Numbered from the stretch's first letter, positions 1-64,000 are shown. The stretch is DNA of 64,000 nucleotides from Candidatus Fibrimonadaceae bacterium (GCA_031281265.1 JAITFO010000051.1:1-64000); one strand, 5' to 3'. Numbers and translations are program-made. The notes: a model not told the origin generated them from the letters alone.

Positions 1-573
1 CTTAACGCTTTTGCCATAGGAGTGGAAAAAGTAAACCCTAAGGCACGAATTTATGTAAAAGTCACCCATAGCTGGTTTGACCCTATAGGGGAAGCATTTG
101 CTGCTCGTACCCTTATCGCCGAGGGTATTGATGTTATTGCACAACATAGCGATACGCCAACTCCTATGATAGAAGCGGAAAAAGCTGGAGTATGGGGAAT
201 AGGCTACAATACCGATATGAGCATTGATGCTGAGGATGCGGTTCTCACTTCGGTAATCTGGCACTGGGGTGCGTATTATACCGCCCTTGTACAAAGTGTT
301 ATAGACGGTTCTTTTACCTCCACCCCTTGGTTCGGCTCACTAAAAGACCGCGTTGTTGATATTGTTCCTCTTAACCCCAAAATTTCCTTTAATGAGAAAA
401 CTTCCTCTATTCTTGAAGAGGAGAGAAAGCGCATAGAATCAGGAGCTTATAACGTGTTCAACGGAGTTATGAAAACCAACGATGGCAAAAGCATTGGCAG
501 TGAAGGAAAAAATTTAACTGATGATGAGATTCGGAGCGGTATCACTTGGTATTATCATACGGTTGTTGAATGA
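1..573 (+). CDS. BMP/PnrA-family ABC transporter substrate-binding protein, C-terminal part (5' truncated by window edge)
   Basis: Frame open to base 1; 'VKVTHSWFDPIGEAFAARTLIAEGIDVIAQHSDTPTPMIEAEKAGVWGIGYNTDM' is typical of basic membrane lipoproteins. Confidence 0.8.
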   Translation, partial: LNAFAIGVEKVNPKARIYVKVTHSWFDPIGEAFAARTLIAEGIDVIAQHSDTPTPMIEAEKAGVWGIGYNTDMSIDAEDAVLTSVIWHWGAYYTALVQSVIDGSFTSTPWFGSLKDRVVDIVPLNPKISFNEKTSSILEEERKRIESGAYNVFNGVMKTNDGKSIGSEGKNLTDDEIRSGITWYYHTVVE

Positions 574-2165
574 AATTATTTAATTTGCCACGAGTAGTAA
601 TACGTAATAATTACCTTCAATTATTATTTGTATTTGTGGCATTTATATTGATGGTAATCACTTCTTATTTTTTTATAGGACGTATATTGCAAAATCGCCT
701 TTTAAGCGAGGCAAACCAACTGCTTTATTCTGCTGAATCTAATGTGAGGGCCGGGCTTTCCGAAGCGGAAACCACACTCCTCAATTCCTATTACACCGTA
801 CAAGACATGATAGAGAATAACGCCAGCAACAAGGAGATTTTAGACTACCTAACTCAAACTACCCAATGGATGCACAGACCAAGCCATGGGCTTATGAGTT
901 ATAATGGAATATACGGATATATCAACGGAGAATTTTATGATGGCATTGGTCTTAGACCCAGTGCTGATTATATCCCGCAAACAATGCCTTGGTATCAGAC
1001 AGGAATACGAAGCGGCAAATTTGTATCCTATACCGTACCGTATAGAGATTTGCGCACCGGAAAAACCATTATGTCTGCTGTTAGGAATATCGACATAAGC
1101 AACGGCGATATGGTGGGAATTCTTGTGGTGGACATTAACATTGACTGGTTGGTGGATTATATAGGTTCAATTGCACTTGCTCCAGGAGGCTACGGTGTGC
1201 TCCTCAGCCAAAATCTGACATTCATGACACATCCAGACAGTTCGTTTGTAGGTTCCCAATTACAGAATTTGGGTGGCGCATATCAAGATATAGCTAATAC
1301 ATTGCGTTCTGGAAGGGAAGTATCTGCTGTTAGAACAACAAATTCAGATGGCAGTTCTTCGATAGTTTTTTTTAAACATATCTTTAACGGGTGGTATATA
1401 GGGATAGTAACTCCCAAATACGGATTTTATCAAGATCTTTATAAAACTTCCCTGATACTTACCATACTGGGGCTTATCTTTGCCGTGTTGCTGTCTTTAA
1501 TACTTTGGAGATTATATGCCGAGAAAACTTATGCTATTGAAAGATCTATAAACCTTGAACAAGCTATAATAAAAACAATGGCGGAATTGGTAGAACGCCG
1601 TGATGGTACTACAGGTGGTCACATAGATAGAACACGACGTGGAATAAAAATATTGTTAGACGAGATTAAAAAACACGGCAACTACTATGAAAACACAAAA
1701 AACTGGGATATAGACCTGATAACTCAGTCCAGTCAGCTACATGACATTGGGAAAATTTCCATAGAGGACAAAATTCTCAAAAAACCCGGAAAATTAGATA
1801 ACTCTGAATTTGATGAAATGAAAATGCACACAACTCATGGAGAAAATATAATAACAAAAATTGAAACCATGACAAAAGAAAACGAATTTCTGAAATACGC
1901 AAAAATTCTTGCTGTAAGTCATCATGAAAAATGGGACGGCTCTGGCTATCCAAATGGATTAAAGGAACACGAAATCCCCTTGCTCGGGCGCATTATGGCA
2001 ATAGCAGACGTATATGATGCGCTTGTTTCCCACCGGCCGTATAAAGAGGCTTTAACTCACGAAGAAGCGGTTAAAATAATTGCAGAGAACAAGGGTAAGC
2101 ATTTTGACCCCCACCTTATTGATATATTTCTCTTAGTCTCTGACAGGTTCAAAGTTGAGGCTTAA
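570..2165 (+). CDS. Membrane sensor (dCache-like) with C-terminal HD-GYP domain, putative c-di-GMP phosphodiesterase
   Basis: Two TM segments flanking a PDC/Cache-like region; HD motif 'LHDIGKI' and GYP-type 'HHEKWDGSGYPNGL...ADVYDALVSHRPYK'. Confidence 0.85.
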   Translation: MKLFNLPRVVIRNNYLQLLFVFVAFILMVITSYFFIGRILQNRLLSEANQLLYSAESNVRAGLSEAETTLLNSYYTVQDMIENNASNKEILDYLTQTTQWMHRPSHGLMSYNGIYGYINGEFYDGIGLRPSADYIPQTMPWYQTGIRSGKFVSYTVPYRDLRTGKTIMSAVRNIDISNGDMVGILVVDINIDWLVDYIGSIALAPGGYGVLLSQNLTFMTHPDSSFVGSQLQNLGGAYQDIANTLRSGREVSAVRTTNSDGSSSIVFFKHIFNGWYIGIVTPKYGFYQDLYKTSLILTILGLIFAVLLSLILWRLYAEKTYAIERSINLEQAIIKTMAELVERRDGTTGGHIDRTRRGIKILLDEIKKHGNYYENTKNWDIDLITQSSQLHDIGKISIEDKILKKPGKLDNSEFDEMKMHTTHGENIITKIETMTKENEFLKYAKILAVSHHEKWDGSGYPNGLKEHEIPLLGRIMAIADVYDALVSHRPYKEALTHEEAVKIIAENKGKHFDPHLIDIFLLVSDRFKVEA

Positions 2166-4426
2166 ATAATTCTCCCGCCCTCTTCCCCCGCGCCGGGGCC
2201 TAGTTCCAAAATATGGTCAGCGTGTTTTCTGAACAGTTCGTTGTGCTCAATGGCAATTACGGTGTGCCCTTTTTGAGTTAAGCCTTTTAGCAGATGCAGT
2301 AGCAAGGCAGTGTCTTTCATGGAAAGACCTCTCCCAGGTTCGTCAAATAGATAAAGGGTGCGGGGCAACTTGGCTTTTGCCAAATCCTGCGCAAGCCTTA
2401 AACGCTGCAACTCTCCGCCGCTCAAATGCGTGGTTGGCTGCCCAAGCCGCAAATAGTGCAGGCCTGTTTCTGCAAGGGGTTTTAATCTGGATGTTATGTT
2501 TTCAAAATTCGTAAAAATTTCCAACGCTCTGGAAACTGATAAATCCAAAACATCCGCTATGGACATAAGTTTAAAACGTATTTCCAAAACCTCGTCTCTA
2601 AACCTTTTGCCAAGGCATATTGGGCACTCGCTCTCATCGTAGCCGCTTGGGTCAAATAAAAAGCCATCGCCTTTGCAATTCTCGCAACGCCCGCCCGGTT
2701 TGTCCGTGCCAAATTTTGCCGCTGAGTAGCCGCGGACTTTGCTCTCCGGCAACCCCGCAAAGAGGTTTTTCATAATTTGCATAACATCGATGGCTGTCGC
2801 TATGGTGCTTCGTTTTTGCGCAAAAGCCCTGCCCGTTCTCGCTGCTAAAATGGAATCTATTCCTTTGATTTTTTTACGATTTACAAGAGGTTCTATAACT
2901 CCCCACAAAAGCGAACTTTTGCCTGAACCGCTCACCCCGCAGATGATTGTCATAGCTCCGATTGGTATATCGACATCAAGGTTTTTCAAATTGTTGACCT
3001 GTGCATTCTTTATCTTAATATAATTCTGGGCAGAGGGGGTAGCCGGAAATTGCAAATTGCAGGCGAGGGGGAGGCTTCCCCCTTCAATTATTTCCCCGCC
3101 TTCTTCTCCGGCACCAGGCCCCATCTCAATAACGTGGTCTGCGCGGTTTATTATGCTCGGATGATGCTCTATCAAAACCAGCGTGTTTTCCCGTTCTTTT
3201 AATTTCACCAATACATTCCACAATTTTTCAACATCCCTTTCGTGCAGGCCGCTTGCAGGCTCGTCTATGCAGAGCAAAATCCCGTTCAAATGTCCGGTGC
3301 AGAGCGCAGCAAGCCTAACTCTTTGGGCTTCGCCGCTGCTGAGAGTTTCTGCTAAACGCCCAAGGCTCAAGTGCCCCAAACCCAAATCGCACAAAAATGA
3401 AATTCTCAGCGGAATATCCAAGATGGTGGTTTTTAATCTTTCTGGAACTCGCTCTAGATAAACGGGTAATTCCTTGTTCAATTCCAGCAGCGTTTTTGAA
3501 TGGAGAGAAAGCCAAGAAAAATCTTCCCATTTGCTGTTCAAGGCAAGGCTGTTGAGCTGAAAGCCGTTGCATTCCGGGCAGTTTAAGCCGTTCCCTTTGC
3601 ATTTTGGGCATTGCCCTTTGTTGTTCCACGGCGAGAAATGCCGCACGCTCAGATGCTCCGCTTCGCAGCCGTGAACTTCGCAACGCGGAATAGCCGAGAG
3701 GAATAATTTTTGAGTTTCCATGTCTGCCAAAATTAAATTCTCGCTCACCTTCAAAGCTGTGTCTATAGCTTCAGAAAGCCTTGTGCGTTGATTTTCTTTT
3801 GCCACAAGCCTATCTATTATCAGATAGAATTCCTGCGGAACTATGCTTTTCATGTTTGTGCTTAAAAAATCCAGAGATACGGATTTGCCATCTACAATGG
3901 CTTTCACAAATCCCTGTGTTAAATATATTTTCGCCAGCTCTCCCAATGTTCTATTATTTGCGTGAACAGGGGAGAGTATCTGAATTTTTGTCCCCTCTTC
4001 TATAGCCGATAGTTTTTCCACCATTCGTTGCGGGGTTAGGGATTTCATCTCTGCGCCACATTCGGGGCAAACGGGGTTTGCGTATTCCGCAAACAAAATT
4101 CTGAGCATCGGAGCAATTTCTGCAAGGCTCGCAACGGTCGCTTTTTTGGTGGCTATTTTATCGCCACATTCAAGCGCGATGCTCGGTCTTAGATTGTGAA
4201 TGGCTTTCACCGGAACGTGCTTAGGCCCTCCGAACATGGCTATTGCGGAATTGCCAAGCGTTTCCAAATATCGGCGGCGGCTTTCCGCGTGTAGCACGTC
4301 CAGCACAAGGCTGGATTTGCCGCAACCAGATGGCCCGCAGACGACAGTTGTGCCCCCCATTCTAAAACTTGCATTTACATTTTTTAGGTTGTTGGCACAG
4401 GCACCTATAACCTGTATATCTTCCAT
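2162..4426 (-). CDS. UvrA-like excinuclease ABC subunit A paralog (short form)
   Basis: Two Walker A motifs (GPSGCGKSS, GVSGSGKSS), two ABC signatures (LSSGEAQRVRLA, LSGGELQRLRLA), CxxC zinc motifs; start taken at MEDIQVIGACANNLKN. Confidence 0.85.
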   Translation of the reverse strand: MEDIQVIGACANNLKNVNASFRMGGTTVVCGPSGCGKSSLVLDVLHAESRRRYLETLGNSAIAMFGGPKHVPVKAIHNLRPSIALECGDKIATKKATVASLAEIAPMLRILFAEYANPVCPECGAEMKSLTPQRMVEKLSAIEEGTKIQILSPVHANNRTLGELAKIYLTQGFVKAIVDGKSVSLDFLSTNMKSIVPQEFYLIIDRLVAKENQRTRLSEAIDTALKVSENLILADMETQKLFLSAIPRCEVHGCEAEHLSVRHFSPWNNKGQCPKCKGNGLNCPECNGFQLNSLALNSKWEDFSWLSLHSKTLLELNKELPVYLERVPERLKTTILDIPLRISFLCDLGLGHLSLGRLAETLSSGEAQRVRLAALCTGHLNGILLCIDEPASGLHERDVEKLWNVLVKLKERENTLVLIEHHPSIINRADHVIEMGPGAGEEGGEIIEGGSLPLACNLQFPATPSAQNYIKIKNAQVNNLKNLDVDIPIGAMTIICGVSGSGKSSLLWGVIEPLVNRKKIKGIDSILAARTGRAFAQKRSTIATAIDVMQIMKNLFAGLPESKVRGYSAAKFGTDKPGGRCENCKGDGFLFDPSGYDESECPICLGKRFRDEVLEIRFKLMSIADVLDLSVSRALEIFTNFENITSRLKPLAETGLHYLRLGQPTTHLSGGELQRLRLAQDLAKAKLPRTLYLFDEPGRGLSMKDTALLLHLLKGLTQKGHTVIAIEHNELFRKHADHILELGPGAGEEGGRII

Positions 4427-4544
4427 GTCTATAGGAATGTAGTAAATATAACCCCCGTTTATTGGCAATTTTCAAGGGTTTTGTCATTAAAATGAATAAT
4501 TACTATATTCGAGGGAGGGGGGGAGCGTCCTGCCAGAACTTGGC

Positions 4545-5804
4545 CTACCCAAATCTGGCATTGACCAATTTCATAGCCGCATAATCCATGTTTTGAGCGG
4601 TTTTTTCCACCCTACCCGCTATCCAAGTGTGCAGAAGATGCACGGGAATAGCAACGGAAAGCCCTGCTTCGGTGGTTATAAGGGCTATGGAGATTCCACC
4701 AGCCAGTAGCTTAGGGTCTGCGGTGCCGTGCATGGTTATCACATTGAAAAGCTCTATCATGCCCATTACGGTTCCCAAAAGCCCCAGCAGGGGAGCGGTG
4801 GTGCCCAAAATGGAGATTACAGGGAGCCTGCTCTCCAAGTGCGGGACTATCTTTGCAAATTCTGCCTCTACCGCCTTTTCCACATCTTCCCTTGTCTTTA
4901 AGTTAGGGTCAAGAATTGTCTTTGCAATTTTCCCAAAAGAGCCTTCCAATTTGCTGACATATTCATCCAGTTCTCTTCGCTTGCCTTTTTCATATAATTC
5001 TAAAATATTCTCTATCTCTTTTTCCGAGAATTTCCCATTCTTAAACAGGACAAAAAATCTCTCCGCTATTAAACCTACCGCTACTAACAGCATCGCCAAA
5101 ATGGGGTACATCAAAATTCCACCATCCTGCATGAATTGGGAGAATTTTTCCGCTATGCTTTTTTCCTTTTGGTTTGCGATTTCAGTTGATAAATGTGAAT
5201 TTAAAAACGGGTCTATGGGTACAAGCAACATTTCCTGCCCGCTGTCTTGAGGTGTTGCGTAGCTAATTCCGCCCAAACGTATGCTCGTATCTTTTTTTTC
5301 AATCCCCTCTGTGTATTCGATGTTTTTTTGGGCTAACGAAAAAAGAATTTCCGCAGCTTGCAGTGGAGAGTCATTTGGGAGCGAAATCTCCGGGATTGCA
5401 AAAGGTACTGCTCCCTTGTTTACCGATTTTAATTCCAGCACCCTGCCTTGGTCTGGGAACACGGAGGCAAATGCGGCTCTCGCTTTTTCGGCGTCTTCGT
5501 TTGCATAGCTGAGTGCCTCCCTTGCTATTCTCAGTTCCTCAAAAAGCCTTGAACGCTCGGAGAATATCGCTTCTGTTTTTTCCTTTTTGTTTTCCAGCTG
5601 CTGGTCTATGCGTTCCCTCTCTTCATTTTGCTTTGACTTTTCTTGCCAGCGTTTTGCAACAACCATATCACGCGCTTGCCTCGCTTCTTCCAAATCCGCC
5701 TTTGCGCTGTTAATTTCCGCTTGCAGCCGGACTAAATCGGTTTGAGCGAAAATGTTCGTCGATAGTATCAGAATTAAATAAAATGTAAAAAATGTAAAAC
5801 GCAC
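4545..5804 (-). CDS. MotA/TolQ/ExbB proton-channel family protein with N-terminal signal and coiled-coil
   Basis: C-terminal 'LPVISILGTTAPLLGLLGTVMGMIELFNVI...AGGISIALITTEAGLSVAIPVHLLHT' matches the ExbB/TolQ core. Confidence 0.85.
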   Translation of the reverse strand: MRFTFFTFYLILILSTNIFAQTDLVRLQAEINSAKADLEEARQARDMVVAKRWQEKSKQNEERERIDQQLENKKEKTEAIFSERSRLFEELRIAREALSYANEDAEKARAAFASVFPDQGRVLELKSVNKGAVPFAIPEISLPNDSPLQAAEILFSLAQKNIEYTEGIEKKDTSIRLGGISYATPQDSGQEMLLVPIDPFLNSHLSTEIANQKEKSIAEKFSQFMQDGGILMYPILAMLLVAVGLIAERFFVLFKNGKFSEKEIENILELYEKGKRRELDEYVSKLEGSFGKIAKTILDPNLKTREDVEKAVEAEFAKIVPHLESRLPVISILGTTAPLLGLLGTVMGMIELFNVITMHGTADPKLLAGGISIALITTEAGLSVAIPVHLLHTWIAGRVEKTAQNMDYAAMKLVNARFG

Positions 5805-5823
5805 GGTAATAAACTAGAAAATT

Positions 5824-7089
5824 TTACAGTTTTTTAAAAAATTCCCAGAGAGCAGTTGTCATTTTTTCTAGGGTGTAGTTTTGGCTGTGTTTTACAGAGC
5901 GTTTGCGCATATCCTCATATTCAGGAGTTTTAAATATTTCGCAGCATTTTTTCAATTGATTTTCCCATTCGCTCAAATTTTCAAAAGGCAAAACCCAGCC
6001 GCATTTTTCCTCCGCGCTCTTTATCACGTCTTGAGGCCCTCCTTTGTCGGTTACCAATACCGGCGTACCGCTCGCAAGGGATTCAACAACCACATTGCCA
6101 AAGGTATCTGAACCGCTTGGGAATAAAAAGAAATCCGCATTGGCATATAATTCCGCAAGCTCCTTGCCAGTTCTAACTCCTACAAAATATACATTTGAAT
6201 ATTCAATCATATTATTTATAAGCGTTTCTAAATACCATCCTCCACCCACAATGGTCAGTTCTGCATTTGCAGCTATCTCTTGATTTTTATCGCAAAATTG
6301 TTTCCATAGTTCTTCCAAGAAAGGTATGTTTTTTTCCACGGATATGCGCCCTACGTAGATAAAGCGGACTTTGCGATTTCGCTGTGTTTCGGGCAATTTT
6401 CTATAATCAGGCGAAAAATTTTCCAAAGGAATGCCCCTCGGCAAAACTTTTATGCCTTCTGGTTTTACCTTTATCTCCGTCTCTAAAATTTCACGATAAG
6501 TTTCGCAAGGGCTTATGACCGGAGTTGTGTTTTGATAAAATATGCGCATATAGTTAAGCACATAACGGCGCATCCAGGCTTCTTTAACGAGGAAGCGGGT
6601 ATAACTGGGAACATCGGTGCGGTAATGGCTTATCACTTTTAAACCTGCTATTCTGGCGGCAATGCCAACCAGCCATGCTCCGGGGCTTGGGGTTTCCAGT
6701 TCCATTATATCCGCAGGGTAGTGTTTCAAAAATCTGAGCACGGGAGCGAGCTGCGGGAATGCTAGTTCGCTATCCGCATAGCCGAGTTGCTCCATGCTTG
6801 CGGCACGCGGAAAAAGCACAACAAAGCTGTCTTCTACAACTCCGTTGGTGCGAGTGTGAAAAGCGCTGCCCCAAAGCTGTACTTTTTTGCCTTTTGCTCT
6901 TAGATATGGCACAACGGAACGCAAACTGTTAGCTATGCCATTCACCTCATCTAAATTATCGGAATAAAAAATTACGGAAATATCTTCGTCTGCTGTTCTG
7001 TTCTTTTTTCTCGTTTTATAAAATTTGCGCAACTTTAGTATGGATAGGAAATTGATGATCATCTGATATAATAGCCTGATGAGGAGCAT
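5824..7089 (-). CDS. GT4-type (family 1) glycosyltransferase
   Basis: 'IYVGRISVEKNIPFLEELW' and 'FPSGSDTFGNVVVESLASGTPVLVTDKGGPQDVI'; start taken at MLLIRLL. Confidence 0.85.
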   Translation of the reverse strand: MLLIRLLYQMIINFLSILKLRKFYKTRKKNRTADEDISVIFYSDNLDEVNGIANSLRSVVPYLRAKGKKVQLWGSAFHTRTNGVVEDSFVVLFPRAASMEQLGYADSELAFPQLAPVLRFLKHYPADIMELETPSPGAWLVGIAARIAGLKVISHYRTDVPSYTRFLVKEAWMRRYVLNYMRIFYQNTTPVISPCETYREILETEIKVKPEGIKVLPRGIPLENFSPDYRKLPETQRNRKVRFIYVGRISVEKNIPFLEELWKQFCDKNQEIAANAELTIVGGGWYLETLINNMIEYSNVYFVGVRTGKELAELYANADFFLFPSGSDTFGNVVVESLASGTPVLVTDKGGPQDVIKSAEEKCGWVLPFENLSEWENQLKKCCEIFKTPEYEDMRKRSVKHSQNYTLEKMTTALWEFFKKL

Positions 7090-7270
7090 GGTGGTTCGCA
7101 CGTTTCCAGGGCGGTAATGCGGCCCCTGCTTAGTCGCTTTGAACACGGAAGTTACCGTGCGTCCTTTTATGGGCAAGCGCGTATCTCCGCCATTAAGCGG
7201 TTTGAGGGGCAAAATCATTGGCTAAAGGTAGAAAAATTTCTTCCGTTTGTGCACTTTCTATTTTCCCAAT

Positions 7271-9646
7271 ATGCCGTTTTTTTTAATAGTCCTATTTGCT
7301 TCAACTGTTTTTGCCTCAGTTGCTGGCGAAAGCCGCTATGCTTCGCTCTCTCAAGATGGAGGAATGCAGGGGAACCCGGCAGCACTCAACGCTTTTGGAA
7401 GCTCAGGCGCTATATTTAGCTACGGAAAAACAGGGGAAAACATCGGCAACATGGATAATTTTCTGTTCGGTATTTGGGGGAGCAACTTCGGTGCAGCTTT
7501 TGATTGGACAAATGGAAAAAACGGTTACGATAGAAGCGAGTGGTCTTTTGTGGGCAGTGAATCCAATTCAAGCCGTTCCTTCTTTTTTGGCAGCAGGTTT
7601 TCTGCAACCAGAGTTTCGCAAAAACACGGAACTTCTTTTTTGTTTTCGCCCGGTTTTTTGATACGCCCGGCTTCCCTTGTTTCAATTGGGTTTTGGAGTG
7701 AACATGCCTTTCAATATGGCTTTTATCAAAACAGGATGCAGAACGCAGGTTTCTCTATAAGGCCAGTGAGCGGTATAACCGCAAGCTGGAATGCAAACAT
7801 AAAAAATTATGAGCAACTCAAACATTTTTCTTCGCAGGTGAGGCAGAACATATTGCTTGAACTGGAGGCTTTTGATTTAACTCTTGGTTTGGAATATCCC
7901 CTTGTGGCACCGGACGATAATGGTGAACTAAGGCTCTCTCTTTCCACTGCTCTCGGTTCACATTTAAATGCTTCTTATGCCATTGATGCAGGCGATGCGT
8001 ATTTGAGAAATAATTTTAATTTCAGAAAATTTAGCTTGATAAGACATTCCGCATTAAATGAGAGTTCTTTGGGATATAGCATAGTTCACGTCCATTTGGG
8101 AAGCATCAGTGAGAAAAGCAATGGATGGAGCGTTTTTGGCGAGCAAGGAAACGATTTGGAAACTTTAAAAAACACTTTTGTCCTTTTGGAAAGATCCAGT
8201 ACCAGAGCTGTGCTCTTTGATTTTTCCAATTACAGAGGCGGGCTTAGTATTTCCCAAGAAATTCGCAGGGGAATTGCCTCTTTAAAAAGTAGGGGTATAA
8301 AAGTTGCAGCCTATACAAATGACTACCGCCCCTCTATTATATTTGCCGCATCCGCTGCGGATAAAATAATTTTGCAGCCATCCACATTTGTGAACTTTAA
8401 AGGGCTTGCCAGCGAAGTTCTTTATTACAAAGGATTATTGGACCGGGTTGGTATAAAATTTGAAATGCTCCGGCACGGAGGTTATAAATCCGCGATGGAA
8501 CCTTATGTTTTAGATTCCATGAGCAATGAGGCTAGGGAAAATTTGCAGGGGGTTTTGAATGGCTGGTGGAGCGTGGTTAGAGATACGGTGGCAGCATCTA
8601 GAGGGCTTTCCGCAGAGTTCTTAGATAGCATTGCCAACAACCCTAGAACAACCGCAAGCTCTGCAAAAAACAACGGCTTGGCAGATACCTTGCTCTATAT
8701 GGAAGATGTTGCAAAATATATATCCAAAGTTTTTTTAGGCAGGGAGAACAAAGATGCGAGCATGGAGAGTTGGTATTTAAGCGGTGAAAAAATAATTTCA
8801 AATTCATGGCAACCGGTGGCAAAGATAGCGGTGCTAAATATTGACGGGATGATAATTTCGGGCTATGGCTCAAACGACCCTTTGTTTGGAAACAGCGTTG
8901 CGGGAGTTGCAAGTTTAATAGAAACCATAAACGATATAGGTTATTCCGATGAATACGATGCTCTGATTTTACGCATAAATTCGCCCGGAGGTTCGGCGGT
9001 TGCTTCTGATGAGCTTTGGCATTCGCTTAAAACGCTCAGGGAAAATGGAATGCCAATTATAGCGAGCGTTGGCGATATGGCAGCAAGCGGTGCCTATTAT
9101 ACGGCGTGTGCTGCGGATAAGATTGTGGCAGAAGCAGGCAGCGTTGTGGGGAGCATTGGGATTTACGGCGGCAAGTTGAATATGAGCGGGCTTCTCGCAA
9201 AATTCAGGATGAAAAATGAGGTTGTAAAAACCCACGAAAGCGCAAATGCACAGAGCGTATTCAGCGGGCTTTCCAAGAACGATAGCATTGCCCTGCAAGA
9301 GTATATGGATGAATTTTATTCGCGCTTTGTGAGCGTTGTTTCTGAGGGTAGAAACATGAGCGAAGAACGTGTGGATTCACTTGGGAACGGAAAGGTATAT
9401 GTGGGGATTGACGCGGTTAAAAACGGTTTGATAGACGAAATAGGCGGTTTTGAGTACGCTGTTGAACTCGCAAAAAAAGATGCAGGTTTAAGGAAAAGCG
9501 CAAAGGTTGAGATAGTGCATATAAATAACTGGGGCTACTCGTTTACAGATAGAATTTCCGCAATGGCAAAAGGGGAAGAGCAGATATATCCGTGGCTAAA
9601 TTCTTTGGAAAACACTCAGGGCTGGGCAATTTATTATGGCAAATGA
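7271..9646 (+). CDS. sppA: SppA-type signal peptide peptidase fused to an N-terminal putative outer-membrane beta-barrel-like region
   Basis: Signal peptide, about 270 aa of aromatic/Gly/Ser-rich alternating sequence, then SppA with Lys motif 'GGYKSAMEP' and Ser motif 'GDMAASGAYY'. Confidence 0.8.
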   Translation: MPFFLIVLFASTVFASVAGESRYASLSQDGGMQGNPAALNAFGSSGAIFSYGKTGENIGNMDNFLFGIWGSNFGAAFDWTNGKNGYDRSEWSFVGSESNSSRSFFFGSRFSATRVSQKHGTSFLFSPGFLIRPASLVSIGFWSEHAFQYGFYQNRMQNAGFSIRPVSGITASWNANIKNYEQLKHFSSQVRQNILLELEAFDLTLGLEYPLVAPDDNGELRLSLSTALGSHLNASYAIDAGDAYLRNNFNFRKFSLIRHSALNESSLGYSIVHVHLGSISEKSNGWSVFGEQGNDLETLKNTFVLLERSSTRAVLFDFSNYRGGLSISQEIRRGIASLKSRGIKVAAYTNDYRPSIIFAASAADKIILQPSTFVNFKGLASEVLYYKGLLDRVGIKFEMLRHGGYKSAMEPYVLDSMSNEARENLQGVLNGWWSVVRDTVAASRGLSAEFLDSIANNPRTTASSAKNNGLADTLLYMEDVAKYISKVFLGRENKDASMESWYLSGEKIISNSWQPVAKIAVLNIDGMIISGYGSNDPLFGNSVAGVASLIETINDIGYSDEYDALILRINSPGGSAVASDELWHSLKTLRENGMPIIASVGDMAASGAYYTACAADKIVAEAGSVVGSIGIYGGKLNMSGLLAKFRMKNEVVKTHESANAQSVFSGLSKNDSIALQEYMDEFYSRFVSVVSEGRNMSEERVDSLGNGKVYVGIDAVKNGLIDEIGGFEYAVELAKKDAGLRKSAKVEIVHINNWGYSFTDRISAMAKGEEQIYPWLNSLENTQGWAIYYGK

Positions 9647-10580
9647 TTTTTACGAGTTGGAATTAGGCGACGTTTACACAGGGCCTTTGGATTTGTTGTA
9701 TCTCTTGATGAAAAAAGAGGAAATTTCCTTTGAAAAAATTTCCATAGCCAAAATTGCAGACCAGTATTTGGAGCATATAAGCGACCCGGAAAACATCGAT
9801 TTATCTTATGCGGGGGATTTTTTAGACCTTGCGAGCCGCTTGATGGTGTTGAAAGCTAGAGAGCTTTTGCCTAAAGATGAACAGAGCGATGAAAATATGC
9901 TGGATTTTGAAATAGAACGCGAAACGCTTATAAGGCAAATGCAGGAATATCAAAAATTTAAACGGGTTGCGCTTGGCTTGCAGGAATTGGAGGATAAGAA
10001 TTTTGGCACTTACGGGCGCGGGCGCATGGAAAAAATATCTAGGGATTCTCAGCTTGCGGATGCTAATATATGGCAGTTGCTCAAGGCCTTTCACAAAACA
10101 TTGCAAGCCCATTCCTACAACAGCGTGCATACAGTGGAAGTTGACAATGTGACCATCGAAGATAGGGAACAGCATATAAACGGTTATCTTGAGCAACGCG
10201 GCAGAGCCATGTTCGATGATTTACTCGGCAAAGAAAAGGTGCCTATAATGACTGCGGTTACATTTATAGCTATGCTGGAACTCACAAAGATAGATAGCAT
10301 AGTTTTTAGGCAAAGCGAGGTAAATGGTCTTTTATGGCTTTACAGAAAAAAACAAAACGATGAATATAAAGAGGAGCTTGCCAAAGAAAAGATATACTAT
10401 TCGCCAGACCCAGAAGTTTTGGGCGGTTTAACGGATTATCTTCGCGGGCGTTCCAGCGTTCAGGAGATTGAGGAGCGGAGTGCGTTGGACTCGGTTTTAA
10501 AACACGCGATGCAGCTAATTGAAAGTGGTGCAAAAATAGAGGAAAACGACATTCAAGCCATGCTGGAAGGAAAGCTATGA
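9636..10580 (+). CDS. scpA: Segregation and condensation protein A
   Basis: 'YTGPLDLLYLLMKKEEISFEKISIAKIADQYLEHI...DFLDLASRLMVLKARELLP' is a ScpA N-terminus. Confidence 0.9.
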   Translation: MANDFYELELGDVYTGPLDLLYLLMKKEEISFEKISIAKIADQYLEHISDPENIDLSYAGDFLDLASRLMVLKARELLPKDEQSDENMLDFEIERETLIRQMQEYQKFKRVALGLQELEDKNFGTYGRGRMEKISRDSQLADANIWQLLKAFHKTLQAHSYNSVHTVEVDNVTIEDREQHINGYLEQRGRAMFDDLLGKEKVPIMTAVTFIAMLELTKIDSIVFRQSEVNGLLWLYRKKQNDEYKEELAKEKIYYSPDPEVLGGLTDYLRGRSSVQEIEERSALDSVLKHAMQLIESGAKIEENDIQAMLEGKL

Positions 10581-10870
10581 TGAGTCACGAGTTTTTTCAC
10601 GAACAAGCCCATGTTGAAAAACACCATGCTCTAAAAAGGGGAATACTGTTATCCTTTATATGTTTGCTTTTATTGCTCTTATTGTATCTATACCGCATTT
10701 TCTGCCATTTTCAGGAGTTTGAAGCAGACCGCCTTGCCGCCGAAAAATGCGGAAGAAAATCCGCCTTGGAGAGCCTGAAATTTTTGCAGATGAGAGAGGG
10801 CAAAATTGGCTTTTTAGCAAATTTACTCTCGCTCCATCCTCGAACCGAGAAAAGGCTTAAAGTTATTTAG
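10577..10870 (+). CDS. Very small putative M48-like metallopeptidase
   Basis: 97 aa: 'HEQAH' (HExxH), one hydrophobic segment, 'FEADRLAAEKCGRKSAL' and 'LHPRTEKRLKVI', in the order of M48 motifs. Confidence 0.55.
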   Translation: MMSHEFFHEQAHVEKHHALKRGILLSFICLLLLLLLYLYRIFCHFQEFEADRLAAEKCGRKSALESLKFLQMREGKIGFLANLLSLHPRTEKRLKVI

Positions 10871-10873
10871 CTA

Positions 10874-11755
10874 TTAAACTCTAGCTATTAAAAACACCAT
10901 TGAACTCTCTTTGCTTTTGCCCGTACCGGGGAAATCCTCGCCCTGCGTTCCTTCTTGCAGCAGCTTGAATTTTCTGCCGTTTTTGGCAAATGCGTTCTTC
11001 GCTGTTTTGAGCAAAGTTTCGCCGTTCCATTCGCTGTAATTGGTAGAGAGCAATATAACTCCGTCATCTTCTAAAATACTCACCGCTTTTTCAGCTAAGT
11101 TTTCCAAATCCTTTTCCACCGAGAAATGGTATTTTCCATTCTTCGCAAAGCTGGGCGGGTCAATTGCAATGGCTCCGAATTTCTTCCCTTTTTTTATGCA
11201 CCAATCAATATATTCTTCGGAGCTGCCGCAAAAAAATTCCCCCTGTTTAATCTCCATTTCGTTTAAGAGATAATTCTCCTTGCCTTTGCTCAGATTTTTT
11301 TTGCTTATATCCACATTCACGGCCTTCACCGCACCGTTTTTCCGAGCGTGAACGCTGAAGGAGCATGTATAGGCAAATAGGTTCAGCATTTCTTTTTCTT
11401 TGCACAGCTGCGCAAAACAGTGCCGCGCCTCGCGCATATCCAAAAAAAGACCGGGGTTCAGGGTGTCCAGCAGGTCAACGGCAAATTTGCAACCGTATTC
11501 CTCAACAACGGTTTTGGAATTATCCCCAAACACCGCTTTAATGCTGCTATGGTCTGCAAATCTATATTTTACTGCGATGAATTTAGGGGAAAAGCGCTCT
11601 TTCAACAATTGTATTAACTCCTCTTCCCGCCCGAGCAAATTTTTGTTGAAAAATTGAATTTGATAGCAATCGTTATATTTATCAACAGCAACGCCATCTA
11701 AACCGTCCGCTATTCCGTTGCACAATCTATAAGCAGTAGGGGAGCCTTTTAACAC
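10874..11755 (-). CDS. Class I SAM-dependent methyltransferase, RlmI/RlmK-like 23S rRNA methyltransferase
   Basis: 'YRLCNGIADGLDGVAVDKY', 'LNPGLFLDMREARH', 'AIAIDPPSFAKN'. Confidence 0.85.
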   Translation of the reverse strand: MLKGSPTAYRLCNGIADGLDGVAVDKYNDCYQIQFFNKNLLGREEELIQLLKERFSPKFIAVKYRFADHSSIKAVFGDNSKTVVEEYGCKFAVDLLDTLNPGLFLDMREARHCFAQLCKEKEMLNLFAYTCSFSVHARKNGAVKAVNVDISKKNLSKGKENYLLNEMEIKQGEFFCGSSEEYIDWCIKKGKKFGAIAIDPPSFAKNGKYHFSVEKDLENLAEKAVSILEDDGVILLSTNYSEWNGETLLKTAKNAFAKNGRKFKLLQEGTQGEDFPGTGKSKESSMVFLIARV

Positions 11756-11761
11756 AATTAT

Positions 11762-11992
11762 TTATGCTAATTTATCAGCAACACCTATTCTCAGTTCCTT
11801 AATTTCCATTTTAAGCTCTCTGATTTCATTGGTGGAGGCTTCCCATAATCCCTTCCACGCCATTACCGACTGCGTAAGTGCCTCTAGCTGGTTATCTCTT
11901 TTATCTTTAAAAATTTTAGCAAATACAGTTAGTATGGCAGCTATTCCTGCCAAACCGCCTATTGCACCAGCATACGCCAATATTTGCTCCAT
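11762..11992 (-). CDS. Small membrane/coiled-coil protein, unknown function
   Basis: ORF with one hydrophobic segment and a C-terminal heptad-like region; start taken at MEQILAYAGA. Confidence 0.5.
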   Translation of the reverse strand: MEQILAYAGAIGGLAGIAAILTVFAKIFKDKRDNQLEALTQSVMAWKGLWEASTNEIRELKMEIKELRIGVADKLA

Positions 11993-12039
11993 ATATTTAA
12001 TATAGAAATTAATTCCCAGCATTTTCTATATTCCACCTC

Positions 12040-12750
12040 ATGAAGAAGATATTTTTCTTATTATTATGCGCTTATGCCTGTTCCATGGCTGCAGAGGGCG
12101 ATAATGAGGCCTCCAGTGTTATCTCTTTTAGCACAACATTTTTGGACTCAGCGGGGAACTACTTTTTCACTTACCCCACGGCTATGCCAGACCAAGCCGC
12201 TTTGCAGGAGCTACAGAAAAATTTTGTGACTCAAAGATTTGGGAAACATCCCTTTTCAACCAAGGATATAGCCGTATCCCTAAGCTATTACAAAGAGCAA
12301 AATAAAGATATAGAGATTTTAAAAGACCAAGTCTCTTTTCCCCTGCCCGGCATTGTGCAGTTTGTGACTTATTACTATTTGTATTCCCCCGGTGCTGCCC
12401 ACGGCGAAAACGGCTCCAAGGTTGGCCTTTATACGCTTGCAGACGGTAAAAAAATAGATTTAAAGAGTATTTTCACAAAAGGCTCTGAAAAGAGCGTAAT
12501 CCAATTGATAATCAAGGAATTTTTGAAAATGCAGAATTTGCAAAGGCTAGACGATTATTCTTATACCAAAAAAGAGAGCGATTTTACTCCGATCAACGTC
12601 ATGATTAGCGAACTCGGCATGGACTTTATTTACCCCACCTATAAATTAGCGCCTCACTTCGCAGGCGAGCAAAAGATATTTTTGCCATGGGATACACTAA
12701 AACTCTACCTGAATAAACAATCGGTTGTTTATCAGAAGTTGAAATTTTAA
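12040..12750 (+). CDS. Exported DUF3298/RsiV-like protein
   Basis: Signal peptide; 'YLYSPGAAHGENGSKVGLYTLADGKKIDLKSIF' resembles DUF3298 proteins. Confidence 0.65.
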   Translation: MKKIFFLLLCAYACSMAAEGDNEASSVISFSTTFLDSAGNYFFTYPTAMPDQAALQELQKNFVTQRFGKHPFSTKDIAVSLSYYKEQNKDIEILKDQVSFPLPGIVQFVTYYYLYSPGAAHGENGSKVGLYTLADGKKIDLKSIFTKGSEKSVIQLIIKEFLKMQNLQRLDDYSYTKKESDFTPINVMISELGMDFIYPTYKLAPHFAGEQKIFLPWDTLKLYLNKQSVVYQKLKF

Positions 12751-12768
12751 AATTATCGGTTGTGATGT

Positions 12769-13830
12769 ATGCAAGAAAAAGTTCAGAAATTTTTAGAACG
12801 CTATGAAGAACTTGAACAAGAGCTTTCAAAACCCGACGTTGCTGCGAATCCGGAAATTTTCACAAAATTGCACAAAAGTTTTAAGGCTTTGGAAAAAACT
12901 CATATTGTTGGCTCCGAGTACATACGGCTTTGTAGCGATTTAAGGGAATGGAAAGAAGCCCTTAGCGGTAGCGACCAAGAACTTGCCCAAGCTGCCAAAG
13001 CGGAAATTTCCCCTTTGCAAGAGCGCATAGAAAGCATGGAGAGCGAGTTGCAGGTATTGATGGTTCCACCAGACCCTTTTGACAACCGCAATGCTATTTT
13101 GGAAATCAGGGCCGGGACAGGCGGCGATGAATCATCTCTTTTTGCTGGCGATTTATTCAGGATGTACAGAGCGTATTTGGAGAACAGGGGTTTTAAGGTA
13201 GAGGTGACCGACATCAGCGAAGGGACGGTTGGCGGTTTTAAGGAAATTTGCCTTTTTGTGAGCGGAACCGATGCTTACGGGGTTTTAAAATTTGAGAGCG
13301 GTGCGCACAGAGTGCAGCGTGTGCCAGAAACCGAATCGCAGGGAAGGGTGCATACATCGGCGGCAACGGTAGCGGTTATGCCAGAAGCAGAGGAAGTTGA
13401 TGTTGACATTCGCAACGAAGATTTAAAAGTGGATGTGTACAGGGCAAGCGGTGCGGGCGGCCAGTACATAAACAAAACGGATTCAGCGGTTCGCATAACC
13501 CATATCCCAAGCGGCGTGGTTGTGGCTTGCCAAACGGAACGCAGCCAAATTCAAAACCGCTCAAAAGCCATGGAACTATTGCGCTCCCGCCTTTTAGACC
13601 ACGCTATCTCCGAAAAGCAGAGAAAGGAAGCCGCCGAAAGAAAGAGCCTTGTTGGCACCGGAGACCGCAGCGACAAAATTCGCACTTACAATTTTCCCCA
13701 AAACAGGGTTACAGACCACCGCATAAACTTAACCCTCTACAATTTGGACAAGATAATAGCAGGGGATTTACAGGGGATTATAGACGCTTTGCACTTAGCG
13801 GATGCGCAGAGCAAGTTAGGTAACTCATGA
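12769..13830 (+). CDS. prfA: Peptide chain release factor 1
   Basis: '[22 protein letters not shown]', '[25 protein letters not shown]', '[22 protein letters not shown]'. Confidence 0.95.
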
Positions 13831-15620
13831 AGATTTTTCTCAAATATTTTCTCGCCTCGGCGCTCGGCACTTTCTGTGCCTTCGCTTTGGTAATCATCAT
13901 GGCAATCATCTCTATATCTGCGATGTTGCTCGCCGATTCAAACCAAAAAAATGACTCGCCCATTTTAAGGATAAATCTGAGCGGTATAATCTCGGAAAAG
14001 GAGAGCTACGACCCGCTCTCTCTAGCGTTTTTCAAATTCGGGATAAAACAGCAGGGGTTAAACGATATTTTGAGCGCCATAGAAGAGGCAAAGTATAATT
14101 CCCAATACAAAGGCATATACCTGAATTTAGGCTTTGTTCAAGCGGGAATTTCTGCTATGCAAGAGATAAGAAACGCTCTGCTCAAATTTAAAGAGAGCGG
14201 GAAATTCGTGATTGCTTATGGGGAAATGGTTTCGCAAAGGAGCTATTACGCAGCATCGGTCGCGGATAAAATTATCATTAACCCGCTTGGGATGTTGGAT
14301 TTTAAAGGGCTTGGGAGCATGAGGCAATACAACAAGGGAATTTTTGAAAAGATGGGAATTGAGATGCAGGTATTCAAGGTGGGTGAATATAAATCTTATG
14401 TTGAACCTTATATCAGTTCTGCCATGAGTGACTTTGACAGAGAGCAGAGAAGCGTTTATTTAAAAGCGTTGTGGGGAGAAATACTGAGCGGGATTTCTGA
14501 GAGCAGAGATATTCCCATAGATTCGCTTGAACGTTATGCAGACGAGTACCTGCTCTTTTCCAACACGGAAAATTTGGTGAAATACAAACTGGCAGACTCG
14601 CTTGCCTATAGAGTGGATTTTGAAAATTCCTTAAAGGAAATGGCAGGAATTAAAAAGGAAAAAGAGCTTAAATTCGCTAAAGTCTCGGATGTGCTGAGCG
14701 ATTATATGCTGAGAAGCGTTGCTAAAAACGCTGGCAAAATAGCTGTTCTTTATGCAGAAGGCAGCATTGTTGGCGATGAAGAAGCGGATTTATATTCCGG
14801 TTCTGTTATAGCCGCTAAAACATATTTAAAAGAGCTGAAAAAATTGCAGGAAGATAGCTCCGTTAAAGCCGTTGTTTTTAGGGTGAATTCCGGTGGCGGT
14901 TCCGCCTATGCCTCAGACCAGATTTGGCACAGTATCCGTGAACTCTCAAAAGTGAAACCCGTTGTGGCTTCTCTTGGCTCCCACGCGGCGAGCGGTGGAT
15001 ATTACATAGCTTGCGGTGCAAACAAAATAGTGAGTTCCCCAACCACGCTAACAGGTTCTATAGGGATTTTTGGGATTTTCCCAAGCGGTGAAAAACTCGC
15101 CAGCGATGTTGGAGCCGCTTATGACGGAATAGGCACAAATAAAAACACCTTATTTGGCGAGCAGGTTTTGAGCATTCCGTTCTTGGAAGCGGGGGTTTTG
15201 CCTGCGCGCCCTTTAAGCGAGAGCGAACACGCGATGTTGCAGGCTTTTGTTGAGCGCGGCTATAGCATATTTTTATCCCGCTGCGCAGAGGGCAGGGGCA
15301 AGAGCGTGCAGGCTTTGGATTCCATAGGACGGGGCAGGGTTTGGGCTGGAGCTAAAGCGGTTGAGATAGGGCTTGCAGATACGCTGGGTGGTTTTGAAAC
15401 AGCCTTGGAAATAGCAGCAACCCTTGCAAACCTAGGTGATTATTATACAGAGGAATTTCCCAAACCCAAAGACCCCTTTGAGAGATTTTTTGGAGAGATG
15501 TTTGGTTATGCAAAACTGAGAACCCTTGAATTTATTTTGGGAAAAGACGGCTTAGAAACCGCCAAGCTGCTAAACGCCCTTTCCAACCACGACTACCGGC
15601 AGGCAATTTCTATATTTTAG
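13827..15620 (+). CDS. sppA: SppA-type (67K) signal peptide peptidase, second paralog
   Basis: N-terminal TM; '[17 protein letters not shown]' and '[33 protein letters not shown]'. Confidence 0.9.
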
Positions 15621-15622
15621 TT

Positions 15623-16300
15623 ATGGACTGGTATTATATAGACTCCTCTAAGCCAGAGGGTAAAAGGAGAAACGGGCCTTGGTCTCCAAGGCAGATGCTT
15701 TTATTTGCTGAACAAGGTGCTTTTGTACCAGAAACCCTTGTATGGAGAGATGGCTTTGACGGCTGGCGTCCTTGGGGCATAGCGGAGCCGGAGCTAAAAA
15801 CGCAGTTCCAGACAGAAACGGTAAAGCAGGTTGTAGAAGAGGAGATTTTGCCCAATATCGATGCCAGCAAAACCGAATATGCGGGATTTTTGATAAGGCT
15901 GTGCGCTTTTTCGATAGATGCAGTTATTTTGCAGCTCATCTTTGTTCTGCTAACCCCAATCCATGCGAGTTTTGGCATTATCTCGGAAGTGACCCCGCAG
16001 ACAACTGTTGCAGAACTTATGCCTACCATGCTTTTTGCTTTTTGCCTGATATTCTTTTACAACTCTTTTTTTGTGAAGAACTTCTCTGGAACTCTTGGGA
16101 AAATTGTGTTTGGCTTAGCTGTTGTGCGCCATAGCGGGAAGCCCATGACATGGAGCTGCGCTTTTTTGAGGGCTTTCATCGCATTTTTTTCCAGCTCTTT
16201 CTTTGGTGCGGGCTGCTTGATTGCCGCGTTTGACATTGAAAAACGGGCTTTGCACGATTTTATGGCAGACACCAGGGTTTTAAAATTGCAGAGGACCTAA
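15623..16300 (+). CDS. GYF_2 plus RDD domain membrane protein
   Basis: N-terminal 'WYYIDSSKPEGKRRNGPWSPRQMLLFAEQGAFVPETLVWRDGFDGWRPW'; C-terminal RDD-like 'YAGFLIRLCAFSIDAVIL...GTLGKIVFGLAVV'. Confidence 0.8.
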   Translation: MDWYYIDSSKPEGKRRNGPWSPRQMLLFAEQGAFVPETLVWRDGFDGWRPWGIAEPELKTQFQTETVKQVVEEEILPNIDASKTEYAGFLIRLCAFSIDAVILQLIFVLLTPIHASFGIISEVTPQTTVAELMPTMLFAFCLIFFYNSFFVKNFSGTLGKIVFGLAVVRHSGKPMTWSCAFLRAFIAFFSSSFFGAGCLIAAFDIEKRALHDFMADTRVLKLQRT

Positions 16301-16318
16301 AAATTAGGGGGATTTCAA

Positions 16319-16525
16319 TTGAAACTTTCGATAAACGGCGAAGATGTGGAAGCGAATTATGCAACTCTAGGTGAGTGGGCAGACGTTGAACTCGGCAATG
16401 CCAACGGCATTCAAGGCATTGCCGTAGCTGTGAACGATAACATTGTGCCAGATTCGCAGTGGGTTTCTTTTGCGTTGCACGACGGCGATAAAATTTTGGT
16501 TGTTGCGGCGGCTCAAGGGGGCTAA
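16319..16525 (+). CDS. thiS: Sulfur carrier protein ThiS
   Basis: 68 aa ubiquitin-like protein ending in GG ('DKILVVAAAQGG'); directly upstream of thiC. Confidence 0.85.
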   Translation: MKLSINGEDVEANYATLGEWADVELGNANGIQGIAVAVNDNIVPDSQWVSFALHDGDKILVVAAAQGG

Positions 16526-16528
16526 TAG

Positions 16529-17974
<1,446 letters not shown>

Positions 17975-18070
17975 AAATTTGAGTTGCTTTTTTGAAAAAA
18001 CTTTAGTCTTTTTTTCATAAAAATTAAAATATTTTTTCAACATTTTTTCGATGAATTTTCTTCCTTTTTT

Positions 18071-18087
18071 TTGGCACGTTTCTTGCA
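18071..18087 (+). promoter_or_regulatory. Candidate sigma-54 (-24/-12) promoter
   Basis: TTGGCACG-TTTC-TTGCA matches the TTGGCACG-N4-TTGCW consensus, about 50 bp upstream of a lipoprotein ORF. Confidence 0.5.
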
Positions 18088-18139
18088 GATTGGTATATAT
18101 TTACAAGTGTAGGGTCACTTAATTTCTAGGGAGGTTTTT

Positions 18140-19066
18140 ATGAAAAACCGTCATCTCTATTTCGCATTATTGGCACCGGCTGCCTCTATTGCCTTGCTGT
18201 CCGCTTGCGGAGAAGGCAACCCATTCAACCTGGAAGATTCCTATGAATGGAGGCAGATACAGGTAGCAGTTGAGAATGTAGTTGACAACCAGATACCTGG
18301 TTGCTTCAAAGACACAAACAACTGCCCAGAAGGGGGTATCACCGTTCCAGAACCCCCGCCCCCACCCCCACCCCCTACTTCCTCATCATCCGCAGATGAT
18401 CCGGAACCAGGGCCAGTTCAGAGCAGCAGTTCTGTTGAACCGAGCGGCAGCGTTGAAAGCAGCAGCTCAGTTGAACCGAGTAGCAGTTCTGTTGAACCTA
18501 GCAGCAGCAGCGTGAGCCTAAGCAGTTCGAGCGTTATGCCTAGCAGCAGCAGCGTTGCAACAAGCAGCAGTTCCATTGCACCTAGCAGTTCCAGCGTGGC
18601 ACCACCACCACCACCTCCGAGCAGTAGCAGCATTGCAAGCAGCAGTAGCGTGGCACCACCACCTCCTCCACCACCCAGCAGCAGCTCTAGCGAGCAATCC
18701 AGTGGTGGCAATAGCTGTGGTTACAAAAATGATGCTAATTTGTGCCCAGGGGTTGCTATTACGAGTGTAAAAGCAGAAAACATAAACAAGGCTGACGACG
18801 CGAATATCAATGATGGCGATAGGTGTTATTTTGCAACTACAATCACCCAACTCGCCAATATAAGCGGAAACTTTACGATTAATGGAAAAACTGTTGCAAA
18901 GTGCGGAAGACCTGGTTGGGGACAACCTACATGTGCTGAGGCTTTGAGCACAGCAGGTGTGACTACGGTGGATGAAGGGTATTACATTTATACTCCAGAT
19001 AACTATAAGGCAGGTTTTGTAATCTCTAATTCTTACGCTCCGAATTTGCATCCTAATTGCCGGTAG
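18140..19066 (+). CDS. Lipoprotein, paralog family member 1 (conserved head, Ser/Pro-rich linker, unique C-terminus)
   Basis: Lipobox 'LLSACGEGNPFNL', 'EWRQIQVAVENVVDNQIPGC...CPEGGI', long SSSS/PPPP linker; SD-like 'gggagg' upstream. Confidence 0.8.
   Translation: MKNRHLYFALLAPAASIALLSACGEGNPFNLEDSYEWRQIQVAVENVVDNQIPGCFKDTNNCPEGGITVPEPPPPPPPPTSSSSADDPEPGPVQSSSSVEPSGSVESSSSVEPSSSSVEPSSSSVSLSSSSVMPSSSSVATSSSSIAPSSSSVAPPPPPPSSSSIASSSSVAPPPPPPPSSSSSEQSSGGNSCGYKNDANLCPGVAITSVKAENINKADDANINDGDRCYFATTITQLANISGNFTINGKTVAKCGRPGWGQPTCAEALSTAGVTTVDEGYYIYTPDNYKAGFVISNSYAPNLHPNCR
18352..18700 (+). repeat. Low-complexity Pro/Ser codon repeat encoding the linker
   Basis: Runs of ccc/cca and agc/agt codons (PPPPPPP, EPSSSSV, SSSS). 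Confidence 0.85.
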
Positions 19067-19088
19067 GCTTTATAATACGCCTTTAAAC

Positions 19089-19113
19089 CGCCCCCTACAA
19101 GGGGGCTTTTTTG
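19089..19113 (+). terminator. Rho-independent terminator
   Basis: GCCCCCTACAAGGGGGC followed by TTTTTT. Confidence 0.85.
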
Positions 19114-19223
19114 TTAACCCCCCTTTTTTTTTGTGCAAAAATGAAAAAAATTGTCGTTTTCCGTAAAAAAAATCTATATTTAGTTTTTGGAGACCCTACA
19201 CCCCTCCCAAAACCGAGGCTTTT

Positions 19224-20990
19224 ATGAAAAAGCGATACCTTTATCTTGTTCTTTTGGCGTTATCCGCCTATTTCACCTTTTTAGCTGCCTGCGGAGAAGG
19301 CACTCCCTACAGCTTAAAAGATTCCCCTGAATGGCTTCAAATACAACATGCCGTGGAGGATGTGGTTGATATCAATATACCCAATTGTTTCAATTACGAA
19401 GTGGACTGCCCAGAAGGAGGCATCAGAATCCCCGAGAAGCCTTCCTCTTCATCTAGACCAACTGAGTTGCCATCCTCCTCCTCCAAAGAAGATGAGCCGG
19501 AGCCGCCACAACAGACATACAATTTAACTTGCGTCGGTACTTCAACAGGGGTTGCTGGCATAGTAATCACCCAGCCTACCGTGAAATGCAATGGCGAGAA
19601 TGTCACTGCTACATTTTCACCTAGTACGCTTAGTTGGACTACACCGACAGAAGGCACTTACGATGTGACTGCAACGGCAGTTTGCGGACCCAGCAGTCAA
19701 ACGGAGCCTTGCGGAACCCTAGTAGTTGCCCCACCACCCACTGCAACTGAATTAACTTGCACCGGATTGGCTGCAACGGGAATCGCAGGAGCTGCAATCA
19801 CCCCACCTACCGTAACATGCGGAACCGTTACCATCAACAACCCAACCTTTACTGGAGCACCTACGCCTAATTGGACTGCTCCGAATGAGGGTACTTATAA
19901 CGTATCCGCTAATGCTACAACAGACTGCAAGGAAGCCAAATCTTGCGGAACCATAATAATTAGCCCCAAGCTGAATTGCGCTGCTCTCCCAACGGCTCCG
20001 GTAATCGCTGAAACTGCGGTAACCCCACCGGCTGTGACTTGCGGCACCACTGCTGTTGCTGCTACAGATATTGGTTGGAGCGGGCAGCCTACTTGGAGTA
20101 GTCCAGCTCAGGGCACTTATAACACCGTTAAAGCAACGGCAAATGCCGGGGCTTGCAAAGACCAAACAGCAACTTGCAGCGGCACCTTGACGGTAAACGC
20201 AAAACTGAAATGCGGTAATATTGGGCAAACAATAACAGTTGGGCAAACTCCTACCAAGGCAGCGAATTTAGTGACCTGCGGTTCTAACAATGTCACCAGT
20301 GGCATCACTTGGAACCCAACCTCCGTAGGCGGTGCAATTAACACTGCACAGAATATCAGCAATGTAAAGGCAACAGCCACTTGCGGTGGTAGTAGCCAGA
20401 CAGCTGATTGCTCAGGCACAATAACGGTGAATGCGAGCAGTGCGAGTACAACAAGTAGTGCGAGTACAACAAGTAGTGCGAGCACAACAAGCAGTGCGAG
20501 CACAACAAGCAGTGCAAGCACAACAAGCAGTGCAAGCACAACAAGTAGTGCAAGCAACACAAGCAGTGCAAGTAACAACGCAAGTAGCGCAAGTGGTGCC
20601 GCTGGTGGTATAGATAAACCTCTTCAAATCACAGGAGATGGAGGGAATTTACCTGGTGCTGGTGTCTTAGAGAATTTGGATGGCATAATCTATATAAGCG
20701 GAGCAAGCTCGACTAATAGAAATTATCTACAATGTAGTTCTATGCAAGGTGGAACTGTTTCTGTACAATATTGTGATTATACTAATGGAGACTGTACCCC
20801 GAACAAAGAGTGTACTGCTGCAAGCAATAATATAAGATGTCGGTTAGCCGACATTACTTTCACGAAGCCAGAGGGTTCAACTGATCCCAATGTATGCCAG
20901 AACACCAATAACTGTACATATAAAGTAAAAGTTAAATTTACCATAGTATCAGGTAGTAGCTATCCATCCGGTTGCAAAATAGGCGGATAA
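19224..20990 (+). CDS. Lipoprotein, paralog family member 2, with four Cys-containing Ig-like repeats and an SSASTT repeat linker
   Basis: Lipobox 'FLAACGEGTPYSL', 'EWLQIQHAVEDVVDINIPNC...CPEGGI'; four roughly 75-aa repeats with 'L.C.......CG(T/S)....G' pattern. Confidence 0.8.
   Translation: MKKRYLYLVLLALSAYFTFLAACGEGTPYSLKDSPEWLQIQHAVEDVVDINIPNCFNYEVDCPEGGIRIPEKPSSSSRPTELPSSSSKEDEPEPPQQTYNLTCVGTSTGVAGIVITQPTVKCNGENVTATFSPSTLSWTTPTEGTYDVTATAVCGPSSQTEPCGTLVVAPPPTATELTCTGLAATGIAGAAITPPTVTCGTVTINNPTFTGAPTPNWTAPNEGTYNVSANATTDCKEAKSCGTIIISPKLNCAALPTAPVIAETAVTPPAVTCGTTAVAATDIGWSGQPTWSSPAQGTYNTVKATANAGACKDQTATCSGTLTVNAKLKCGNIGQTITVGQTPTKAANLVTCGSNNVTSGITWNPTSVGGAINTAQNISNVKATATCGGSSQTADCSGTITVNASSASTTSSASTTSSASTTSSASTTSSASTTSSASTTSSASNTSSASNNASSASGAAGGIDKPLQITGDGGNLPGAGVLENLDGIIYISGASSTNRNYLQCSSMQGGTVSVQYCDYTNGDCTPNKECTAASNNIRCRLADITFTKPEGSTDPNVCQNTNNCTYKVKVKFTIVSGSSYPSGCKIGG
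20434..20570 (+). repeat. Tandem 18-bp repeats (agtgcgagcacaacaagc type) encoding (SSASTT)n
   Basis: Direct reading of 'agtgcgagtacaacaagt' and close variants in tandem. Confidence 0.9.
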
Positions 20991-21013
20991 GCAAGGGCAA
21001 GCCGTAAACAACA

Positions 21014-21042
21014 AAGCCCCCCCGAAAGGGGGGGCTTTTTTT
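21014..21042 (+). terminator. Rho-independent terminator
   Basis: AGCCCCCCC-GAAA-GGGGGGGCT then TTTTTT. Confidence 0.9.
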
Positions 21043-21084
21043 GTATATTTATAGTAAGAGGTGTATTATGTTTAGGATTTTCAG

Positions 21085-21405
21085 GTGTTAGCCTGTAAAA
21101 ATTTATTATATTACATATTAGAGAGATTTTATGAGTATGAATGGGATGAAGCCAAAAATACTGAGAATATTGAAAAGCATAGAGGCTTGCCTTTATCTGA
21201 TGGTATTAAAGTATTTTGGGATAAAGCAAGAGTTATATCTGAGGATGAGAGATTTAACTATGGAGAAAAGCGTCATATAGCGATAGGTAAAGTTAAAGGA
21301 AGAGTTTTATCTGTATGCTTTACATATCGTAGATTTTTGAAGAGGCGTTTGATTTCCGTTAGAATTGCAAGTAGAAAAGAAAGGAGATGGTATTATGGAA
21401 AATAA
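21085..21405 (+). CDS. BrnT-like (type II toxin family) protein
   Basis: 'YEWDEAKNTENIEKHRGLPLSDGIKVFWD...GEKRHIAIGKVKGRVLSVCFTYR...LISVRIASRKERRWY' is a typical BrnT layout. Confidence 0.8.
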   Translation: MLACKNLLYYILERFYEYEWDEAKNTENIEKHRGLPLSDGIKVFWDKARVISEDERFNYGEKRHIAIGKVKGRVLSVCFTYRRFLKRRLISVRIASRKERRWYYGK

Positions 21406-21652
21406 AGTTTACGTTATGACCGCCAAGCAGGCAGCTAAGGCTTTCCCTATAGATGAGAAGTTATATGCTCGCCTCAAAGAACTGGAAGATTCGGGCTTTG
21501 AGCCGGATATTTATGATGAACACCCGGAAGTGACAGATGATGCAAGATTTGTTAGAGTAAGCGACCTTGATATCATAATTGATAACATATTCGGTGGCAT
21601 ATTTAAACGCATTTTTAAGAAAAAACCAAAAGCCGTATTGCATACGCCATAA
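21395..21652 (+). CDS. Putative partner (antitoxin candidate) of the BrnT-like toxin
   Basis: Overlaps the toxin 3' end by 11 nt; 'MENKVYVMTAKQAAKAFPIDEKLYARLKELEDSGFEPD'; not a recognisable BrnA. Confidence 0.55.
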   Translation: MENKVYVMTAKQAAKAFPIDEKLYARLKELEDSGFEPDIYDEHPEVTDDARFVRVSDLDIIIDNIFGGIFKRIFKKKPKAVLHTP

Positions 21653-21660
21653 AACAACAA

Positions 21661-21687
21661 AGCCCCCCGAAAGGGGGGGCTTTTTTT
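21661..21687 (+). terminator. Rho-independent terminator, near-identical to 21014-21042
   Basis: AGCCCCCC-GAAA-GGGGGGGCTTTTTTT. Confidence 0.9.
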
Positions 21688-21784
21688 GTATATTTATAAT
21701 AATTTGTACTTTGCAAACAAGTGTTGACGTTTTTTGAAAAATAAATTATTATATTTATTGTAGCGTATTGCAAATGGAGTTTTT

Positions 21785-22291
21785 ATGATGTATCAGAAAC
21801 TAGAAGGTTTAATAGCCAGCCTTGCCAAGGAAAATAGGGAAACTGCCCAGATATTAAAAGAGCTATCTAGGCACATGGGTGGCATAGACGATAACCAAGG
21901 TTATCACGCCGAGCAGTATTTTCAAAATGCGCTCTCGGAAAAGCCGATATTTGGCGGCGTTAAATACGATGTAATGGTTCCTAACTTAGCGCATAAAGAC
22001 AAGAATGGTGAAATAGAGTTCGATATAGCTTTGATTAACGGAGATTCCATAGCATTAATAGAGGTAAAAAATAGGATACATCCAAAGTTTGTCAGAGAAT
22101 TAGCGGAAAAAAGAATTGAAAAATTCAGGGAATTTTTTCCCAAATACAAGAAATTCAAAACTTATTTGGGCATAGCCGCTTTTTCCTTTGGCAAAAAAGT
22201 TACGGAAGAAGCCGAAAAATACGGCATAGGCCTAATCCGTCAAGTAGGCGATTCCGTAGAAATCAGAGCGGAGAGGCTAAAAATCTATTAA
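21785..22291 (+). CDS. PD-(D/E)XK nuclease-like protein
   Basis: 'EIEFDIALINGDSIALIEVKNRIHPKFV' resembles a PD-(D/E)XK core (D...EVK). Confidence 0.6.
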   Translation: MMYQKLEGLIASLAKENRETAQILKELSRHMGGIDDNQGYHAEQYFQNALSEKPIFGGVKYDVMVPNLAHKDKNGEIEFDIALINGDSIALIEVKNRIHPKFVRELAEKRIEKFREFFPKYKKFKTYLGIAAFSFGKKVTEEAEKYGIGLIRQVGDSVEIRAERLKIY

Positions 22292-22395
22292 TTCCCCCTT
22301 TTTTTGGTTAAATTCTGCAATTTCTGACCATTTTTTATAAAAAAATTATATATTTAATATATAGACCCTTATATTTACTAAAAAAAGAGGCTTTT

Positions 22396-23367
22396 ATGAA
22401 AAAACGGTGTTTTTATTTCGCTCTTTTGGCTTTATCTGCCTTTTTTGCTTTTTTAGCTGCTTGCGGAGAAGGCGAGCCTTTCAATCTCACTAACTCGAAC
22501 GAATGGCGACAGATACAAAGCGCAGTGGAAAATGTGACCGATACTGGCATACCTGCTTGCTACGAGGACCACAACGTTGGCCCAAAATGCCCAGAAGGAG
22601 GCATAGTCGTTCCAGAACCGCCATTGCCGCCCCAACCTCCTGTGACCCCTTCTTCCTCTTCATCCGAACCGACTATGCCGCCACAGCCGGGCACCTCATC
22701 TCAAAGCACTGGCACTAGTTCCGCAGGCGGCATTTCATCTGCTGGTGGTACCAGTTCTGCTGGCGGTGTCAGTTCTAGCGCAGCGGGGAGCAGTAGTTCT
22801 TTTGCGTTAGCTTGTGGTTCTGTTGCGCAATCAATAACATCTGGGTCTTATCCTACCTTACCCTCGGTGACTTGCAGCGGTGCTAATGTTCTTAGCAACC
22901 AAAGAACATTTACTCCAAATATAGCCGCAGCTGTCAATGCAACGGTCAGTAATGTAACAGTAAGAGCAACCGGTGGAAATTGCAGCGGTCAAGAAGCTCC
23001 CTGCGCTGGCACAATAACGGTTAACGCCGCTCCGAGCAGTTCAAGCACACCGCCAGCCACCCAAAGCAGTTCAAGCGCGGGTGGAAGCAACCCGCCGAAT
23101 CCTGGCGGGGGCAATAATGTTACTTTGAATTATGGTGAGACTTATATATTTGAAGTAGGAAAAACTTATAATTTAACTTGCGAGAAACCTGCCCGTACTC
23201 TTTATTGCTACTCAGTAGATGGTAGTGCTGGCTCGGTGACTGTTGGTACTAAGACTGTAGAAATACCTGGTTGGGCAACCTCTAGTAATATGGCTAATAA
23301 TTTTGGTACTTGTACAGATGGGCAATTAACAGTAACCAAAAATATTGGTTGTGCAAATAAATACTAA
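22396..23367 (+). CDS. Lipoprotein, paralog family member 3, with one Cys Ig-like repeat and a unique C-terminus
   Basis: Lipobox 'FLAACGEGEPFNL', 'EWRQIQSAVENVTDTGIPAC...CPEGGI', one repeat 'LACGSVAQSITSG...CAGTITVNA'. Confidence 0.8.
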   Translation: MKKRCFYFALLALSAFFAFLAACGEGEPFNLTNSNEWRQIQSAVENVTDTGIPACYEDHNVGPKCPEGGIVVPEPPLPPQPPVTPSSSSSEPTMPPQPGTSSQSTGTSSAGGISSAGGTSSAGGVSSSAAGSSSSFALACGSVAQSITSGSYPTLPSVTCSGANVLSNQRTFTPNIAAAVNATVSNVTVRATGGNCSGQEAPCAGTITVNAAPSSSSTPPATQSSSSAGGSNPPNPGGGNNVTLNYGETYIFEVGKTYNLTCEKPARTLYCYSVDGSAGSVTVGTKTVEIPGWATSSNMANNFGTCTDGQLTVTKNIGCANKY

Positions 23368-23410
23368 TGATGTACAGTAAGGACGTATTGCATACGCCAT
23401 AAAACAAACA

Positions 23411-23434
23411 GCCTCCCCAAGCGGGAGGTTTTTT
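23411..23434 (+). terminator. Rho-independent terminator
   Basis: GCCTCCCCAAGCGGGAGGTTTTTT. Confidence 0.85.
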
Positions 23435-23448
23435 GTATATTTATTTCT

Positions 23449-23694
23449 ATGCCAACTTTATTTTCTATTTTTGGGATTAGATTTTATGTCTTCACAGAAG
23501 AACACAAGCCTATCCATATCCATATTCGCAAGGGTAAAGCTAAGGCTAAGTTTGTATTGGAGCCAAATGTAAAGTTATTGGAGAATAAAGGTTTCAAAGA
23601 CCAAGAGATAAGTTTGGCAAAAAGTTTAGTAGAAGAGAATAAAGATATAATTATTGCTCATTGGAAAAATGCGGAAAACTTCAAAAAGGGTTAA
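23449..23694 (+). CDS. DUF4160-like protein
   Basis: 'FGIRFYVFTEEHKPIHIHIRKGKAKAKF' matches the DUF4160 pattern. Confidence 0.8.
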   Translation: MPTLFSIFGIRFYVFTEEHKPIHIHIRKGKAKAKFVLEPNVKLLENKGFKDQEISLAKSLVEENKDIIIAHWKNAENFKKG

Positions 23695-23700
23695 TTCTTA

Positions 23701-23936
23701 TGAAAGTTATTAAAATTTGGTTCTCAAAAGAGAATATTTTTTTGGAAAACGACAAGGGCGAGGTTATGAGTGCAGGGCTTTGGCGTTTTCCAAGATTAAA
23801 GCAAGCGAATAAACAACAGAGGAACAACTGGGAACAATTTCATGATGAGCTTCGTTGGGAAGCAATAGACGAAGATATTGGGCTAGAAAGTTTTAAATGG
23901 AATGAAAACGACAAAGAAATTGTAAGGTTCAAATAA
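23701..23936 (+). CDS. DUF2442-like protein, paired with the DUF4160 gene
   Basis: 'AGLWRFPRLKQANKQQRNNWEQFHDELRWEAIDEDIGLESF' resembles DUF2442; 6-nt gap from upstream ORF; M at 23701. Confidence 0.7.
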
Positions 23937-23996
23937 ACCCCCCCAGCAGGATGTTTTTTGTATAGTAGCCACTGATTAACTTTGAACTTCGCTGTG

Positions 23997-24084
23997 GCGT
24001 TCCCCCCGTTAGCCCTCCGGGCGGAAAAAACGGGGGGACGAATTGAGATTTTTATTAAAAGGTCTCAATTCAAGGGGGGAATGC
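23997..24084 (+). promoter_or_regulatory. Candidate trpE leader with competing hairpins
   Basis: CGTTCCCCCCGTT (23998-24010) complementary to AACGGGGGGACG (24029-24040); GAATTGAGA/TCTCAATTC (24040-24048/24063-24071); GCGTTCCCCCC (23997-24007) also complementary to GGGGGGAATGC (24074-24084) with one mismatch. Confidence 0.45.
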
Positions 24085-24137
24085 TGATTGGGCAAAATTG
24101 AGGTTGTGAGTTAAAGCATTTGCTATATTCTCAGCAA

Positions 24138-25568
24138 ATGGATTCTCTATATAAACGAATGCCTGTTGTCAAAAGCATACCGCAGGGCGGGTTAGACCCT
24201 CTTTCTGTTTTTAAAATACTTAAAAATTTAAGCCGCCAATGCTTTATACTGGAAAGCTTGGAAGACAAGGAAAAATGGGGACGCTACACATTTTTGGGTT
24301 ATGACCCCAAGATGGAAATATCTTGCTCAAATGGCAAACTCACCATAAAAAACGGAACCAATATCGATATAACCACAGACAACCCCGGCGAATACATAAA
24401 CCGGATAATAGAAGATAACAAAGCGCCCAAAATAGAAGGCTTGCCGCCCTTCACTGGCGGGCTTGTGGGATATTTTTCTTACGACTACATAAAATATTCC
24501 GAACCATCACTAAACCTAAACGCACAGGACAACGAGCATTTCAAAGATGTGGACTTAATGCTATTTGAAAAAATTGTGGCATTTGATTTATTAAAACAGG
24601 AAATCGTCCTCATCTCAAACATAAAAACAGACAACTTAGAAGAAAATAAACACCGCGCTTTGAGCGAGCTGGATTATTTGGCAAACGTATTGCAAAATGG
24701 CGAACCTGCAAACATACCGCCTCTATCCATAAAAAGCGAGTTCAGGGCATTGTTTGGCAAAGAGGAATTTTGCGCGATGGTGGAACGCGCCAGAAAATAT
24801 ATCTACGAAGGCGATATATTTCAGGTTGTGTTATCCAATAGGCTGGAAGCCGATATAGAAGGCAGCCTGTATGAAACATACAGCATTTTACGCAAAACAA
24901 ATCCCTCGCCTTACATGTTCTACTTTTCCAGCAGCGATATAGAGATTGCTGGCGCAAGCCCAGAAACCTTGGTAAAACTCCAAGACGGAATTCTGCACAC
25001 CTTTCCACTTGCAGGCTCAAGGCCACGGGGAAAAACACCTCAGGAAGACGAGGCTCTGGAAAAAGATTTGCTGGCAGACCCAAAGGAACTCTCGGAGCAC
25101 AATATGCTCGTGGATTTGGGGCGCAACGATTTGGGAAAGATAAGCAAATTCGGTACGGTGGAAGTTGAGAGATATAAAACCATAGAGAGATTTTCTCACA
25201 TAATGCACATAGGCTCAACGGTGCGCGGAGAAATTTTGCCATCCAAAAACGCTCTGGACGCGATAGATGCCGTGTTGCCAGCCGGTACGCTTTCCGGTGC
25301 GCCTAAGATAAGAGCCTGCGAGATAATAAACGAACTGGAAAACAACAAGAGGGGAATCTACGGCGGTGCAATAGGGTATATGGATTTTTCCGGCAATATG
25401 GATACCTGCATTGCAATCCGCATAGCTTTTAAAAAGAACGGAAAAGTTTTTGTGCGCTCCGGCGCGGGTATTGTTGCAGACAGCGTTCCAGAAAAGGAAT
25501 TTATTGAATGTGAAAATAAAATGAAAGCGGTTTTGAATGCTTTAAAGCAAGCGGCGGGGCAAGCATGA
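24138..25568 (+). CDS. trpE: Anthranilate synthase component I (TrpE/PabB family)
   Basis: 'YEGDIFQVVLSNRLEADIEG', 'IEIAGASPETLVKL', 'TFPLAGSRPRGKTPQEDEALEKDLLADPKELSEHNMLVDLGRNDLG', 'PAGTLSGAPKIRA'. Confidence 0.92.
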   Translation: MDSLYKRMPVVKSIPQGGLDPLSVFKILKNLSRQCFILESLEDKEKWGRYTFLGYDPKMEISCSNGKLTIKNGTNIDITTDNPGEYINRIIEDNKAPKIEGLPPFTGGLVGYFSYDYIKYSEPSLNLNAQDNEHFKDVDLMLFEKIVAFDLLKQEIVLISNIKTDNLEENKHRALSELDYLANVLQNGEPANIPPLSIKSEFRALFGKEEFCAMVERARKYIYEGDIFQVVLSNRLEADIEGSLYETYSILRKTNPSPYMFYFSSSDIEIAGASPETLVKLQDGILHTFPLAGSRPRGKTPQEDEALEKDLLADPKELSEHNMLVDLGRNDLGKISKFGTVEVERYKTIERFSHIMHIGSTVRGEILPSKNALDAIDAVLPAGTLSGAPKIRACEIINELENNKRGIYGGAIGYMDFSGNMDTCIAIRIAFKKNGKVFVRSGAGIVADSVPEKEFIECENKMKAVLNALKQAAGQA

Positions 25569-26134
25569 TTCTGTTGATAGATAATTACGACAGTTTTTCC
25601 TATAACCTGTTTCAGCTTATAGGGAGCATAAACACAGACATAAAAGTTATAAGGAACGATGCTATGAGCCTTCAGGAAATTGAGAAGCTCGCGCCGTCCC
25701 ATATTTTTCTTTCCCCAGGCCCCGGCAAGCCCAGCGATGCTGGCGTTTGTGTTGAAGCGTGCCGTTATTTTGCGGGTAAAATCCCGCTGTTTGGAGTGTG
25801 TTTGGGGCACCAAGCTATGTGCGAGGCTTTTGGGGCAACCGTTAGCTATGCAAAAACGCTCATGCACGGCAAATCCTCCGTTGTTTCCATAGACCGCTCG
25901 TGCAAGGTTTTTGAAGGCTTGCCGGAGAAAATTTCCGCAGCGCGGTACCATTCCCTTGCTACAGTAGAAAGCACAATGCCGGAATGCCTTATAACAACGG
26001 CAAGGACGGAAGACGGCGAAATAATGGGAGTTATGCACAAAAATTTCCAGATTTATGGAGTGCAATTCCACCCTGAATCCATATTGACGAGCGATGGCAA
26101 AAAAATAATTTCAAACTTTCTACATTCCATTTAG
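25565..26134 (+). CDS. trpG: Anthranilate synthase glutamine amidotransferase component (TrpG/PabA)
   Basis: 'LLIDNYDSFSYNLFQLIG', 'LSPGPGKPSDAGVC', 'PLFGVCLGHQAM', 'YGVQFHPESILT'. Confidence 0.93.
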   Translation: MILLIDNYDSFSYNLFQLIGSINTDIKVIRNDAMSLQEIEKLAPSHIFLSPGPGKPSDAGVCVEACRYFAGKIPLFGVCLGHQAMCEAFGATVSYAKTLMHGKSSVVSIDRSCKVFEGLPEKISAARYHSLATVESTMPECLITTARTEDGEIMGVMHKNFQIYGVQFHPESILTSDGKKIISNFLHSI

Positions 26135-26143
26135 AGGTCTTAT

Positions 26144-26683
26144 ATGAGGAATGGAAATCCGGGATTTTTTGCCGGTAAATTAGATGAGCTGGTTAGCTGG
26201 GGTCGCCTACATTCGCTTTGGCCTTTCCCCTATGGAACGGCTTGTTGCGCTATTGAATTTATGTCCACCGAATCCGCCCGCTACGACCTTTCACGCCTAG
26301 GTTCTGAGTTTGTGCGCTTTACCCCAAGGCAAGCGGATGTTTTGGCAGTTTCAGGAACAATAACATTTAAGCAAGCACCTATATTAAAACGGATTTATGA
26401 ACAGATGATGGAACCCAAGTGGGTAATCTCTATGGGGGCTTGTGCCTGCTCTGGAGGCTTCTACAATTGTTATTGCACCGTGCCAGGCATAGACCGCATT
26501 ATACCTGTTGATGTTTACATAGGAGGCTGCCCAAGCCGCCCCGAAGCCTTTTTTGACGCCATGCTGGACTTGCAGGAAAAGGTGAAAAATCAGTCTTATA
26601 TGCAAGAGAGAAAAAAGAAATTGATAGAGCAATGGGCAACCATCTTAGAGCGGATAGAGAAAAAAGTAGGGGATGAGGCATAA
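26144..26683 (+). CDS. nuoB: NADH-quinone oxidoreductase subunit B
   Basis: 'LWPFPYGTACCAIEFM', 'MGACACSGGFYNCYCTVPGIDRIIPVDVYIGGCPSRPEAFFD'. Confidence 0.93.
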   Translation: MRNGNPGFFAGKLDELVSWGRLHSLWPFPYGTACCAIEFMSTESARYDLSRLGSEFVRFTPRQADVLAVSGTITFKQAPILKRIYEQMMEPKWVISMGACACSGGFYNCYCTVPGIDRIIPVDVYIGGCPSRPEAFFDAMLDLQEKVKNQSYMQERKKKLIEQWATILERIEKKVGDEA

Positions 26684-26684
26684 C

Positions 26685-27209
26685 ATGGATGAAATCTCGG
26701 TTTTGCAAGAAAAATTTGGTGCGGAGCAAGATGCTCGCGCAGTTGATAAATGCGTGATAATAGCAGCAGAAAAATTAACCGATGCCGTAAAGTTCTTGAA
26801 AGAGGAAGCATCTTTTGATGTGTTGATAGATATTGTTGGCGTGGATTATCTCGGTATGGAAAATCACAACGCACCGCGCTTTGCCGTTATATATTGCCTT
26901 AAGAACACTAAAAACATGGTTCGTTTGCGCTTGAAGGTTCAAGTTGACGAAGGGAAAAAAATCCCGACTATAAGCAAAATTTATCCCATCGCAGATTGGC
27001 AGGAGCGCGAGGTTTGGGATCAGTATGGAATTTCCTTTGAAGGTCATCATAATCTTAAAAGGCTTTTGAATCACGTTGATTTTGAAGGGCATCCGCTTCG
27101 CAAGGATTACCCAGCTAAAAAGCGGCAATGGCTCTCTGAAAATGATAAAATGCTAGACCAACTTGAAGAACGTTTAGAGACTCTGGGCTATAAAGTTGTA
27201 GAGGCATAA
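26685..27209 (+). CDS. nuoC: NADH-quinone oxidoreductase subunit C
   Basis: 'FDVLIDIVGVDYLG', 'DWQEREVWDQYGISFEGHHNLKRLLNHVDFEGHPLRKDYP'. Confidence 0.93.
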   Translation: MDEISVLQEKFGAEQDARAVDKCVIIAAEKLTDAVKFLKEEASFDVLIDIVGVDYLGMENHNAPRFAVIYCLKNTKNMVRLRLKVQVDEGKKIPTISKIYPIADWQEREVWDQYGISFEGHHNLKRLLNHVDFEGHPLRKDYPAKKRQWLSENDKMLDQLEERLETLGYKVVEA

Positions 27210-27211
27210 AA

Positions 27212-28387
27212 ATGAAAGCAGCAATACTCACAAATGAATACCCACCAAATATCTACGGTGGAGCAGGTATCCACGTAGATTTTTTGACAAGGGAACTGAA
27301 AAATTTATGCGAAGTTTCTGTGCATTGCTTTGCAGATTTTTCGCCGCGCCCGTTTGGGGAATTTGAAGACCCAAAGTTCAAAAAAATCCTTGACCCTCTG
27401 GACATAAATCTGCAATGGATTTCCGCTATGCGTGGCATAGACATTGTGCATTGTCACACTTGGTATTCCCATTTTGCTGGGACGCTGGCAAGTCGCTTAT
27501 ACCAGGTACCGCTTGTGCTAACAACCCATTCTCTTGAGCCTCACCGCCCCTGGAAAGCCGAACAACTCGGAGCTGGTGGCTATGCCATGAGCTGTTGGAT
27601 AGAACGCACCGCATATAAAAACGCAGATGGGATAATTGCCGTAAGCGAAAGAATGAAACACAACGTAGTTAGCCTTTACGAAGTTGACGAAAGCAGAGTA
27701 AAGGTGATTTACAACGGCATAGATCCTGAATTTTATAGCCCCACTTTTGATGAAGCTATTTTGCAGAAATACGGCATAGACCCTAAAAGACCCTTTGTGC
27801 TTTTTGTAGGCAGAATAACCAGGCAAAAAGGTATCTCCCAGTTGATACAGGCAATTCCTCAAATAGATAAAAACGCACAGGTTGTTCTCTGCGCTGGCGC
27901 ACCGGACACTCCTGAGATAGCGCAGGAATGCAAAGACTTGATAGACAAGGCTAGGGAAAAGCGTGATGGCATAATTTGGATTCAGGAGATGCTTCCGCAC
28001 ACGGAGCTAAGGGTGCTTTACAGCCATTCTGCGGTGTTTGCAACCCCATCGCTTTACGAACCTTTTGGTATAATAAATTTGGAAGCCATGGCATGCGGGA
28101 CGCCTGTTGTGGGCAGCAATGTAGGCGGGATTCCAGAGATAGTTGTTGAAGGCGAAACTGGATATTTGGTTCCTCTAGAACAGGTATCGGAAACAGACTT
28201 CTCGCCCAAAGACCCTAAAAAATTTCAAAGCGACTTTGCGGAGAAGCTCAATTTATTCCTCACAAATCCCGATATTTCCAAGAAAATGGGCGAAGCCTCT
28301 AGAAAACGGGCAGGAGCGGTATTCAGCTGGAAAAGCATTGCAAAGCAAACCGTGGACTTTTATGGGGAACTTGCAGGCAAAAGGTGA
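27212..28387 (+). CDS. Glycogen synthase of the short (actinobacterial/archaeal-like GT4) type
   Basis: 'LTNEYPPNIYGGAGIHVDFLTREL', 'HCHTWYSHFAGTLA', 'FVGRITRQKGISQLI', 'YEPFGIINLEAMACGTPVVGSNVGGIPEIV'. Confidence 0.85.
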   Translation: MKAAILTNEYPPNIYGGAGIHVDFLTRELKNLCEVSVHCFADFSPRPFGEFEDPKFKKILDPLDINLQWISAMRGIDIVHCHTWYSHFAGTLASRLYQVPLVLTTHSLEPHRPWKAEQLGAGGYAMSCWIERTAYKNADGIIAVSERMKHNVVSLYEVDESRVKVIYNGIDPEFYSPTFDEAILQKYGIDPKRPFVLFVGRITRQKGISQLIQAIPQIDKNAQVVLCAGAPDTPEIAQECKDLIDKAREKRDGIIWIQEMLPHTELRVLYSHSAVFATPSLYEPFGIINLEAMACGTPVVGSNVGGIPEIVVEGETGYLVPLEQVSETDFSPKDPKKFQSDFAEKLNLFLTNPDISKKMGEASRKRAGAVFSWKSIAKQTVDFYGELAGKR

Positions 28388-28451
28388 ATTACCCTTGACA
28401 ATACAGATTTTTTTTTTTATATTTTGAATACATTTTCAACCAGAGGACACT

Positions 28452-28661
28452 GTGATAGGAGTAACTGTAAAGCCCAATGAACCTTTTGAAAAAGCATTGA
28501 AGAGATTCACAAAATCTTGCGAAAAGAACGGTATAATTTCCGATGTTAAACAACATCAGCGTTTTGAAAAACCATCTGAAAAAAAGAAACGTATTCACAC
28601 GGCAACTCGCCGCAAACAGCTAAAAGAACTCGCTGAACAGCATAAAAAGCGTCTATATTGA
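28452..28661 (+). CDS. rpsU: 30S ribosomal protein S21
   Basis: 'MIGVTVKPNEPFEKALKRFTKSCEKNGIISDVKQHQRFEKPSEKKKR'. Confidence 0.93.
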   Translation: MIGVTVKPNEPFEKALKRFTKSCEKNGIISDVKQHQRFEKPSEKKKRIHTATRRKQLKELAEQHKKRLY

Positions 28662-29452
28662 TGACTCGTTTTATAGATACCCACTGCCACATAGATACTA
28701 TTTTAGAGAAAACCGGAGGCACGCCAGCGGCTTTATTTGAACAAATAACCCCTGACCTAGAAGCTATTGTCCATATAGCCTGTGACCCAAGGGATTTTGC
28801 CTGGGGCAGGGAATTTCTGCTGAGAGGGGACATAAACGGAGTTAAAATTTACGGGGCTTTTGGAGTGCATCCTTTGAACGCAGAGAAGTTTTGCGAGCAA
28901 GCTGAGACGGAAATTCTTGAATACCTAAAACTGCCCAATGCGCTTGCCCTTGGCGAAATTGGGCTTGACTACCATTACCCCAATTATAGCCCGGACTTGC
29001 AGAAGAGGGTCTTTATAAGGCAGCTGGAGATGGGGCTGGAATTGAATAAGCCTTTTGTATTTCACACACGCGAAGCGGATGACGATACCTTTGAAATTTT
29101 GCAAAAGATAGACAGCGAAAAAGTTAAAGCGCATATACATTGCTACACAGGCTCGGCGAGTTTTGCACAAAAAATTTTGGCATTAAAAGGTACCTATTTT
29201 TTTGGCTTTACAGGAGCTGTGACCTTCAATAAAACCGCAACCATAAGGGAAGCCGCCGCTGCCATCCCCTTAGATAAAATACTTTTAGAAACCGATGCTC
29301 CCTACCTTGCTCCCGTGCCTTTCAGAGGCAAGGTCTGTACCCCAGCTATGATTCCAAACACCGCTCAGGTTCTAGCGGGCATAAAAAACATTTCGCTCGA
29401 TGATTTGTTTAAGGCATGCAGGCAAAACACGGAAAGGATGTACGGGATTTAA
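28658..29452 (+). CDS. TatD-family DNase
   Basis: 'FIDTHCHID', 'GEIGLDYHYPNYSPDLQKRVFIRQLEMGLELNKPFVFHTREADDD', 'LLETDAPYLAPVPFRGK'. Confidence 0.93.
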   Translation: MMTRFIDTHCHIDTILEKTGGTPAALFEQITPDLEAIVHIACDPRDFAWGREFLLRGDINGVKIYGAFGVHPLNAEKFCEQAETEILEYLKLPNALALGEIGLDYHYPNYSPDLQKRVFIRQLEMGLELNKPFVFHTREADDDTFEILQKIDSEKVKAHIHCYTGSASFAQKILALKGTYFFGFTGAVTFNKTATIREAAAAIPLDKILLETDAPYLAPVPFRGKVCTPAMIPNTAQVLAGIKNISLDDLFKACRQNTERMYGI

Positions 29453-29799
29453 TCGTCGTCGTCATCGTCTGGGAATAATTTAAAGAAGGCTTTTCTCTGT
29501 TCTTCAAATAGGTGCAACGCTTGCTTTTGCTCAAATTGCTCCCTATCTATGTTTTGCATAAAGAAAGGCTCCAGCACAAAGCTTCGCTTTGTTATCTGGT
29601 CTTTTATCTCCAGAGCCGCATCAAAATTTGACCATAAAATAAATATGCTGCCCAGCGGCATCTGCGCAAAGATATTTATGTCTGCAAATACCGCCTTGTC
29701 TGCGGAGAGTTCCTGATTATTATTAGAAACAGAATCGGAGACTGCTTGTGCAAAAGCCAAGGAAGTCACCAAGATAATAAAAATAAGGAAACGCATCAT
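29449..29799 (-). CDS. Small exported protein of unknown function with poly-Asp C-terminus
   Basis: Signal peptide 'MMRFLIFIILVTSLAFAQA'; ends 'LFPDDDDDD'. Confidence 0.6.
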   Translation of the reverse strand: MMRFLIFIILVTSLAFAQAVSDSVSNNNQELSADKAVFADINIFAQMPLGSIFILWSNFDAALEIKDQITKRSFVLEPFFMQNIDREQFEQKQALHLFEEQRKAFFKLFPDDDDDD

Positions 29800-30032
29800 T
29801 CCAACAAACTCTCCATAAGAATTTAAATTAACCAAGGTTTGAACGAATGGATATACAGGCACCATAAACTTATCAGGAGGGGAGCGATAGAGTTCTATTA
29901 GGATTTACCCTGCCTATCCGGTATATAATATAGATTTTTTTTTGACTCTTTGTCAATTCTTTTAAATTTTTTACAAAAAAATTACGTAAAATCGTCAAAA
30001 ATACGCCCTTTTAGTTTACTACATTCCAAACG

Positions 30033-30647
30033 ATGCCCATTATTATAGTTGACTACGGGGCGGGTAATTTAACCTCCGTTTATAATGCTTTAAGTTATTT
30101 GAACATAAAAAGCAAGATTTCCCATAATCCTACGGAAATAGAGAATGCAGAAAAAGTTATATTTCCGGGCGTTGGTGCTGCAAAAAATGCGATGGAAACC
30201 CTGAACAGAACCGGTATAGGAGAAGCCATTAAAAGTTCGGTTAAAAAGGGAACTCCGGTTTTAGGCATTTGCATAGGCTGCCAAATCATCTTGGAGAGCA
30301 GCGAAGAAGATGGGGGAGTTCAGTGCCTTGGGATTTTGCAGGGGAGTGCGGTGAAATTCAAAGCTGAACCTAATTTAAAAATTCCCCATATAGGTTGGAA
30401 CCAAGTCCATTTTGCAAAAGAACATCCTATTTTCAAAGACATCCCTGATAACTCAAATTTTTATTTTGTGCATTCCTACCATCCCAGCCCGGGCAAAGAA
30501 TCTTTTTTAACTTATGGAGCCTGCACCTACGGCTCCCAGACCTTTCCTTGCATCATAGGAAAAGACAATCTAATAGCCACTCAGTTCCATTTGGAAAAAA
30601 GCGGTGAGATAGGATTAAAGGTACTCGGTAATTTCAGCAAGGTTTAG
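30033..30647 (+). CDS. hisH: Imidazole glycerol phosphate synthase glutamine amidotransferase subunit
   Basis: 'IIVDYGAGNLTSVYNAL', 'VIFPGVGAAKNAM', 'PVLGICIGCQIIL', 'FYFVHSYH', 'ATQFHLEKSG'. Confidence 0.93.
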   Translation: MPIIIVDYGAGNLTSVYNALSYLNIKSKISHNPTEIENAEKVIFPGVGAAKNAMETLNRTGIGEAIKSSVKKGTPVLGICIGCQIILESSEEDGGVQCLGILQGSAVKFKAEPNLKIPHIGWNQVHFAKEHPIFKDIPDNSNFYFVHSYHPSPGKESFLTYGACTYGSQTFPCIIGKDNLIATQFHLEKSGEIGLKVLGNFSKV

Positions 30648-31531
30648 AACTTCTTTTCCTCTACACGCATCCAGCCCATTTTCAGCTCAGAGTGATTGCG
30701 CACAAAAGGCATAGTTGTTTTAGTAGCTGTTCCGTTGGAGTTTATGCAACCTTCGTAGGGCAGGTCAACCTTGGCTATTTTCAAAATATAAACGCCATTG
30801 CCAAAGCCTCGACCCTCTGCATTAAAGGGATAAATATTCACATTTACTTTTACAAGTCCGTTTATGGTGGACACATTAGGTGCTCCGTAATTGGAGCTTG
30901 TGGGTGCCACGCAGTCTTCGCTGTGGGCAATTTTTTCTGCACCTGAACCCTCTACATAGTTAGGGCCTTGCACAACGTTGCGGAATTCCTTTTCATTAAC
31001 TGTTTCGCGGTATTGGGTTATAAAATTGCCGAGTTGGTCATATACGGTGACGGCAATTTGAAAAGGTTGCTTTGCAAGCAGGCTGAAGTTGAGGCAATTT
31101 ATGCGCGGTTTAGTTTCGTTTTTGTCTGAGGTGCAACGGGTTGGGGCAACTTTAATTTTGCCGCTGACTGAACTTTCGCCGGAGAAGCCGTTTTTTACAA
31201 AAACATAACCCCCCTCCTTGGTTTGCACTGCCGGGTCTGCGATTCCAAAGGGACTGTTGTCGCTTGGATCTACCGGAGGCAAACCAAATAGCTTTTGCAA
31301 TGAACTATTTTCAATCCACTGTGAATATGGTATTCCATTTACATTGCCCGATGAGTTTGGATAAGCGGTTAAAATCAATTCCCCAGCCTTATTAGGAGGG
31401 ATTGGTTTTCCCTGGTTAAACCATTCATCTTTAAACGGGAGCTTAGCAGGGTTATCATCTCCGGGTATAGGCATATCCGAAGCAAACGCAGCAAACGTAA
31501 AAACAAAGATTAAAGGTATCTTTTTTAGCAT
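30644..31531 (-). CDS. Exported protein of unknown function
   Basis: Signal peptide; 887-nt ORF; 'IAVTVYDQLGNFITQYRETV...KVNVNIYPFNAEGRGFGNGVYILKI'. Confidence 0.65.
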   Translation of the reverse strand: MLKKIPLIFVFTFAAFASDMPIPGDDNPAKLPFKDEWFNQGKPIPPNKAGELILTAYPNSSGNVNGIPYSQWIENSSLQKLFGLPPVDPSDNSPFGIADPAVQTKEGGYVFVKNGFSGESSVSGKIKVAPTRCTSDKNETKPRINCLNFSLLAKQPFQIAVTVYDQLGNFITQYRETVNEKEFRNVVQGPNYVEGSGAEKIAHSEDCVAPTSSNYGAPNVSTINGLVKVNVNIYPFNAEGRGFGNGVYILKIAKVDLPYEGCINSNGTATKTTMPFVRNHSELKMGWMRVEEKKF

Positions 31532-31691
31532 CGTAAACCCAATGGCTTTATGTCCACAATTATAATTTAGTTATTTTTAGAATTTTTGTGGGGTTTTTAG
31601 TAAAAAAAACGCATTTTTTGCATTTTTATGTGATTCTCGCACATATATTTTGCATTAAATAAAATTTTTTCAATTTTCTAAATTACAACCC

Positions 31692-32498
31692 ATGAAAAAA
31701 CTTCTACCTCTCATCGCTCTCAGCGCGCTTGCTCTCGTAGCTTGCAAAAAAGGCTCGGTTTCTGGCTTGGTCATAGACCCATTTAGCGGAAAAGCCGTAG
31801 AATTACCCACAGTGTACATAAAAGGTACTGTATTTAATTCGCAGAAGATTCCGGGCGGCCTTCCGGATGGCAAATTTAAATTCGAAGGTATTGAACCCGG
31901 AACTTATACATTAGAAGCTGGCAAAGGCAAGTATTCAAAAGGGCACGTGGAATTTACCATAACCAAAGAAAACATGGAAGTTTCGCAGAACGTTTACATT
32001 TACGGCCAAGAGGTTAGCCCCGGGCTATACCGCACTATTGAAAACGCAAATGCAGAAAAGATAACCAGCGATTGGGAAGTATGGCGGCCTACCTGCAAAG
32101 AAACTGCTTTTGCCCTGCGCACAAAATTCGAAAGCGAAGTGGAGAATCCAAAGACAAAGAAAAAGGAGAAAAAAGACAATGTATTGCCTCCGCCAAAAAA
32201 TGTTCCAGCGGAAATAGTCGCATTGTACAAGATAACCACCTCGGTATCTTCGCCAGTTGAAGCTGTCTCTTACCCAGTTATCTCTTCCCCAGCCAAGAAC
32301 CACAAGGATTGCGCTGGAGTTGGCGAAAAAGAAACTTTGCTCATTCCAGATACAACCAAAGGGGTAGCTTTGACTTCTGGCTACAAGAGCGACAACCTTT
32401 ACGAAATAAAAGGAAGCCTCATAAGTGGCAAAAAGCAATTTTTGGCACTCAGCCAAAACGGTAAGCTGGTTGGGCTTTATTATCTAAACGCTCAATGA
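31692..32498 (+). CDS. Lipoprotein with carboxypeptidase-regulatory-like domain
   Basis: Lipobox 'ALALVACKKG'; 'GLVIDPFSGKAVELPTVYIKGT...GKFKFEGIEPGTYTLEAGKGKY'. Confidence 0.7.
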   Translation: MKKLLPLIALSALALVACKKGSVSGLVIDPFSGKAVELPTVYIKGTVFNSQKIPGGLPDGKFKFEGIEPGTYTLEAGKGKYSKGHVEFTITKENMEVSQNVYIYGQEVSPGLYRTIENANAEKITSDWEVWRPTCKETAFALRTKFESEVENPKTKKKEKKDNVLPPPKNVPAEIVALYKITTSVSSPVEAVSYPVISSPAKNHKDCAGVGEKETLLIPDTTKGVALTSGYKSDNLYEIKGSLISGKKQFLALSQNGKLVGLYYLNAQ

Positions 32499-34885
32499 AA
32501 TATAATTGGTTGCAACCCATTATATTTACGCTCCCTGTTCTTTCGGGGGCGTTTTTGCTTTTTCAGAGACTTTCGCAAAATTACGCTAAGGCTTGGGATA
32601 TAGAGTGGGGCTATTACGCAGTGCTCGCGTTGTTTGTGTGGTTTTGCGCAGCTCTGGCTTGGAATGCAAAAGAGATTTTTCACAGAGCAAAGAGCTATTT
32701 GCCATCAAAAGTTTCAGGGCTTTGCTTGGCAGGTCTTTTGGTTTTGTTCGCTGTTTTTGCCGTAACTCAAATAGACTTGCAGCATAGGGTTCTAAGTGAT
32801 GAAACAAGCTGGGAGTCCATGGCTCTAGAAATGCGCTTTAACCAAAGCGGCGGTGTTTGCAATCAGGGAGTGTGGAAAGACGGGGCCCTTGAGTGCAGGG
32901 ATGTGGTGAACAACTTTAAAGGCAAGGCTTTTGCCTTTGTTCAGAGCATTGCGTTTTTGTTTGCAGAGCCTAATAGAGAAACCGCTTTGCGAATAAATTT
33001 GCCGCTTGCGCTTGCCTCGGTGGCTCTGCTGTTCTTTGCCATGTTCAGATTTACCAAAGACGAATGGCTTGCACTAGCGGCTGCGATTTTTTTAGCTAGC
33101 CAGCCCATATTTTTGATGCAGTCCAGAAGCGCGTCAACAGAGGTTTTGTATGTATTTCTGTTTACCGCTTTGCTCGCTTTTTATTCCATTGTTCCGCCAA
33201 AAGAAGTTAGCATTAAACACTTCGCTCTGATAATTCCATTGCTCGGTTTTTTTGCGCAAACAAGGCAAGAAACTCTGTTTTGCTTTATACCCTTTGTTCT
33301 TTTTTATCATTCATATTTTACGGAAAAGCCTCAGCGCTTGGCTATTTTTACCGCCTTGACAATACTGGCTTCGTGGCCTTCCATAAACACCATGATAGCC
33401 TACAGAGGCTATGATTTTCAGGGTGGCGAATATGCGGCACATTCACTTGCAAATTTTATATACAACCTAAAGAGCAATATCACAATAATGCTGAATACGG
33501 AATTGGATCCATACGGGCTTTTGAAAAATCCATTTTACACAACTTATACGCTTTTGCTTTTTTTGAGTTCTGCGTTGCTCATATACAAAATTGCCTATGA
33601 AAAAAAGTACAGATGGGCAGCTCTGCTATTCGCTTTATTCTGCCTGCAAATAGGGGTTATACTTTTCAACGTTTCGGGAACTTTTGAAATAGACATCAAC
33701 CAAAGATATGTGCTTGTTGCCCTGCCTTTGTTCGCTATTGTGATGGCTACGGGTTTGTGCAGCATTTTCAACGGAAGCAGGTCAAAAATAATATGCGGCG
33801 TTGTGGCTGTTTTGGCTATTTACCTATCGCTGTACCATAAAGAAAGTTTTAACAAGAACATTTTATACAACAAAAATAAACTTCTTGCAGAAGAGGATTA
33901 TTTAAACACCGAGTTAAAAAAATTGCCTAAAAATTCCATATTCATCTATGCGCGCCCTTGGCAAATGCTGGCAAGCGGATTTAATGGATTTAATGAGCGG
34001 CAATTTTTGGGTTGGTCCCCAAATGAATTAGATGAGTGGCGAAAATTTTCCGAAGACAATATTTACCTTGTGCGTGGGCAAGACGGCTACGGCGAGGTGA
34101 ACAGAAAAACCCGCGTTGTTGGTTTTAAAACCACAAGTACCATAGATGAGATTTTAAATGAATATAAAGCGCAGAGAATTTTTTCGCAAGCCAGGCCGTT
34201 TGGCTACGCGCTGGAAGCCTATAAAATAGGGAAAAGACAGGGGGAGTCCAACTACGCCGCAAACATAAGGTGGAATGGTGAAAACGAATTATTGGAATGG
34301 AGCCTGCCAGATACTTTGGTAGATTACAAGATTTTATTGAATAATGAATCTTTGAATTTGGAAAAGAACAGTCGCAGCACTCAAGTAAAAACTACCGGTA
34401 TGCACTACGCTATTTTAACAGCATTCCCCGAAAACGACACCGTTCAAAAGACGGTGCAATTTTTTATCCGCTCTGAAAATAATAGCCTGCTTCAAGACGC
34501 AAAAATGAGCAATTGGGCTCAGGATTGGGGAGACCCAAAAATGGGAAAATCTGTTGAGAATAATGCTATAAAAATAGATAGGAGAATTTTTGAATTTGGC
34601 ATAGGTTCTCATGCGAAATCTAAATTGGTTTGGAATTTGAACGGCGCGTATAAAAAACTCCACAGCTATATAGGCTTAGATGATGAGTCTGCTTGCGGTA
34701 ACGGGGCTATCTGGGTTGTTAAAGGGAATGGCAAGGAGCTTTACCGCTCCAAAGTTTTAACCTCCCGCGAAATTGATTCTTTGGCAATTGATATAAGCGG
34801 AGTCAATGTTCTGGAATTGGAAACCTTGGACAACGGCGATAAAGACTGCGACCATGCCAATTGGGCAGGCACGTGGATTGAGTAA
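32495..34885 (+). CDS. Polytopic GT39/PMT-like glycosyltransferase with C-terminal NPCBM-like domain
   Basis: Multiple TM segments, 'HRVLSDETSWESMALEM'-type loop, 'LASQPIFLMQSRSASTEVLYVFLF'; C-terminus 'FEFGIGSHAKSKLVWNLNGAYKKLHSYIGLDDES...DNGDKDCDHANWAGTWIE' is NPCBM-like. Confidence 0.75.
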   Translation: MKYNWLQPIIFTLPVLSGAFLLFQRLSQNYAKAWDIEWGYYAVLALFVWFCAALAWNAKEIFHRAKSYLPSKVSGLCLAGLLVLFAVFAVTQIDLQHRVLSDETSWESMALEMRFNQSGGVCNQGVWKDGALECRDVVNNFKGKAFAFVQSIAFLFAEPNRETALRINLPLALASVALLFFAMFRFTKDEWLALAAAIFLASQPIFLMQSRSASTEVLYVFLFTALLAFYSIVPPKEVSIKHFALIIPLLGFFAQTRQETLFCFIPFVLFYHSYFTEKPQRLAIFTALTILASWPSINTMIAYRGYDFQGGEYAAHSLANFIYNLKSNITIMLNTELDPYGLLKNPFYTTYTLLLFLSSALLIYKIAYEKKYRWAALLFALFCLQIGVILFNVSGTFEIDINQRYVLVALPLFAIVMATGLCSIFNGSRSKIICGVVAVLAIYLSLYHKESFNKNILYNKNKLLAEEDYLNTELKKLPKNSIFIYARPWQMLASGFNGFNERQFLGWSPNELDEWRKFSEDNIYLVRGQDGYGEVNRKTRVVGFKTTSTIDEILNEYKAQRIFSQARPFGYALEAYKIGKRQGESNYAANIRWNGENELLEWSLPDTLVDYKILLNNESLNLEKNSRSTQVKTTGMHYAILTAFPENDTVQKTVQFFIRSENNSLLQDAKMSNWAQDWGDPKMGKSVENNAIKIDRRIFEFGIGSHAKSKLVWNLNGAYKKLHSYIGLDDESACGNGAIWVVKGNGKELYRSKVLTSREIDSLAIDISGVNVLELETLDNGDKDCDHANWAGTWIE

Positions 34886-34894
34886 TGTAAAAAA

Positions 34895-35659
34895 TTAATT
34901 GCTATAAATCCGTTTGACGGTTTCTTCAATGTGTCCTAAAACCGTTTGAACACGCATATCAACCGAGGAGCCGTTCTCCGATTCCAATAAGCAGCCGCCT
35001 CTCTCTATAGTGCTATCGGGGACTAATTCAATACTTTTTAGCGAACCCATAGCGGGTTTCCAAAATGATTCAGTCTCATTTGCAGGGGTTACATCCAAAG
35101 GATTTAGCCGAACTTTCAATTTTTCCTCTTGCCCTAAAAATACAAAGGTCTCTTTGAGAACCTTAGATATTATGTTTGGATTATTGATAGCTTCTTCGCA
35201 AAAAATTCTCTTTGAGATGGCAAGGGCTATCTCTGTTGTGATACCTTCAATTTTTTCAAAATTCTCTTTTTGCTGCGCAACTATAGATTCAAATGTTTGA
35301 TTGACTGAACTCTGCAAATCCGCTAATTCGGCTTTCCATTTTTCGGTAGCTATTTTTTCGCCTTCTGCCGTTCCTTGATTTTTTCCCTCTTGAAATCCCT
35401 TGTCGTGCGCGCTCTTTGCCTCTTGCTCAATTTTCTTCTTTAAATTTTCCGCTTCGCCTTTAAGGGTAGCTATTTGCGATTGCAAATTTGTCACTTCGGC
35501 TTTTAAGCGGTCTTCTGGAGAATCCTTTGTAGCCCTAGGATTCATCTGGAATTCCGCCACCTTAAAACCAGCCATCGCGGCAGGCCTTATGGCTTGCGCC
35601 GCGCTTCCTTTCAGAATGGTTTTTAGCTGGACTTTACCCGGGTCATCATTTTGCGACAT
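34895..35659 (-). CDS. FliH/YscL/V-ATPase E-like peripheral stator protein
   Basis: Long coiled-coil, then 'EIALAISKRIFCEEAINNPNIISKVLKETFVFLG..EKLKVRLNPLDV...IERGGCLLESENGSSVDMRVQTVLGHIEE'. Confidence 0.65.
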   Translation of the reverse strand: MSQNDDPGKVQLKTILKGSAAQAIRPAAMAGFKVAEFQMNPRATKDSPEDRLKAEVTNLQSQIATLKGEAENLKKKIEQEAKSAHDKGFQEGKNQGTAEGEKIATEKWKAELADLQSSVNQTFESIVAQQKENFEKIEGITTEIALAISKRIFCEEAINNPNIISKVLKETFVFLGQEEKLKVRLNPLDVTPANETESFWKPAMGSLKSIELVPDSTIERGGCLLESENGSSVDMRVQTVLGHIEETVKRIYSN

Positions 35660-35701
35660 CTAAGAGATAATATAGAAAATGGCTTTAAGCATAGACGAAC
35701 C

Positions 35702-36529
35702 TCAGGATGAAGCTTGTTTGCGGAGATGTTTTTCAATATCGGCTGCAGTATAGCCTTGCTTTATGAGGTCCAAAATTTCCTCACTTTTTTCCTCTTGACC
35801 TTCCTCATACCTAACCGCTAGGGCTTCATCTATATTCCATTCACCTCTTATCAACATATTTAAAACCTCCGAACTGTGCCTCTCTAGGAAAGATACTAAA
35901 ATATTTTTGCTTATGCAAGTCTTTACAGCCAATTTTATGGCTTCGCGAAGATCCATAGACTTTAAATTCTTTTTTATCTCTGCTATGAACTCCTCGTAAC
36001 CGCTTAGAACAGGGCTTTTGACCGCCATATCCGTATTACGACCCTTGTTGATGTTGTAAATCCTTACCACAAGCTCCAAATATAAGTCAGGGGTTTTGAA
36101 ATTATAGGAATCGGATAATTTCAATTCCTTGTAATCTGGAAATTTCTTATCGCCGTTGTATAAAACTATGAACTCAGGGGATGGTATCATTATCCTTTTT
36201 TGCTTGTAAAGGCTCTTTCGGTCAACTATCATAGCATATTCCGCTGACAAATATTGAAGCATCCTGAGCGGCATATTGTTGTTAACCGAAGATTGGTGCT
36301 CAATGAGCACTATAAGCCTATCTTCCAGTACAAAGGCTATATCGTTGATTTGATCCATATAAAGCACATCCGAGAGAGTGACTATCTCTATCGTTGTGTT
36401 TTCAGGGTAGCTTTTTCCGCTGATTGCGCTGTATAGCTCCAATAGGTTGTTTTTTTCGCTGAACAGCCGTGTGAAAACGCTATCCTTGTGATTACGATTG
36501 GTTTTGATATCGGTCATTTTTTCCTCCAT
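35702..36529 (-). CDS. Rpn-family (PD-(D/E)XK) recombination-promoting nuclease/putative transposase
   Basis: 'NHKDSVFTRLFSEKNNLLELYSAI', 'NDIAFVLEDRLIVLIEHQSSVNNNMPLRMLQYLSAEY', 'PEFIVLYNG'. Confidence 0.85.
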   Translation of the reverse strand: MEEKMTDIKTNRNHKDSVFTRLFSEKNNLLELYSAISGKSYPENTTIEIVTLSDVLYMDQINDIAFVLEDRLIVLIEHQSSVNNNMPLRMLQYLSAEYAMIVDRKSLYKQKRIMIPSPEFIVLYNGDKKFPDYKELKLSDSYNFKTPDLYLELVVRIYNINKGRNTDMAVKSPVLSGYEEFIAEIKKNLKSMDLREAIKLAVKTCISKNILVSFLERHSSEVLNMLIRGEWNIDEALAVRYEEGQEEKSEEILDLIKQGYTAADIEKHLRKQASS

Positions 36530-36701
36530 TTTTCTTCGTTACCTTAGACGCTTGTCAAGCCAAAAAAAATTCAGATTTATGCATTTTGCAAACAGGTGTT
36601 GACGTTTTTCGTGTTTTTTATGGGTTTTTCTATAGTTTTTCCTAGAAAATTTCATTTGTCATTTTTTTGTATATTTAACAATTATTGATAAATAAACAGC
36701 T

Positions 36702-37115
36702 TTGAAAAATGAGAAAGTTGCTAAATTACGGGTTGTGATACAAAATATACCTACTACCATAAGCTCTCGCTATTTTTTCTTTTTGCTGCTGCTTGCTTTG
36801 GCGGTTTTTGTATTCATAGATTGTGCTTCTACGGCACAGCAGGCTGAATTAAGAAGTAATTACCGCTCAAAAAACGGTTCCGAGAGCGAGGAAATAAGCA
36901 GGAACGCTGTGGCGACAATACAGATATCTGCCGATGCCGAACAGGTCAATTCATTCACGGATTCATATAATAATGCCAAAGCCAAAAAGGTCTATGCATT
37001 CGCGGCGGTCAGGAAAGTGGACTTGGCTCTCTACTATGCACAGAAAATAGAATCCGCTCTGGGCGAGGCACAGCGTTTCCTTGAGCTTGCCGAGCAGATG
37101 GCAAAAGCAATGTGA
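36702..37115 (+). CDS. DUF4398-like lipoprotein
   Basis: TTG start; 'FVFIDCAST', 'AAVRKVDLALYYAQKIESALGEAQRFLELAEQMAKAM'. Confidence 0.55.
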   Translation: MKNEKVAKLRVVIQNIPTTISSRYFFFLLLLALAVFVFIDCASTAQQAELRSNYRSKNGSESEEISRNAVATIQISADAEQVNSFTDSYNNAKAKKVYAFAAVRKVDLALYYAQKIESALGEAQRFLELAEQMAKAM

Positions 37116-37210
37116 CGAAAAAACTCGCGCCACAAGCGGCGCAAACCTTGCCAAAACCGTATTCCCAAGTTTTGGCAGGGTGAACAAAAACGGGAAAGGA
37201 GAAAAAGAAA

Positions 37211-37393
37211 ATGGTATGTCCTTATTACAACACGGATTACAAAAACTGTAACTTTTTTGGCACTCTACAAGAAGGGTATCAAAGAGAAAATTTTTGCCTG
37301 TCCAGCGATAATTGGCGGCGATGCGCGAACTATTCAAATAGGAGTTATGACGAAAAAGTGAATAAACGATTACGGTCAAACCCCGATTTATAA
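37211..37393 (+). CDS. Small Cys-containing protein, unknown
   Basis: 60 aa 'MVCPYYNTDYKNCNFFGTLQEGYQRENFCLSSDNWRRCANY'; four Cys. Confidence 0.5.
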   Translation: MVCPYYNTDYKNCNFFGTLQEGYQRENFCLSSDNWRRCANYSNRSYDEKVNKRLRSNPDL

Positions 37394-37408
37394 CAGACGG
37401 AGAAATCT

Positions 37409-37690
37409 ATGAGCAATTGGCTAATCGCTATCGCTATACTTGTTGCTGTTATAGCTCTGTTAATTTACGGATTTTTTTATATAAAAAGAAAAATCCGAAA
37501 TAAAATAATAGAGAAAGGAGCAGATATTATAACAAAAACAACGGGAAAATATCTTGATGAGGAAACCGCAAGCAAAATAAACCGTGCAACAAACGTTACA
37601 GCGGAAACGCTTAAAGAAGGCGTAATAAAAACGGCAGCAAAAAAAGGATTGGAAATAGCAATGGATGCAAAGAAAAACAGTAGCGAATAA
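37409..37690 (+). CDS. Small membrane-anchored helical protein, unknown
   Basis: N-terminal TM 'LIAIAILVAVIALLIYGFFYI', then amphipathic helical sequence. Confidence 0.5.
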   Translation: MSNWLIAIAILVAVIALLIYGFFYIKRKIRNKIIEKGADIITKTTGKYLDEETASKINRATNVTAETLKEGVIKTAAKKGLEIAMDAKKNSSE

Positions 37691-37728
37691 TTGTTTTCAG
37701 GTTAACGGAACCGCCTGATTTCAGTTTG

Positions 37729-37755
37729 TTCCTCCCAGCGCGGTGCTGGGAGGAA
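37729..37755 (+). promoter_or_regulatory. Perfect intercistronic hairpin
   Basis: TTCCTCCCAGC-GCGGT-GCTGGGAGGAA, 11-bp perfect stem; no T-tract. Confidence 0.75.
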
Positions 37756-37794
37756 TATTTAACAAGGTTTCTTTGGAAAAAAGGAGAATTTATT

Positions 37795-40620
37795 ATGAAC
37801 GAAAATCCTACAGACGCAGAAGAGCAGTTCAATCTTGGAACTAGTTATGTAGAAGGAAACGGCGTACCGAAAGACTTAGAAAAGGCTATTTATTGGTATG
37901 CTAAAGCCGCTGAACAGGGGCACTCTGAGGCACAGTTAAGCCTTGGAATTTTTTATACCGATGGAATAGGCGTACCGAAGGACATAGAAAAGGCTATTTA
38001 TTGGTTTACAAAAGCAGCGGAGCAAGGTCGTGCTGAAGCACAATATAACCTCGGAATTTGTTATGACGATGGAGGAAACGGTGTACCAAAAGATATGGAG
38101 AAGGCTATTTATTGGTATACAAAAGCTGTAGAACAAGGCAATGCTATGGCACAGTGTAACCTTGGAGCTTGTTATGCCCAAGGAAATGGTGTACCTAAAG
38201 ACTTGGAGAAAGCTATTTATTGGTATACAAAAGCAGCGGAGCAAGGTAGTGCTACGGCACAGTGTAACCTTGGAGTTCGTTATGCTAATGGAAACGGCGT
38301 AGCTAAAGACTTGGAGAAAGCTATTTATTGGTATACAAAAGCTGCAGAGCAAGGTAATGCTATGGCACAATATAACCTTGGAACTTGTTATGCCTATGGA
38401 GACGGTATACCGACAGATATGGAGAAGGCTATTCATTGGTTTGCAAAAGCCGCAGAGCAGGATATAGCAGAGGCACAGTATAATCTTGGAGTTTGTTATG
38501 CTAATGGAACCGGCGTAGCTAAAGACTTGGAGAAAGCTATTTATTGGTATACAAAAGCTGCAGAGCAAGGTATGGCAGAGGCAGATGAGAAAGCAGAAAA
38601 AGTAAGAATATTAAAAAACGCGAACAGTAAATACGCAGGTATAAAATGTAAATCCCATCCTTCAAAGGAAGCATATGCACATTGCGATGAATGCGGAGAA
38701 CCTATTTGTGGAGAGTGTTACATTGTACTACTTGGGTCTTGTTATAAATGCGCAAGTAGTTCGGTGAAAAATGAAGCCACTAAATATAAAAAACAAAGGA
38801 GGAGAGATAACTATAAAAGAATCCTTGTCATTATCTCTTCTACAATTGGAGCGCTCATTGGAATAGCAAGTGCAGAAGGAAAAGTATGGTCAACAGACTC
38901 AATCGTATATACATTATATATATGGATATGGTTAGGAATCAGCGGCAATTTAATAATAGCTTTATCATTTTTTCCACAATTTTATCGTTCTTGCCGTGAT
39001 AACGGCGAATCTTTTGGACAAGCACTGAAAACCGCTCTCTTTGCAGTAATATTATTTAAGTTATTGCCTAAATCTTTAGCTGGACCGATAATCCCTATTA
39101 TCAAAATTTGGGAGTATACCAAAAATATAAAAATTGCTAAATCAACGATCTCCGATTGCAAAAAATTGCTCAGAAAAATGTCAGATTATTATGGATATGC
39201 ACAATACGTCGAAAAACACGGTGACAAAATAAACCACGCTAAACTTACCGAACAAGGCGGTGCTTTATATAACAACGAGTATGCAAAAGCTATATTAAAT
39301 GGAAACCAAGAAACATATTTTGAAACTGAAACAGGGTTGAAACAGCAAGTAAAGGAACAGGAACCTAGCAAAATAGGAGAAAAAAAGAAACTGACATTTG
39401 GAGTTATTTTTGGTATTGCACTAGGCACAGTAATAGCAATAGCAATTTTTATTAATAATTCATTCAATAAAAGTTCTAAGCCAATTGAGGTAAACAAAAC
39501 ATCCACCGAAAGCGAAACTTTCACCGATCCCCGCGACAATCAAACATACAGAACAATCAAAATCGGCACGCAAACCTGGATGGCGGAAAACTTAAATTAC
39601 GGGGTGAAAGGCAGCAAGTGTTACAATAACGAACCAGCCAACTGCGAGGAATACGGGCAGCTTTATAATTGGTCGGCAGCCTTGAAAGCCTGCCCAAGCG
39701 GTTGGCATTTGCCGAGCAATGATGAATGGGAAATTCTGTACCGCTTTGTTGACGGCACAAGTGGCACCGAAAAACCATACAGCAGCAAGACGGCGGGAAG
39801 ATACCTGAAAGCAAAAAGCGGTTGGAATTATTACGAAGGCAGTTCAGGCAACGGCACGGATGATTACGGTTTTACGGCTCTTCCAGGCGGCCTTGGCCAT
39901 CCCGATGGCAAACTTTCCAGCGCTGCGGGAAGCTACGGCAACTGGTGGAGCAGCTCGGAGTACGATGACAATAGTGCTTACAATAGGTTCAAATCTTACA
40001 AACACGACAACGCTGGCTGGGAAACCGAAGCCAAAAGCAAATTGTTCAGCGTGCGTTGCGTGAAAGACGAGGCTACAGCCTCTGCCGAAGTAAAGTCAGC
40101 CGCAAAGTCCACTGCCAAGCCTTTCACCGACCCCCGCGACAACAGGACATACAAAACAACAAAAATCGGCAATCAAACTTGGATGGCGGAAAATTTAAAA
40201 TATGAAATGGAAGGCAGCAAATGCTATGACCATGAACCTGCCAACTGCCAGAAATATGGCATACTTTATAACTGGGAACCCGCTTTGAAAGCCTGCCCAA
40301 GCGGTTGGCATTTGCCCAAGGACTATGAATGGGCTGCTTTAGCGGATTATATCGGTAGCGATGCAGGAAAAAAATTAAAATCAACAAGCGGCTGGGACGA
40401 AGGTGGCAATGGCACGGATGAATATGGATTTTCTGCCTTGCCCGCTGGTAGCGGAAAATCAGATGGTTCTTTTATAATGCTTGGCAAATACGGCTATTGG
40501 TGGAGTGTTGGGGAAGGGACGGATGATTATTACCGATACGTGTCTTTTGAAGATGCTAATTTAAGCAGACTTAAAAGCACCAAAAAGGGTTCGTTCCCAA
40601 TTCGTTGCGTGAAGGATTGA
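37795..40620 (+). CDS. Sel1-repeat / zinc-binding (B-box-like) / TM / double FISUMP-domain protein
   Basis: Seven roughly 36-aa Sel1 repeats; 'CKSHPSKEAYAHCDECGEPICGECY...CYKC'; hydrophobic segments; two FISUMP domains starting 'FTDPRDNQTYRTIKIGTQTWMAENLNY' and 'FTDPRDNRTYKTTKIGNQTWMAENLKY'. Confidence 0.85.
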   Translation: MNENPTDAEEQFNLGTSYVEGNGVPKDLEKAIYWYAKAAEQGHSEAQLSLGIFYTDGIGVPKDIEKAIYWFTKAAEQGRAEAQYNLGICYDDGGNGVPKDMEKAIYWYTKAVEQGNAMAQCNLGACYAQGNGVPKDLEKAIYWYTKAAEQGSATAQCNLGVRYANGNGVAKDLEKAIYWYTKAAEQGNAMAQYNLGTCYAYGDGIPTDMEKAIHWFAKAAEQDIAEAQYNLGVCYANGTGVAKDLEKAIYWYTKAAEQGMAEADEKAEKVRILKNANSKYAGIKCKSHPSKEAYAHCDECGEPICGECYIVLLGSCYKCASSSVKNEATKYKKQRRRDNYKRILVIISSTIGALIGIASAEGKVWSTDSIVYTLYIWIWLGISGNLIIALSFFPQFYRSCRDNGESFGQALKTALFAVILFKLLPKSLAGPIIPIIKIWEYTKNIKIAKSTISDCKKLLRKMSDYYGYAQYVEKHGDKINHAKLTEQGGALYNNEYAKAILNGNQETYFETETGLKQQVKEQEPSKIGEKKKLTFGVIFGIALGTVIAIAIFINNSFNKSSKPIEVNKTSTESETFTDPRDNQTYRTIKIGTQTWMAENLNYGVKGSKCYNNEPANCEEYGQLYNWSAALKACPSGWHLPSNDEWEILYRFVDGTSGTEKPYSSKTAGRYLKAKSGWNYYEGSSGNGTDDYGFTALPGGLGHPDGKLSSAAGSYGNWWSSSEYDDNSAYNRFKSYKHDNAGWETEAKSKLFSVRCVKDEATASAEVKSAAKSTAKPFTDPRDNRTYKTTKIGNQTWMAENLKYEMEGSKCYDHEPANCQKYGILYNWEPALKACPSGWHLPKDYEWAALADYIGSDAGKKLKSTSGWDEGGNGTDEYGFSALPAGSGKSDGSFIMLGKYGYWWSVGEGTDDYYRYVSFEDANLSRLKSTKKGSFPIRCVKD
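37840..38590 (+). repeat. Array of roughly 108-bp Sel1 coding repeats
   Basis: Recurrent 'AKDLEKAIYWYTKAAEQGxAxAQYNLGxCYAxGxGV'. Confidence 0.9.
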
Positions 40621-40621
40621 A

Positions 40622-41338
40622 ATGAATAGGATGTTTATATTTTATCTCTTGGCATTAGCGGCAATTGCTTTGGCGCAAGAGCAGCAAGTAAAAACGCTTG
40701 CTGTTCAATTTGACTCCGTAAATACATTGGTGAGAGACAATGAAATAGACAAAGCCCAAGCGTTGAAAAAATTGCAAGATATTTTACCCGAATTGCAGAC
40801 AGCATACAACAAGCTAAAACCAGATGAAGCAAAAAAAGAAAAATGGATTTTCCCAATAGAAGGCTATACATCAAAGAATATAGGCGGCACTCGCGGCGAA
40901 GGTTATATTCCAAGCGGATACGATTACTTTGATGGCAACAAGCACGGCGGGCACCCAGCACACGATATTTTTATCCACGACAAAAACCAAGACTGCAAGG
41001 ACGATAGAACAGGGCGGTTTGTAAATGTTCGCTCTGTGAGCAGCGGTATTGTGGTTGCATTGGAAAAACAATGGGACAAAGCGAGTTCTTTGCGTGGCGG
41101 CAAATACATATATATTTATTCCCCAAATGATAATGCTCTTTTTTATTATGCGCATAATAATGAAGTTCTTGTAAATGTGGGGCAAATAATCAATGAAGGC
41201 GACACCATTGCCACCGTAGGTCGCACAGGGTTAAACGCCTTTAAAAAAAGGTCTCCAACTCATTTGCATTTTATGAAATTGGAATTGGACGATAAATTTT
41301 ATCCCAAGCCTGCTGATACATATCGGGATTTATTGTAA
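40622..41338 (+). CDS. M23-family metallopeptidase, exported
   Basis: Signal peptide; 'GGHPAHDIFIHD', 'VGQIINEGDTIATVGRTGL...THLHFMKLEL'. Confidence 0.85.
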   Translation: MNRMFIFYLLALAAIALAQEQQVKTLAVQFDSVNTLVRDNEIDKAQALKKLQDILPELQTAYNKLKPDEAKKEKWIFPIEGYTSKNIGGTRGEGYIPSGYDYFDGNKHGGHPAHDIFIHDKNQDCKDDRTGRFVNVRSVSSGIVVALEKQWDKASSLRGGKYIYIYSPNDNALFYYAHNNEVLVNVGQIINEGDTIATVGRTGLNAFKKRSPTHLHFMKLELDDKFYPKPADTYRDLL

Positions 41339-41340
41339 CC

Positions 41341-41383
41341 TGTCCAAAAAGTGTTTAAACAGTGTTTAAACACTTTTTGGACA
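41341..41383 (+). repeat. 43-bp odd palindrome
   Basis: TGTCCAAAAAGTGTTTAAACA-G-TGTTTAAACACTTTTTGGACA; 21-bp perfect arms, 1-bp centre. Confidence 0.95.
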
Positions 41384-41425
41384 CTTGAAATCGTTGAAAT
41401 TAACGCAAGAGAGCCGTTTTTTGCA

Positions 41426-41440
41426 TGGCACGCAAATTGT
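41426..41440 (+). promoter_or_regulatory. Weak sigma-54-like promoter upstream of spoVG
   Basis: TGGCACG-CAAA-TTGT, one mismatch to the TTGC of the -12 element. Confidence 0.3.
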
Positions 41441-41472
41441 CTTTATTATAGAAACTTTAACAAGAGGTTTCA

Positions 41473-41802
41473 ATGAATAAAGAGCTAAAATCGGCTAAGA
41501 AAAGCGAAGGAAAAAGCACATCTTTTTTTGATGTTCTAACTTGCACTTCGGTACAAGTTTATCCTTTCAAAGAGTCCGGCGGCAAAACCAAAGCCTTTGC
41601 AAGGGCAACCATAAACGACCAACTCCAACTAACCGGTTTAAGGGTTGTGGATGGCTCAAACGGATTTTTTGTCTCTTACCCGCTTGACCCAAACTATAAG
41701 GGCGAGGACTATCACTCCATCTATTATCCGCTCAACAAAGAACTGCGAGACCACATTGAACAATGTGTATTAGAAAAGTATCAAGAGCTAGTTAGTGCTT
41801 GA
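41473..41802 (+). CDS. spoVG: SpoVG-family protein
   Basis: 'CTSVQVYPFKESGGKTKAFARATINDQLQLTGLRVVDGSNGFFVSYPLDP'. Confidence 0.88.
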   Translation: MNKELKSAKKSEGKSTSFFDVLTCTSVQVYPFKESGGKTKAFARATINDQLQLTGLRVVDGSNGFFVSYPLDPNYKGEDYHSIYYPLNKELRDHIEQCVLEKYQELVSA

Positions 41803-41844
41803 AATCGGGTAAATCCTTAAATCGGGTGAATCGGGGTTCAGACA

Positions 41845-43374
41845 ATGTTCATAAGAATCAAAAGCGCAGCGTTACGTGGCATAGATGTTGTAACCGTAGA
41901 AATAGAGGTTGATAGCACTTCTGGCCTGCCTGGTTTCTCGCTTGTTGGCTTGCCAGACAACGCTGTTCGTGAAGCTAGGGAAAGGGTGATTTCCGCTATG
42001 CGAAGCTGCGGTTTTTATGGCTGTTCTACAAGAATGACTGTAAATATGTCTCCAGCAGACTTGCGTAAGGAGGGGGCTTCCTTTGACTTAGGACTTGCTA
42101 TTGGAATGCTCTCAGCAACGGAGCAGGTTGAAATTATGAACATTGAGAATTATCTGTTTTTAGGGGAACTTTCGCTGGATGGCAGGTTACGTCCGGTGCA
42201 TGGGGTTTTGGCGGTTGCCGCTAACCTAGCGCGCTACTCGCCGGAGACAATTTTTGTTGTTCCCTACGAAAATTTTGAGGAAGCCGCTTGCGTGGAAACG
42301 CTAAAGGTTATAGCTCCAAAAACTTTGGATGAGTGTTTAAAAAGGTTGCAGGAGCCGGAAATGGCTTGTTGTCGTTACCCTGAATGTCCACCGGTTTCTG
42401 CAACCCAAAACAAAACAGCCGATTTTTCGCAGGTGTATGGAATGGCAACCGTTAAGCGTGCCCTTGAAATTTCCGCCGCTGGTGCGCACAACTTTCTTTT
42501 GGTGGGTTCGCCGGGTTCGGGAAAAACGCTTTGCGCTCGTTGCTTGCCGGGGATTTTGCCAACCATGCGGAGAAACGAATCTCTGGAGAGCACCATAATA
42601 CATTCCTGCGCCGGGATGTTCGGTTCTTGCAAAGGGTTGATGAAGAGCCGCCCTTTTAGGTCTCCGCATCACACCGCAACCGTTGCATCGTTGGTAGGCG
42701 GAATGAAGCTGCGCCCCGGAGAAGCGAGCCTAGCCCACAACGGAGTTCTTTTTTTGGACGAACTGCCGGAGTTTCAGCGAGCGGCTTTGGAGAGTTTAAG
42801 GCAGCCTTTGGAAGAAGGCGTGGTTCGCCTGAACAGAGCTTCTGGGAGTATATGCTTCCCTGCAAATTTTGTTTTGGGCGCGGCTATGAATCCTTGTCCC
42901 TGCGGTTATGCTATGGATAACCGCAGGGATTGCCGCTGTATGCCAGAGGCTATAAAGCGCTATAGAACCAAAGTATCTGGCCCTTTGCTGGACAGGATAG
43001 ACCTTCAAGTATCAGTTCCGTCTGTTCCCATAGATGAGAGCAGGCAAGGTAAAATAGGGGAGAGTTCCGATGAAATTCAAAAGCGTGTTGAAAGAGCCTG
43101 CGAAATTCAGGAGGGCAGGCTTAAAGAGAAGAAAATTTTTCGCAATGGGCATCAAGATGGCAAAACCCTTAAAGACATCCTTTTTTGGGATAACGACGCG
43201 GAGAACTTTGCCTTAAAAGCTGCTGAAAAATGGCGAATGAGCCACAGGGGTTATGACAGAATGTTAAAAGTTGCCCGTACCATTGCGGATTTAAGGCAGA
43301 GCGTCAGGGTAGAGCGACCTGACTTGGCAGAAGCTATTCAGTACAGAGCTTTGGAGACGGTATGGATGGATTGA
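41845..43374 (+). CDS. ComM/YifB-family Mg-chelatase-like ATPase
   Basis: 'GLPGFSLVGLPDNAVREARERV', 'LLVGSPGSGKTLCARCLPGILP', 'FRSPHHTATVASLVGG', 'HNGVLFLDELPEF'. Confidence 0.95.
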   Translation: MFIRIKSAALRGIDVVTVEIEVDSTSGLPGFSLVGLPDNAVREARERVISAMRSCGFYGCSTRMTVNMSPADLRKEGASFDLGLAIGMLSATEQVEIMNIENYLFLGELSLDGRLRPVHGVLAVAANLARYSPETIFVVPYENFEEAACVETLKVIAPKTLDECLKRLQEPEMACCRYPECPPVSATQNKTADFSQVYGMATVKRALEISAAGAHNFLLVGSPGSGKTLCARCLPGILPTMRRNESLESTIIHSCAGMFGSCKGLMKSRPFRSPHHTATVASLVGGMKLRPGEASLAHNGVLFLDELPEFQRAALESLRQPLEEGVVRLNRASGSICFPANFVLGAAMNPCPCGYAMDNRRDCRCMPEAIKRYRTKVSGPLLDRIDLQVSVPSVPIDESRQGKIGESSDEIQKRVERACEIQEGRLKEKKIFRNGHQDGKTLKDILFWDNDAENFALKAAEKWRMSHRGYDRMLKVARTIADLRQSVRVERPDLAEAIQYRALETVWMD

Positions 43375-43425
43375 AATTTGCTACATTTACATTCCGTTGT
43401 TAGGCTAGGATATGCGAGGATATTT

Positions 43426-45108
43426 ATGGGTAGTGATGATTGTTACAACGGAAAAAGCAAATTTATATTTATAACGGGTGGAGTTTTGTCCGGCCTTGGG
43501 AAGGGTGTAGCAGCCGCATCAATTGGTGCGTTGCTCTCACGCTTTCGTGTTATCCCGGTGAAATGTGATGGCTATCTGAATGTTGACCCCGGTACCATGA
43601 ACCCTATTGAACACGGTGAAGTTTTTGTACTGGATGATGGTGGCGAAGTTGATATGGATTTTGGCCACTATGAACGTTTTTTGCACATAAACGGCAAATC
43701 CGAGTGGAGTTTAACAATGGGCAAGGTGTTCTCCACATTGATAGATAGCGAGCGTCAAGGCGTTTATGCGGGCACAACAATTCAATTTATTCCCCACGTT
43801 GCTGATGTTATAAAAAATCATCTCTTTAAAACTGCGAGCAAAGAAAGCGCGGATATTATGCTAGTTGAAATTGGCGGAACCGTTGGCGATTTGGAAAATG
43901 AATTTTTCATAGAAGCTGCCCGCCAACTCTCCAATATAGTAGGCCCGGATAACTGTATATTTGTGCATTTAACTTATGTTCCCATCCCAAACGGAACTCA
44001 CGAGCAAAAATCAAAACCAACGCAAATGTCCGTGCGCGGTTTAAATGAAAGGGGGATTTACCCTGATATAATAATAGGCCGTTGCAGCGAGCCTCTCTCT
44101 CCAAAAATCAAGGAAAAAATTGCCCTCTATGGGAATATCCCCAGCAAAAATGTTATATCCGGCTTGGATATGGAATCCGTTTATGAAATTCCGTTGAGTT
44201 ATCAAGAAGAGGGAATTCTAGATATAATATTTAAAAAATTGAAAATAGTTGGCGTAAGCTCTCCGAGAATGGATGAATGGAAACGCCTTGTTGAAGTATG
44301 CAAAAGAAAATACGAAGACCCTAAAAAAACTTTGACCGTGGCTCTATGCGGGAAGTATATGCAGCTGGAAGATTCTTATGCGAGCATCAGAGAAGCCTTG
44401 GTTCACGCTGCCGCTAACTTAAACGTAGCTTGCAAATTGAAAATGCTGGACACAGAATTTTTGAATAAACCCGAAGGCAAGGATGTTTTGGAATACATAA
44501 AAGAACAGTTGGCAGATGTTGACGCTGTGATAGTCCCGGGCGGTTTTGGCAGCCGTGGAATGGAAGGGAAAATTTCTGCTATACAAGTAGCTAGAGAGAT
44601 GAATATCCCATTTCTAGGAATTTGCTACGGAATGCAACTCGCCGTTGTGGAATACGCTCGCCACAAGTGCGGAATACCGCTTGCCAATACCGCAGAGGTG
44701 GAATCGGATGGCATAGAGGTGAAAGAACCCGTAATCGCATTTTTACCCGGCTTGGAGTATGTGAAGGTTTTGGGTGGAACGCTCCGCAAAGGTGGCTACG
44801 ACGTGTTTTTGAAAAAGAATTCCCTAGCGGAAAAAATTTACAACGGAGCTTCTGTGATAAGGGAGAGGTTCAGGCATCGCTACGAGGTTAATCCTCTGTA
44901 TATAAACAAACTGGAAGAGAACGGCTTGACATTCTCCGGCCATTCTGTAAAAGAGGACAATATAATGCAAATGATGGAAATCTCCGAACATCCATTCTTT
45001 GTAGGGTGCCAGTTCCACCCCGAACTTACATCAACGTTGCTAAAACCCTCTCCTTTATTTTACAATTTATTAAAAGCGGGGGAGATTAGGCGCAATGAAC
45101 GCGGCTGA
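43426..45108 (+). CDS. pyrG: CTP synthase
   Basis: 'FIFITGGVLSGLGKGVAAASIGALL', 'CDGYLNVDPGTMNPIEHGEVFVLDDG', GATase 'FLGICYGMQLAVVEYAR', 'GCQFHPELTS'. Confidence 0.97.
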   Translation: MGSDDCYNGKSKFIFITGGVLSGLGKGVAAASIGALLSRFRVIPVKCDGYLNVDPGTMNPIEHGEVFVLDDGGEVDMDFGHYERFLHINGKSEWSLTMGKVFSTLIDSERQGVYAGTTIQFIPHVADVIKNHLFKTASKESADIMLVEIGGTVGDLENEFFIEAARQLSNIVGPDNCIFVHLTYVPIPNGTHEQKSKPTQMSVRGLNERGIYPDIIIGRCSEPLSPKIKEKIALYGNIPSKNVISGLDMESVYEIPLSYQEEGILDIIFKKLKIVGVSSPRMDEWKRLVEVCKRKYEDPKKTLTVALCGKYMQLEDSYASIREALVHAAANLNVACKLKMLDTEFLNKPEGKDVLEYIKEQLADVDAVIVPGGFGSRGMEGKISAIQVAREMNIPFLGICYGMQLAVVEYARHKCGIPLANTAEVESDGIEVKEPVIAFLPGLEYVKVLGGTLRKGGYDVFLKKNSLAEKIYNGASVIRERFRHRYEVNPLYINKLEENGLTFSGHSVKEDNIMQMMEISEHPFFVGCQFHPELTSTLLKPSPLFYNLLKAGEIRRNERG

Positions 45109-45538
45109 GAAAAAATTCCTATTCTTAGCTCTGTTCCTGTTCGCTTTAGGCGGAGTATCTCACTTAGGGGTATTCAACAGGCTTTCCCCTCTGGAACTCA
45201 TTTCTCTGCCAATAAACCCCGAATTCACAAGCCTTGCAGATAGTGCTTCTCTAGACTCCCTCGCAAACGACAGCATATCAACCGATAACGGCGATTTTAC
45301 AAGCAACAAAAAAGAAAAGAAACCCAAAAAGAAAGCCCCAGCCTTTCCTCTTTCCATAAACACCGCCAGCAAGGAGGATTTGTGTTTTATAAAAGGCGTT
45401 GGCCCCTCGCTCGCTCAAAAGATAGTGGAGCATAGAGAAGCAAAAGGCTCTTTCCGCTCCGGTAAAGACTTGGAAAAAGTTTCCGGCATTGGAGCCAAAA
45501 AGAGAATGGCTATAGAAGAATTTGTGAAATTCGACTAG
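45095..45538 (+). CDS. ComEA-like helix-hairpin-helix protein
   Basis: N-terminal TM; '[53 protein letters not shown]'. Confidence 0.88.
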
Positions 45539-47001
45539 TATCTGTAAATATCCGTCTTGTAAGGCCCGTTTACGTCAACGCCTATGTAGCTCGCTTGCTC
45601 TTTGGTCAGCTTGGTAAGCTCAACGCCGAGTTTATCCAAGTGCAGGCGGGCAACCTTTTCGTCAAGGATTTTTGGCAGGGTATAGACAGAACCGTTTTGG
45701 TATTTTAAACCGCTGACGGTTTTTTTGCCCTGAGCATTTAGCCACAAATCTATTTGAGCTATTGTCTGATTGGTGAAGCTCGCGCTCATAACAAAGCTGG
45801 GATGTCCTGTTGCGCAACCCAAATTGAGCAAACGGCCCTCTGCCAAAATCAAAACGCTGTGACCGTCTTTGAAAATCCATTCATCGTATTGAGGTTTTAT
45901 ATTTCTCTTTTTAATGCCTTTGATTTTCTTTAAACCAGCCATATCTATTTCGTTGTCAAAATGACCTATGTTGCCAACAACAGCACGGTGTTTCATCTTT
46001 TGCATGTGGCTTGCCAAAATTATGTTGGTGTTGCCAGTGGTTGTCACAAAAAAATCCGCAATGCCAACAACGCTTTCCAAACGGCAAACTTCATAGCCTT
46101 CCATGCTCGCTTGCAATGCGCATATAGGGTCTATCTCTGTGACTATAACCCTTGCACCTTGCCCACGTAAACTTTGGGCACAGCCTTTGCCAACTTCTCC
46201 ATATCCGCAAACAACCGCGATCTTACCCGCAATCATCACATCAGTGGCACGGTTAAAGCCATCTATCAAAGAATGGCGGCAACCGTAGGTATTATCAAAT
46301 TTGGATTTGGTGACGGAATCGTTTACATTTATAGCAGGGAAGGGGAGTTCTCTCTTTTTTGACATCTCGTAAAGGCGGTGTACGCCTGTAGTTGTCTCTT
46401 CCGAAACACCTTTTATCTCCTTGCGAATTCTTGACCAATGCTTTGGGTCTTTTGCAAAAGTTTTTTTGCATAATGCGAGGAATACGCCCCATTCTTCGCT
46501 ATCGTGTTTGGGATTATAAGCCGGAATTTTGCCAGCGTCCTCAAACTGCGCTCCGCGAACTACGAGCATGGTTGCATCTCCGCCATCATCTAAAATCAAG
46601 TTTGGGAGTTTACCACCGGGGAAGCTCATAGCTCTTTTTGTGCATTCCCAATAATCTTCCAAAGATTCGCCTTTCCATGCAAATACACTGATGCCTTTTG
46701 GATTTTTTGGAGTTCCGTTTTTGCCAACAGCAATAGCGGCAGCGGCGTGGTCTTGGGTGCTGAATATATTGCAGCTAACCCATTGAACCTCAGCTCCAAG
46801 CTCAACTAGCGTTTCAATCAAAACCGCTGTTTGAATGGTCATGTGAAGGCTGCCCATTATGCGGGCTCCTTTCAGCGGATGCTTGCCTTTATATTCCTTG
46901 CGAAGAGCCATTAGACCTGGCATCTCTACTTCTGCAAGTTCAATCTCCTTTCTGCCCCAATCCGCTAGGGAAATATCTGCAACTCTGTATTCCAAATTCA
47001 T
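45535..47001 (-). CDS. ahcY: Adenosylhomocysteinase
   Basis: '[15 protein letters not shown]', '[36 protein letters not shown]', '[11 protein letters not shown]'. Confidence 0.97.
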
Positions 47002-47008
47002 TTGAACC

Positions 47009-47581
47009 TCAGTTCCCGGTTAAAGTGATTAATAAAACTGTCGCTATAAAAACAGCGGTTACAATGGCAAATTCTATGGGATTTTCTATAATGGTTTCCT
47101 TTGCTGGCTGGGCTGCGGCGGGAGCAGGGGCAGGAGCAGCTGCCACGGTTTCTGGCACAACTTCTGGTACAGCTTCTGGGGCTGCTTGTTCAACAACAGC
47201 TTCGGTTTCAGCAGCAGGAGCAGCTTGCGCAGCAGCGGGTTGTTGAGGCGTTGTAGCGGCTGGAGTGGCAGCGGGCGCGGCAACAGGATGAGCGGTGGCT
47301 GGTGCAACGACTGGAGCAGCAGCGGGTTTAGCAGTAGCTGGTGCAGCAGCAGGTTGGGGTGTTGGATGAGCAGCGGCTGGAGCAGCGGTAGCTGGTGCAG
47401 CGACTGGAGCGGCAGCGGGTTGGGGTGTTGCAGTAGCTGGTGCAGCAGCAGGTTGAGCGGTGGCTGGTGCAACGGCGGGAGCGGCAGCGGGCGTAGCAGT
47501 AGCTGGTGCAACAGCTGGCTTATTTTCTGCAAATACGCAAATTGCAAATATCATCACAAAAAGGAAAATTCGCTTTACCAT
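47009..47581 (-). CDS. Exported Ala/Pro-rich low-complexity protein with C-terminal TM
   Basis: Signal peptide '[18 protein letters not shown]', (PAAAPATA)n repeats, C-terminal '[20 protein letters not shown]'. Confidence 0.65.
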
Positions 47582-47632
47582 GTTTTCTCTCCAAAAAATC
47601 AAAGTATAATTTAGAAAATTATCAGCTCTTTC

Positions 47633-49231
47633 TCAATTTTTGCTCATACCCGCTTGTACCGCAGTTATGGCTATGGTATAAACAATATCATCCACCAAAG
47701 CACCACGGGATAAATCGTTTACAGGCTTTGCCAATCCTTGAAGCATAGGGCCAATGCTAACGGTGTTTGCACTGCGTTGAACAGCTTTATATGTTGTGTT
47801 GCCGGTGTTCAAATCCGGGAACACGAACACCGTGGCGCGCCCCGCTATGTGGCTGTTGGGAGCCTTTGTGTGGGCAACGGATTCCATTATCGCGGCATCA
47901 TATTGCATGGGGCCGTCTATTTCAATGTCTGGGCGGAGTTCTTTTACCTTTTGCGTGGCTTCTTTTACTTTGTCAACATCCTCGCCTTTGCCGCTTTCGC
48001 CTGTGCTGTAACTCAGCATAGCAACTCGTGGCACAATGCCAAAATCTCTAGCGGTGTCTGCGCATTGTATAGCTATTTGCGCAAGCTCAGTTGAATTGGG
48101 GTTTGGGTTTATGGCGCAGTCGCCGTAAACAAGTACCTGCGTTGGCAAGCACATAAAGAATACCGAGCTTATGATAGAGGTTCCCGCATGGGGCTTAATT
48201 ATCATTAGTGCTGGGCGAACTGTGTCTGCTGTGGAGTGAATTGCACCGCTCACAAGGCCGTCTGCATCACCAGTTTTTACCATCATAGTTCCAACCCAAA
48301 CGCTGTCTTTGAGTACTTTCTCGGCTTCTTCCGTGGTCATGCCTTTGTGTTTGCGAAGCTCCACAAGCAAAGGCACGTATTTTGGCGCGATGTTTTCCGG
48401 GTCTATAATCTCAAGGTCGGGGGGCAAGGTCATGTAAAGAGTTGCAGCTGTTTTTTCAACATCGGCTCTTTTTGCGAGCAGTAGGGGATGCGCTATTTGC
48501 CTTTGCAATGCTAGGATTGCAGCGCGTACGGTTCTAGGTTCCGAGCCTTCTGGCAGAACAATTTTGGTCTTGTATTTTTGTGCTTTTTTAATCAAGAAAT
48601 TGCGGAATTCCGGCGGGCTCATTCTGCGTTCCCTGCTTTGGTGCAGGATATGCTCCCAAGGTTCTTCCTCTATGCCAGCTATAACATTTTCCTTGCTTGG
48701 TTCATATTCTTCACCGTGAACAAAACCCAGCGCAGGCAAATCGCTGCCTTTGCACGCTTCTCTAAGAGCAGTTTCGTAATTTTCATCAACATTCAAAAAC
48801 ACGCAGCCAGCCATAAAAGCATTTGCATTTTTGTGAAAGTGTTCTTCAACGGAAATTTCACTTATAAGCATTTCAGGGGATTTCCCTTGTGCGCTTGCAA
48901 CCAAAATAATATCGGCGTCAAAAGCGGATGTGAGCATTCGGTGAAGCTCTTTTTTGTAAAAAATATCAGGAGTGGAAATACCCTCAACAATAACAGCATC
49001 GTTTTTTGCGAGTACCCTTGAGAACTTGTCCACCAAAAGCTCCATGATAATCTGTTCGCAATTGGAAATTATGGAATTTCGTATTTCGTTATAGGGTATT
49101 CCGTGTTCTCCAAACGGAATAAATTTTACCGCTTTTAAACCTCTTTTGCTGAGCGTTTCCAAAATTCCATCTGCTACATTCCCAAGCGGAACGCCATTTG
49201 CTGCCGGTAAAAGAATATAAGCATGTTTCAT
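47633..49231 (-). CDS. pta: Phosphate acetyltransferase (P-loop-like N-domain plus PTA domain)
   Basis: 'KTKIVLPEGSEPRTVRAAILALQ', 'KTGDADGLVSGAIHSTADTVRPAL', 'ELRPDIEIDGPMQYDAAI', 'FPDLNTGNTTYKAVQRSAN'. Confidence 0.92.
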   Translation of the reverse strand: MKHAYILLPAANGVPLGNVADGILETLSKRGLKAVKFIPFGEHGIPYNEIRNSIISNCEQIIMELLVDKFSRVLAKNDAVIVEGISTPDIFYKKELHRMLTSAFDADIILVASAQGKSPEMLISEISVEEHFHKNANAFMAGCVFLNVDENYETALREACKGSDLPALGFVHGEEYEPSKENVIAGIEEEPWEHILHQSRERRMSPPEFRNFLIKKAQKYKTKIVLPEGSEPRTVRAAILALQRQIAHPLLLAKRADVEKTAATLYMTLPPDLEIIDPENIAPKYVPLLVELRKHKGMTTEEAEKVLKDSVWVGTMMVKTGDADGLVSGAIHSTADTVRPALMIIKPHAGTSIISSVFFMCLPTQVLVYGDCAINPNPNSTELAQIAIQCADTARDFGIVPRVAMLSYSTGESGKGEDVDKVKEATQKVKELRPDIEIDGPMQYDAAIMESVAHTKAPNSHIAGRATVFVFPDLNTGNTTYKAVQRSANTVSIGPMLQGLAKPVNDLSRGALVDDIVYTIAITAVQAGMSKN

Positions 49232-49271
49232 GGGTTATAATATAGTAAATTAGAAATATTTTGCCGGTTTG

Positions 49272-49421
49272 TCAAGGGGAATTATGTAACGAGGATTTTT
49301 GAGCTATTTTATTCGCATATTCTACATATTCCCTTAAACTTTTTACCCCACTGTTCATTAACAGTTTCTCTTGCAATTCGTTTTTGAATTTCACACAATC
49401 AAATTGTTTTTCTTTACTCAT
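49272..49421 (-). CDS. 49-aa ORF overlapping the 3' end of the PIN gene, candidate antitoxin (absent from ORF track)
   Basis: Manual translation: MSKEKQFDCVKFKNELQEKLLMNSGVKSLREYVEYANKIAQKSSLHNSP*; 8-nt overlap (ATGAGTAA) with the PIN stop. Confidence 0.6.
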   Translation of the reverse strand: MSKEKQFDCVKFKNELQEKLLMNSGVKSLREYVEYANKIAQKSSLHNSP

Positions 49422-49875
49422 TTTCAATTACCTCCCTTGGGCTTCTGATTTCCAAAATACTATATCCTTCTCTTAAATTAACAGAATTAAACAATTTAAT
49501 CCTATTTAAATTTACAATATGCTTGAAGTTCCAACTTACCAAAACATCTACCCTCAACACAGTTGCCACAGCAATATGCAATGCGTCTGCATAATAATTT
49601 TTTGATACAATTTGCTGTTCCATATATTTTTCAGTAAGTTTTACCATTTCATCATTTACAGCATATTCTTCATAATTTATAGTTTTTAAGTTCTCTTTTA
49701 TATAATCCGGAGCTCCATTCTCTAATTCTGCTATTACGTGAGAAGATATTATCGGTTTATAAATTCCTTTTTTAAATTTATCAAAAAGTTTCTCAGTAGG
49801 TTCTTTGAATTCATCATCAAAATAACCTCCGATAACGGAATTTTCTACATAAATTCTTAAAACTTTAATCCCCAT
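49414..49875 (-). CDS. PIN-domain protein (VapC-like toxin candidate)
   Basis: 'RIYVENSVIGGYFDDEFKEPTEKLFDKFKKG', 'KNYYADALHIAVATVLRVDVLVSWNFKHIVN'. Confidence 0.85.
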   Translation of the reverse strand: MGIKVLRIYVENSVIGGYFDDEFKEPTEKLFDKFKKGIYKPIISSHVIAELENGAPDYIKENLKTINYEEYAVNDEMVKLTEKYMEQQIVSKNYYADALHIAVATVLRVDVLVSWNFKHIVNLNRIKLFNSVNLREGYSILEIRSPREVIENE

Positions 49876-49904
49876 AGTATTTCTGCCCTTATTTAATAAT
49901 ATAG

Positions 49905-49936
49905 AAAAAAGGCAGGCACACGTGCCTGCCTTTTGG
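49905..49936 (-). terminator. Rho-independent terminator of the outer-membrane protein gene (possibly bidirectional)
   Basis: AAAAAA-GGCAGGCA-CACG-TGCCTGCC-TTTT. Confidence 0.85.
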
Positions 49937-49955
49937 CTAACTGTTATTTGTTAAG

Positions 49956-50606
49956 CTAAAAAGCATAACCTAAGCCGCAGTAAATAACAAGTCCCATGCT
50001 TATGCCTATCTTCTCCTCATAAGTAGTTAAACCAACTATATCAAAAGCTACCGGTCTCTGCGTACCAATGGTAATAGGGAGTTTTATACCGGGCTGAACA
50101 AAAAAATCTCCGGGATCGCCAGCGTCAACTTTCCAGCCCAATCCGGGGCTTATAACAAAACCGCTGGTTGAAATCCAATCAGTGCCTTTATATGTGTTTG
50201 CTCCACCATAAACCAAATTGACGGATTTATATTCATACTCTCCTATACCAGTGTGGTAATTATACCCTACGCCAAGTTCCCCAAAGAATATCGGGCTTAC
50301 GTAGTAACGTCCAAACGCAATAATTCCTCCATCATTCCAAATAAATATCAGTGAATGCCAATAAGCTTCCCCGCCTATGGAAAGCTGAGAACTCAGCATA
50401 CGCTCATATCGCGCGCCTATAGCGAATAAGCCAACTTCGCCGGATATCCAGTTATCTATTGTGGCTGGCTTTTTTGCTTCTGCCGTTTTTGTTTGCGTTG
50501 TTGTTTTTGTCTGTGTTGTTGTTTTCGCCGATGTTTTTGTCGGTGCTGCCGTGGCTGTTAGTGCAAAAACTGCTAAAAAGATAGCAATTAGTTTAGATGC
50601 TCTCAT
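49956..50606 (-). CDS. Putative outer-membrane beta-barrel protein
   Basis: Signal peptide 'MRASKLIAIFLAVFALTATAAP'; alternating aromatic/Gly sequence ending 'LGYAF'; SD GGAGAG before ATG. Confidence 0.65.
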   Translation of the reverse strand: MRASKLIAIFLAVFALTATAAPTKTSAKTTTQTKTTTQTKTAEAKKPATIDNWISGEVGLFAIGARYERMLSSQLSIGGEAYWHSLIFIWNDGGIIAFGRYYVSPIFFGELGVGYNYHTGIGEYEYKSVNLVYGGANTYKGTDWISTSGFVISPGLGWKVDAGDPGDFFVQPGIKLPITIGTQRPVAFDIVGLTTYEEKIGISMGLVIYCGLGYAF

Positions 50607-50659
50607 TGTGTTCTCTCCATTTTGAAATGAAATTAGGTTAGCGGTCATGTTCGCGAATA

Positions 50660-50688
50660 AATATAGAAAAAATTGACATAGCTGTCAA
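50660..50688 (-). promoter_or_regulatory. Strong vegetative-type promoter
   Basis: Minus strand TTGACA-17 bp-TATATT upstream of the outer-membrane protein gene; the -35 lies in a TTGACA-N4-TGTCAA dyad. Confidence 0.75.
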
Positions 50689-50690
50689 GG

Positions 50691-51002
50691 TTAAAAACGA
50701 CTTCGTTTTCCTATAACTAATCCCGCAAAAACAGAATCCAAATCCAAAACAGACTCCTTCTCACTTTTTATAAAGCTCAGTATTTTCTGATTTAAAGCCT
50801 TCATTATGTCTTCGGTTGGCAAGCACTTCCTGATGAAAACAAAAGACTGCTGATCCCTATCTCCAATAAATTTCACAGCGATATAGCTTTTCGCTTTATG
50901 GATAACAAACCCGAAAATCCGCTCCATGTTTACCGAAGCAAACGCCGCTGCTTCATTCGGTGATTTATCATCCTTTTTAACGAATGTGACGAACTTCTCC
51001 AT
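50691..51002 (-). CDS. Hypothetical protein
   Basis: 103-aa ORF with no recognised family. Confidence 0.5.
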   Translation of the reverse strand: MEKFVTFVKKDDKSPNEAAAFASVNMERIFGFVIHKAKSYIAVKFIGDRDQQSFVFIRKCLPTEDIMKALNQKILSFIKSEKESVLDLDSVFAGLVIGKRSRF

Positions 51003-51109
51003 TTTATGCCTCCATTGAAAACAGTAGTCTATTCTATATCTTTTTAATATACAAATTTAGCTTGCTCGTACCCTGCAACGCAAGGTATTTTTTCTATATT
51101 CCAAAAAAT

Positions 51110-51829
51110 ATGAATTCCGCATTTATAGCAATAGAAGGTCCAATAGGCGTAGGGAAGTCCGCGCTTATGGATGCCCTTGAAAAGGAATATGGCAAGCAAC
51201 ATCTACATTCTTTTAGGGAAGAACTGGAACCTAACCCTTTTTTGGATAAGTTTTACGAAGATAAGAGCAAATATGCCTTTCAAACTCAAATTGCCTTTAT
51301 GCTATCGCGCTATAAACAATACGAAGAACTGCAAAAGAGCCTTAAGCAGCCAGATTTGTTTGTTGGGCAAAGGCTTTTTGTTTCGGATTTTATTTTTGAA
51401 AAAAACGATATTTTTGCAGAGCTTACCATAGAGAATGAACACGAATGGAAGCTATACCAAAAAATGCGCGACATTCTTTTGGAGTCATCAAAAAAATTCA
51501 TAAAGCCGGACTTTGTGGTTTATTTAAGGGCAGGCGAGAAAACCTTGTATAAAAGGGTTCAAGATAGGGTAAGGCAAACAGAGAGGCTTAGGATTAGAGA
51601 CATAGATGGGGATAAAGATAAAGGCATAACAAAAGATTATCTGCAAAAGCTAACCGCTCTTTACGACCGCTACTTTTTTCATTACAAAACAAGCCCGGTT
51701 TTGATAATAGATGTGAACGATATAGATTTTGTGCACGAAGCCTCGGTGACATCCTCAATCATAGGCTACATAAAAAATGCTATGGATACCCCCCCTTCGC
51801 AGAACACTTATATAAAGCTAGAATGGTAG
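51110..51829 (+). CDS. Deoxynucleoside kinase (dNK/dGK family)
   Basis: 'FIAIEGPIGVGKSALMDALEKEYG', 'FQTQIAFMLSRYKQYEEL', 'PDFVVYLRAGEKTLYKRVQDRVRQTE'; start taken at MNSAFIAIEG. Confidence 0.85.
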   Translation: MNSAFIAIEGPIGVGKSALMDALEKEYGKQHLHSFREELEPNPFLDKFYEDKSKYAFQTQIAFMLSRYKQYEELQKSLKQPDLFVGQRLFVSDFIFEKNDIFAELTIENEHEWKLYQKMRDILLESSKKFIKPDFVVYLRAGEKTLYKRVQDRVRQTERLRIRDIDGDKDKGITKDYLQKLTALYDRYFFHYKTSPVLIIDVNDIDFVHEASVTSSIIGYIKNAMDTPPSQNTYIKLEW

Positions 51830-52947
51830 ATTACAATTCCATTCCCTCGCCTTGCTATGTGCTTGAAGAAAGCCGATTGGTTAGCAATCTAGAGATTTTA
51901 GCTAGGGTGCAAAGGGAGGGGGGAGCAAAGGTTATATGCGCCCTCAAAGGGTTCAGTTTTTGGAAAACATTTCCGCTTATAGCTGAGTATTTAAGCGGGG
52001 CAACCGCGAGCAGTTTAAACGAAACTCTTTTAGCAAGCCAAATGGGCAAGGAAGTTCATGTGTGCGCCCCAGCATACAGAGCGGATGAGATTGAGCAGAT
52101 TTTAAGCCACGCCAGCCATATAACTTTCAACAGTTTTTCGCAGTGGAATTTGTTTAAAAAAGAAACTCAGAAGAAAGGCATCAGTGCAGGCATAAGGATA
52201 AACCCGGAGTTTTCCACTGTAGATGTCGATTTATACAATCCGGCTGGCCGCTATAGCCGCCTTGGGGTTACAAAAAAGGAATTCAAGCCGGAGTTTTTGG
52301 ACGGCATTGAGGGCTTGCATTTCCATGCGCTTTGCGAGCAGAACGCCGATGCCCTAGAAGCCGTGCTAGCAAGGGTAGAAGAGAATTTTGGAGAGTGGAT
52401 TCCCAAAATGAAATGGATGAATTTCGGTGGGGGGCACCATATAACAAGAGCTGATTACGATGTTGAAAAACTGATAAACATTCTGAAAAAGTTTCACGAA
52501 AAATATCCGGGAGTTGAGATTATTTTAGAACCTGGCGAGGCGGTTGGCTGGCAAACCGGCGAGCTTGTATCCACCGTTTTGGACATTGTGCATAACGAAA
52601 TAGACATAGCTGTTTTAGATATATCTGTATCGGCGCACATGCCAGATTGTTTAGAGATGCCTTACCGCCCTGCGGTTCTAGGCAGCGAGATGCCAGGCGT
52701 TAAGCCGCATACCTACAGGTTGGCTGGCAATTCTTGCCTTGCAGGGGACATAGCCGGGGACTACTCTTTTGACAATCCTTTGAATGTAGGTTCTAAAATA
52801 ATATTCATGGATATGATTCACTATACAATGGTAAAAACCACATTCTTCAACGGTGTAAAACATCCTTCCATAGGGATTTGGAAAAACGATAAATTCAACC
52901 TTGTGAGAGAGTTTGGTTACGAAAGTTTTAGAGATAAATTGTCTTAA
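51823..52947 (+). CDS. nspC: Carboxynorspermidine decarboxylase
   Basis: 'IPSPCYVLEESRLVSNLEIL', 'CALKGFSFWKTFPLIAEYLSGATASSLNE', 'MNFGGGHHITRADYD', 'LEPGEAVGWQTGELV'. Confidence 0.9.
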   Translation: MVDYNSIPSPCYVLEESRLVSNLEILARVQREGGAKVICALKGFSFWKTFPLIAEYLSGATASSLNETLLASQMGKEVHVCAPAYRADEIEQILSHASHITFNSFSQWNLFKKETQKKGISAGIRINPEFSTVDVDLYNPAGRYSRLGVTKKEFKPEFLDGIEGLHFHALCEQNADALEAVLARVEENFGEWIPKMKWMNFGGGHHITRADYDVEKLINILKKFHEKYPGVEIILEPGEAVGWQTGELVSTVLDIVHNEIDIAVLDISVSAHMPDCLEMPYRPAVLGSEMPGVKPHTYRLAGNSCLAGDIAGDYSFDNPLNVGSKIIFMDMIHYTMVKTTFFNGVKHPSIGIWKNDKFNLVREFGYESFRDKLS

Positions 52948-52948
52948 A

Positions 52949-54736
52949 CTATCTGTACACGCATCTAAAGCCTACATGAGTTCCCCAATAGCGGGTGTCC
53001 TCTTCCTCTCTGTTTTCAACGCTTAAATTCTTTTCTTTGGATTTATAGCTGCCGCCTTTGAGGAATTTATATTTGCCGTTCCAAAAACCATCGTCCTTAA
53101 CCCATTCGGCAACATTGCCAAACATATCGTAAAGCCCCCAGCCATTGCTTTTTTTGCTGCCTACAACTTCGATTTTTTTTGCGTTGAACACAGCATGATT
53201 TTTTGCGCTGTCATTTTCTTGCCACAAATATTTATAAGGAATGCCCGCCCTGGCGGCATATTCCCACTCAGCTTCCGTTGGCAAATCGCCACCAAACGCT
53301 GCGCAACAACTATTTGCTTCTTTCCAGGTTATGCTGTGAGCGGGGAGCGAATCGCCTTTTAATTTGCCAAAATTCTTTTCTGCGCATTTGGTTTTATACA
53401 AACTTTGGCTAACCTCTCTTGTGTTGATGGAGAAAGGCCTAATATCCGTTAGCTTGCCTTTATATACAAAAGTGCCTCCCGGTATTTTGGATAAAAATGC
53501 CATTTCCGCTTTGGTTTCCTCAACGATGGAATCATTTGGCAGAGAATCATTTGGCAGGGTGTCAATAGGCAATATAGGCAATATCTTTGATTCTCCTAAC
53601 TGCGCAAGGATGTAATCCGGTAGAATAAATTCGCCTTCCATTGGGATTAGCAAAGCGTTCCAAGATATGTTTAACTCGTGGTATTTATAGAAATGCCTGG
53701 AATAACCATTTTCAACAGGGATCCACATCGTTTGGTTTTGCGTGGTTAAAAAGGCAAGAGCTATAGAAGGGCTTGCGGTTAAAGCTTTTACCAATTCGCC
53801 GCCGGTTAAAAAATCGTTTTTCCAAACACCTTTCCAAGCAACTTCTGCTCGCCCGTCTGGTGAACGGAGAAAGAGTATAAGATTGCCATTTAAACCGTTT
53901 TGGTCGGTTGCCTGAAAATCTGCCCCCACAACAGGAACTATACCGCTGATGCGTTTGCTCCCGAGTTCTTTTAGGCGTACTAAAATCGCATTCATGTTTT
54001 GCTGTATAGGGCCAGAGCAACCCGCAAAAATCTCTTTAAACGCTGCCTGTTTTTCATCGTCATAAATTTCATAATATTTATGATATTCAGCGGAGTTTTC
54101 TTTTAGCGGGCTAGGAGCTAGAGCAGGGTATTCTCCGGCAAAAGATGCTATGCATATAGAATCTGGAATGGCTGTGGGCTTTTTCTTTAAAAGGTTATCG
54201 TAAAGGTTCTCTAGTGTTTTAATATCGTTCACGGTGGATAGGTCAGGCATTTCGGGCACTTCATTTATATGCATCTTGCGCTTTTTTAACTTGATTTCCC
54301 GTGAAGTTTCTGTTCCTTGCTTAACGCTTGCAACAGAAACCTCCGACCAGTAACCAGGAGCGCGTGCTGTGTAAATTACCCAGCCAGCGGGTAGCTTAAT
54401 TGAAACAGGGGTATTGCCGCCTATAGCCTGCCTATTGATCCAAACCCCCGCAGGCACAGAACTCTGAAAGCGCAAAACCCCATAAGAAGAACCTAAACCA
54501 ACACTACTGCTACTACTAATACTGCTACTGCTAATGTTAATGCTACTACTGCTGATACTAATATTACTGCTACTATCAATGCTGCTACTGCTGATACTAA
54601 TATTACTGCTGCTATCAATGCTACTACTGCTATTGATGTCGCTACTACTGCTAACACTACTACTAATGCTGCTGTCTTGTGCAAAGCACAAGGCTCTAAG
54701 CAAAACTATAGTAATTAGAGTTATTTTTTTTAACAT
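52949..54736 (-). CDS. Exported protein with Ser-rich linker, PEGA-like domain and C-terminal SUMF1/FGE-sulfatase-like domain
   Basis: Signal peptide; (SSSIDSSSNISI)n; 'GVLRFQSSVPAGVWINRQAIGGNTPVSIKLPAGW' (PEGA); 'LPTEAEWEYAARAG...WGLYDMFGNVAEWVKD...LKGGSYKS...VGFRCVYR'. Confidence 0.85.
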   Translation of the reverse strand: MLKKITLITIVLLRALCFAQDSSISSSVSSSSDINSSSSIDSSSNISISSSSIDSSSNISISSSSINISSSSISSSSSVGLGSSYGVLRFQSSVPAGVWINRQAIGGNTPVSIKLPAGWVIYTARAPGYWSEVSVASVKQGTETSREIKLKKRKMHINEVPEMPDLSTVNDIKTLENLYDNLLKKKPTAIPDSICIASFAGEYPALAPSPLKENSAEYHKYYEIYDDEKQAAFKEIFAGCSGPIQQNMNAILVRLKELGSKRISGIVPVVGADFQATDQNGLNGNLILFLRSPDGRAEVAWKGVWKNDFLTGGELVKALTASPSIALAFLTTQNQTMWIPVENGYSRHFYKYHELNISWNALLIPMEGEFILPDYILAQLGESKILPILPIDTLPNDSLPNDSIVEETKAEMAFLSKIPGGTFVYKGKLTDIRPFSINTREVSQSLYKTKCAEKNFGKLKGDSLPAHSITWKEANSCCAAFGGDLPTEAEWEYAARAGIPYKYLWQENDSAKNHAVFNAKKIEVVGSKKSNGWGLYDMFGNVAEWVKDDGFWNGKYKFLKGGSYKSKEKNLSVENREEEDTRYWGTHVGFRCVYR

Positions 54737-54768
54737 GATGGAGCGTAATATAATAATTATTTTAGGCT

Positions 54769-55752
54769 TTATTTTAGGCTTTGGGCAATTTTATCGCGAA
54801 CCTTGATTAACCTTTCATAACCTTCATTCGGAATAACGGGACCCATAACCTGTATAACCTCAGCGGCTACAGCAGAAGCTAACTCACCGCATTTGTCAAG
54901 AGGCCAATCATTTAAGTAGCCGTATAAAAAGCCAGACGCCCATAAGTCACCTGCTCCCGTGGTGTCTATCGCTTTGGCTTCTGCGGGTTTTACTCTGATA
55001 ATTTCATCTTTTGCACAGATTATTGAACCTTTTTTGCCAATTTTAACAACGGCTATTTTGGCCATTTTAGCCATTTCCATGCAGGCCAATTCCTCTTCCA
55101 CGTTTGTCAAAATTTTGGCTTCGTCTTCATTTGCTAGCAATATATCTATGTCACCTGCTCCTATCAGCTCGTCCAGTATAAAGCGGCGCTCTTGTATAAC
55201 CCCAAATGAACCGCAGTCAAAAATAATTTGTAAATCGTGGGCTCTGGCAGCATTTACGCATTCCAATAATATGGTTGGAGCATAAGCCAAATAGCCTTCT
55301 AAATAAAGGACATTGGCATCGCGAAAAGGAACATCGCTAATTTCTGTGGGCACTAATTCAGCAGAGGCTCCCAAATAAGTGTACATGGTGCGTTGAGTAT
55401 CTGGGGTTACAGCGGAAAGCACACGACCTGTGGGTGTTGCGCTTTTGCGTATAAAGCCTTCCACTCCGCTGTGGAAAAGATTTTGTGAATATACGTCGCC
55501 TAAATCGTCGTTGCCAACCTTGCACACAAAGCGTGCCGAACCACCAAGCCTAGCTAAACCTATTATCGTATTGCTCGCCGAGCCTCCGGGGATTGTTGTC
55601 AGGTGTTCAACATTGCCCAAGATGCGTCCCATTTCGCCCCAGCTCACGGGGTTCATACCGCCCTTTGGTTTTTTCTGCCGAACAACCCACTCATCGGTAA
55701 CCGTAGTCACCAAATCCATCAAAGCCGCACCAACGCCAACTGCTTGTTTCAT
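54769..55752 (-). CDS. PfkB-family carbohydrate/adenosine kinase
   Basis: 'TIPGGSASNTIIGLARLGGSARFVCKVGNDDLG', 'KAIDTTGAGDLWASGFLYGYL'. Confidence 0.9.
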   Translation of the reverse strand: MKQAVGVGAALMDLVTTVTDEWVVRQKKPKGGMNPVSWGEMGRILGNVEHLTTIPGGSASNTIIGLARLGGSARFVCKVGNDDLGDVYSQNLFHSGVEGFIRKSATPTGRVLSAVTPDTQRTMYTYLGASAELVPTEISDVPFRDANVLYLEGYLAYAPTILLECVNAARAHDLQIIFDCGSFGVIQERRFILDELIGAGDIDILLANEDEAKILTNVEEELACMEMAKMAKIAVVKIGKKGSIICAKDEIIRVKPAEAKAIDTTGAGDLWASGFLYGYLNDWPLDKCGELASAVAAEVIQVMGPVIPNEGYERLIKVRDKIAQSLK

Positions 55753-55753
55753 C

Positions 55754-56587
55754 TTAACCCCTTTTTTTGTTTTGTTGCCCAAACCATTGCAGATAATCAC
55801 GCTCTTCCTGGTTTAAAGATTGCAAACCGCTATGGTTTATCTTTTCCAGAATTTCGTTTAGCCGTTCCTCTTTTGTGTTGGAATTGCCTTTGTATAGTTC
55901 ACCTTCCAGCGGAGGAGGTTCATTTTTCTTTGCCTGTTCCCTGAAAAATTCCCTTGAATAAGTTTCCTGTTTTTTTGGCGACACAAAAAAAGATTTCAAG
56001 GAAATGTTTTTAGACCAACCCAGCATAAATAAATAGCCCGATATTATTCCGCCCAAATGCATGTAATGCGCTATGCCATCACCGCTGTTTGCCATGAACA
56101 AATCTATGGCTATGAATATCCATATAGCGTATCTTATCCTCATGGGGATTATAAAAAACATCAGGATAGTTCTATCCGGGAACAGAAACGCGTAAGCTGC
56201 CATAATCCCAAAGAGCGCTCCGGATGCCCCTATTATAGGGTTGTTCCCCATAATTCCAAAGCTGTAGAAAGGTATGCTGAATATGCCTGCAAAAACCGCC
56301 GATATTAAATAGAGAGCGGTGAAATTCTTTTCGCCAATGCTTTTGCAGACCTCCGTCCCGAACATCCAAAACATCAGCATATTGAACAGGAGATGTATAA
56401 AATCGTAGTGCACAAACGCGTAGCTCAAAAAACGCCAAAGCTCGAGTGTCCGGCTCGGTATAAAAGCTCCATATACCAAAATATAACCACCTATGCCAAC
56501 CCATTTGAGCAAATAAGTAACCGCGCAGAGCAACAGTATTGTTTGCATTGGCTTTGGCAAGTATTTAAAGGGAGTGAGACCGAGCAT
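55754..56587 (-). CDS. Rhomboid-family intramembrane serine protease
   Basis: 'HYDFIHLLFNMLMFWMFGTEV', 'GASGALFGIMAAYAFLFP', 'HYMHLGGIISGYLFM'. Confidence 0.92.
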   Translation of the reverse strand: MLGLTPFKYLPKPMQTILLLCAVTYLLKWVGIGGYILVYGAFIPSRTLELWRFLSYAFVHYDFIHLLFNMLMFWMFGTEVCKSIGEKNFTALYLISAVFAGIFSIPFYSFGIMGNNPIIGASGALFGIMAAYAFLFPDRTILMFFIIPMRIRYAIWIFIAIDLFMANSGDGIAHYMHLGGIISGYLFMLGWSKNISLKSFFVSPKKQETYSREFFREQAKKNEPPPLEGELYKGNSNTKEERLNEILEKINHSGLQSLNQEERDYLQWFGQQNKKRG

Positions 56588-56615
56588 TTACTGGAATATA
56601 GAAAAATGGAGCAAA

Positions 56616-56688
56616 TGGAGCTAAGGAGATTCGAACTCCTGACCCTCACGCTGCCAGCGTGATGCTCTACCAACTGAGCTATAACCCC
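56616..56688 (-). tRNA. tRNA-Ala, anticodon GGC
   Basis: Minus strand GGGGTTATAGCTCAGTTGGTAGAGCATCACGCTGGCAGCGTGAGGGTCAGGAGTTCGAATCTCCTTAGCTCCA folds as a cloverleaf, loop CTGGCAG; 3' CCA not encoded. Confidence 0.95.
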
Positions 56689-56716
56689 TGGGAATGGGGT
56701 AAATTTAGAAAAAAAA

Positions 56717-58804
56717 ATGGTGCTTGTCAAGTTTTTTATCTTTACACCCGTGCTCCTTTCTTCCATACCTGGTCTTGGTCCAAAAAAAACAGCCGCATTA
56801 AAAGAAAGCGGTATAAGCACGCTTTTCGATTTGCTCTCATATTTGCCACGGGATTGGATAGACCAACGGCGAATAACAAAAATAAAGGATATTAAAGCGG
56901 ACGAGCGCGTTGTTTTGGTGGGGCACATAGTGCGCAGCTCAATGATTTATGGGGGGCGCGCGAGATTTAACGCAACCCTGCAAGATGAAACTGGAAGCAT
57001 TGAGCTTGTGTTTTTTGGAGCAACGCATCACTGGCAGGGTAGGCTAAAAAACGGCTCGCGCTGGGTTGCCATAGGTAAAGGAACGGTATTCCGCACAATG
57101 CAGATGGTGCACCCTGATTTGCAAGCTCTAGAAGAAGGCGAGGAATTCAGCGGTAGCATAGTTCCCGTTTACACGATAACCGAACCTATGCGAAAAGCTA
57201 GGATGGAAAGCAAGTTTTTTGCAAAGTTACATAAGGGCCTTTTTGAAAAAAACTTAAATTTGATTTTGCCGCCCGAAGAGCATATTTGCCCCGCAGAGCT
57301 TTTGAATTTTTTAAAAATGCAACCGCTCATCGAAAATTTTAAAAAGCTGCACTGCCCGCAAAATTGGGAGGAGATTAACGCAGCAAAAAAAGAGATAAAA
57401 ATTTTGGAACTTTTGCCATTTTGCTTGAGAATGGCAAGGCGGCGGCGGTTGCTTGCGAACTCTGGAATTCCAAGAGCATTGGATTTGCAAAAAATGGATT
57501 TTGCAAAAGGCAATTTGCCATTCGCTTTAACCGCTGGGCAAAGTCAGGTTTTGGAGCAGATAAAAAGCGGGCTTTTGAGCAGCCGCCAGTTCCATGCGCT
57601 TTTGCAAGGCGATGTGGGCAGCGGAAAAACCGTTGTGGCATTGCTCGCCACCATAGGTATTTGCGGGGCAGGGGAGCAAACGGCTTGCATGGTTCCTACC
57701 GATATTCTGGCGAGGCAGCATTTTTTGAGCATGGGGAAGGTCTTTGAAGACGCTGGCTTAAAACTCGCTCTGCTCGTTGGAGCTATGGGAGCGGCAGAGC
57801 GCAGGGAGGTTTTGGAGGGCTTAAAGAGCGGCGCAATTAACGCAGTTGTTGGGACTCATGCTCTGTTTTCCAAAGATGTGGAGTTTAAAAATTTGGGTTT
57901 TGTGATTATAGACGAGCAGCATCGTTTTGGGGTAAAGCAAAGGGAAGCCTTGCTAGCAAAAGGCGATAAACCGGATTTATTGGTTATGAGCGCAACGCCA
58001 ATTCCCCGCAGCCTTGCTATGACCTTTTACGGAGATTTGGAAGCCATAGTTTTGCGCGAAAAACCGCCCGGCAGAAAACCCGTCTTAACAAAATTGGTAG
58101 GCAGCGAGAAACGCGAGGATATGAAAAACTACCTATACAAAGAGTCTTTAGGCGGGAACCGTTGTTATTGGGTTGCGAGCAGGGTTCAGGAAGATGAATT
58201 TGGAGAAGCGGCGAGCGTGGGCAAAATTTATGATGAATTGAGAAAATTTAAAGGCGATTGGAAAATAGCCGTTGTTCACGGGCAAATGCCAGAAACCGAG
58301 CGAGATGCAAACTTAACCGCTTTTGCCAGAGGCGAGATTTCCCTGCTTGTTTGCACAACGGTGGTGGAAGTTGGCGTAAACGTGCCGGAAGCGAATTTGA
58401 TAGCTATAGAGAATCCGGAAAGTTTTGGGCTTGCCCAGTTGCATCAGTTGCGGGGCAGGGTAGGGCGCGGGAACGCACAGGCTTGGTGTTTTTTGATATG
58501 CGACTCAGACAACGCCGCTTTTGAAAGGCTGGAACAATTTTCAAAAACAGATGATGGTTTTGAAATATCGGAGATAGACCTGCAAAACAGAGGGGCGGGG
58601 AATTTAGAAGGCTCGGAGCAGAGCGGCTCCTGGATTTTGAGATATTTTGACTGGGTGGATAGCCAACCTTTGATTGAAAAGACCATAAATACCGCAAACG
58701 ACATTTTAGATAACAAACCAAACTTCCCGCCAGAAATTCTGCAAAGAATCCAAAACTGGTATAACGACAAAAAATTTGAAAAGATAGAGGATGGGGTGCA
58801 TTAG
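56717..58804 (+). CDS. recG: ATP-dependent DNA helicase RecG
   Basis: 'LLQGDVGSGKTVVALLA', 'IIDEQHRFGVKQREALL', 'LVMSATPIPRSLAMTFYGDL', 'QLHQLRGRVGRGNAQAWCFL'. Confidence 0.96.
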   Translation: MVLVKFFIFTPVLLSSIPGLGPKKTAALKESGISTLFDLLSYLPRDWIDQRRITKIKDIKADERVVLVGHIVRSSMIYGGRARFNATLQDETGSIELVFFGATHHWQGRLKNGSRWVAIGKGTVFRTMQMVHPDLQALEEGEEFSGSIVPVYTITEPMRKARMESKFFAKLHKGLFEKNLNLILPPEEHICPAELLNFLKMQPLIENFKKLHCPQNWEEINAAKKEIKILELLPFCLRMARRRRLLANSGIPRALDLQKMDFAKGNLPFALTAGQSQVLEQIKSGLLSSRQFHALLQGDVGSGKTVVALLATIGICGAGEQTACMVPTDILARQHFLSMGKVFEDAGLKLALLVGAMGAAERREVLEGLKSGAINAVVGTHALFSKDVEFKNLGFVIIDEQHRFGVKQREALLAKGDKPDLLVMSATPIPRSLAMTFYGDLEAIVLREKPPGRKPVLTKLVGSEKREDMKNYLYKESLGGNRCYWVASRVQEDEFGEAASVGKIYDELRKFKGDWKIAVVHGQMPETERDANLTAFARGEISLLVCTTVVEVGVNVPEANLIAIENPESFGLAQLHQLRGRVGRGNAQAWCFLICDSDNAAFERLEQFSKTDDGFEISEIDLQNRGAGNLEGSEQSGSWILRYFDWVDSQPLIEKTINTANDILDNKPNFPPEILQRIQNWYNDKKFEKIEDGVH

Positions 58805-58805
58805 A

Positions 58806-58848
58806 GGCAGTGCCGAGTCTATCCCCCCTCACTCGACCCGGCACTGCC
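58806..58848. terminator. Long GC-rich hairpin after recG
   Basis: GGCAGTGCCGAGTC ... GACCCGGCACTGCC, 13 of 14 pairs; no T-tract on + strand. Confidence 0.5.
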
Positions 58849-58934
58849 AAAAATTAATTAAAAGCCCAAAAAAACAAAATTCCTGCAAAAATATGCAATG
58901 AAAATGATGAGGGCACTTAAAAATTTTCTACTGT

Positions 58935-59028
58935 AGGGGGGAGTGGGATTGGCTCAAAAAAGTGTATGTGCGCGTGCGAACGCGAGGGGATGTACCTCAC
59001 ACGGCGACTCTAAGTTCAAAACTTTTTT
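58935..59028 (+). ncRNA. Candidate structured RNA or leader upstream of the translational GTPase
   Basis: CGCGT-GCGA-ACGCG hairpin (GNRA loop, 58971-58984), adjacent GAGG/CCTC hairpin (58984-58998), outer GTGT/ACAC, then AAGTT-CAA-AACTT-TTTT. Confidence 0.35.
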
Positions 59029-59188
59029 GCCTAATGCCATACGAACAAATATAATTTATTTTTTAAAAAAAAACAAGAAATTTTTAAAAAAAAATAAGAA
59101 AAAAATAAAATTTTATTTTTTTTGTGATATTTGTCTCTGTTTTTTGTAAATTTAAAATTCACCCCCCATTTGGCATATAAACAGCATT

Positions 59189-61000
59189 ATGAACATCGCT
59201 ATTTTGGCTCATATAGATGCAGGCAAAACAACGCTCTCCGAGCGTATTTTGTGGGCTGCGGGCAAGATATTGCGGGCTGGCGATGTGGAAGATGGGCTTG
59301 CAACAATGGACTATTTGCCCGAAGAAAAAGAAAAGGGCATAACCATAGAAGCGGGCATTTCAAATTTTATGTGGAGGGATATTTGGTGGAATTTGATAGA
59401 TGCACCTGGGCACATAGATTTTGGCATGGAGGCAGATACCGCTCTGGAAGCCGCAGACGGCGCGGTTTTAGTGATTTCCGCTGCTGATGGAATACAACCT
59501 CAAACTTATGCAGCTTGGGAAAAGTTAAAATCGCTTAACAAGCCCTGCGTGATATTTTTCAATAAAACGGATTTGCCCGAATCGAGGTTGGAAGAGAGTT
59601 TTTGGGAAATAGAGGAGCAATTTGGGGTAAACCCTGTTTTGCTCTCTTGGCCGGTGAAAAACGAGGGGGTATGGGACGTTTTGAGCGGAACTTTTTTAAA
59701 ACATAACGATGAAGGCAGGGAAGACATATTTGATTTTTTGGAAGAGAAAGGCGAGATGGAAAATTTGCGGCGTGAGGCCTGCGAAGCGGCTTCCACCGCA
59801 GATGATAAACTTTTGGAAAAACTGCTCTCGAATAAAATCCCGGAAACTGCGGAGCTACTCGCTGGCTTGCAAAAGCTGTTTTACAAGGGTTCCCACATTT
59901 TGTGCTATGCAGGTTCTGCTAAAAAAAACGTGGGTATTCGCTCGCTTTTGAACGGGCTTTCCTTTTTTCTTAAACCCCAAGAGATAAAGAGCAAAGAGCT
60001 GGGGCAAGTTATACGCTACCGTTCCTTTGCGGGCATAGGCGAAGTTGCGATTTTTAAAAGCTATAAAAACCTTAAAAAAAACAAATTCCCAGACGGTTTA
60101 AAATTTTACCGCATTCACGCTCAAAATTTAAGCGAGGTCTCGGAAATTTCTTGCGGGGATATCTATGCTGTTAAAGGGATGTTGCATAAAAAAATAGGTG
60201 ATTATTCTCCGCTTTTGCAAATGAGGATTGAGTGCTTAAAATCCGAGGATTGGGCACAGATAGACGATGCTTTAAAGAGCATTGAACGTATAGACCATTC
60301 GATGAGGATTACGGAAAACAAAAATGACGGTTCTTGGACTTTGCACGCTATGGGAGCAGTGCAGTTCGATTTTATTCTCTCCAGGCTCAAAAGGGAATAT
60401 CATTGCAAGGTAAAGGCAGGGGAGCCAAGCGTTGAATTCCACGAGGTGCTTTCAAGGAATTTGAACGCCGTTGAAAATTTTTGCCAGATAGGGGAGGCAA
60501 GCGTGAGCATTTCCCTTTCTGCGGAAATGCTGGAAAATGAGCGTTGCGAGATAGCGAGCGAAATTCCTGCCGTAATTTCTGCACTTGAGGAATTTTGCGA
60601 GGCGGGAGTTTTGGGCAAAGGCTCTTTGCGGGGCATAAAATTTATTTTGCATAAGCTGGAAATATCGGGCAACGCAACCCAAAATGCAACCCAAGCTGTT
60701 GTAAAAAAAGCCTGTTTAGATGCAGCAAAAATGCTAGTGGAGCCAAGTGCTGTGGAAATCCACGAACCCTGGGTTGATTTAACCGTCCAATGCCCCTCGG
60801 CTCACGCTGGCGCGGTCACAAAGGATTTGCTAGCTCGAGGCGCAAAAATCCTGAACAGCGATGGCGATGGCAAAAAGCACCGTTTTTACGCAAACGCCCC
60901 CCTTAGCAAGCTGGCGCGTTACACAACCGAGTTGCTATCCATAACCCGTGGCGGTGGTAATTATGCCATGAAGTTTGCAGAATTCAGGGGCAAGAATTAA
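59189..61000 (+). CDS. EF-G/Tet(M)-like translational GTPase, divergent and short
   Basis: 'AHIDAGKTTLSERIL', 'EKEKGITIEAGISNFMW', 'DAPGHIDF', 'FNKTDLP'; 603 aa. Confidence 0.85.
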   Translation: MNIAILAHIDAGKTTLSERILWAAGKILRAGDVEDGLATMDYLPEEKEKGITIEAGISNFMWRDIWWNLIDAPGHIDFGMEADTALEAADGAVLVISAADGIQPQTYAAWEKLKSLNKPCVIFFNKTDLPESRLEESFWEIEEQFGVNPVLLSWPVKNEGVWDVLSGTFLKHNDEGREDIFDFLEEKGEMENLRREACEAASTADDKLLEKLLSNKIPETAELLAGLQKLFYKGSHILCYAGSAKKNVGIRSLLNGLSFFLKPQEIKSKELGQVIRYRSFAGIGEVAIFKSYKNLKKNKFPDGLKFYRIHAQNLSEVSEISCGDIYAVKGMLHKKIGDYSPLLQMRIECLKSEDWAQIDDALKSIERIDHSMRITENKNDGSWTLHAMGAVQFDFILSRLKREYHCKVKAGEPSVEFHEVLSRNLNAVENFCQIGEASVSISLSAEMLENERCEIASEIPAVISALEEFCEAGVLGKGSLRGIKFILHKLEISGNATQNATQAVVKKACLDAAKMLVEPSAVEIHEPWVDLTVQCPSAHAGAVTKDLLARGAKILNSDGDGKKHRFYANAPLSKLARYTTELLSITRGGGNYAMKFAEFRGKN

Positions 61001-61011
61001 ACCGCTCTTGG

Positions 61012-61272
61012 CTATTGTATGCAAAACAACCCCGAATCCTTATACCAGTCAAGCAGGCTATATTGACTAAAAAGAACATCATCTCTTTGTTCTTGCCTAT
61101 ATAAGTTGTTGTCGGCTGCCATGTAAATCAGCACTGTGCGTTTGGCAGGCTCCTGCTGCTCCTGTGGTTCCGTGCCGTTATCGGCGGAAGAACAGGAGAG
61201 GCATAAACAGGCGGCAAGAAGTATAAATGTTATTCTTTTCAAATTATTCCGAATATTGATTGACCCAAACAT
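61012..61272 (-). pseudogene. Truncated clostripain-like (C11) lipoprotein fragment
   Basis: Lipobox 'LAACLCLSCSS', then 'RTVLIYMAADNNLY', the typical start of C11 clostripain-family domains; ends about 30 aa later. Confidence 0.6.
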
Positions 61273-62053
61273 AAGTATAATATTCTTCAGCCTCAAGACG
61301 TATGCCGAATTTTCTGGTTCTTCCTGTTATATTTTCGCTTACTGAAAATATAATTTTCTTTTTATCCTGTTTATCAACGGTAAACCAAGAGTGCTCTATA
61401 CCAACTATTCCGCTTTCGTTTACGATAAATGGAATTCCATCCGTACATAAAAATGGAAATTGAACTCTGTTACAGAGCCTTTTATCCGTCACATATATCC
61501 AAGCCGTGTCTTCTATCATAAGGGGCTCTGATATACGGTGCCATTCTCCTTCTGTGGTTACGCTATCTATTCCTCCTTTGGCATTGAACAATAGCTCCTC
61601 TCTCGGAAATTTTGGTGCTTGAACTATTGAAAAACCTGAATGGCAATTACCATCTTGTACGCCTATGCTCGTGTTTTTTTCTTCATTCGTGTTATTTCCA
61701 TTCACCGAAACAAGCAATGTATATCCGTTTATTCTTGTTACACTAAACCAAGAACATTCTATTTTCATTGTCCGATCATTATTACAATAATTATCATTGC
61801 AATAACCTTCATTTTCCGGCCCAATGTTTTTACATCCTTGGTAGCTTTCATTACCTTGGTAGACTTCATTAAGCCACCAATGGGTATTCCCAACAACTAC
61901 GGTATCAATCCCACCTTCCGCACTAAACGACAATTTTTCTTTTGACAGCCTTGGCGGGTTAGAGCAAGAACCTATAAAAGGCTCCGGAGCCAAATCTGGA
62001 TCGCAAGAACACAAAATCAGGCATAAAAGCAAAAATAAAAGTAAACGTTTCAT
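61244..62053 (-). CDS. Lipoprotein with two BACON/Ig-like repeats
   Basis: Lipobox 'LILCSCDPD'; repeated 'LSFSAEGGIDTV...WFSVTRINGYTLLVSVNGNNTNEEKNTSI' and 'LLFNAKGGIDSV...WFTVDKQDKKKIIFSVSENITGRTRKFGI'. Confidence 0.65.
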   Translation of the reverse strand: MKRLLLFLLLCLILCSCDPDLAPEPFIGSCSNPPRLSKEKLSFSAEGGIDTVVVGNTHWWLNEVYQGNESYQGCKNIGPENEGYCNDNYCNNDRTMKIECSWFSVTRINGYTLLVSVNGNNTNEEKNTSIGVQDGNCHSGFSIVQAPKFPREELLFNAKGGIDSVTTEGEWHRISEPLMIEDTAWIYVTDKRLCNRVQFPFLCTDGIPFIVNESGIVGIEHSWFTVDKQDKKKIIFSVSENITGRTRKFGIRLEAEEYYTYVWVNQYSE

Positions 62054-62073
62054 GGCACTGCCTCCTTTTCAAA

Positions 62074-62763
62074 TTATTCCGCAGACTGGGTGATTTTAAC
62101 CTCACTAGACGCACAAGGTTTAAATTTTGCAATAAGATATCTCTCTTCTCCAGTTTCGTTTTTGCTTATTGAGAAAATTATTTTCTCTCTATCAAGTACT
62201 CTAATAGTAAACCAAGAACTTTCTATTACGTATGGGAGATGGAAACTATATGGTATATACAGACCGTCATATCCAAAATATGACTGAAAAGAATTATTGT
62301 TACTTACGGTTATGCTATCTATCCCTCCTTCGGCACTGAATAGCAATTCCTCTTTTGACACCTTTATTGAATCAGGAGAGCATTGAATTATTTTAAAACT
62401 TGCCGAATATTTACCGCATTCCCCCTCGCTATTTTCCTTTATATTTACGGTCGCACTTCTTATTTCCGTATCGTTTTGCTTTACCGAAACAAGTATTTTG
62501 CTATCGTTTGTTTTTACTGCGCTAAACCAAGGGCATTCTACTTTTTCAGGCTTCACTTCACATAATTCCCCGCTTTCTACACCAGTAAATGCACCCGAAA
62601 AATAAAAATAATAATATCCACCGTATGAAGTTGCAGTATCAATTCCTCCTTGCGGATGAAATAACAGCCCTGATATAGCCGGTGGATCACAAGTACCGTC
62701 AATAGGCTCTTGATTGCAAGAACACAAAACTACTAAACAAAAAATCAGGAATAAACGTTTCAT
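62074..62763 (-). CDS. Lipoprotein with BACON/Ig-like repeats, paralog of 61244-62053
   Basis: Lipobox 'LVVLCSCNQE'; 'LLFSAEGGIDSI...SSWFTIRVLDREKIIFSISKNETGEERYLIAKF'. Confidence 0.65.
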   Translation of the reverse strand: MKRLFLIFCLVVLCSCNQEPIDGTCDPPAISGLLFHPQGGIDTATSYGGYYYFYFSGAFTGVESGELCEVKPEKVECPWFSAVKTNDSKILVSVKQNDTEIRSATVNIKENSEGECGKYSASFKIIQCSPDSIKVSKEELLFSAEGGIDSITVSNNNSFQSYFGYDGLYIPYSFHLPYVIESSWFTIRVLDREKIIFSISKNETGEERYLIAKFKPCASSEVKITQSAE

Positions 62764-63034
62764 GGCATTGCCTCCTATTTAGCTATAAAGCTCATTTTTA
62801 CATTATACTGGTAATTAACTCCAAATTTGTGCATTTTCATAAAATGAACTCCTATTGAACGATTATATATATTATAATATACATTATTTTTTTCTAAGGC
62901 TGGCTACTTTTTTTTTAGAAATCGTTAAGAAATGGTTAAATTCGGTTAAAAAAGAACGATCTATTGACGAGGAGGGTGTGGATACGTATCGCTATAATTA
63001 ATTTTCTATATTCCAAAAAAAAGGAGCTTTTTTT

Positions 63035-63628
63035 ATGAAAAAATTAATTTTTATCTCTCTCTTTATGTGCATTGCCTCATATACCTATGCGCAACAAGAC
63101 CCAGTTGCCCTGCTAAGGCAGAACGATTTGGAACTGCAAAAGGAACTTAAAAAAAAGAGCCACACGGCAGCAGATATGGAGAGAATTAAATACCTGAGCA
63201 GCGGGCTTTTTGATTTTGCAAAAATGGCAGAGCGCAGCTTGCCTAAAAAAACTTTGGATACTATCTCCAAAAGCGCAAAAGCGGAATTTTCCAAAGAATT
63301 TCAAAGGATGATTGAAAACTCAAGTGTGAATAAATTCAAAAATTCAAAGTACACCCCGCCGGATTCCACCATTTATGAAGAACCCAAATACAAAAAAGAC
63401 GGAGCTGAAGTTTGGGTTTCCATACATTCTTGGAGCAAAGGCAAAGATATGCTGATGGTTTATAAGATGGATAAAGAGGGTAATTCTTGGAAAGTTTGGG
63501 ATTTAGTTATAGATGACCTTTCCACCACCCGCAACTATCAAGACCAATTCAAAAGCATTTTGGAGACAAAAAACTTCAAAGAACTGATTAAGACCGTGAA
63601 AGAAAAAGCGGACGAATATGTCAAATGA
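63035..63628 (+). CDS. MlaC/Ttg2D-like phospholipid transport substrate-binding protein
   Basis: Signal peptide; 'WKVWDLVIDDLSTTRNYQDQFKSILETKNFKELIKTVKEKADE' matches the MlaC C-terminal motif. Confidence 0.75.
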   Translation: MKKLIFISLFMCIASYTYAQQDPVALLRQNDLELQKELKKKSHTAADMERIKYLSSGLFDFAKMAERSLPKKTLDTISKSAKAEFSKEFQRMIENSSVNKFKNSKYTPPDSTIYEEPKYKKDGAEVWVSIHSWSKGKDMLMVYKMDKEGNSWKVWDLVIDDLSTTRNYQDQFKSILETKNFKELIKTVKEKADEYVK

Positions 63629-64000
63629 AAGTTCGCGTAGCTTTCTTTTTTTCTCAAGCGGAAAATGAGCTAGGGTTTCGTTTTTTGAGGTGGAAATGGT
63701 GTTTGCCTTTAAATGAAGACTTTAAAAATAAATTTAAAGACGCTTTTAAAGATACTTTATTCAAGTTAGATGAACAATCCAAAAACGGCAAACAGCCAAA
63801 AAAAGATAAGAAATCCAAAGGCAATGTTTATAAATTTTTAATTAAAGTTCTCCTTTACCCGCAAACCAGAAGCCGAATTTGGCAGTTTACAAAAAAACTG
63901 TTTTACCGTGTCTATAATTTATTTTCAATAAGACTTGAAAATGTTGAGGTTAGGGGAGGCACTCTTGGCGACCCCTTTTATGATGCGATGGCGCTGGGAA
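63625..64000 (+). CDS. Hypothetical protein (possibly DUF2953-like), 3' truncated by window edge
   Basis: Manual translation MKVRVAFFFSQAENELGFRFLRWKWCLPLNEDF...; open to window end; ATGA overlap with upstream gene. Confidence 0.55.
   Translation, partial: MKVRVAFFFSQAENELGFRFLRWKWCLPLNEDFKNKFKDAFKDTLFKLDEQSKNGKQPKKDKKSKGNVYKFLIKVLLYPQTRSRIWQFTKKLFYRVYNLFSIRLENVEVRGGTLGDPFYDAMALG

Follow-up and report, generated by a model that had tools for sequence, protein, structure and literature searches.

The R64 shufflon, in which the tyrosine recombinase Rci swaps the C-terminal part of PilV by inversion at short gene-internal sites, and the pilin inversion of Moraxella, which uses Piv, are among the closest described counterparts of the switch proposed here for relatives of a Candidatus Fibrimonadaceae bacterium. 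The Moraxella inversion selects which of two pilin genes joins the expressed start (Marrs et al. 1988, as summarized in PMC5903667). RecV of C. difficile and Mpi of B. fragilis are master invertases, a single recombinase serving multiple dispersed surface loci (PMC5903667). Switching of pili, lipoproteins and tail fibres by DNA inversion has been described outside this phylum, in some cases under multi-target master recombinases (PMC5903667), and none acting on pili or lipoprotein tails in Fibrobacterota was found in the literature searched. The attachment factors known in this phylum are type IV pili and the FISUMP/fibro-slime proteins (PMC4704652).

This study concerns a window of 64,000 nucleotides, the whole stretch of DNA analysed, from a Candidatus Fibrimonadaceae bacterium (GCA_031281265.1 JAITFO010000051.1:1-64000). 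It carries an island of three lipoprotein genes interspersed with small toxin- and nuclease-like genes, which a first-pass annotation had likened to a tail-swapping locus. Judged from sequence, the window array was probably formed by duplication and module exchange, and relatives probably possess a dedicated inversion switch for lipoprotein tails and pilins. Such a switch would share with the R64 shufflon a tyrosine recombinase, action on a C-terminal portion of a surface protein and sites inside the gene, but would differ in its chromosomal lipoprotein target, its usually single silent tail per array, its 11-7-11 dyad and what appears to be a second target, the pilin operons. As in Moraxella, inversion would pick the pilin gene joined to the expressed start, although whole multi-pilin operons would be involved and an Xer-like tyrosine recombinase would take the place of Piv. 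The proposed action of one recombinase on several surface loci recalls RecV and Mpi, which mainly flip promoters or regulatory segments, whereas coding halves would be swapped in the relatives considered here.

Lipoprotein heads and modular tails

All three lipoprotein genes lie on the + strand. ORF1 (18140..19066) consists of a head (HEAD, 18140-18334), a Ser/Pro linker and the tail module TA (18707-19063); ORF2 (19224..20990) of a head (19224-19418), four R modules (19524-20432), a Ser linker encoded by 18-nt repeats (about 20433-20600) and a unique C-terminus; and ORF3 (22396..23367) of a head (22396-22599), one R module (22807-23025) and the tail module TD (23110-23364). The head, about 70 aa long, runs from a signal peptide through the lipobox ACGEG to a Cys-containing stretch ending in CPEGGI. 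By inspection, the ACG of the lipobox occupies residues 22-24 in each of the three proteins, and the lipobox Cys is invariant in 17/17 heads aligned. The first-pass annotation had proposed a head common to the frames at 18140, 19224 and 22396, followed by Ser-rich linkers; both proposals hold, the heads of ORF2 and ORF3 being 62-68% identical to that of ORF1 and the linkers Ser/Pro-rich.

The genome to which the window belongs (77.6% complete) encodes exactly three such heads, all within the island. A profile built from these three rows found matches in 8/11 other genomes from the genus and in 0/139 genomes of other genera, and a 17-row profile gave strong matches (E below 1e-6) in 10/12 genus genomes, G009 giving a marginal match only and G006 none. 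No Pfam or NCBIfam family matched the head. Absent from 139 genomes of other genera and present in three copies at home, it is not the generic export head of this genome's lipoproteins; the family consists of genus-specific surface lipoproteins, as the head search suggested with the earlier reading has borne out.

The tails were resolved into modules by profile HMMs built in this analysis. Module R, a Cys-rich unit of about 73 aa, occurs four times in ORF2 and once in ORF3, giving the architectures HEAD-linker-TA (ORF1), HEAD-R-R-R-R-Ser linker-unique end (ORF2) and HEAD-R-linker-TD (ORF3). The C-termini had been described as unrelated, which applies to the ends proper (TA, TD and the last ~125 aa of ORF2); the shared R module means that the parts of ORF2 and ORF3 behind the head are not unrelated. 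The usual architecture in relatives is HEAD-M1-M2-M3-tail, with TA, TB, TC, TD or other tails.

Several lines of evidence bear on what the tails might do. A GH45-domain protein (cellulase) of the same genome carries TA together with four R modules, a FISUMP lipoprotein of that genome also carries R, and TA has a scattered distribution among the family's other genera. The predicted structure of TA (pLDDT 84.8, pTM 0.80) had no significant fold match; three weak matches were CBM64. For the joint R+TD model of ORF3 (pLDDT 80.0, pTM 0.46), the three best Foldseek matches were all CBM_E1 (probability 0.94-0.99, E 0.017-0.043, above 0.01), an assignment that concerns the joint model and neither R nor TD alone. 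The best of these folds, CBM_E1 in complex with cellopentaose (PDB 5KLE), differs from the ORF3 model in that identity is 19%, E is 0.017 and no sequence-profile match accompanies the likeness. R, TA and TD matched nothing in Pfam, so that no CBM family was recognised by sequence, and their profiles found nothing meaningful among PDB sequences. Considering this company, the tails, exchangeable Cys-rich beta modules, probably bind plant polymers. The proteins would in this respect resemble the Fibrobacter FISUMP/fibro-slime proteins and type IV pili, surface proteins of the phylum tied to fibre attachment (PMC4704652), but the head family lacks any Pfam or NCBIfam match and only R is held in common with a FISUMP lipoprotein.

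Silent tails, pilin operons and a candidate recombinase in relatives

Five headless copies, consisting of M3 and a tail and lacking head, M1 and M2, were found in four genomes of relatives, as open frames at L022:7765-8421, L024:5032-5655, L028:220-1392 and L029:16321-16962, with the fifth in L225. All five (5/5) begin at one gene-internal point, with ATAACT followed by GCCNTNGC...GCAGTT or a near variant. In intact genes, that stretch is mostly preceded by GATTCT (KLDSAVAAVVPNP), and the left arm ATAACT of the headless copies is absent. In the silent copies, the junction forms a dyad site of 11-7-11 layout, ATAACTGC-N7-GCAGTTAT, whose arms are symmetric at 11/11 positions in L022 and L024, at 9/11 in L029 and L225 and at 6/11 in L028, as opposed to 3, 4, 4 and 7 of 11 arm pairs at intact lipoprotein sites. 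Across the genus, every match to the site at 0-2 mismatches falls at the lipoprotein junction or at a pilin start.

Within each genome, the intact and the silent copy have an identical 7-nt spacer in the site (4/4 pairs), and this spacer differs between genomes, reading CTTCGCA, CGTGGCG, CGTGGCA and TGTCGCA in the lipoprotein pairs. With the pilin loci included, spacers are identical in 10/10 pairs (six pilin, four lipoprotein), and permutation gave 0.0056 and 0.042; since these values ignore phylogeny and common descent, they support recombination without proving it. The silent copies of L024 and L225 lie close behind the same peptidase-like gene, yet have different tails. Long inverted repeats at terminators in L024 and L029 were considered as crossover sites and rejected, as they represent shared terminator and operator sequences.

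At the pilin locus, the same site stands at the start of a silent pseudopilin operon, directly next to which lies a gene with a phage-integrase domain (PF00589; 7.7e-14 and 1.5e-15). A scan of GTDB genomes located this recombinase in six Fibrimonas-type assemblies from termite guts, which bear the names Candidatus Fibrimonadaceae, Fibrimonadales, Fibrobacteria GUT307 and Candidatus Fibrimonas termitidis, two of which match G006 and G011 by sequence. In 6/6 the gene is flanked by two pilin gene sets in inverted orientation (the L232 contig is only 3.3 kb), and at each locus one set has a leader, the other is headless at the site and the spacers are identical. Fibrobacteria GUT307 has the type II operon in leader position and type I silent, the reverse of F. 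termitidis GUT221, in which type I holds the leader position and type II is silent. These opposite operon states in the assemblies of two species are the strongest indication of inversion. The predicted recombinase is Xer-like, yet scores well short of the cut-offs for XerC and XerD; it has HRFRH, LGH and the Tyr, and its first catalytic Arg reads Glu (TG-I/M-ESKA) in 6/6, as it does in a related prophage integrase. An intrinsic terminator at the silent pilin site was rejected, no T-run following the hairpin on either strand. Several of the lipoprotein and pilin loci lie at contig ends.

Most likely, the Xer-like tyrosine recombinase encoded between the inverted pilin operons acts on the dyad sites, with their 11-bp arms and a 7-bp overlap. 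Inversion at the gene-internal site would then replace M3 and the tail in an expressed lipoprotein by those of a headless, silent copy, and the same process would swap the pilin operons. We infer that the pilin-locus enzyme may act in trans on the lipoprotein sites and that switching may be ongoing.

Alternatively, the headless tails could be decayed partial duplicates whose junctions resemble one another through common descent or RecA-type gene conversion, with no lipoprotein switch; this is unlikely but keeps real weight. None of the four genomes carrying silent lipoprotein tails yielded the recombinase, and the assemblies of two of them are 60-62% complete. Moreover, in the four cases where a silent copy shares a contig with an intact partner, the two are inverted in three and direct in L028, where the site is also poorly symmetric, and in L029 the intact and silent copies share 53 nt, enough for ordinary homologous recombination. 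The corresponding stretch in L022, however, is only 28 nt, and decay is further opposed by the single starting point of all five copies with an arm foreign to intact genes, by the dyad form of the silent sites and by the recurrence of the same site next to a tyrosine recombinase at the pilin operons.

The silent tails, the dyad sites and the matching spacers also argue against a genus-wide history in which adhesin-like lipoproteins simply duplicated in tandem and diverged, with slow domain shuffling and no switch anywhere. The 62-68% identity of the window heads, which implies that their duplication is old, and the wide sharing of modules with other proteins of the family would both suit such a history, which we nevertheless regard as distinctly unlikely for the genus as a whole.

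The island in the window

Between and behind the lipoprotein genes lie small genes, all on the + strand. A BrnT-like toxin (21085..21405; PF04365, 7.7e-22), whose GTG-started frame is conserved in a relative, is followed by a partner ORF (21395..21652) that matched none of the antitoxin families searched, BrnA included. The pair recurs in G006 behind a pilin operon, with 87% identity for BrnT and 70% for the partner. A putative NERD-like nuclease ORF (21785..22291) is one of several paralogues in the genome, its NERD match being sub-threshold (6.3e-4, score 20.7 against a cut-off of 22.1 bits). Behind ORF3, a DUF4160 protein (DhiT-like toxin, 23449..23694; 2.3e-16) adjoins a DUF2442 protein (DhiA-like antitoxin, 23700..23936; 1.3e-6), the toxin and antitoxin domains (PF13711 and PF10387) both scoring above cut-off. 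DhiT has been named with these DUF4160/DUF2442 domains (PMC8198452), and the DhiT equivalog model scored 22.7 of 100 bits on the DUF4160 protein. The first-pass annotation had thus identified the DUF4160/DUF2442 pair correctly; its BrnT-like pair is clear for the toxin and lacks a family for the partner, and its PD-(D/E)XK-like ORF comes down to the sub-threshold NERD match.

The terminators, described earlier as near-identical, are so in part. The one behind ORF2 (21001..21057, +), with TTTTTTGTATATTTAT, and the one behind the BrnT pair (21646..21702, +) are 86% identical over 57 nt; a related terminator follows ORF3 (23405..23444, +), and exact TTTTTTGTATATTTAT is common to these three, while those behind ORF1 and DUF2442 are similar only. 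Within the genome, the composite terminator repeat is specific to the island. A 23-bp exact repeat occurs at the 3' end of the BrnT partner gene (21635..21657, +) and behind ORF3 (23385..23407, +), with no further copy in the genome; the repeat behind ORF3 may be the last codons of another BrnT partner gene, since lost, and the scar of that module. A dispersed operator-like dyad, TTTGCAAACANNTGTTGAC (21710..21728, +), precedes the NERD-like ORF. It was rejected as a recombination site, the motif standing mostly 55-75 nt ahead of start codons, and as a LexA box, lexA being without it and lexA and recA sharing TGCCCTTTTGTTCA.

The island-specific terminator repeats, the 23-bp repeat at gene ends and the recurrence of the BrnT pair (87/70% identity) elsewhere in a relative's genome would be compatible with an integron-like or other cassette array using the repeated terminators as recombination sites. 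This is improbable, as the repeats are ordinary hairpins with a T-run, followed by TATATTT, and show no attC-like core boxes by inspection. Likewise, the recombinase homologues in about 0.9 Mb of the genome (about 40% of it) are one prophage integrase and one weak partial match. The former (39%, G000:C20) was rejected as a pilin-type enzyme, since it belongs to a prophage and has a tRNA gene next to it. The small modules appear to be ordinary toxin-antitoxin and nuclease insertions behind terminators and not parts of a switch.

The gene order around the island is not conserved among relatives, as the comparison proposed with the earlier reading has made clear, an outcome in favour of that reading: thiC next to trpE was seen in no relative searched, other genes following thiC there, and the island occupies a junction peculiar to this genome among the genomes compared. 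ORF1, ORF2 and ORF3 are without M1, M2 and M3, and therefore without the M2/M3 junction, the part carrying the site. A search of the own genome for the switch site with up to 3 mismatches returned nothing above noise, and the ~0.9 Mb yielded neither a pilin-type recombinase nor a silent tail or pilin switch. That the window array actively switches tails, with its silent partners or its site in the missing part of a 77.6% complete assembly is hardly credible, even with same-genus relatives possessing the system, given the lack of the site-bearing junction, of any site above noise in the genome and of a silent tail in the window or the ~0.9 Mb.

The tail swapping proposed at the outset therefore finds support in relatives, where heads are conserved, tails vary and an exchange mechanism is indicated, and falls short in the window, where site, silent tail and recombinase were not found. 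The window array looks like a static branch of a family that appears switchable in relatives, bearing in mind that in a 77.6% complete assembly absence is no proof. It most likely grew by duplication of head genes and exchange of tail modules through homologous recombination, and would then have gathered mobile toxin-antitoxin and nuclease genes behind its terminators.

Implications for fibre attachment

A broader proposal, which we would place a little short of an even chance, is that in Fibrimonas-type bacteria of the termite gut one Xer-like tyrosine recombinase, acting in trans, and one class of dyad sites, in pilin operons and adhesin-like lipoproteins, let single cells switch their whole fibre-attachment repertoire by DNA inversion, the window array being static. 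If recombinase reshuffling does occur, it could account for the position of several of these loci at the ends of contigs. To our knowledge, surface variation of this kind has so far been described mainly for evasion of immunity or phages. Bacteria of this phylum begin cellulose breakdown by attaching to plant fibre; if the proposal is true, a gut symbiont would vary its fibre-binding surface, pili and lipoprotein tails alike, within a clonal population.

Operator-like dyad and a likely LexA box

The operator-like dyad GTCAACANNTGTTTGCAAA, located at positions 21710-21728 and 36585-36603 of the window, occurs 37 times in the bacterium's own genome, compared with no occurrence in the reversed control, and was found in 11 of the 12 genomes of the genus. 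Based on gene names assigned by eye, it lies mostly 55-75 nt 5' of the start codon, both at recA and at genes of Rpn/PD-(D/E)XK, NERD-like or HEPN-like type, and approximately 220 nt upstream of PIN genes, possibly marking a regulon of nuclease and toxin genes. The dyad is absent from lexA itself. Where the upstream region was read, TGCCCTTTTGTTCA or a near variant was common to the promoters of lexA (loci L159-L169) and recA (L120), and likely represents a LexA box.

Head lipoproteins and their neighbours

In ORF2, one of the three window lipoproteins sharing the same head (19224-20990, forward strand), seven in-frame 18-nt units at 20418-20590 encode a Ser/Ala/Thr linker, and slippage at these repeats could alter their copy number and hence linker length. 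In five loci from related genomes (L020, L023, L026, L027 and L029), a gene for a patatin-like protein of ~680 residues, which probably carries an outer-membrane barrel, directly precedes the head lipoprotein; in the L020 protein, the nucleophile elbow reads GTDWG, with Asp in place of Ser. Additionally, locus L022 contains a Bro-N gene (6766-7614), which matches the PADLOC candidate defence family PDC-S13 (3.2e-128) and sits between an intact lipoprotein and the silent tail of that lipoprotein.

Pilin loci, recombinase and the BrnT-like module

In six termite-gut Fibrimonas-type assemblies (L229-L234), a tyrosine recombinase is flanked by two pseudopilin gene sets (three in L234) with paired dyad sites, 11-7-11 elements distinct from GTCAACANNTGTTTGCAAA, an arrangement that is apparently an operon-level pilin switch. 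This recombinase shares 39% identity with a prophage integrase of the window's own genome (G000:C20:355-1692, L247) that adjoins a tRNA gene, which suggests that the switch enzyme derives from a phage. The BrnT-like pair (window 21085-21405 and 21395-21652) recurs in L227/L229, at about 16031-16499 of L229, where it follows a pilin operon and shows identities of 87% and 70%. The pair appears to be a mobile toxin-antitoxin module, here adjoining another surface-variation locus.
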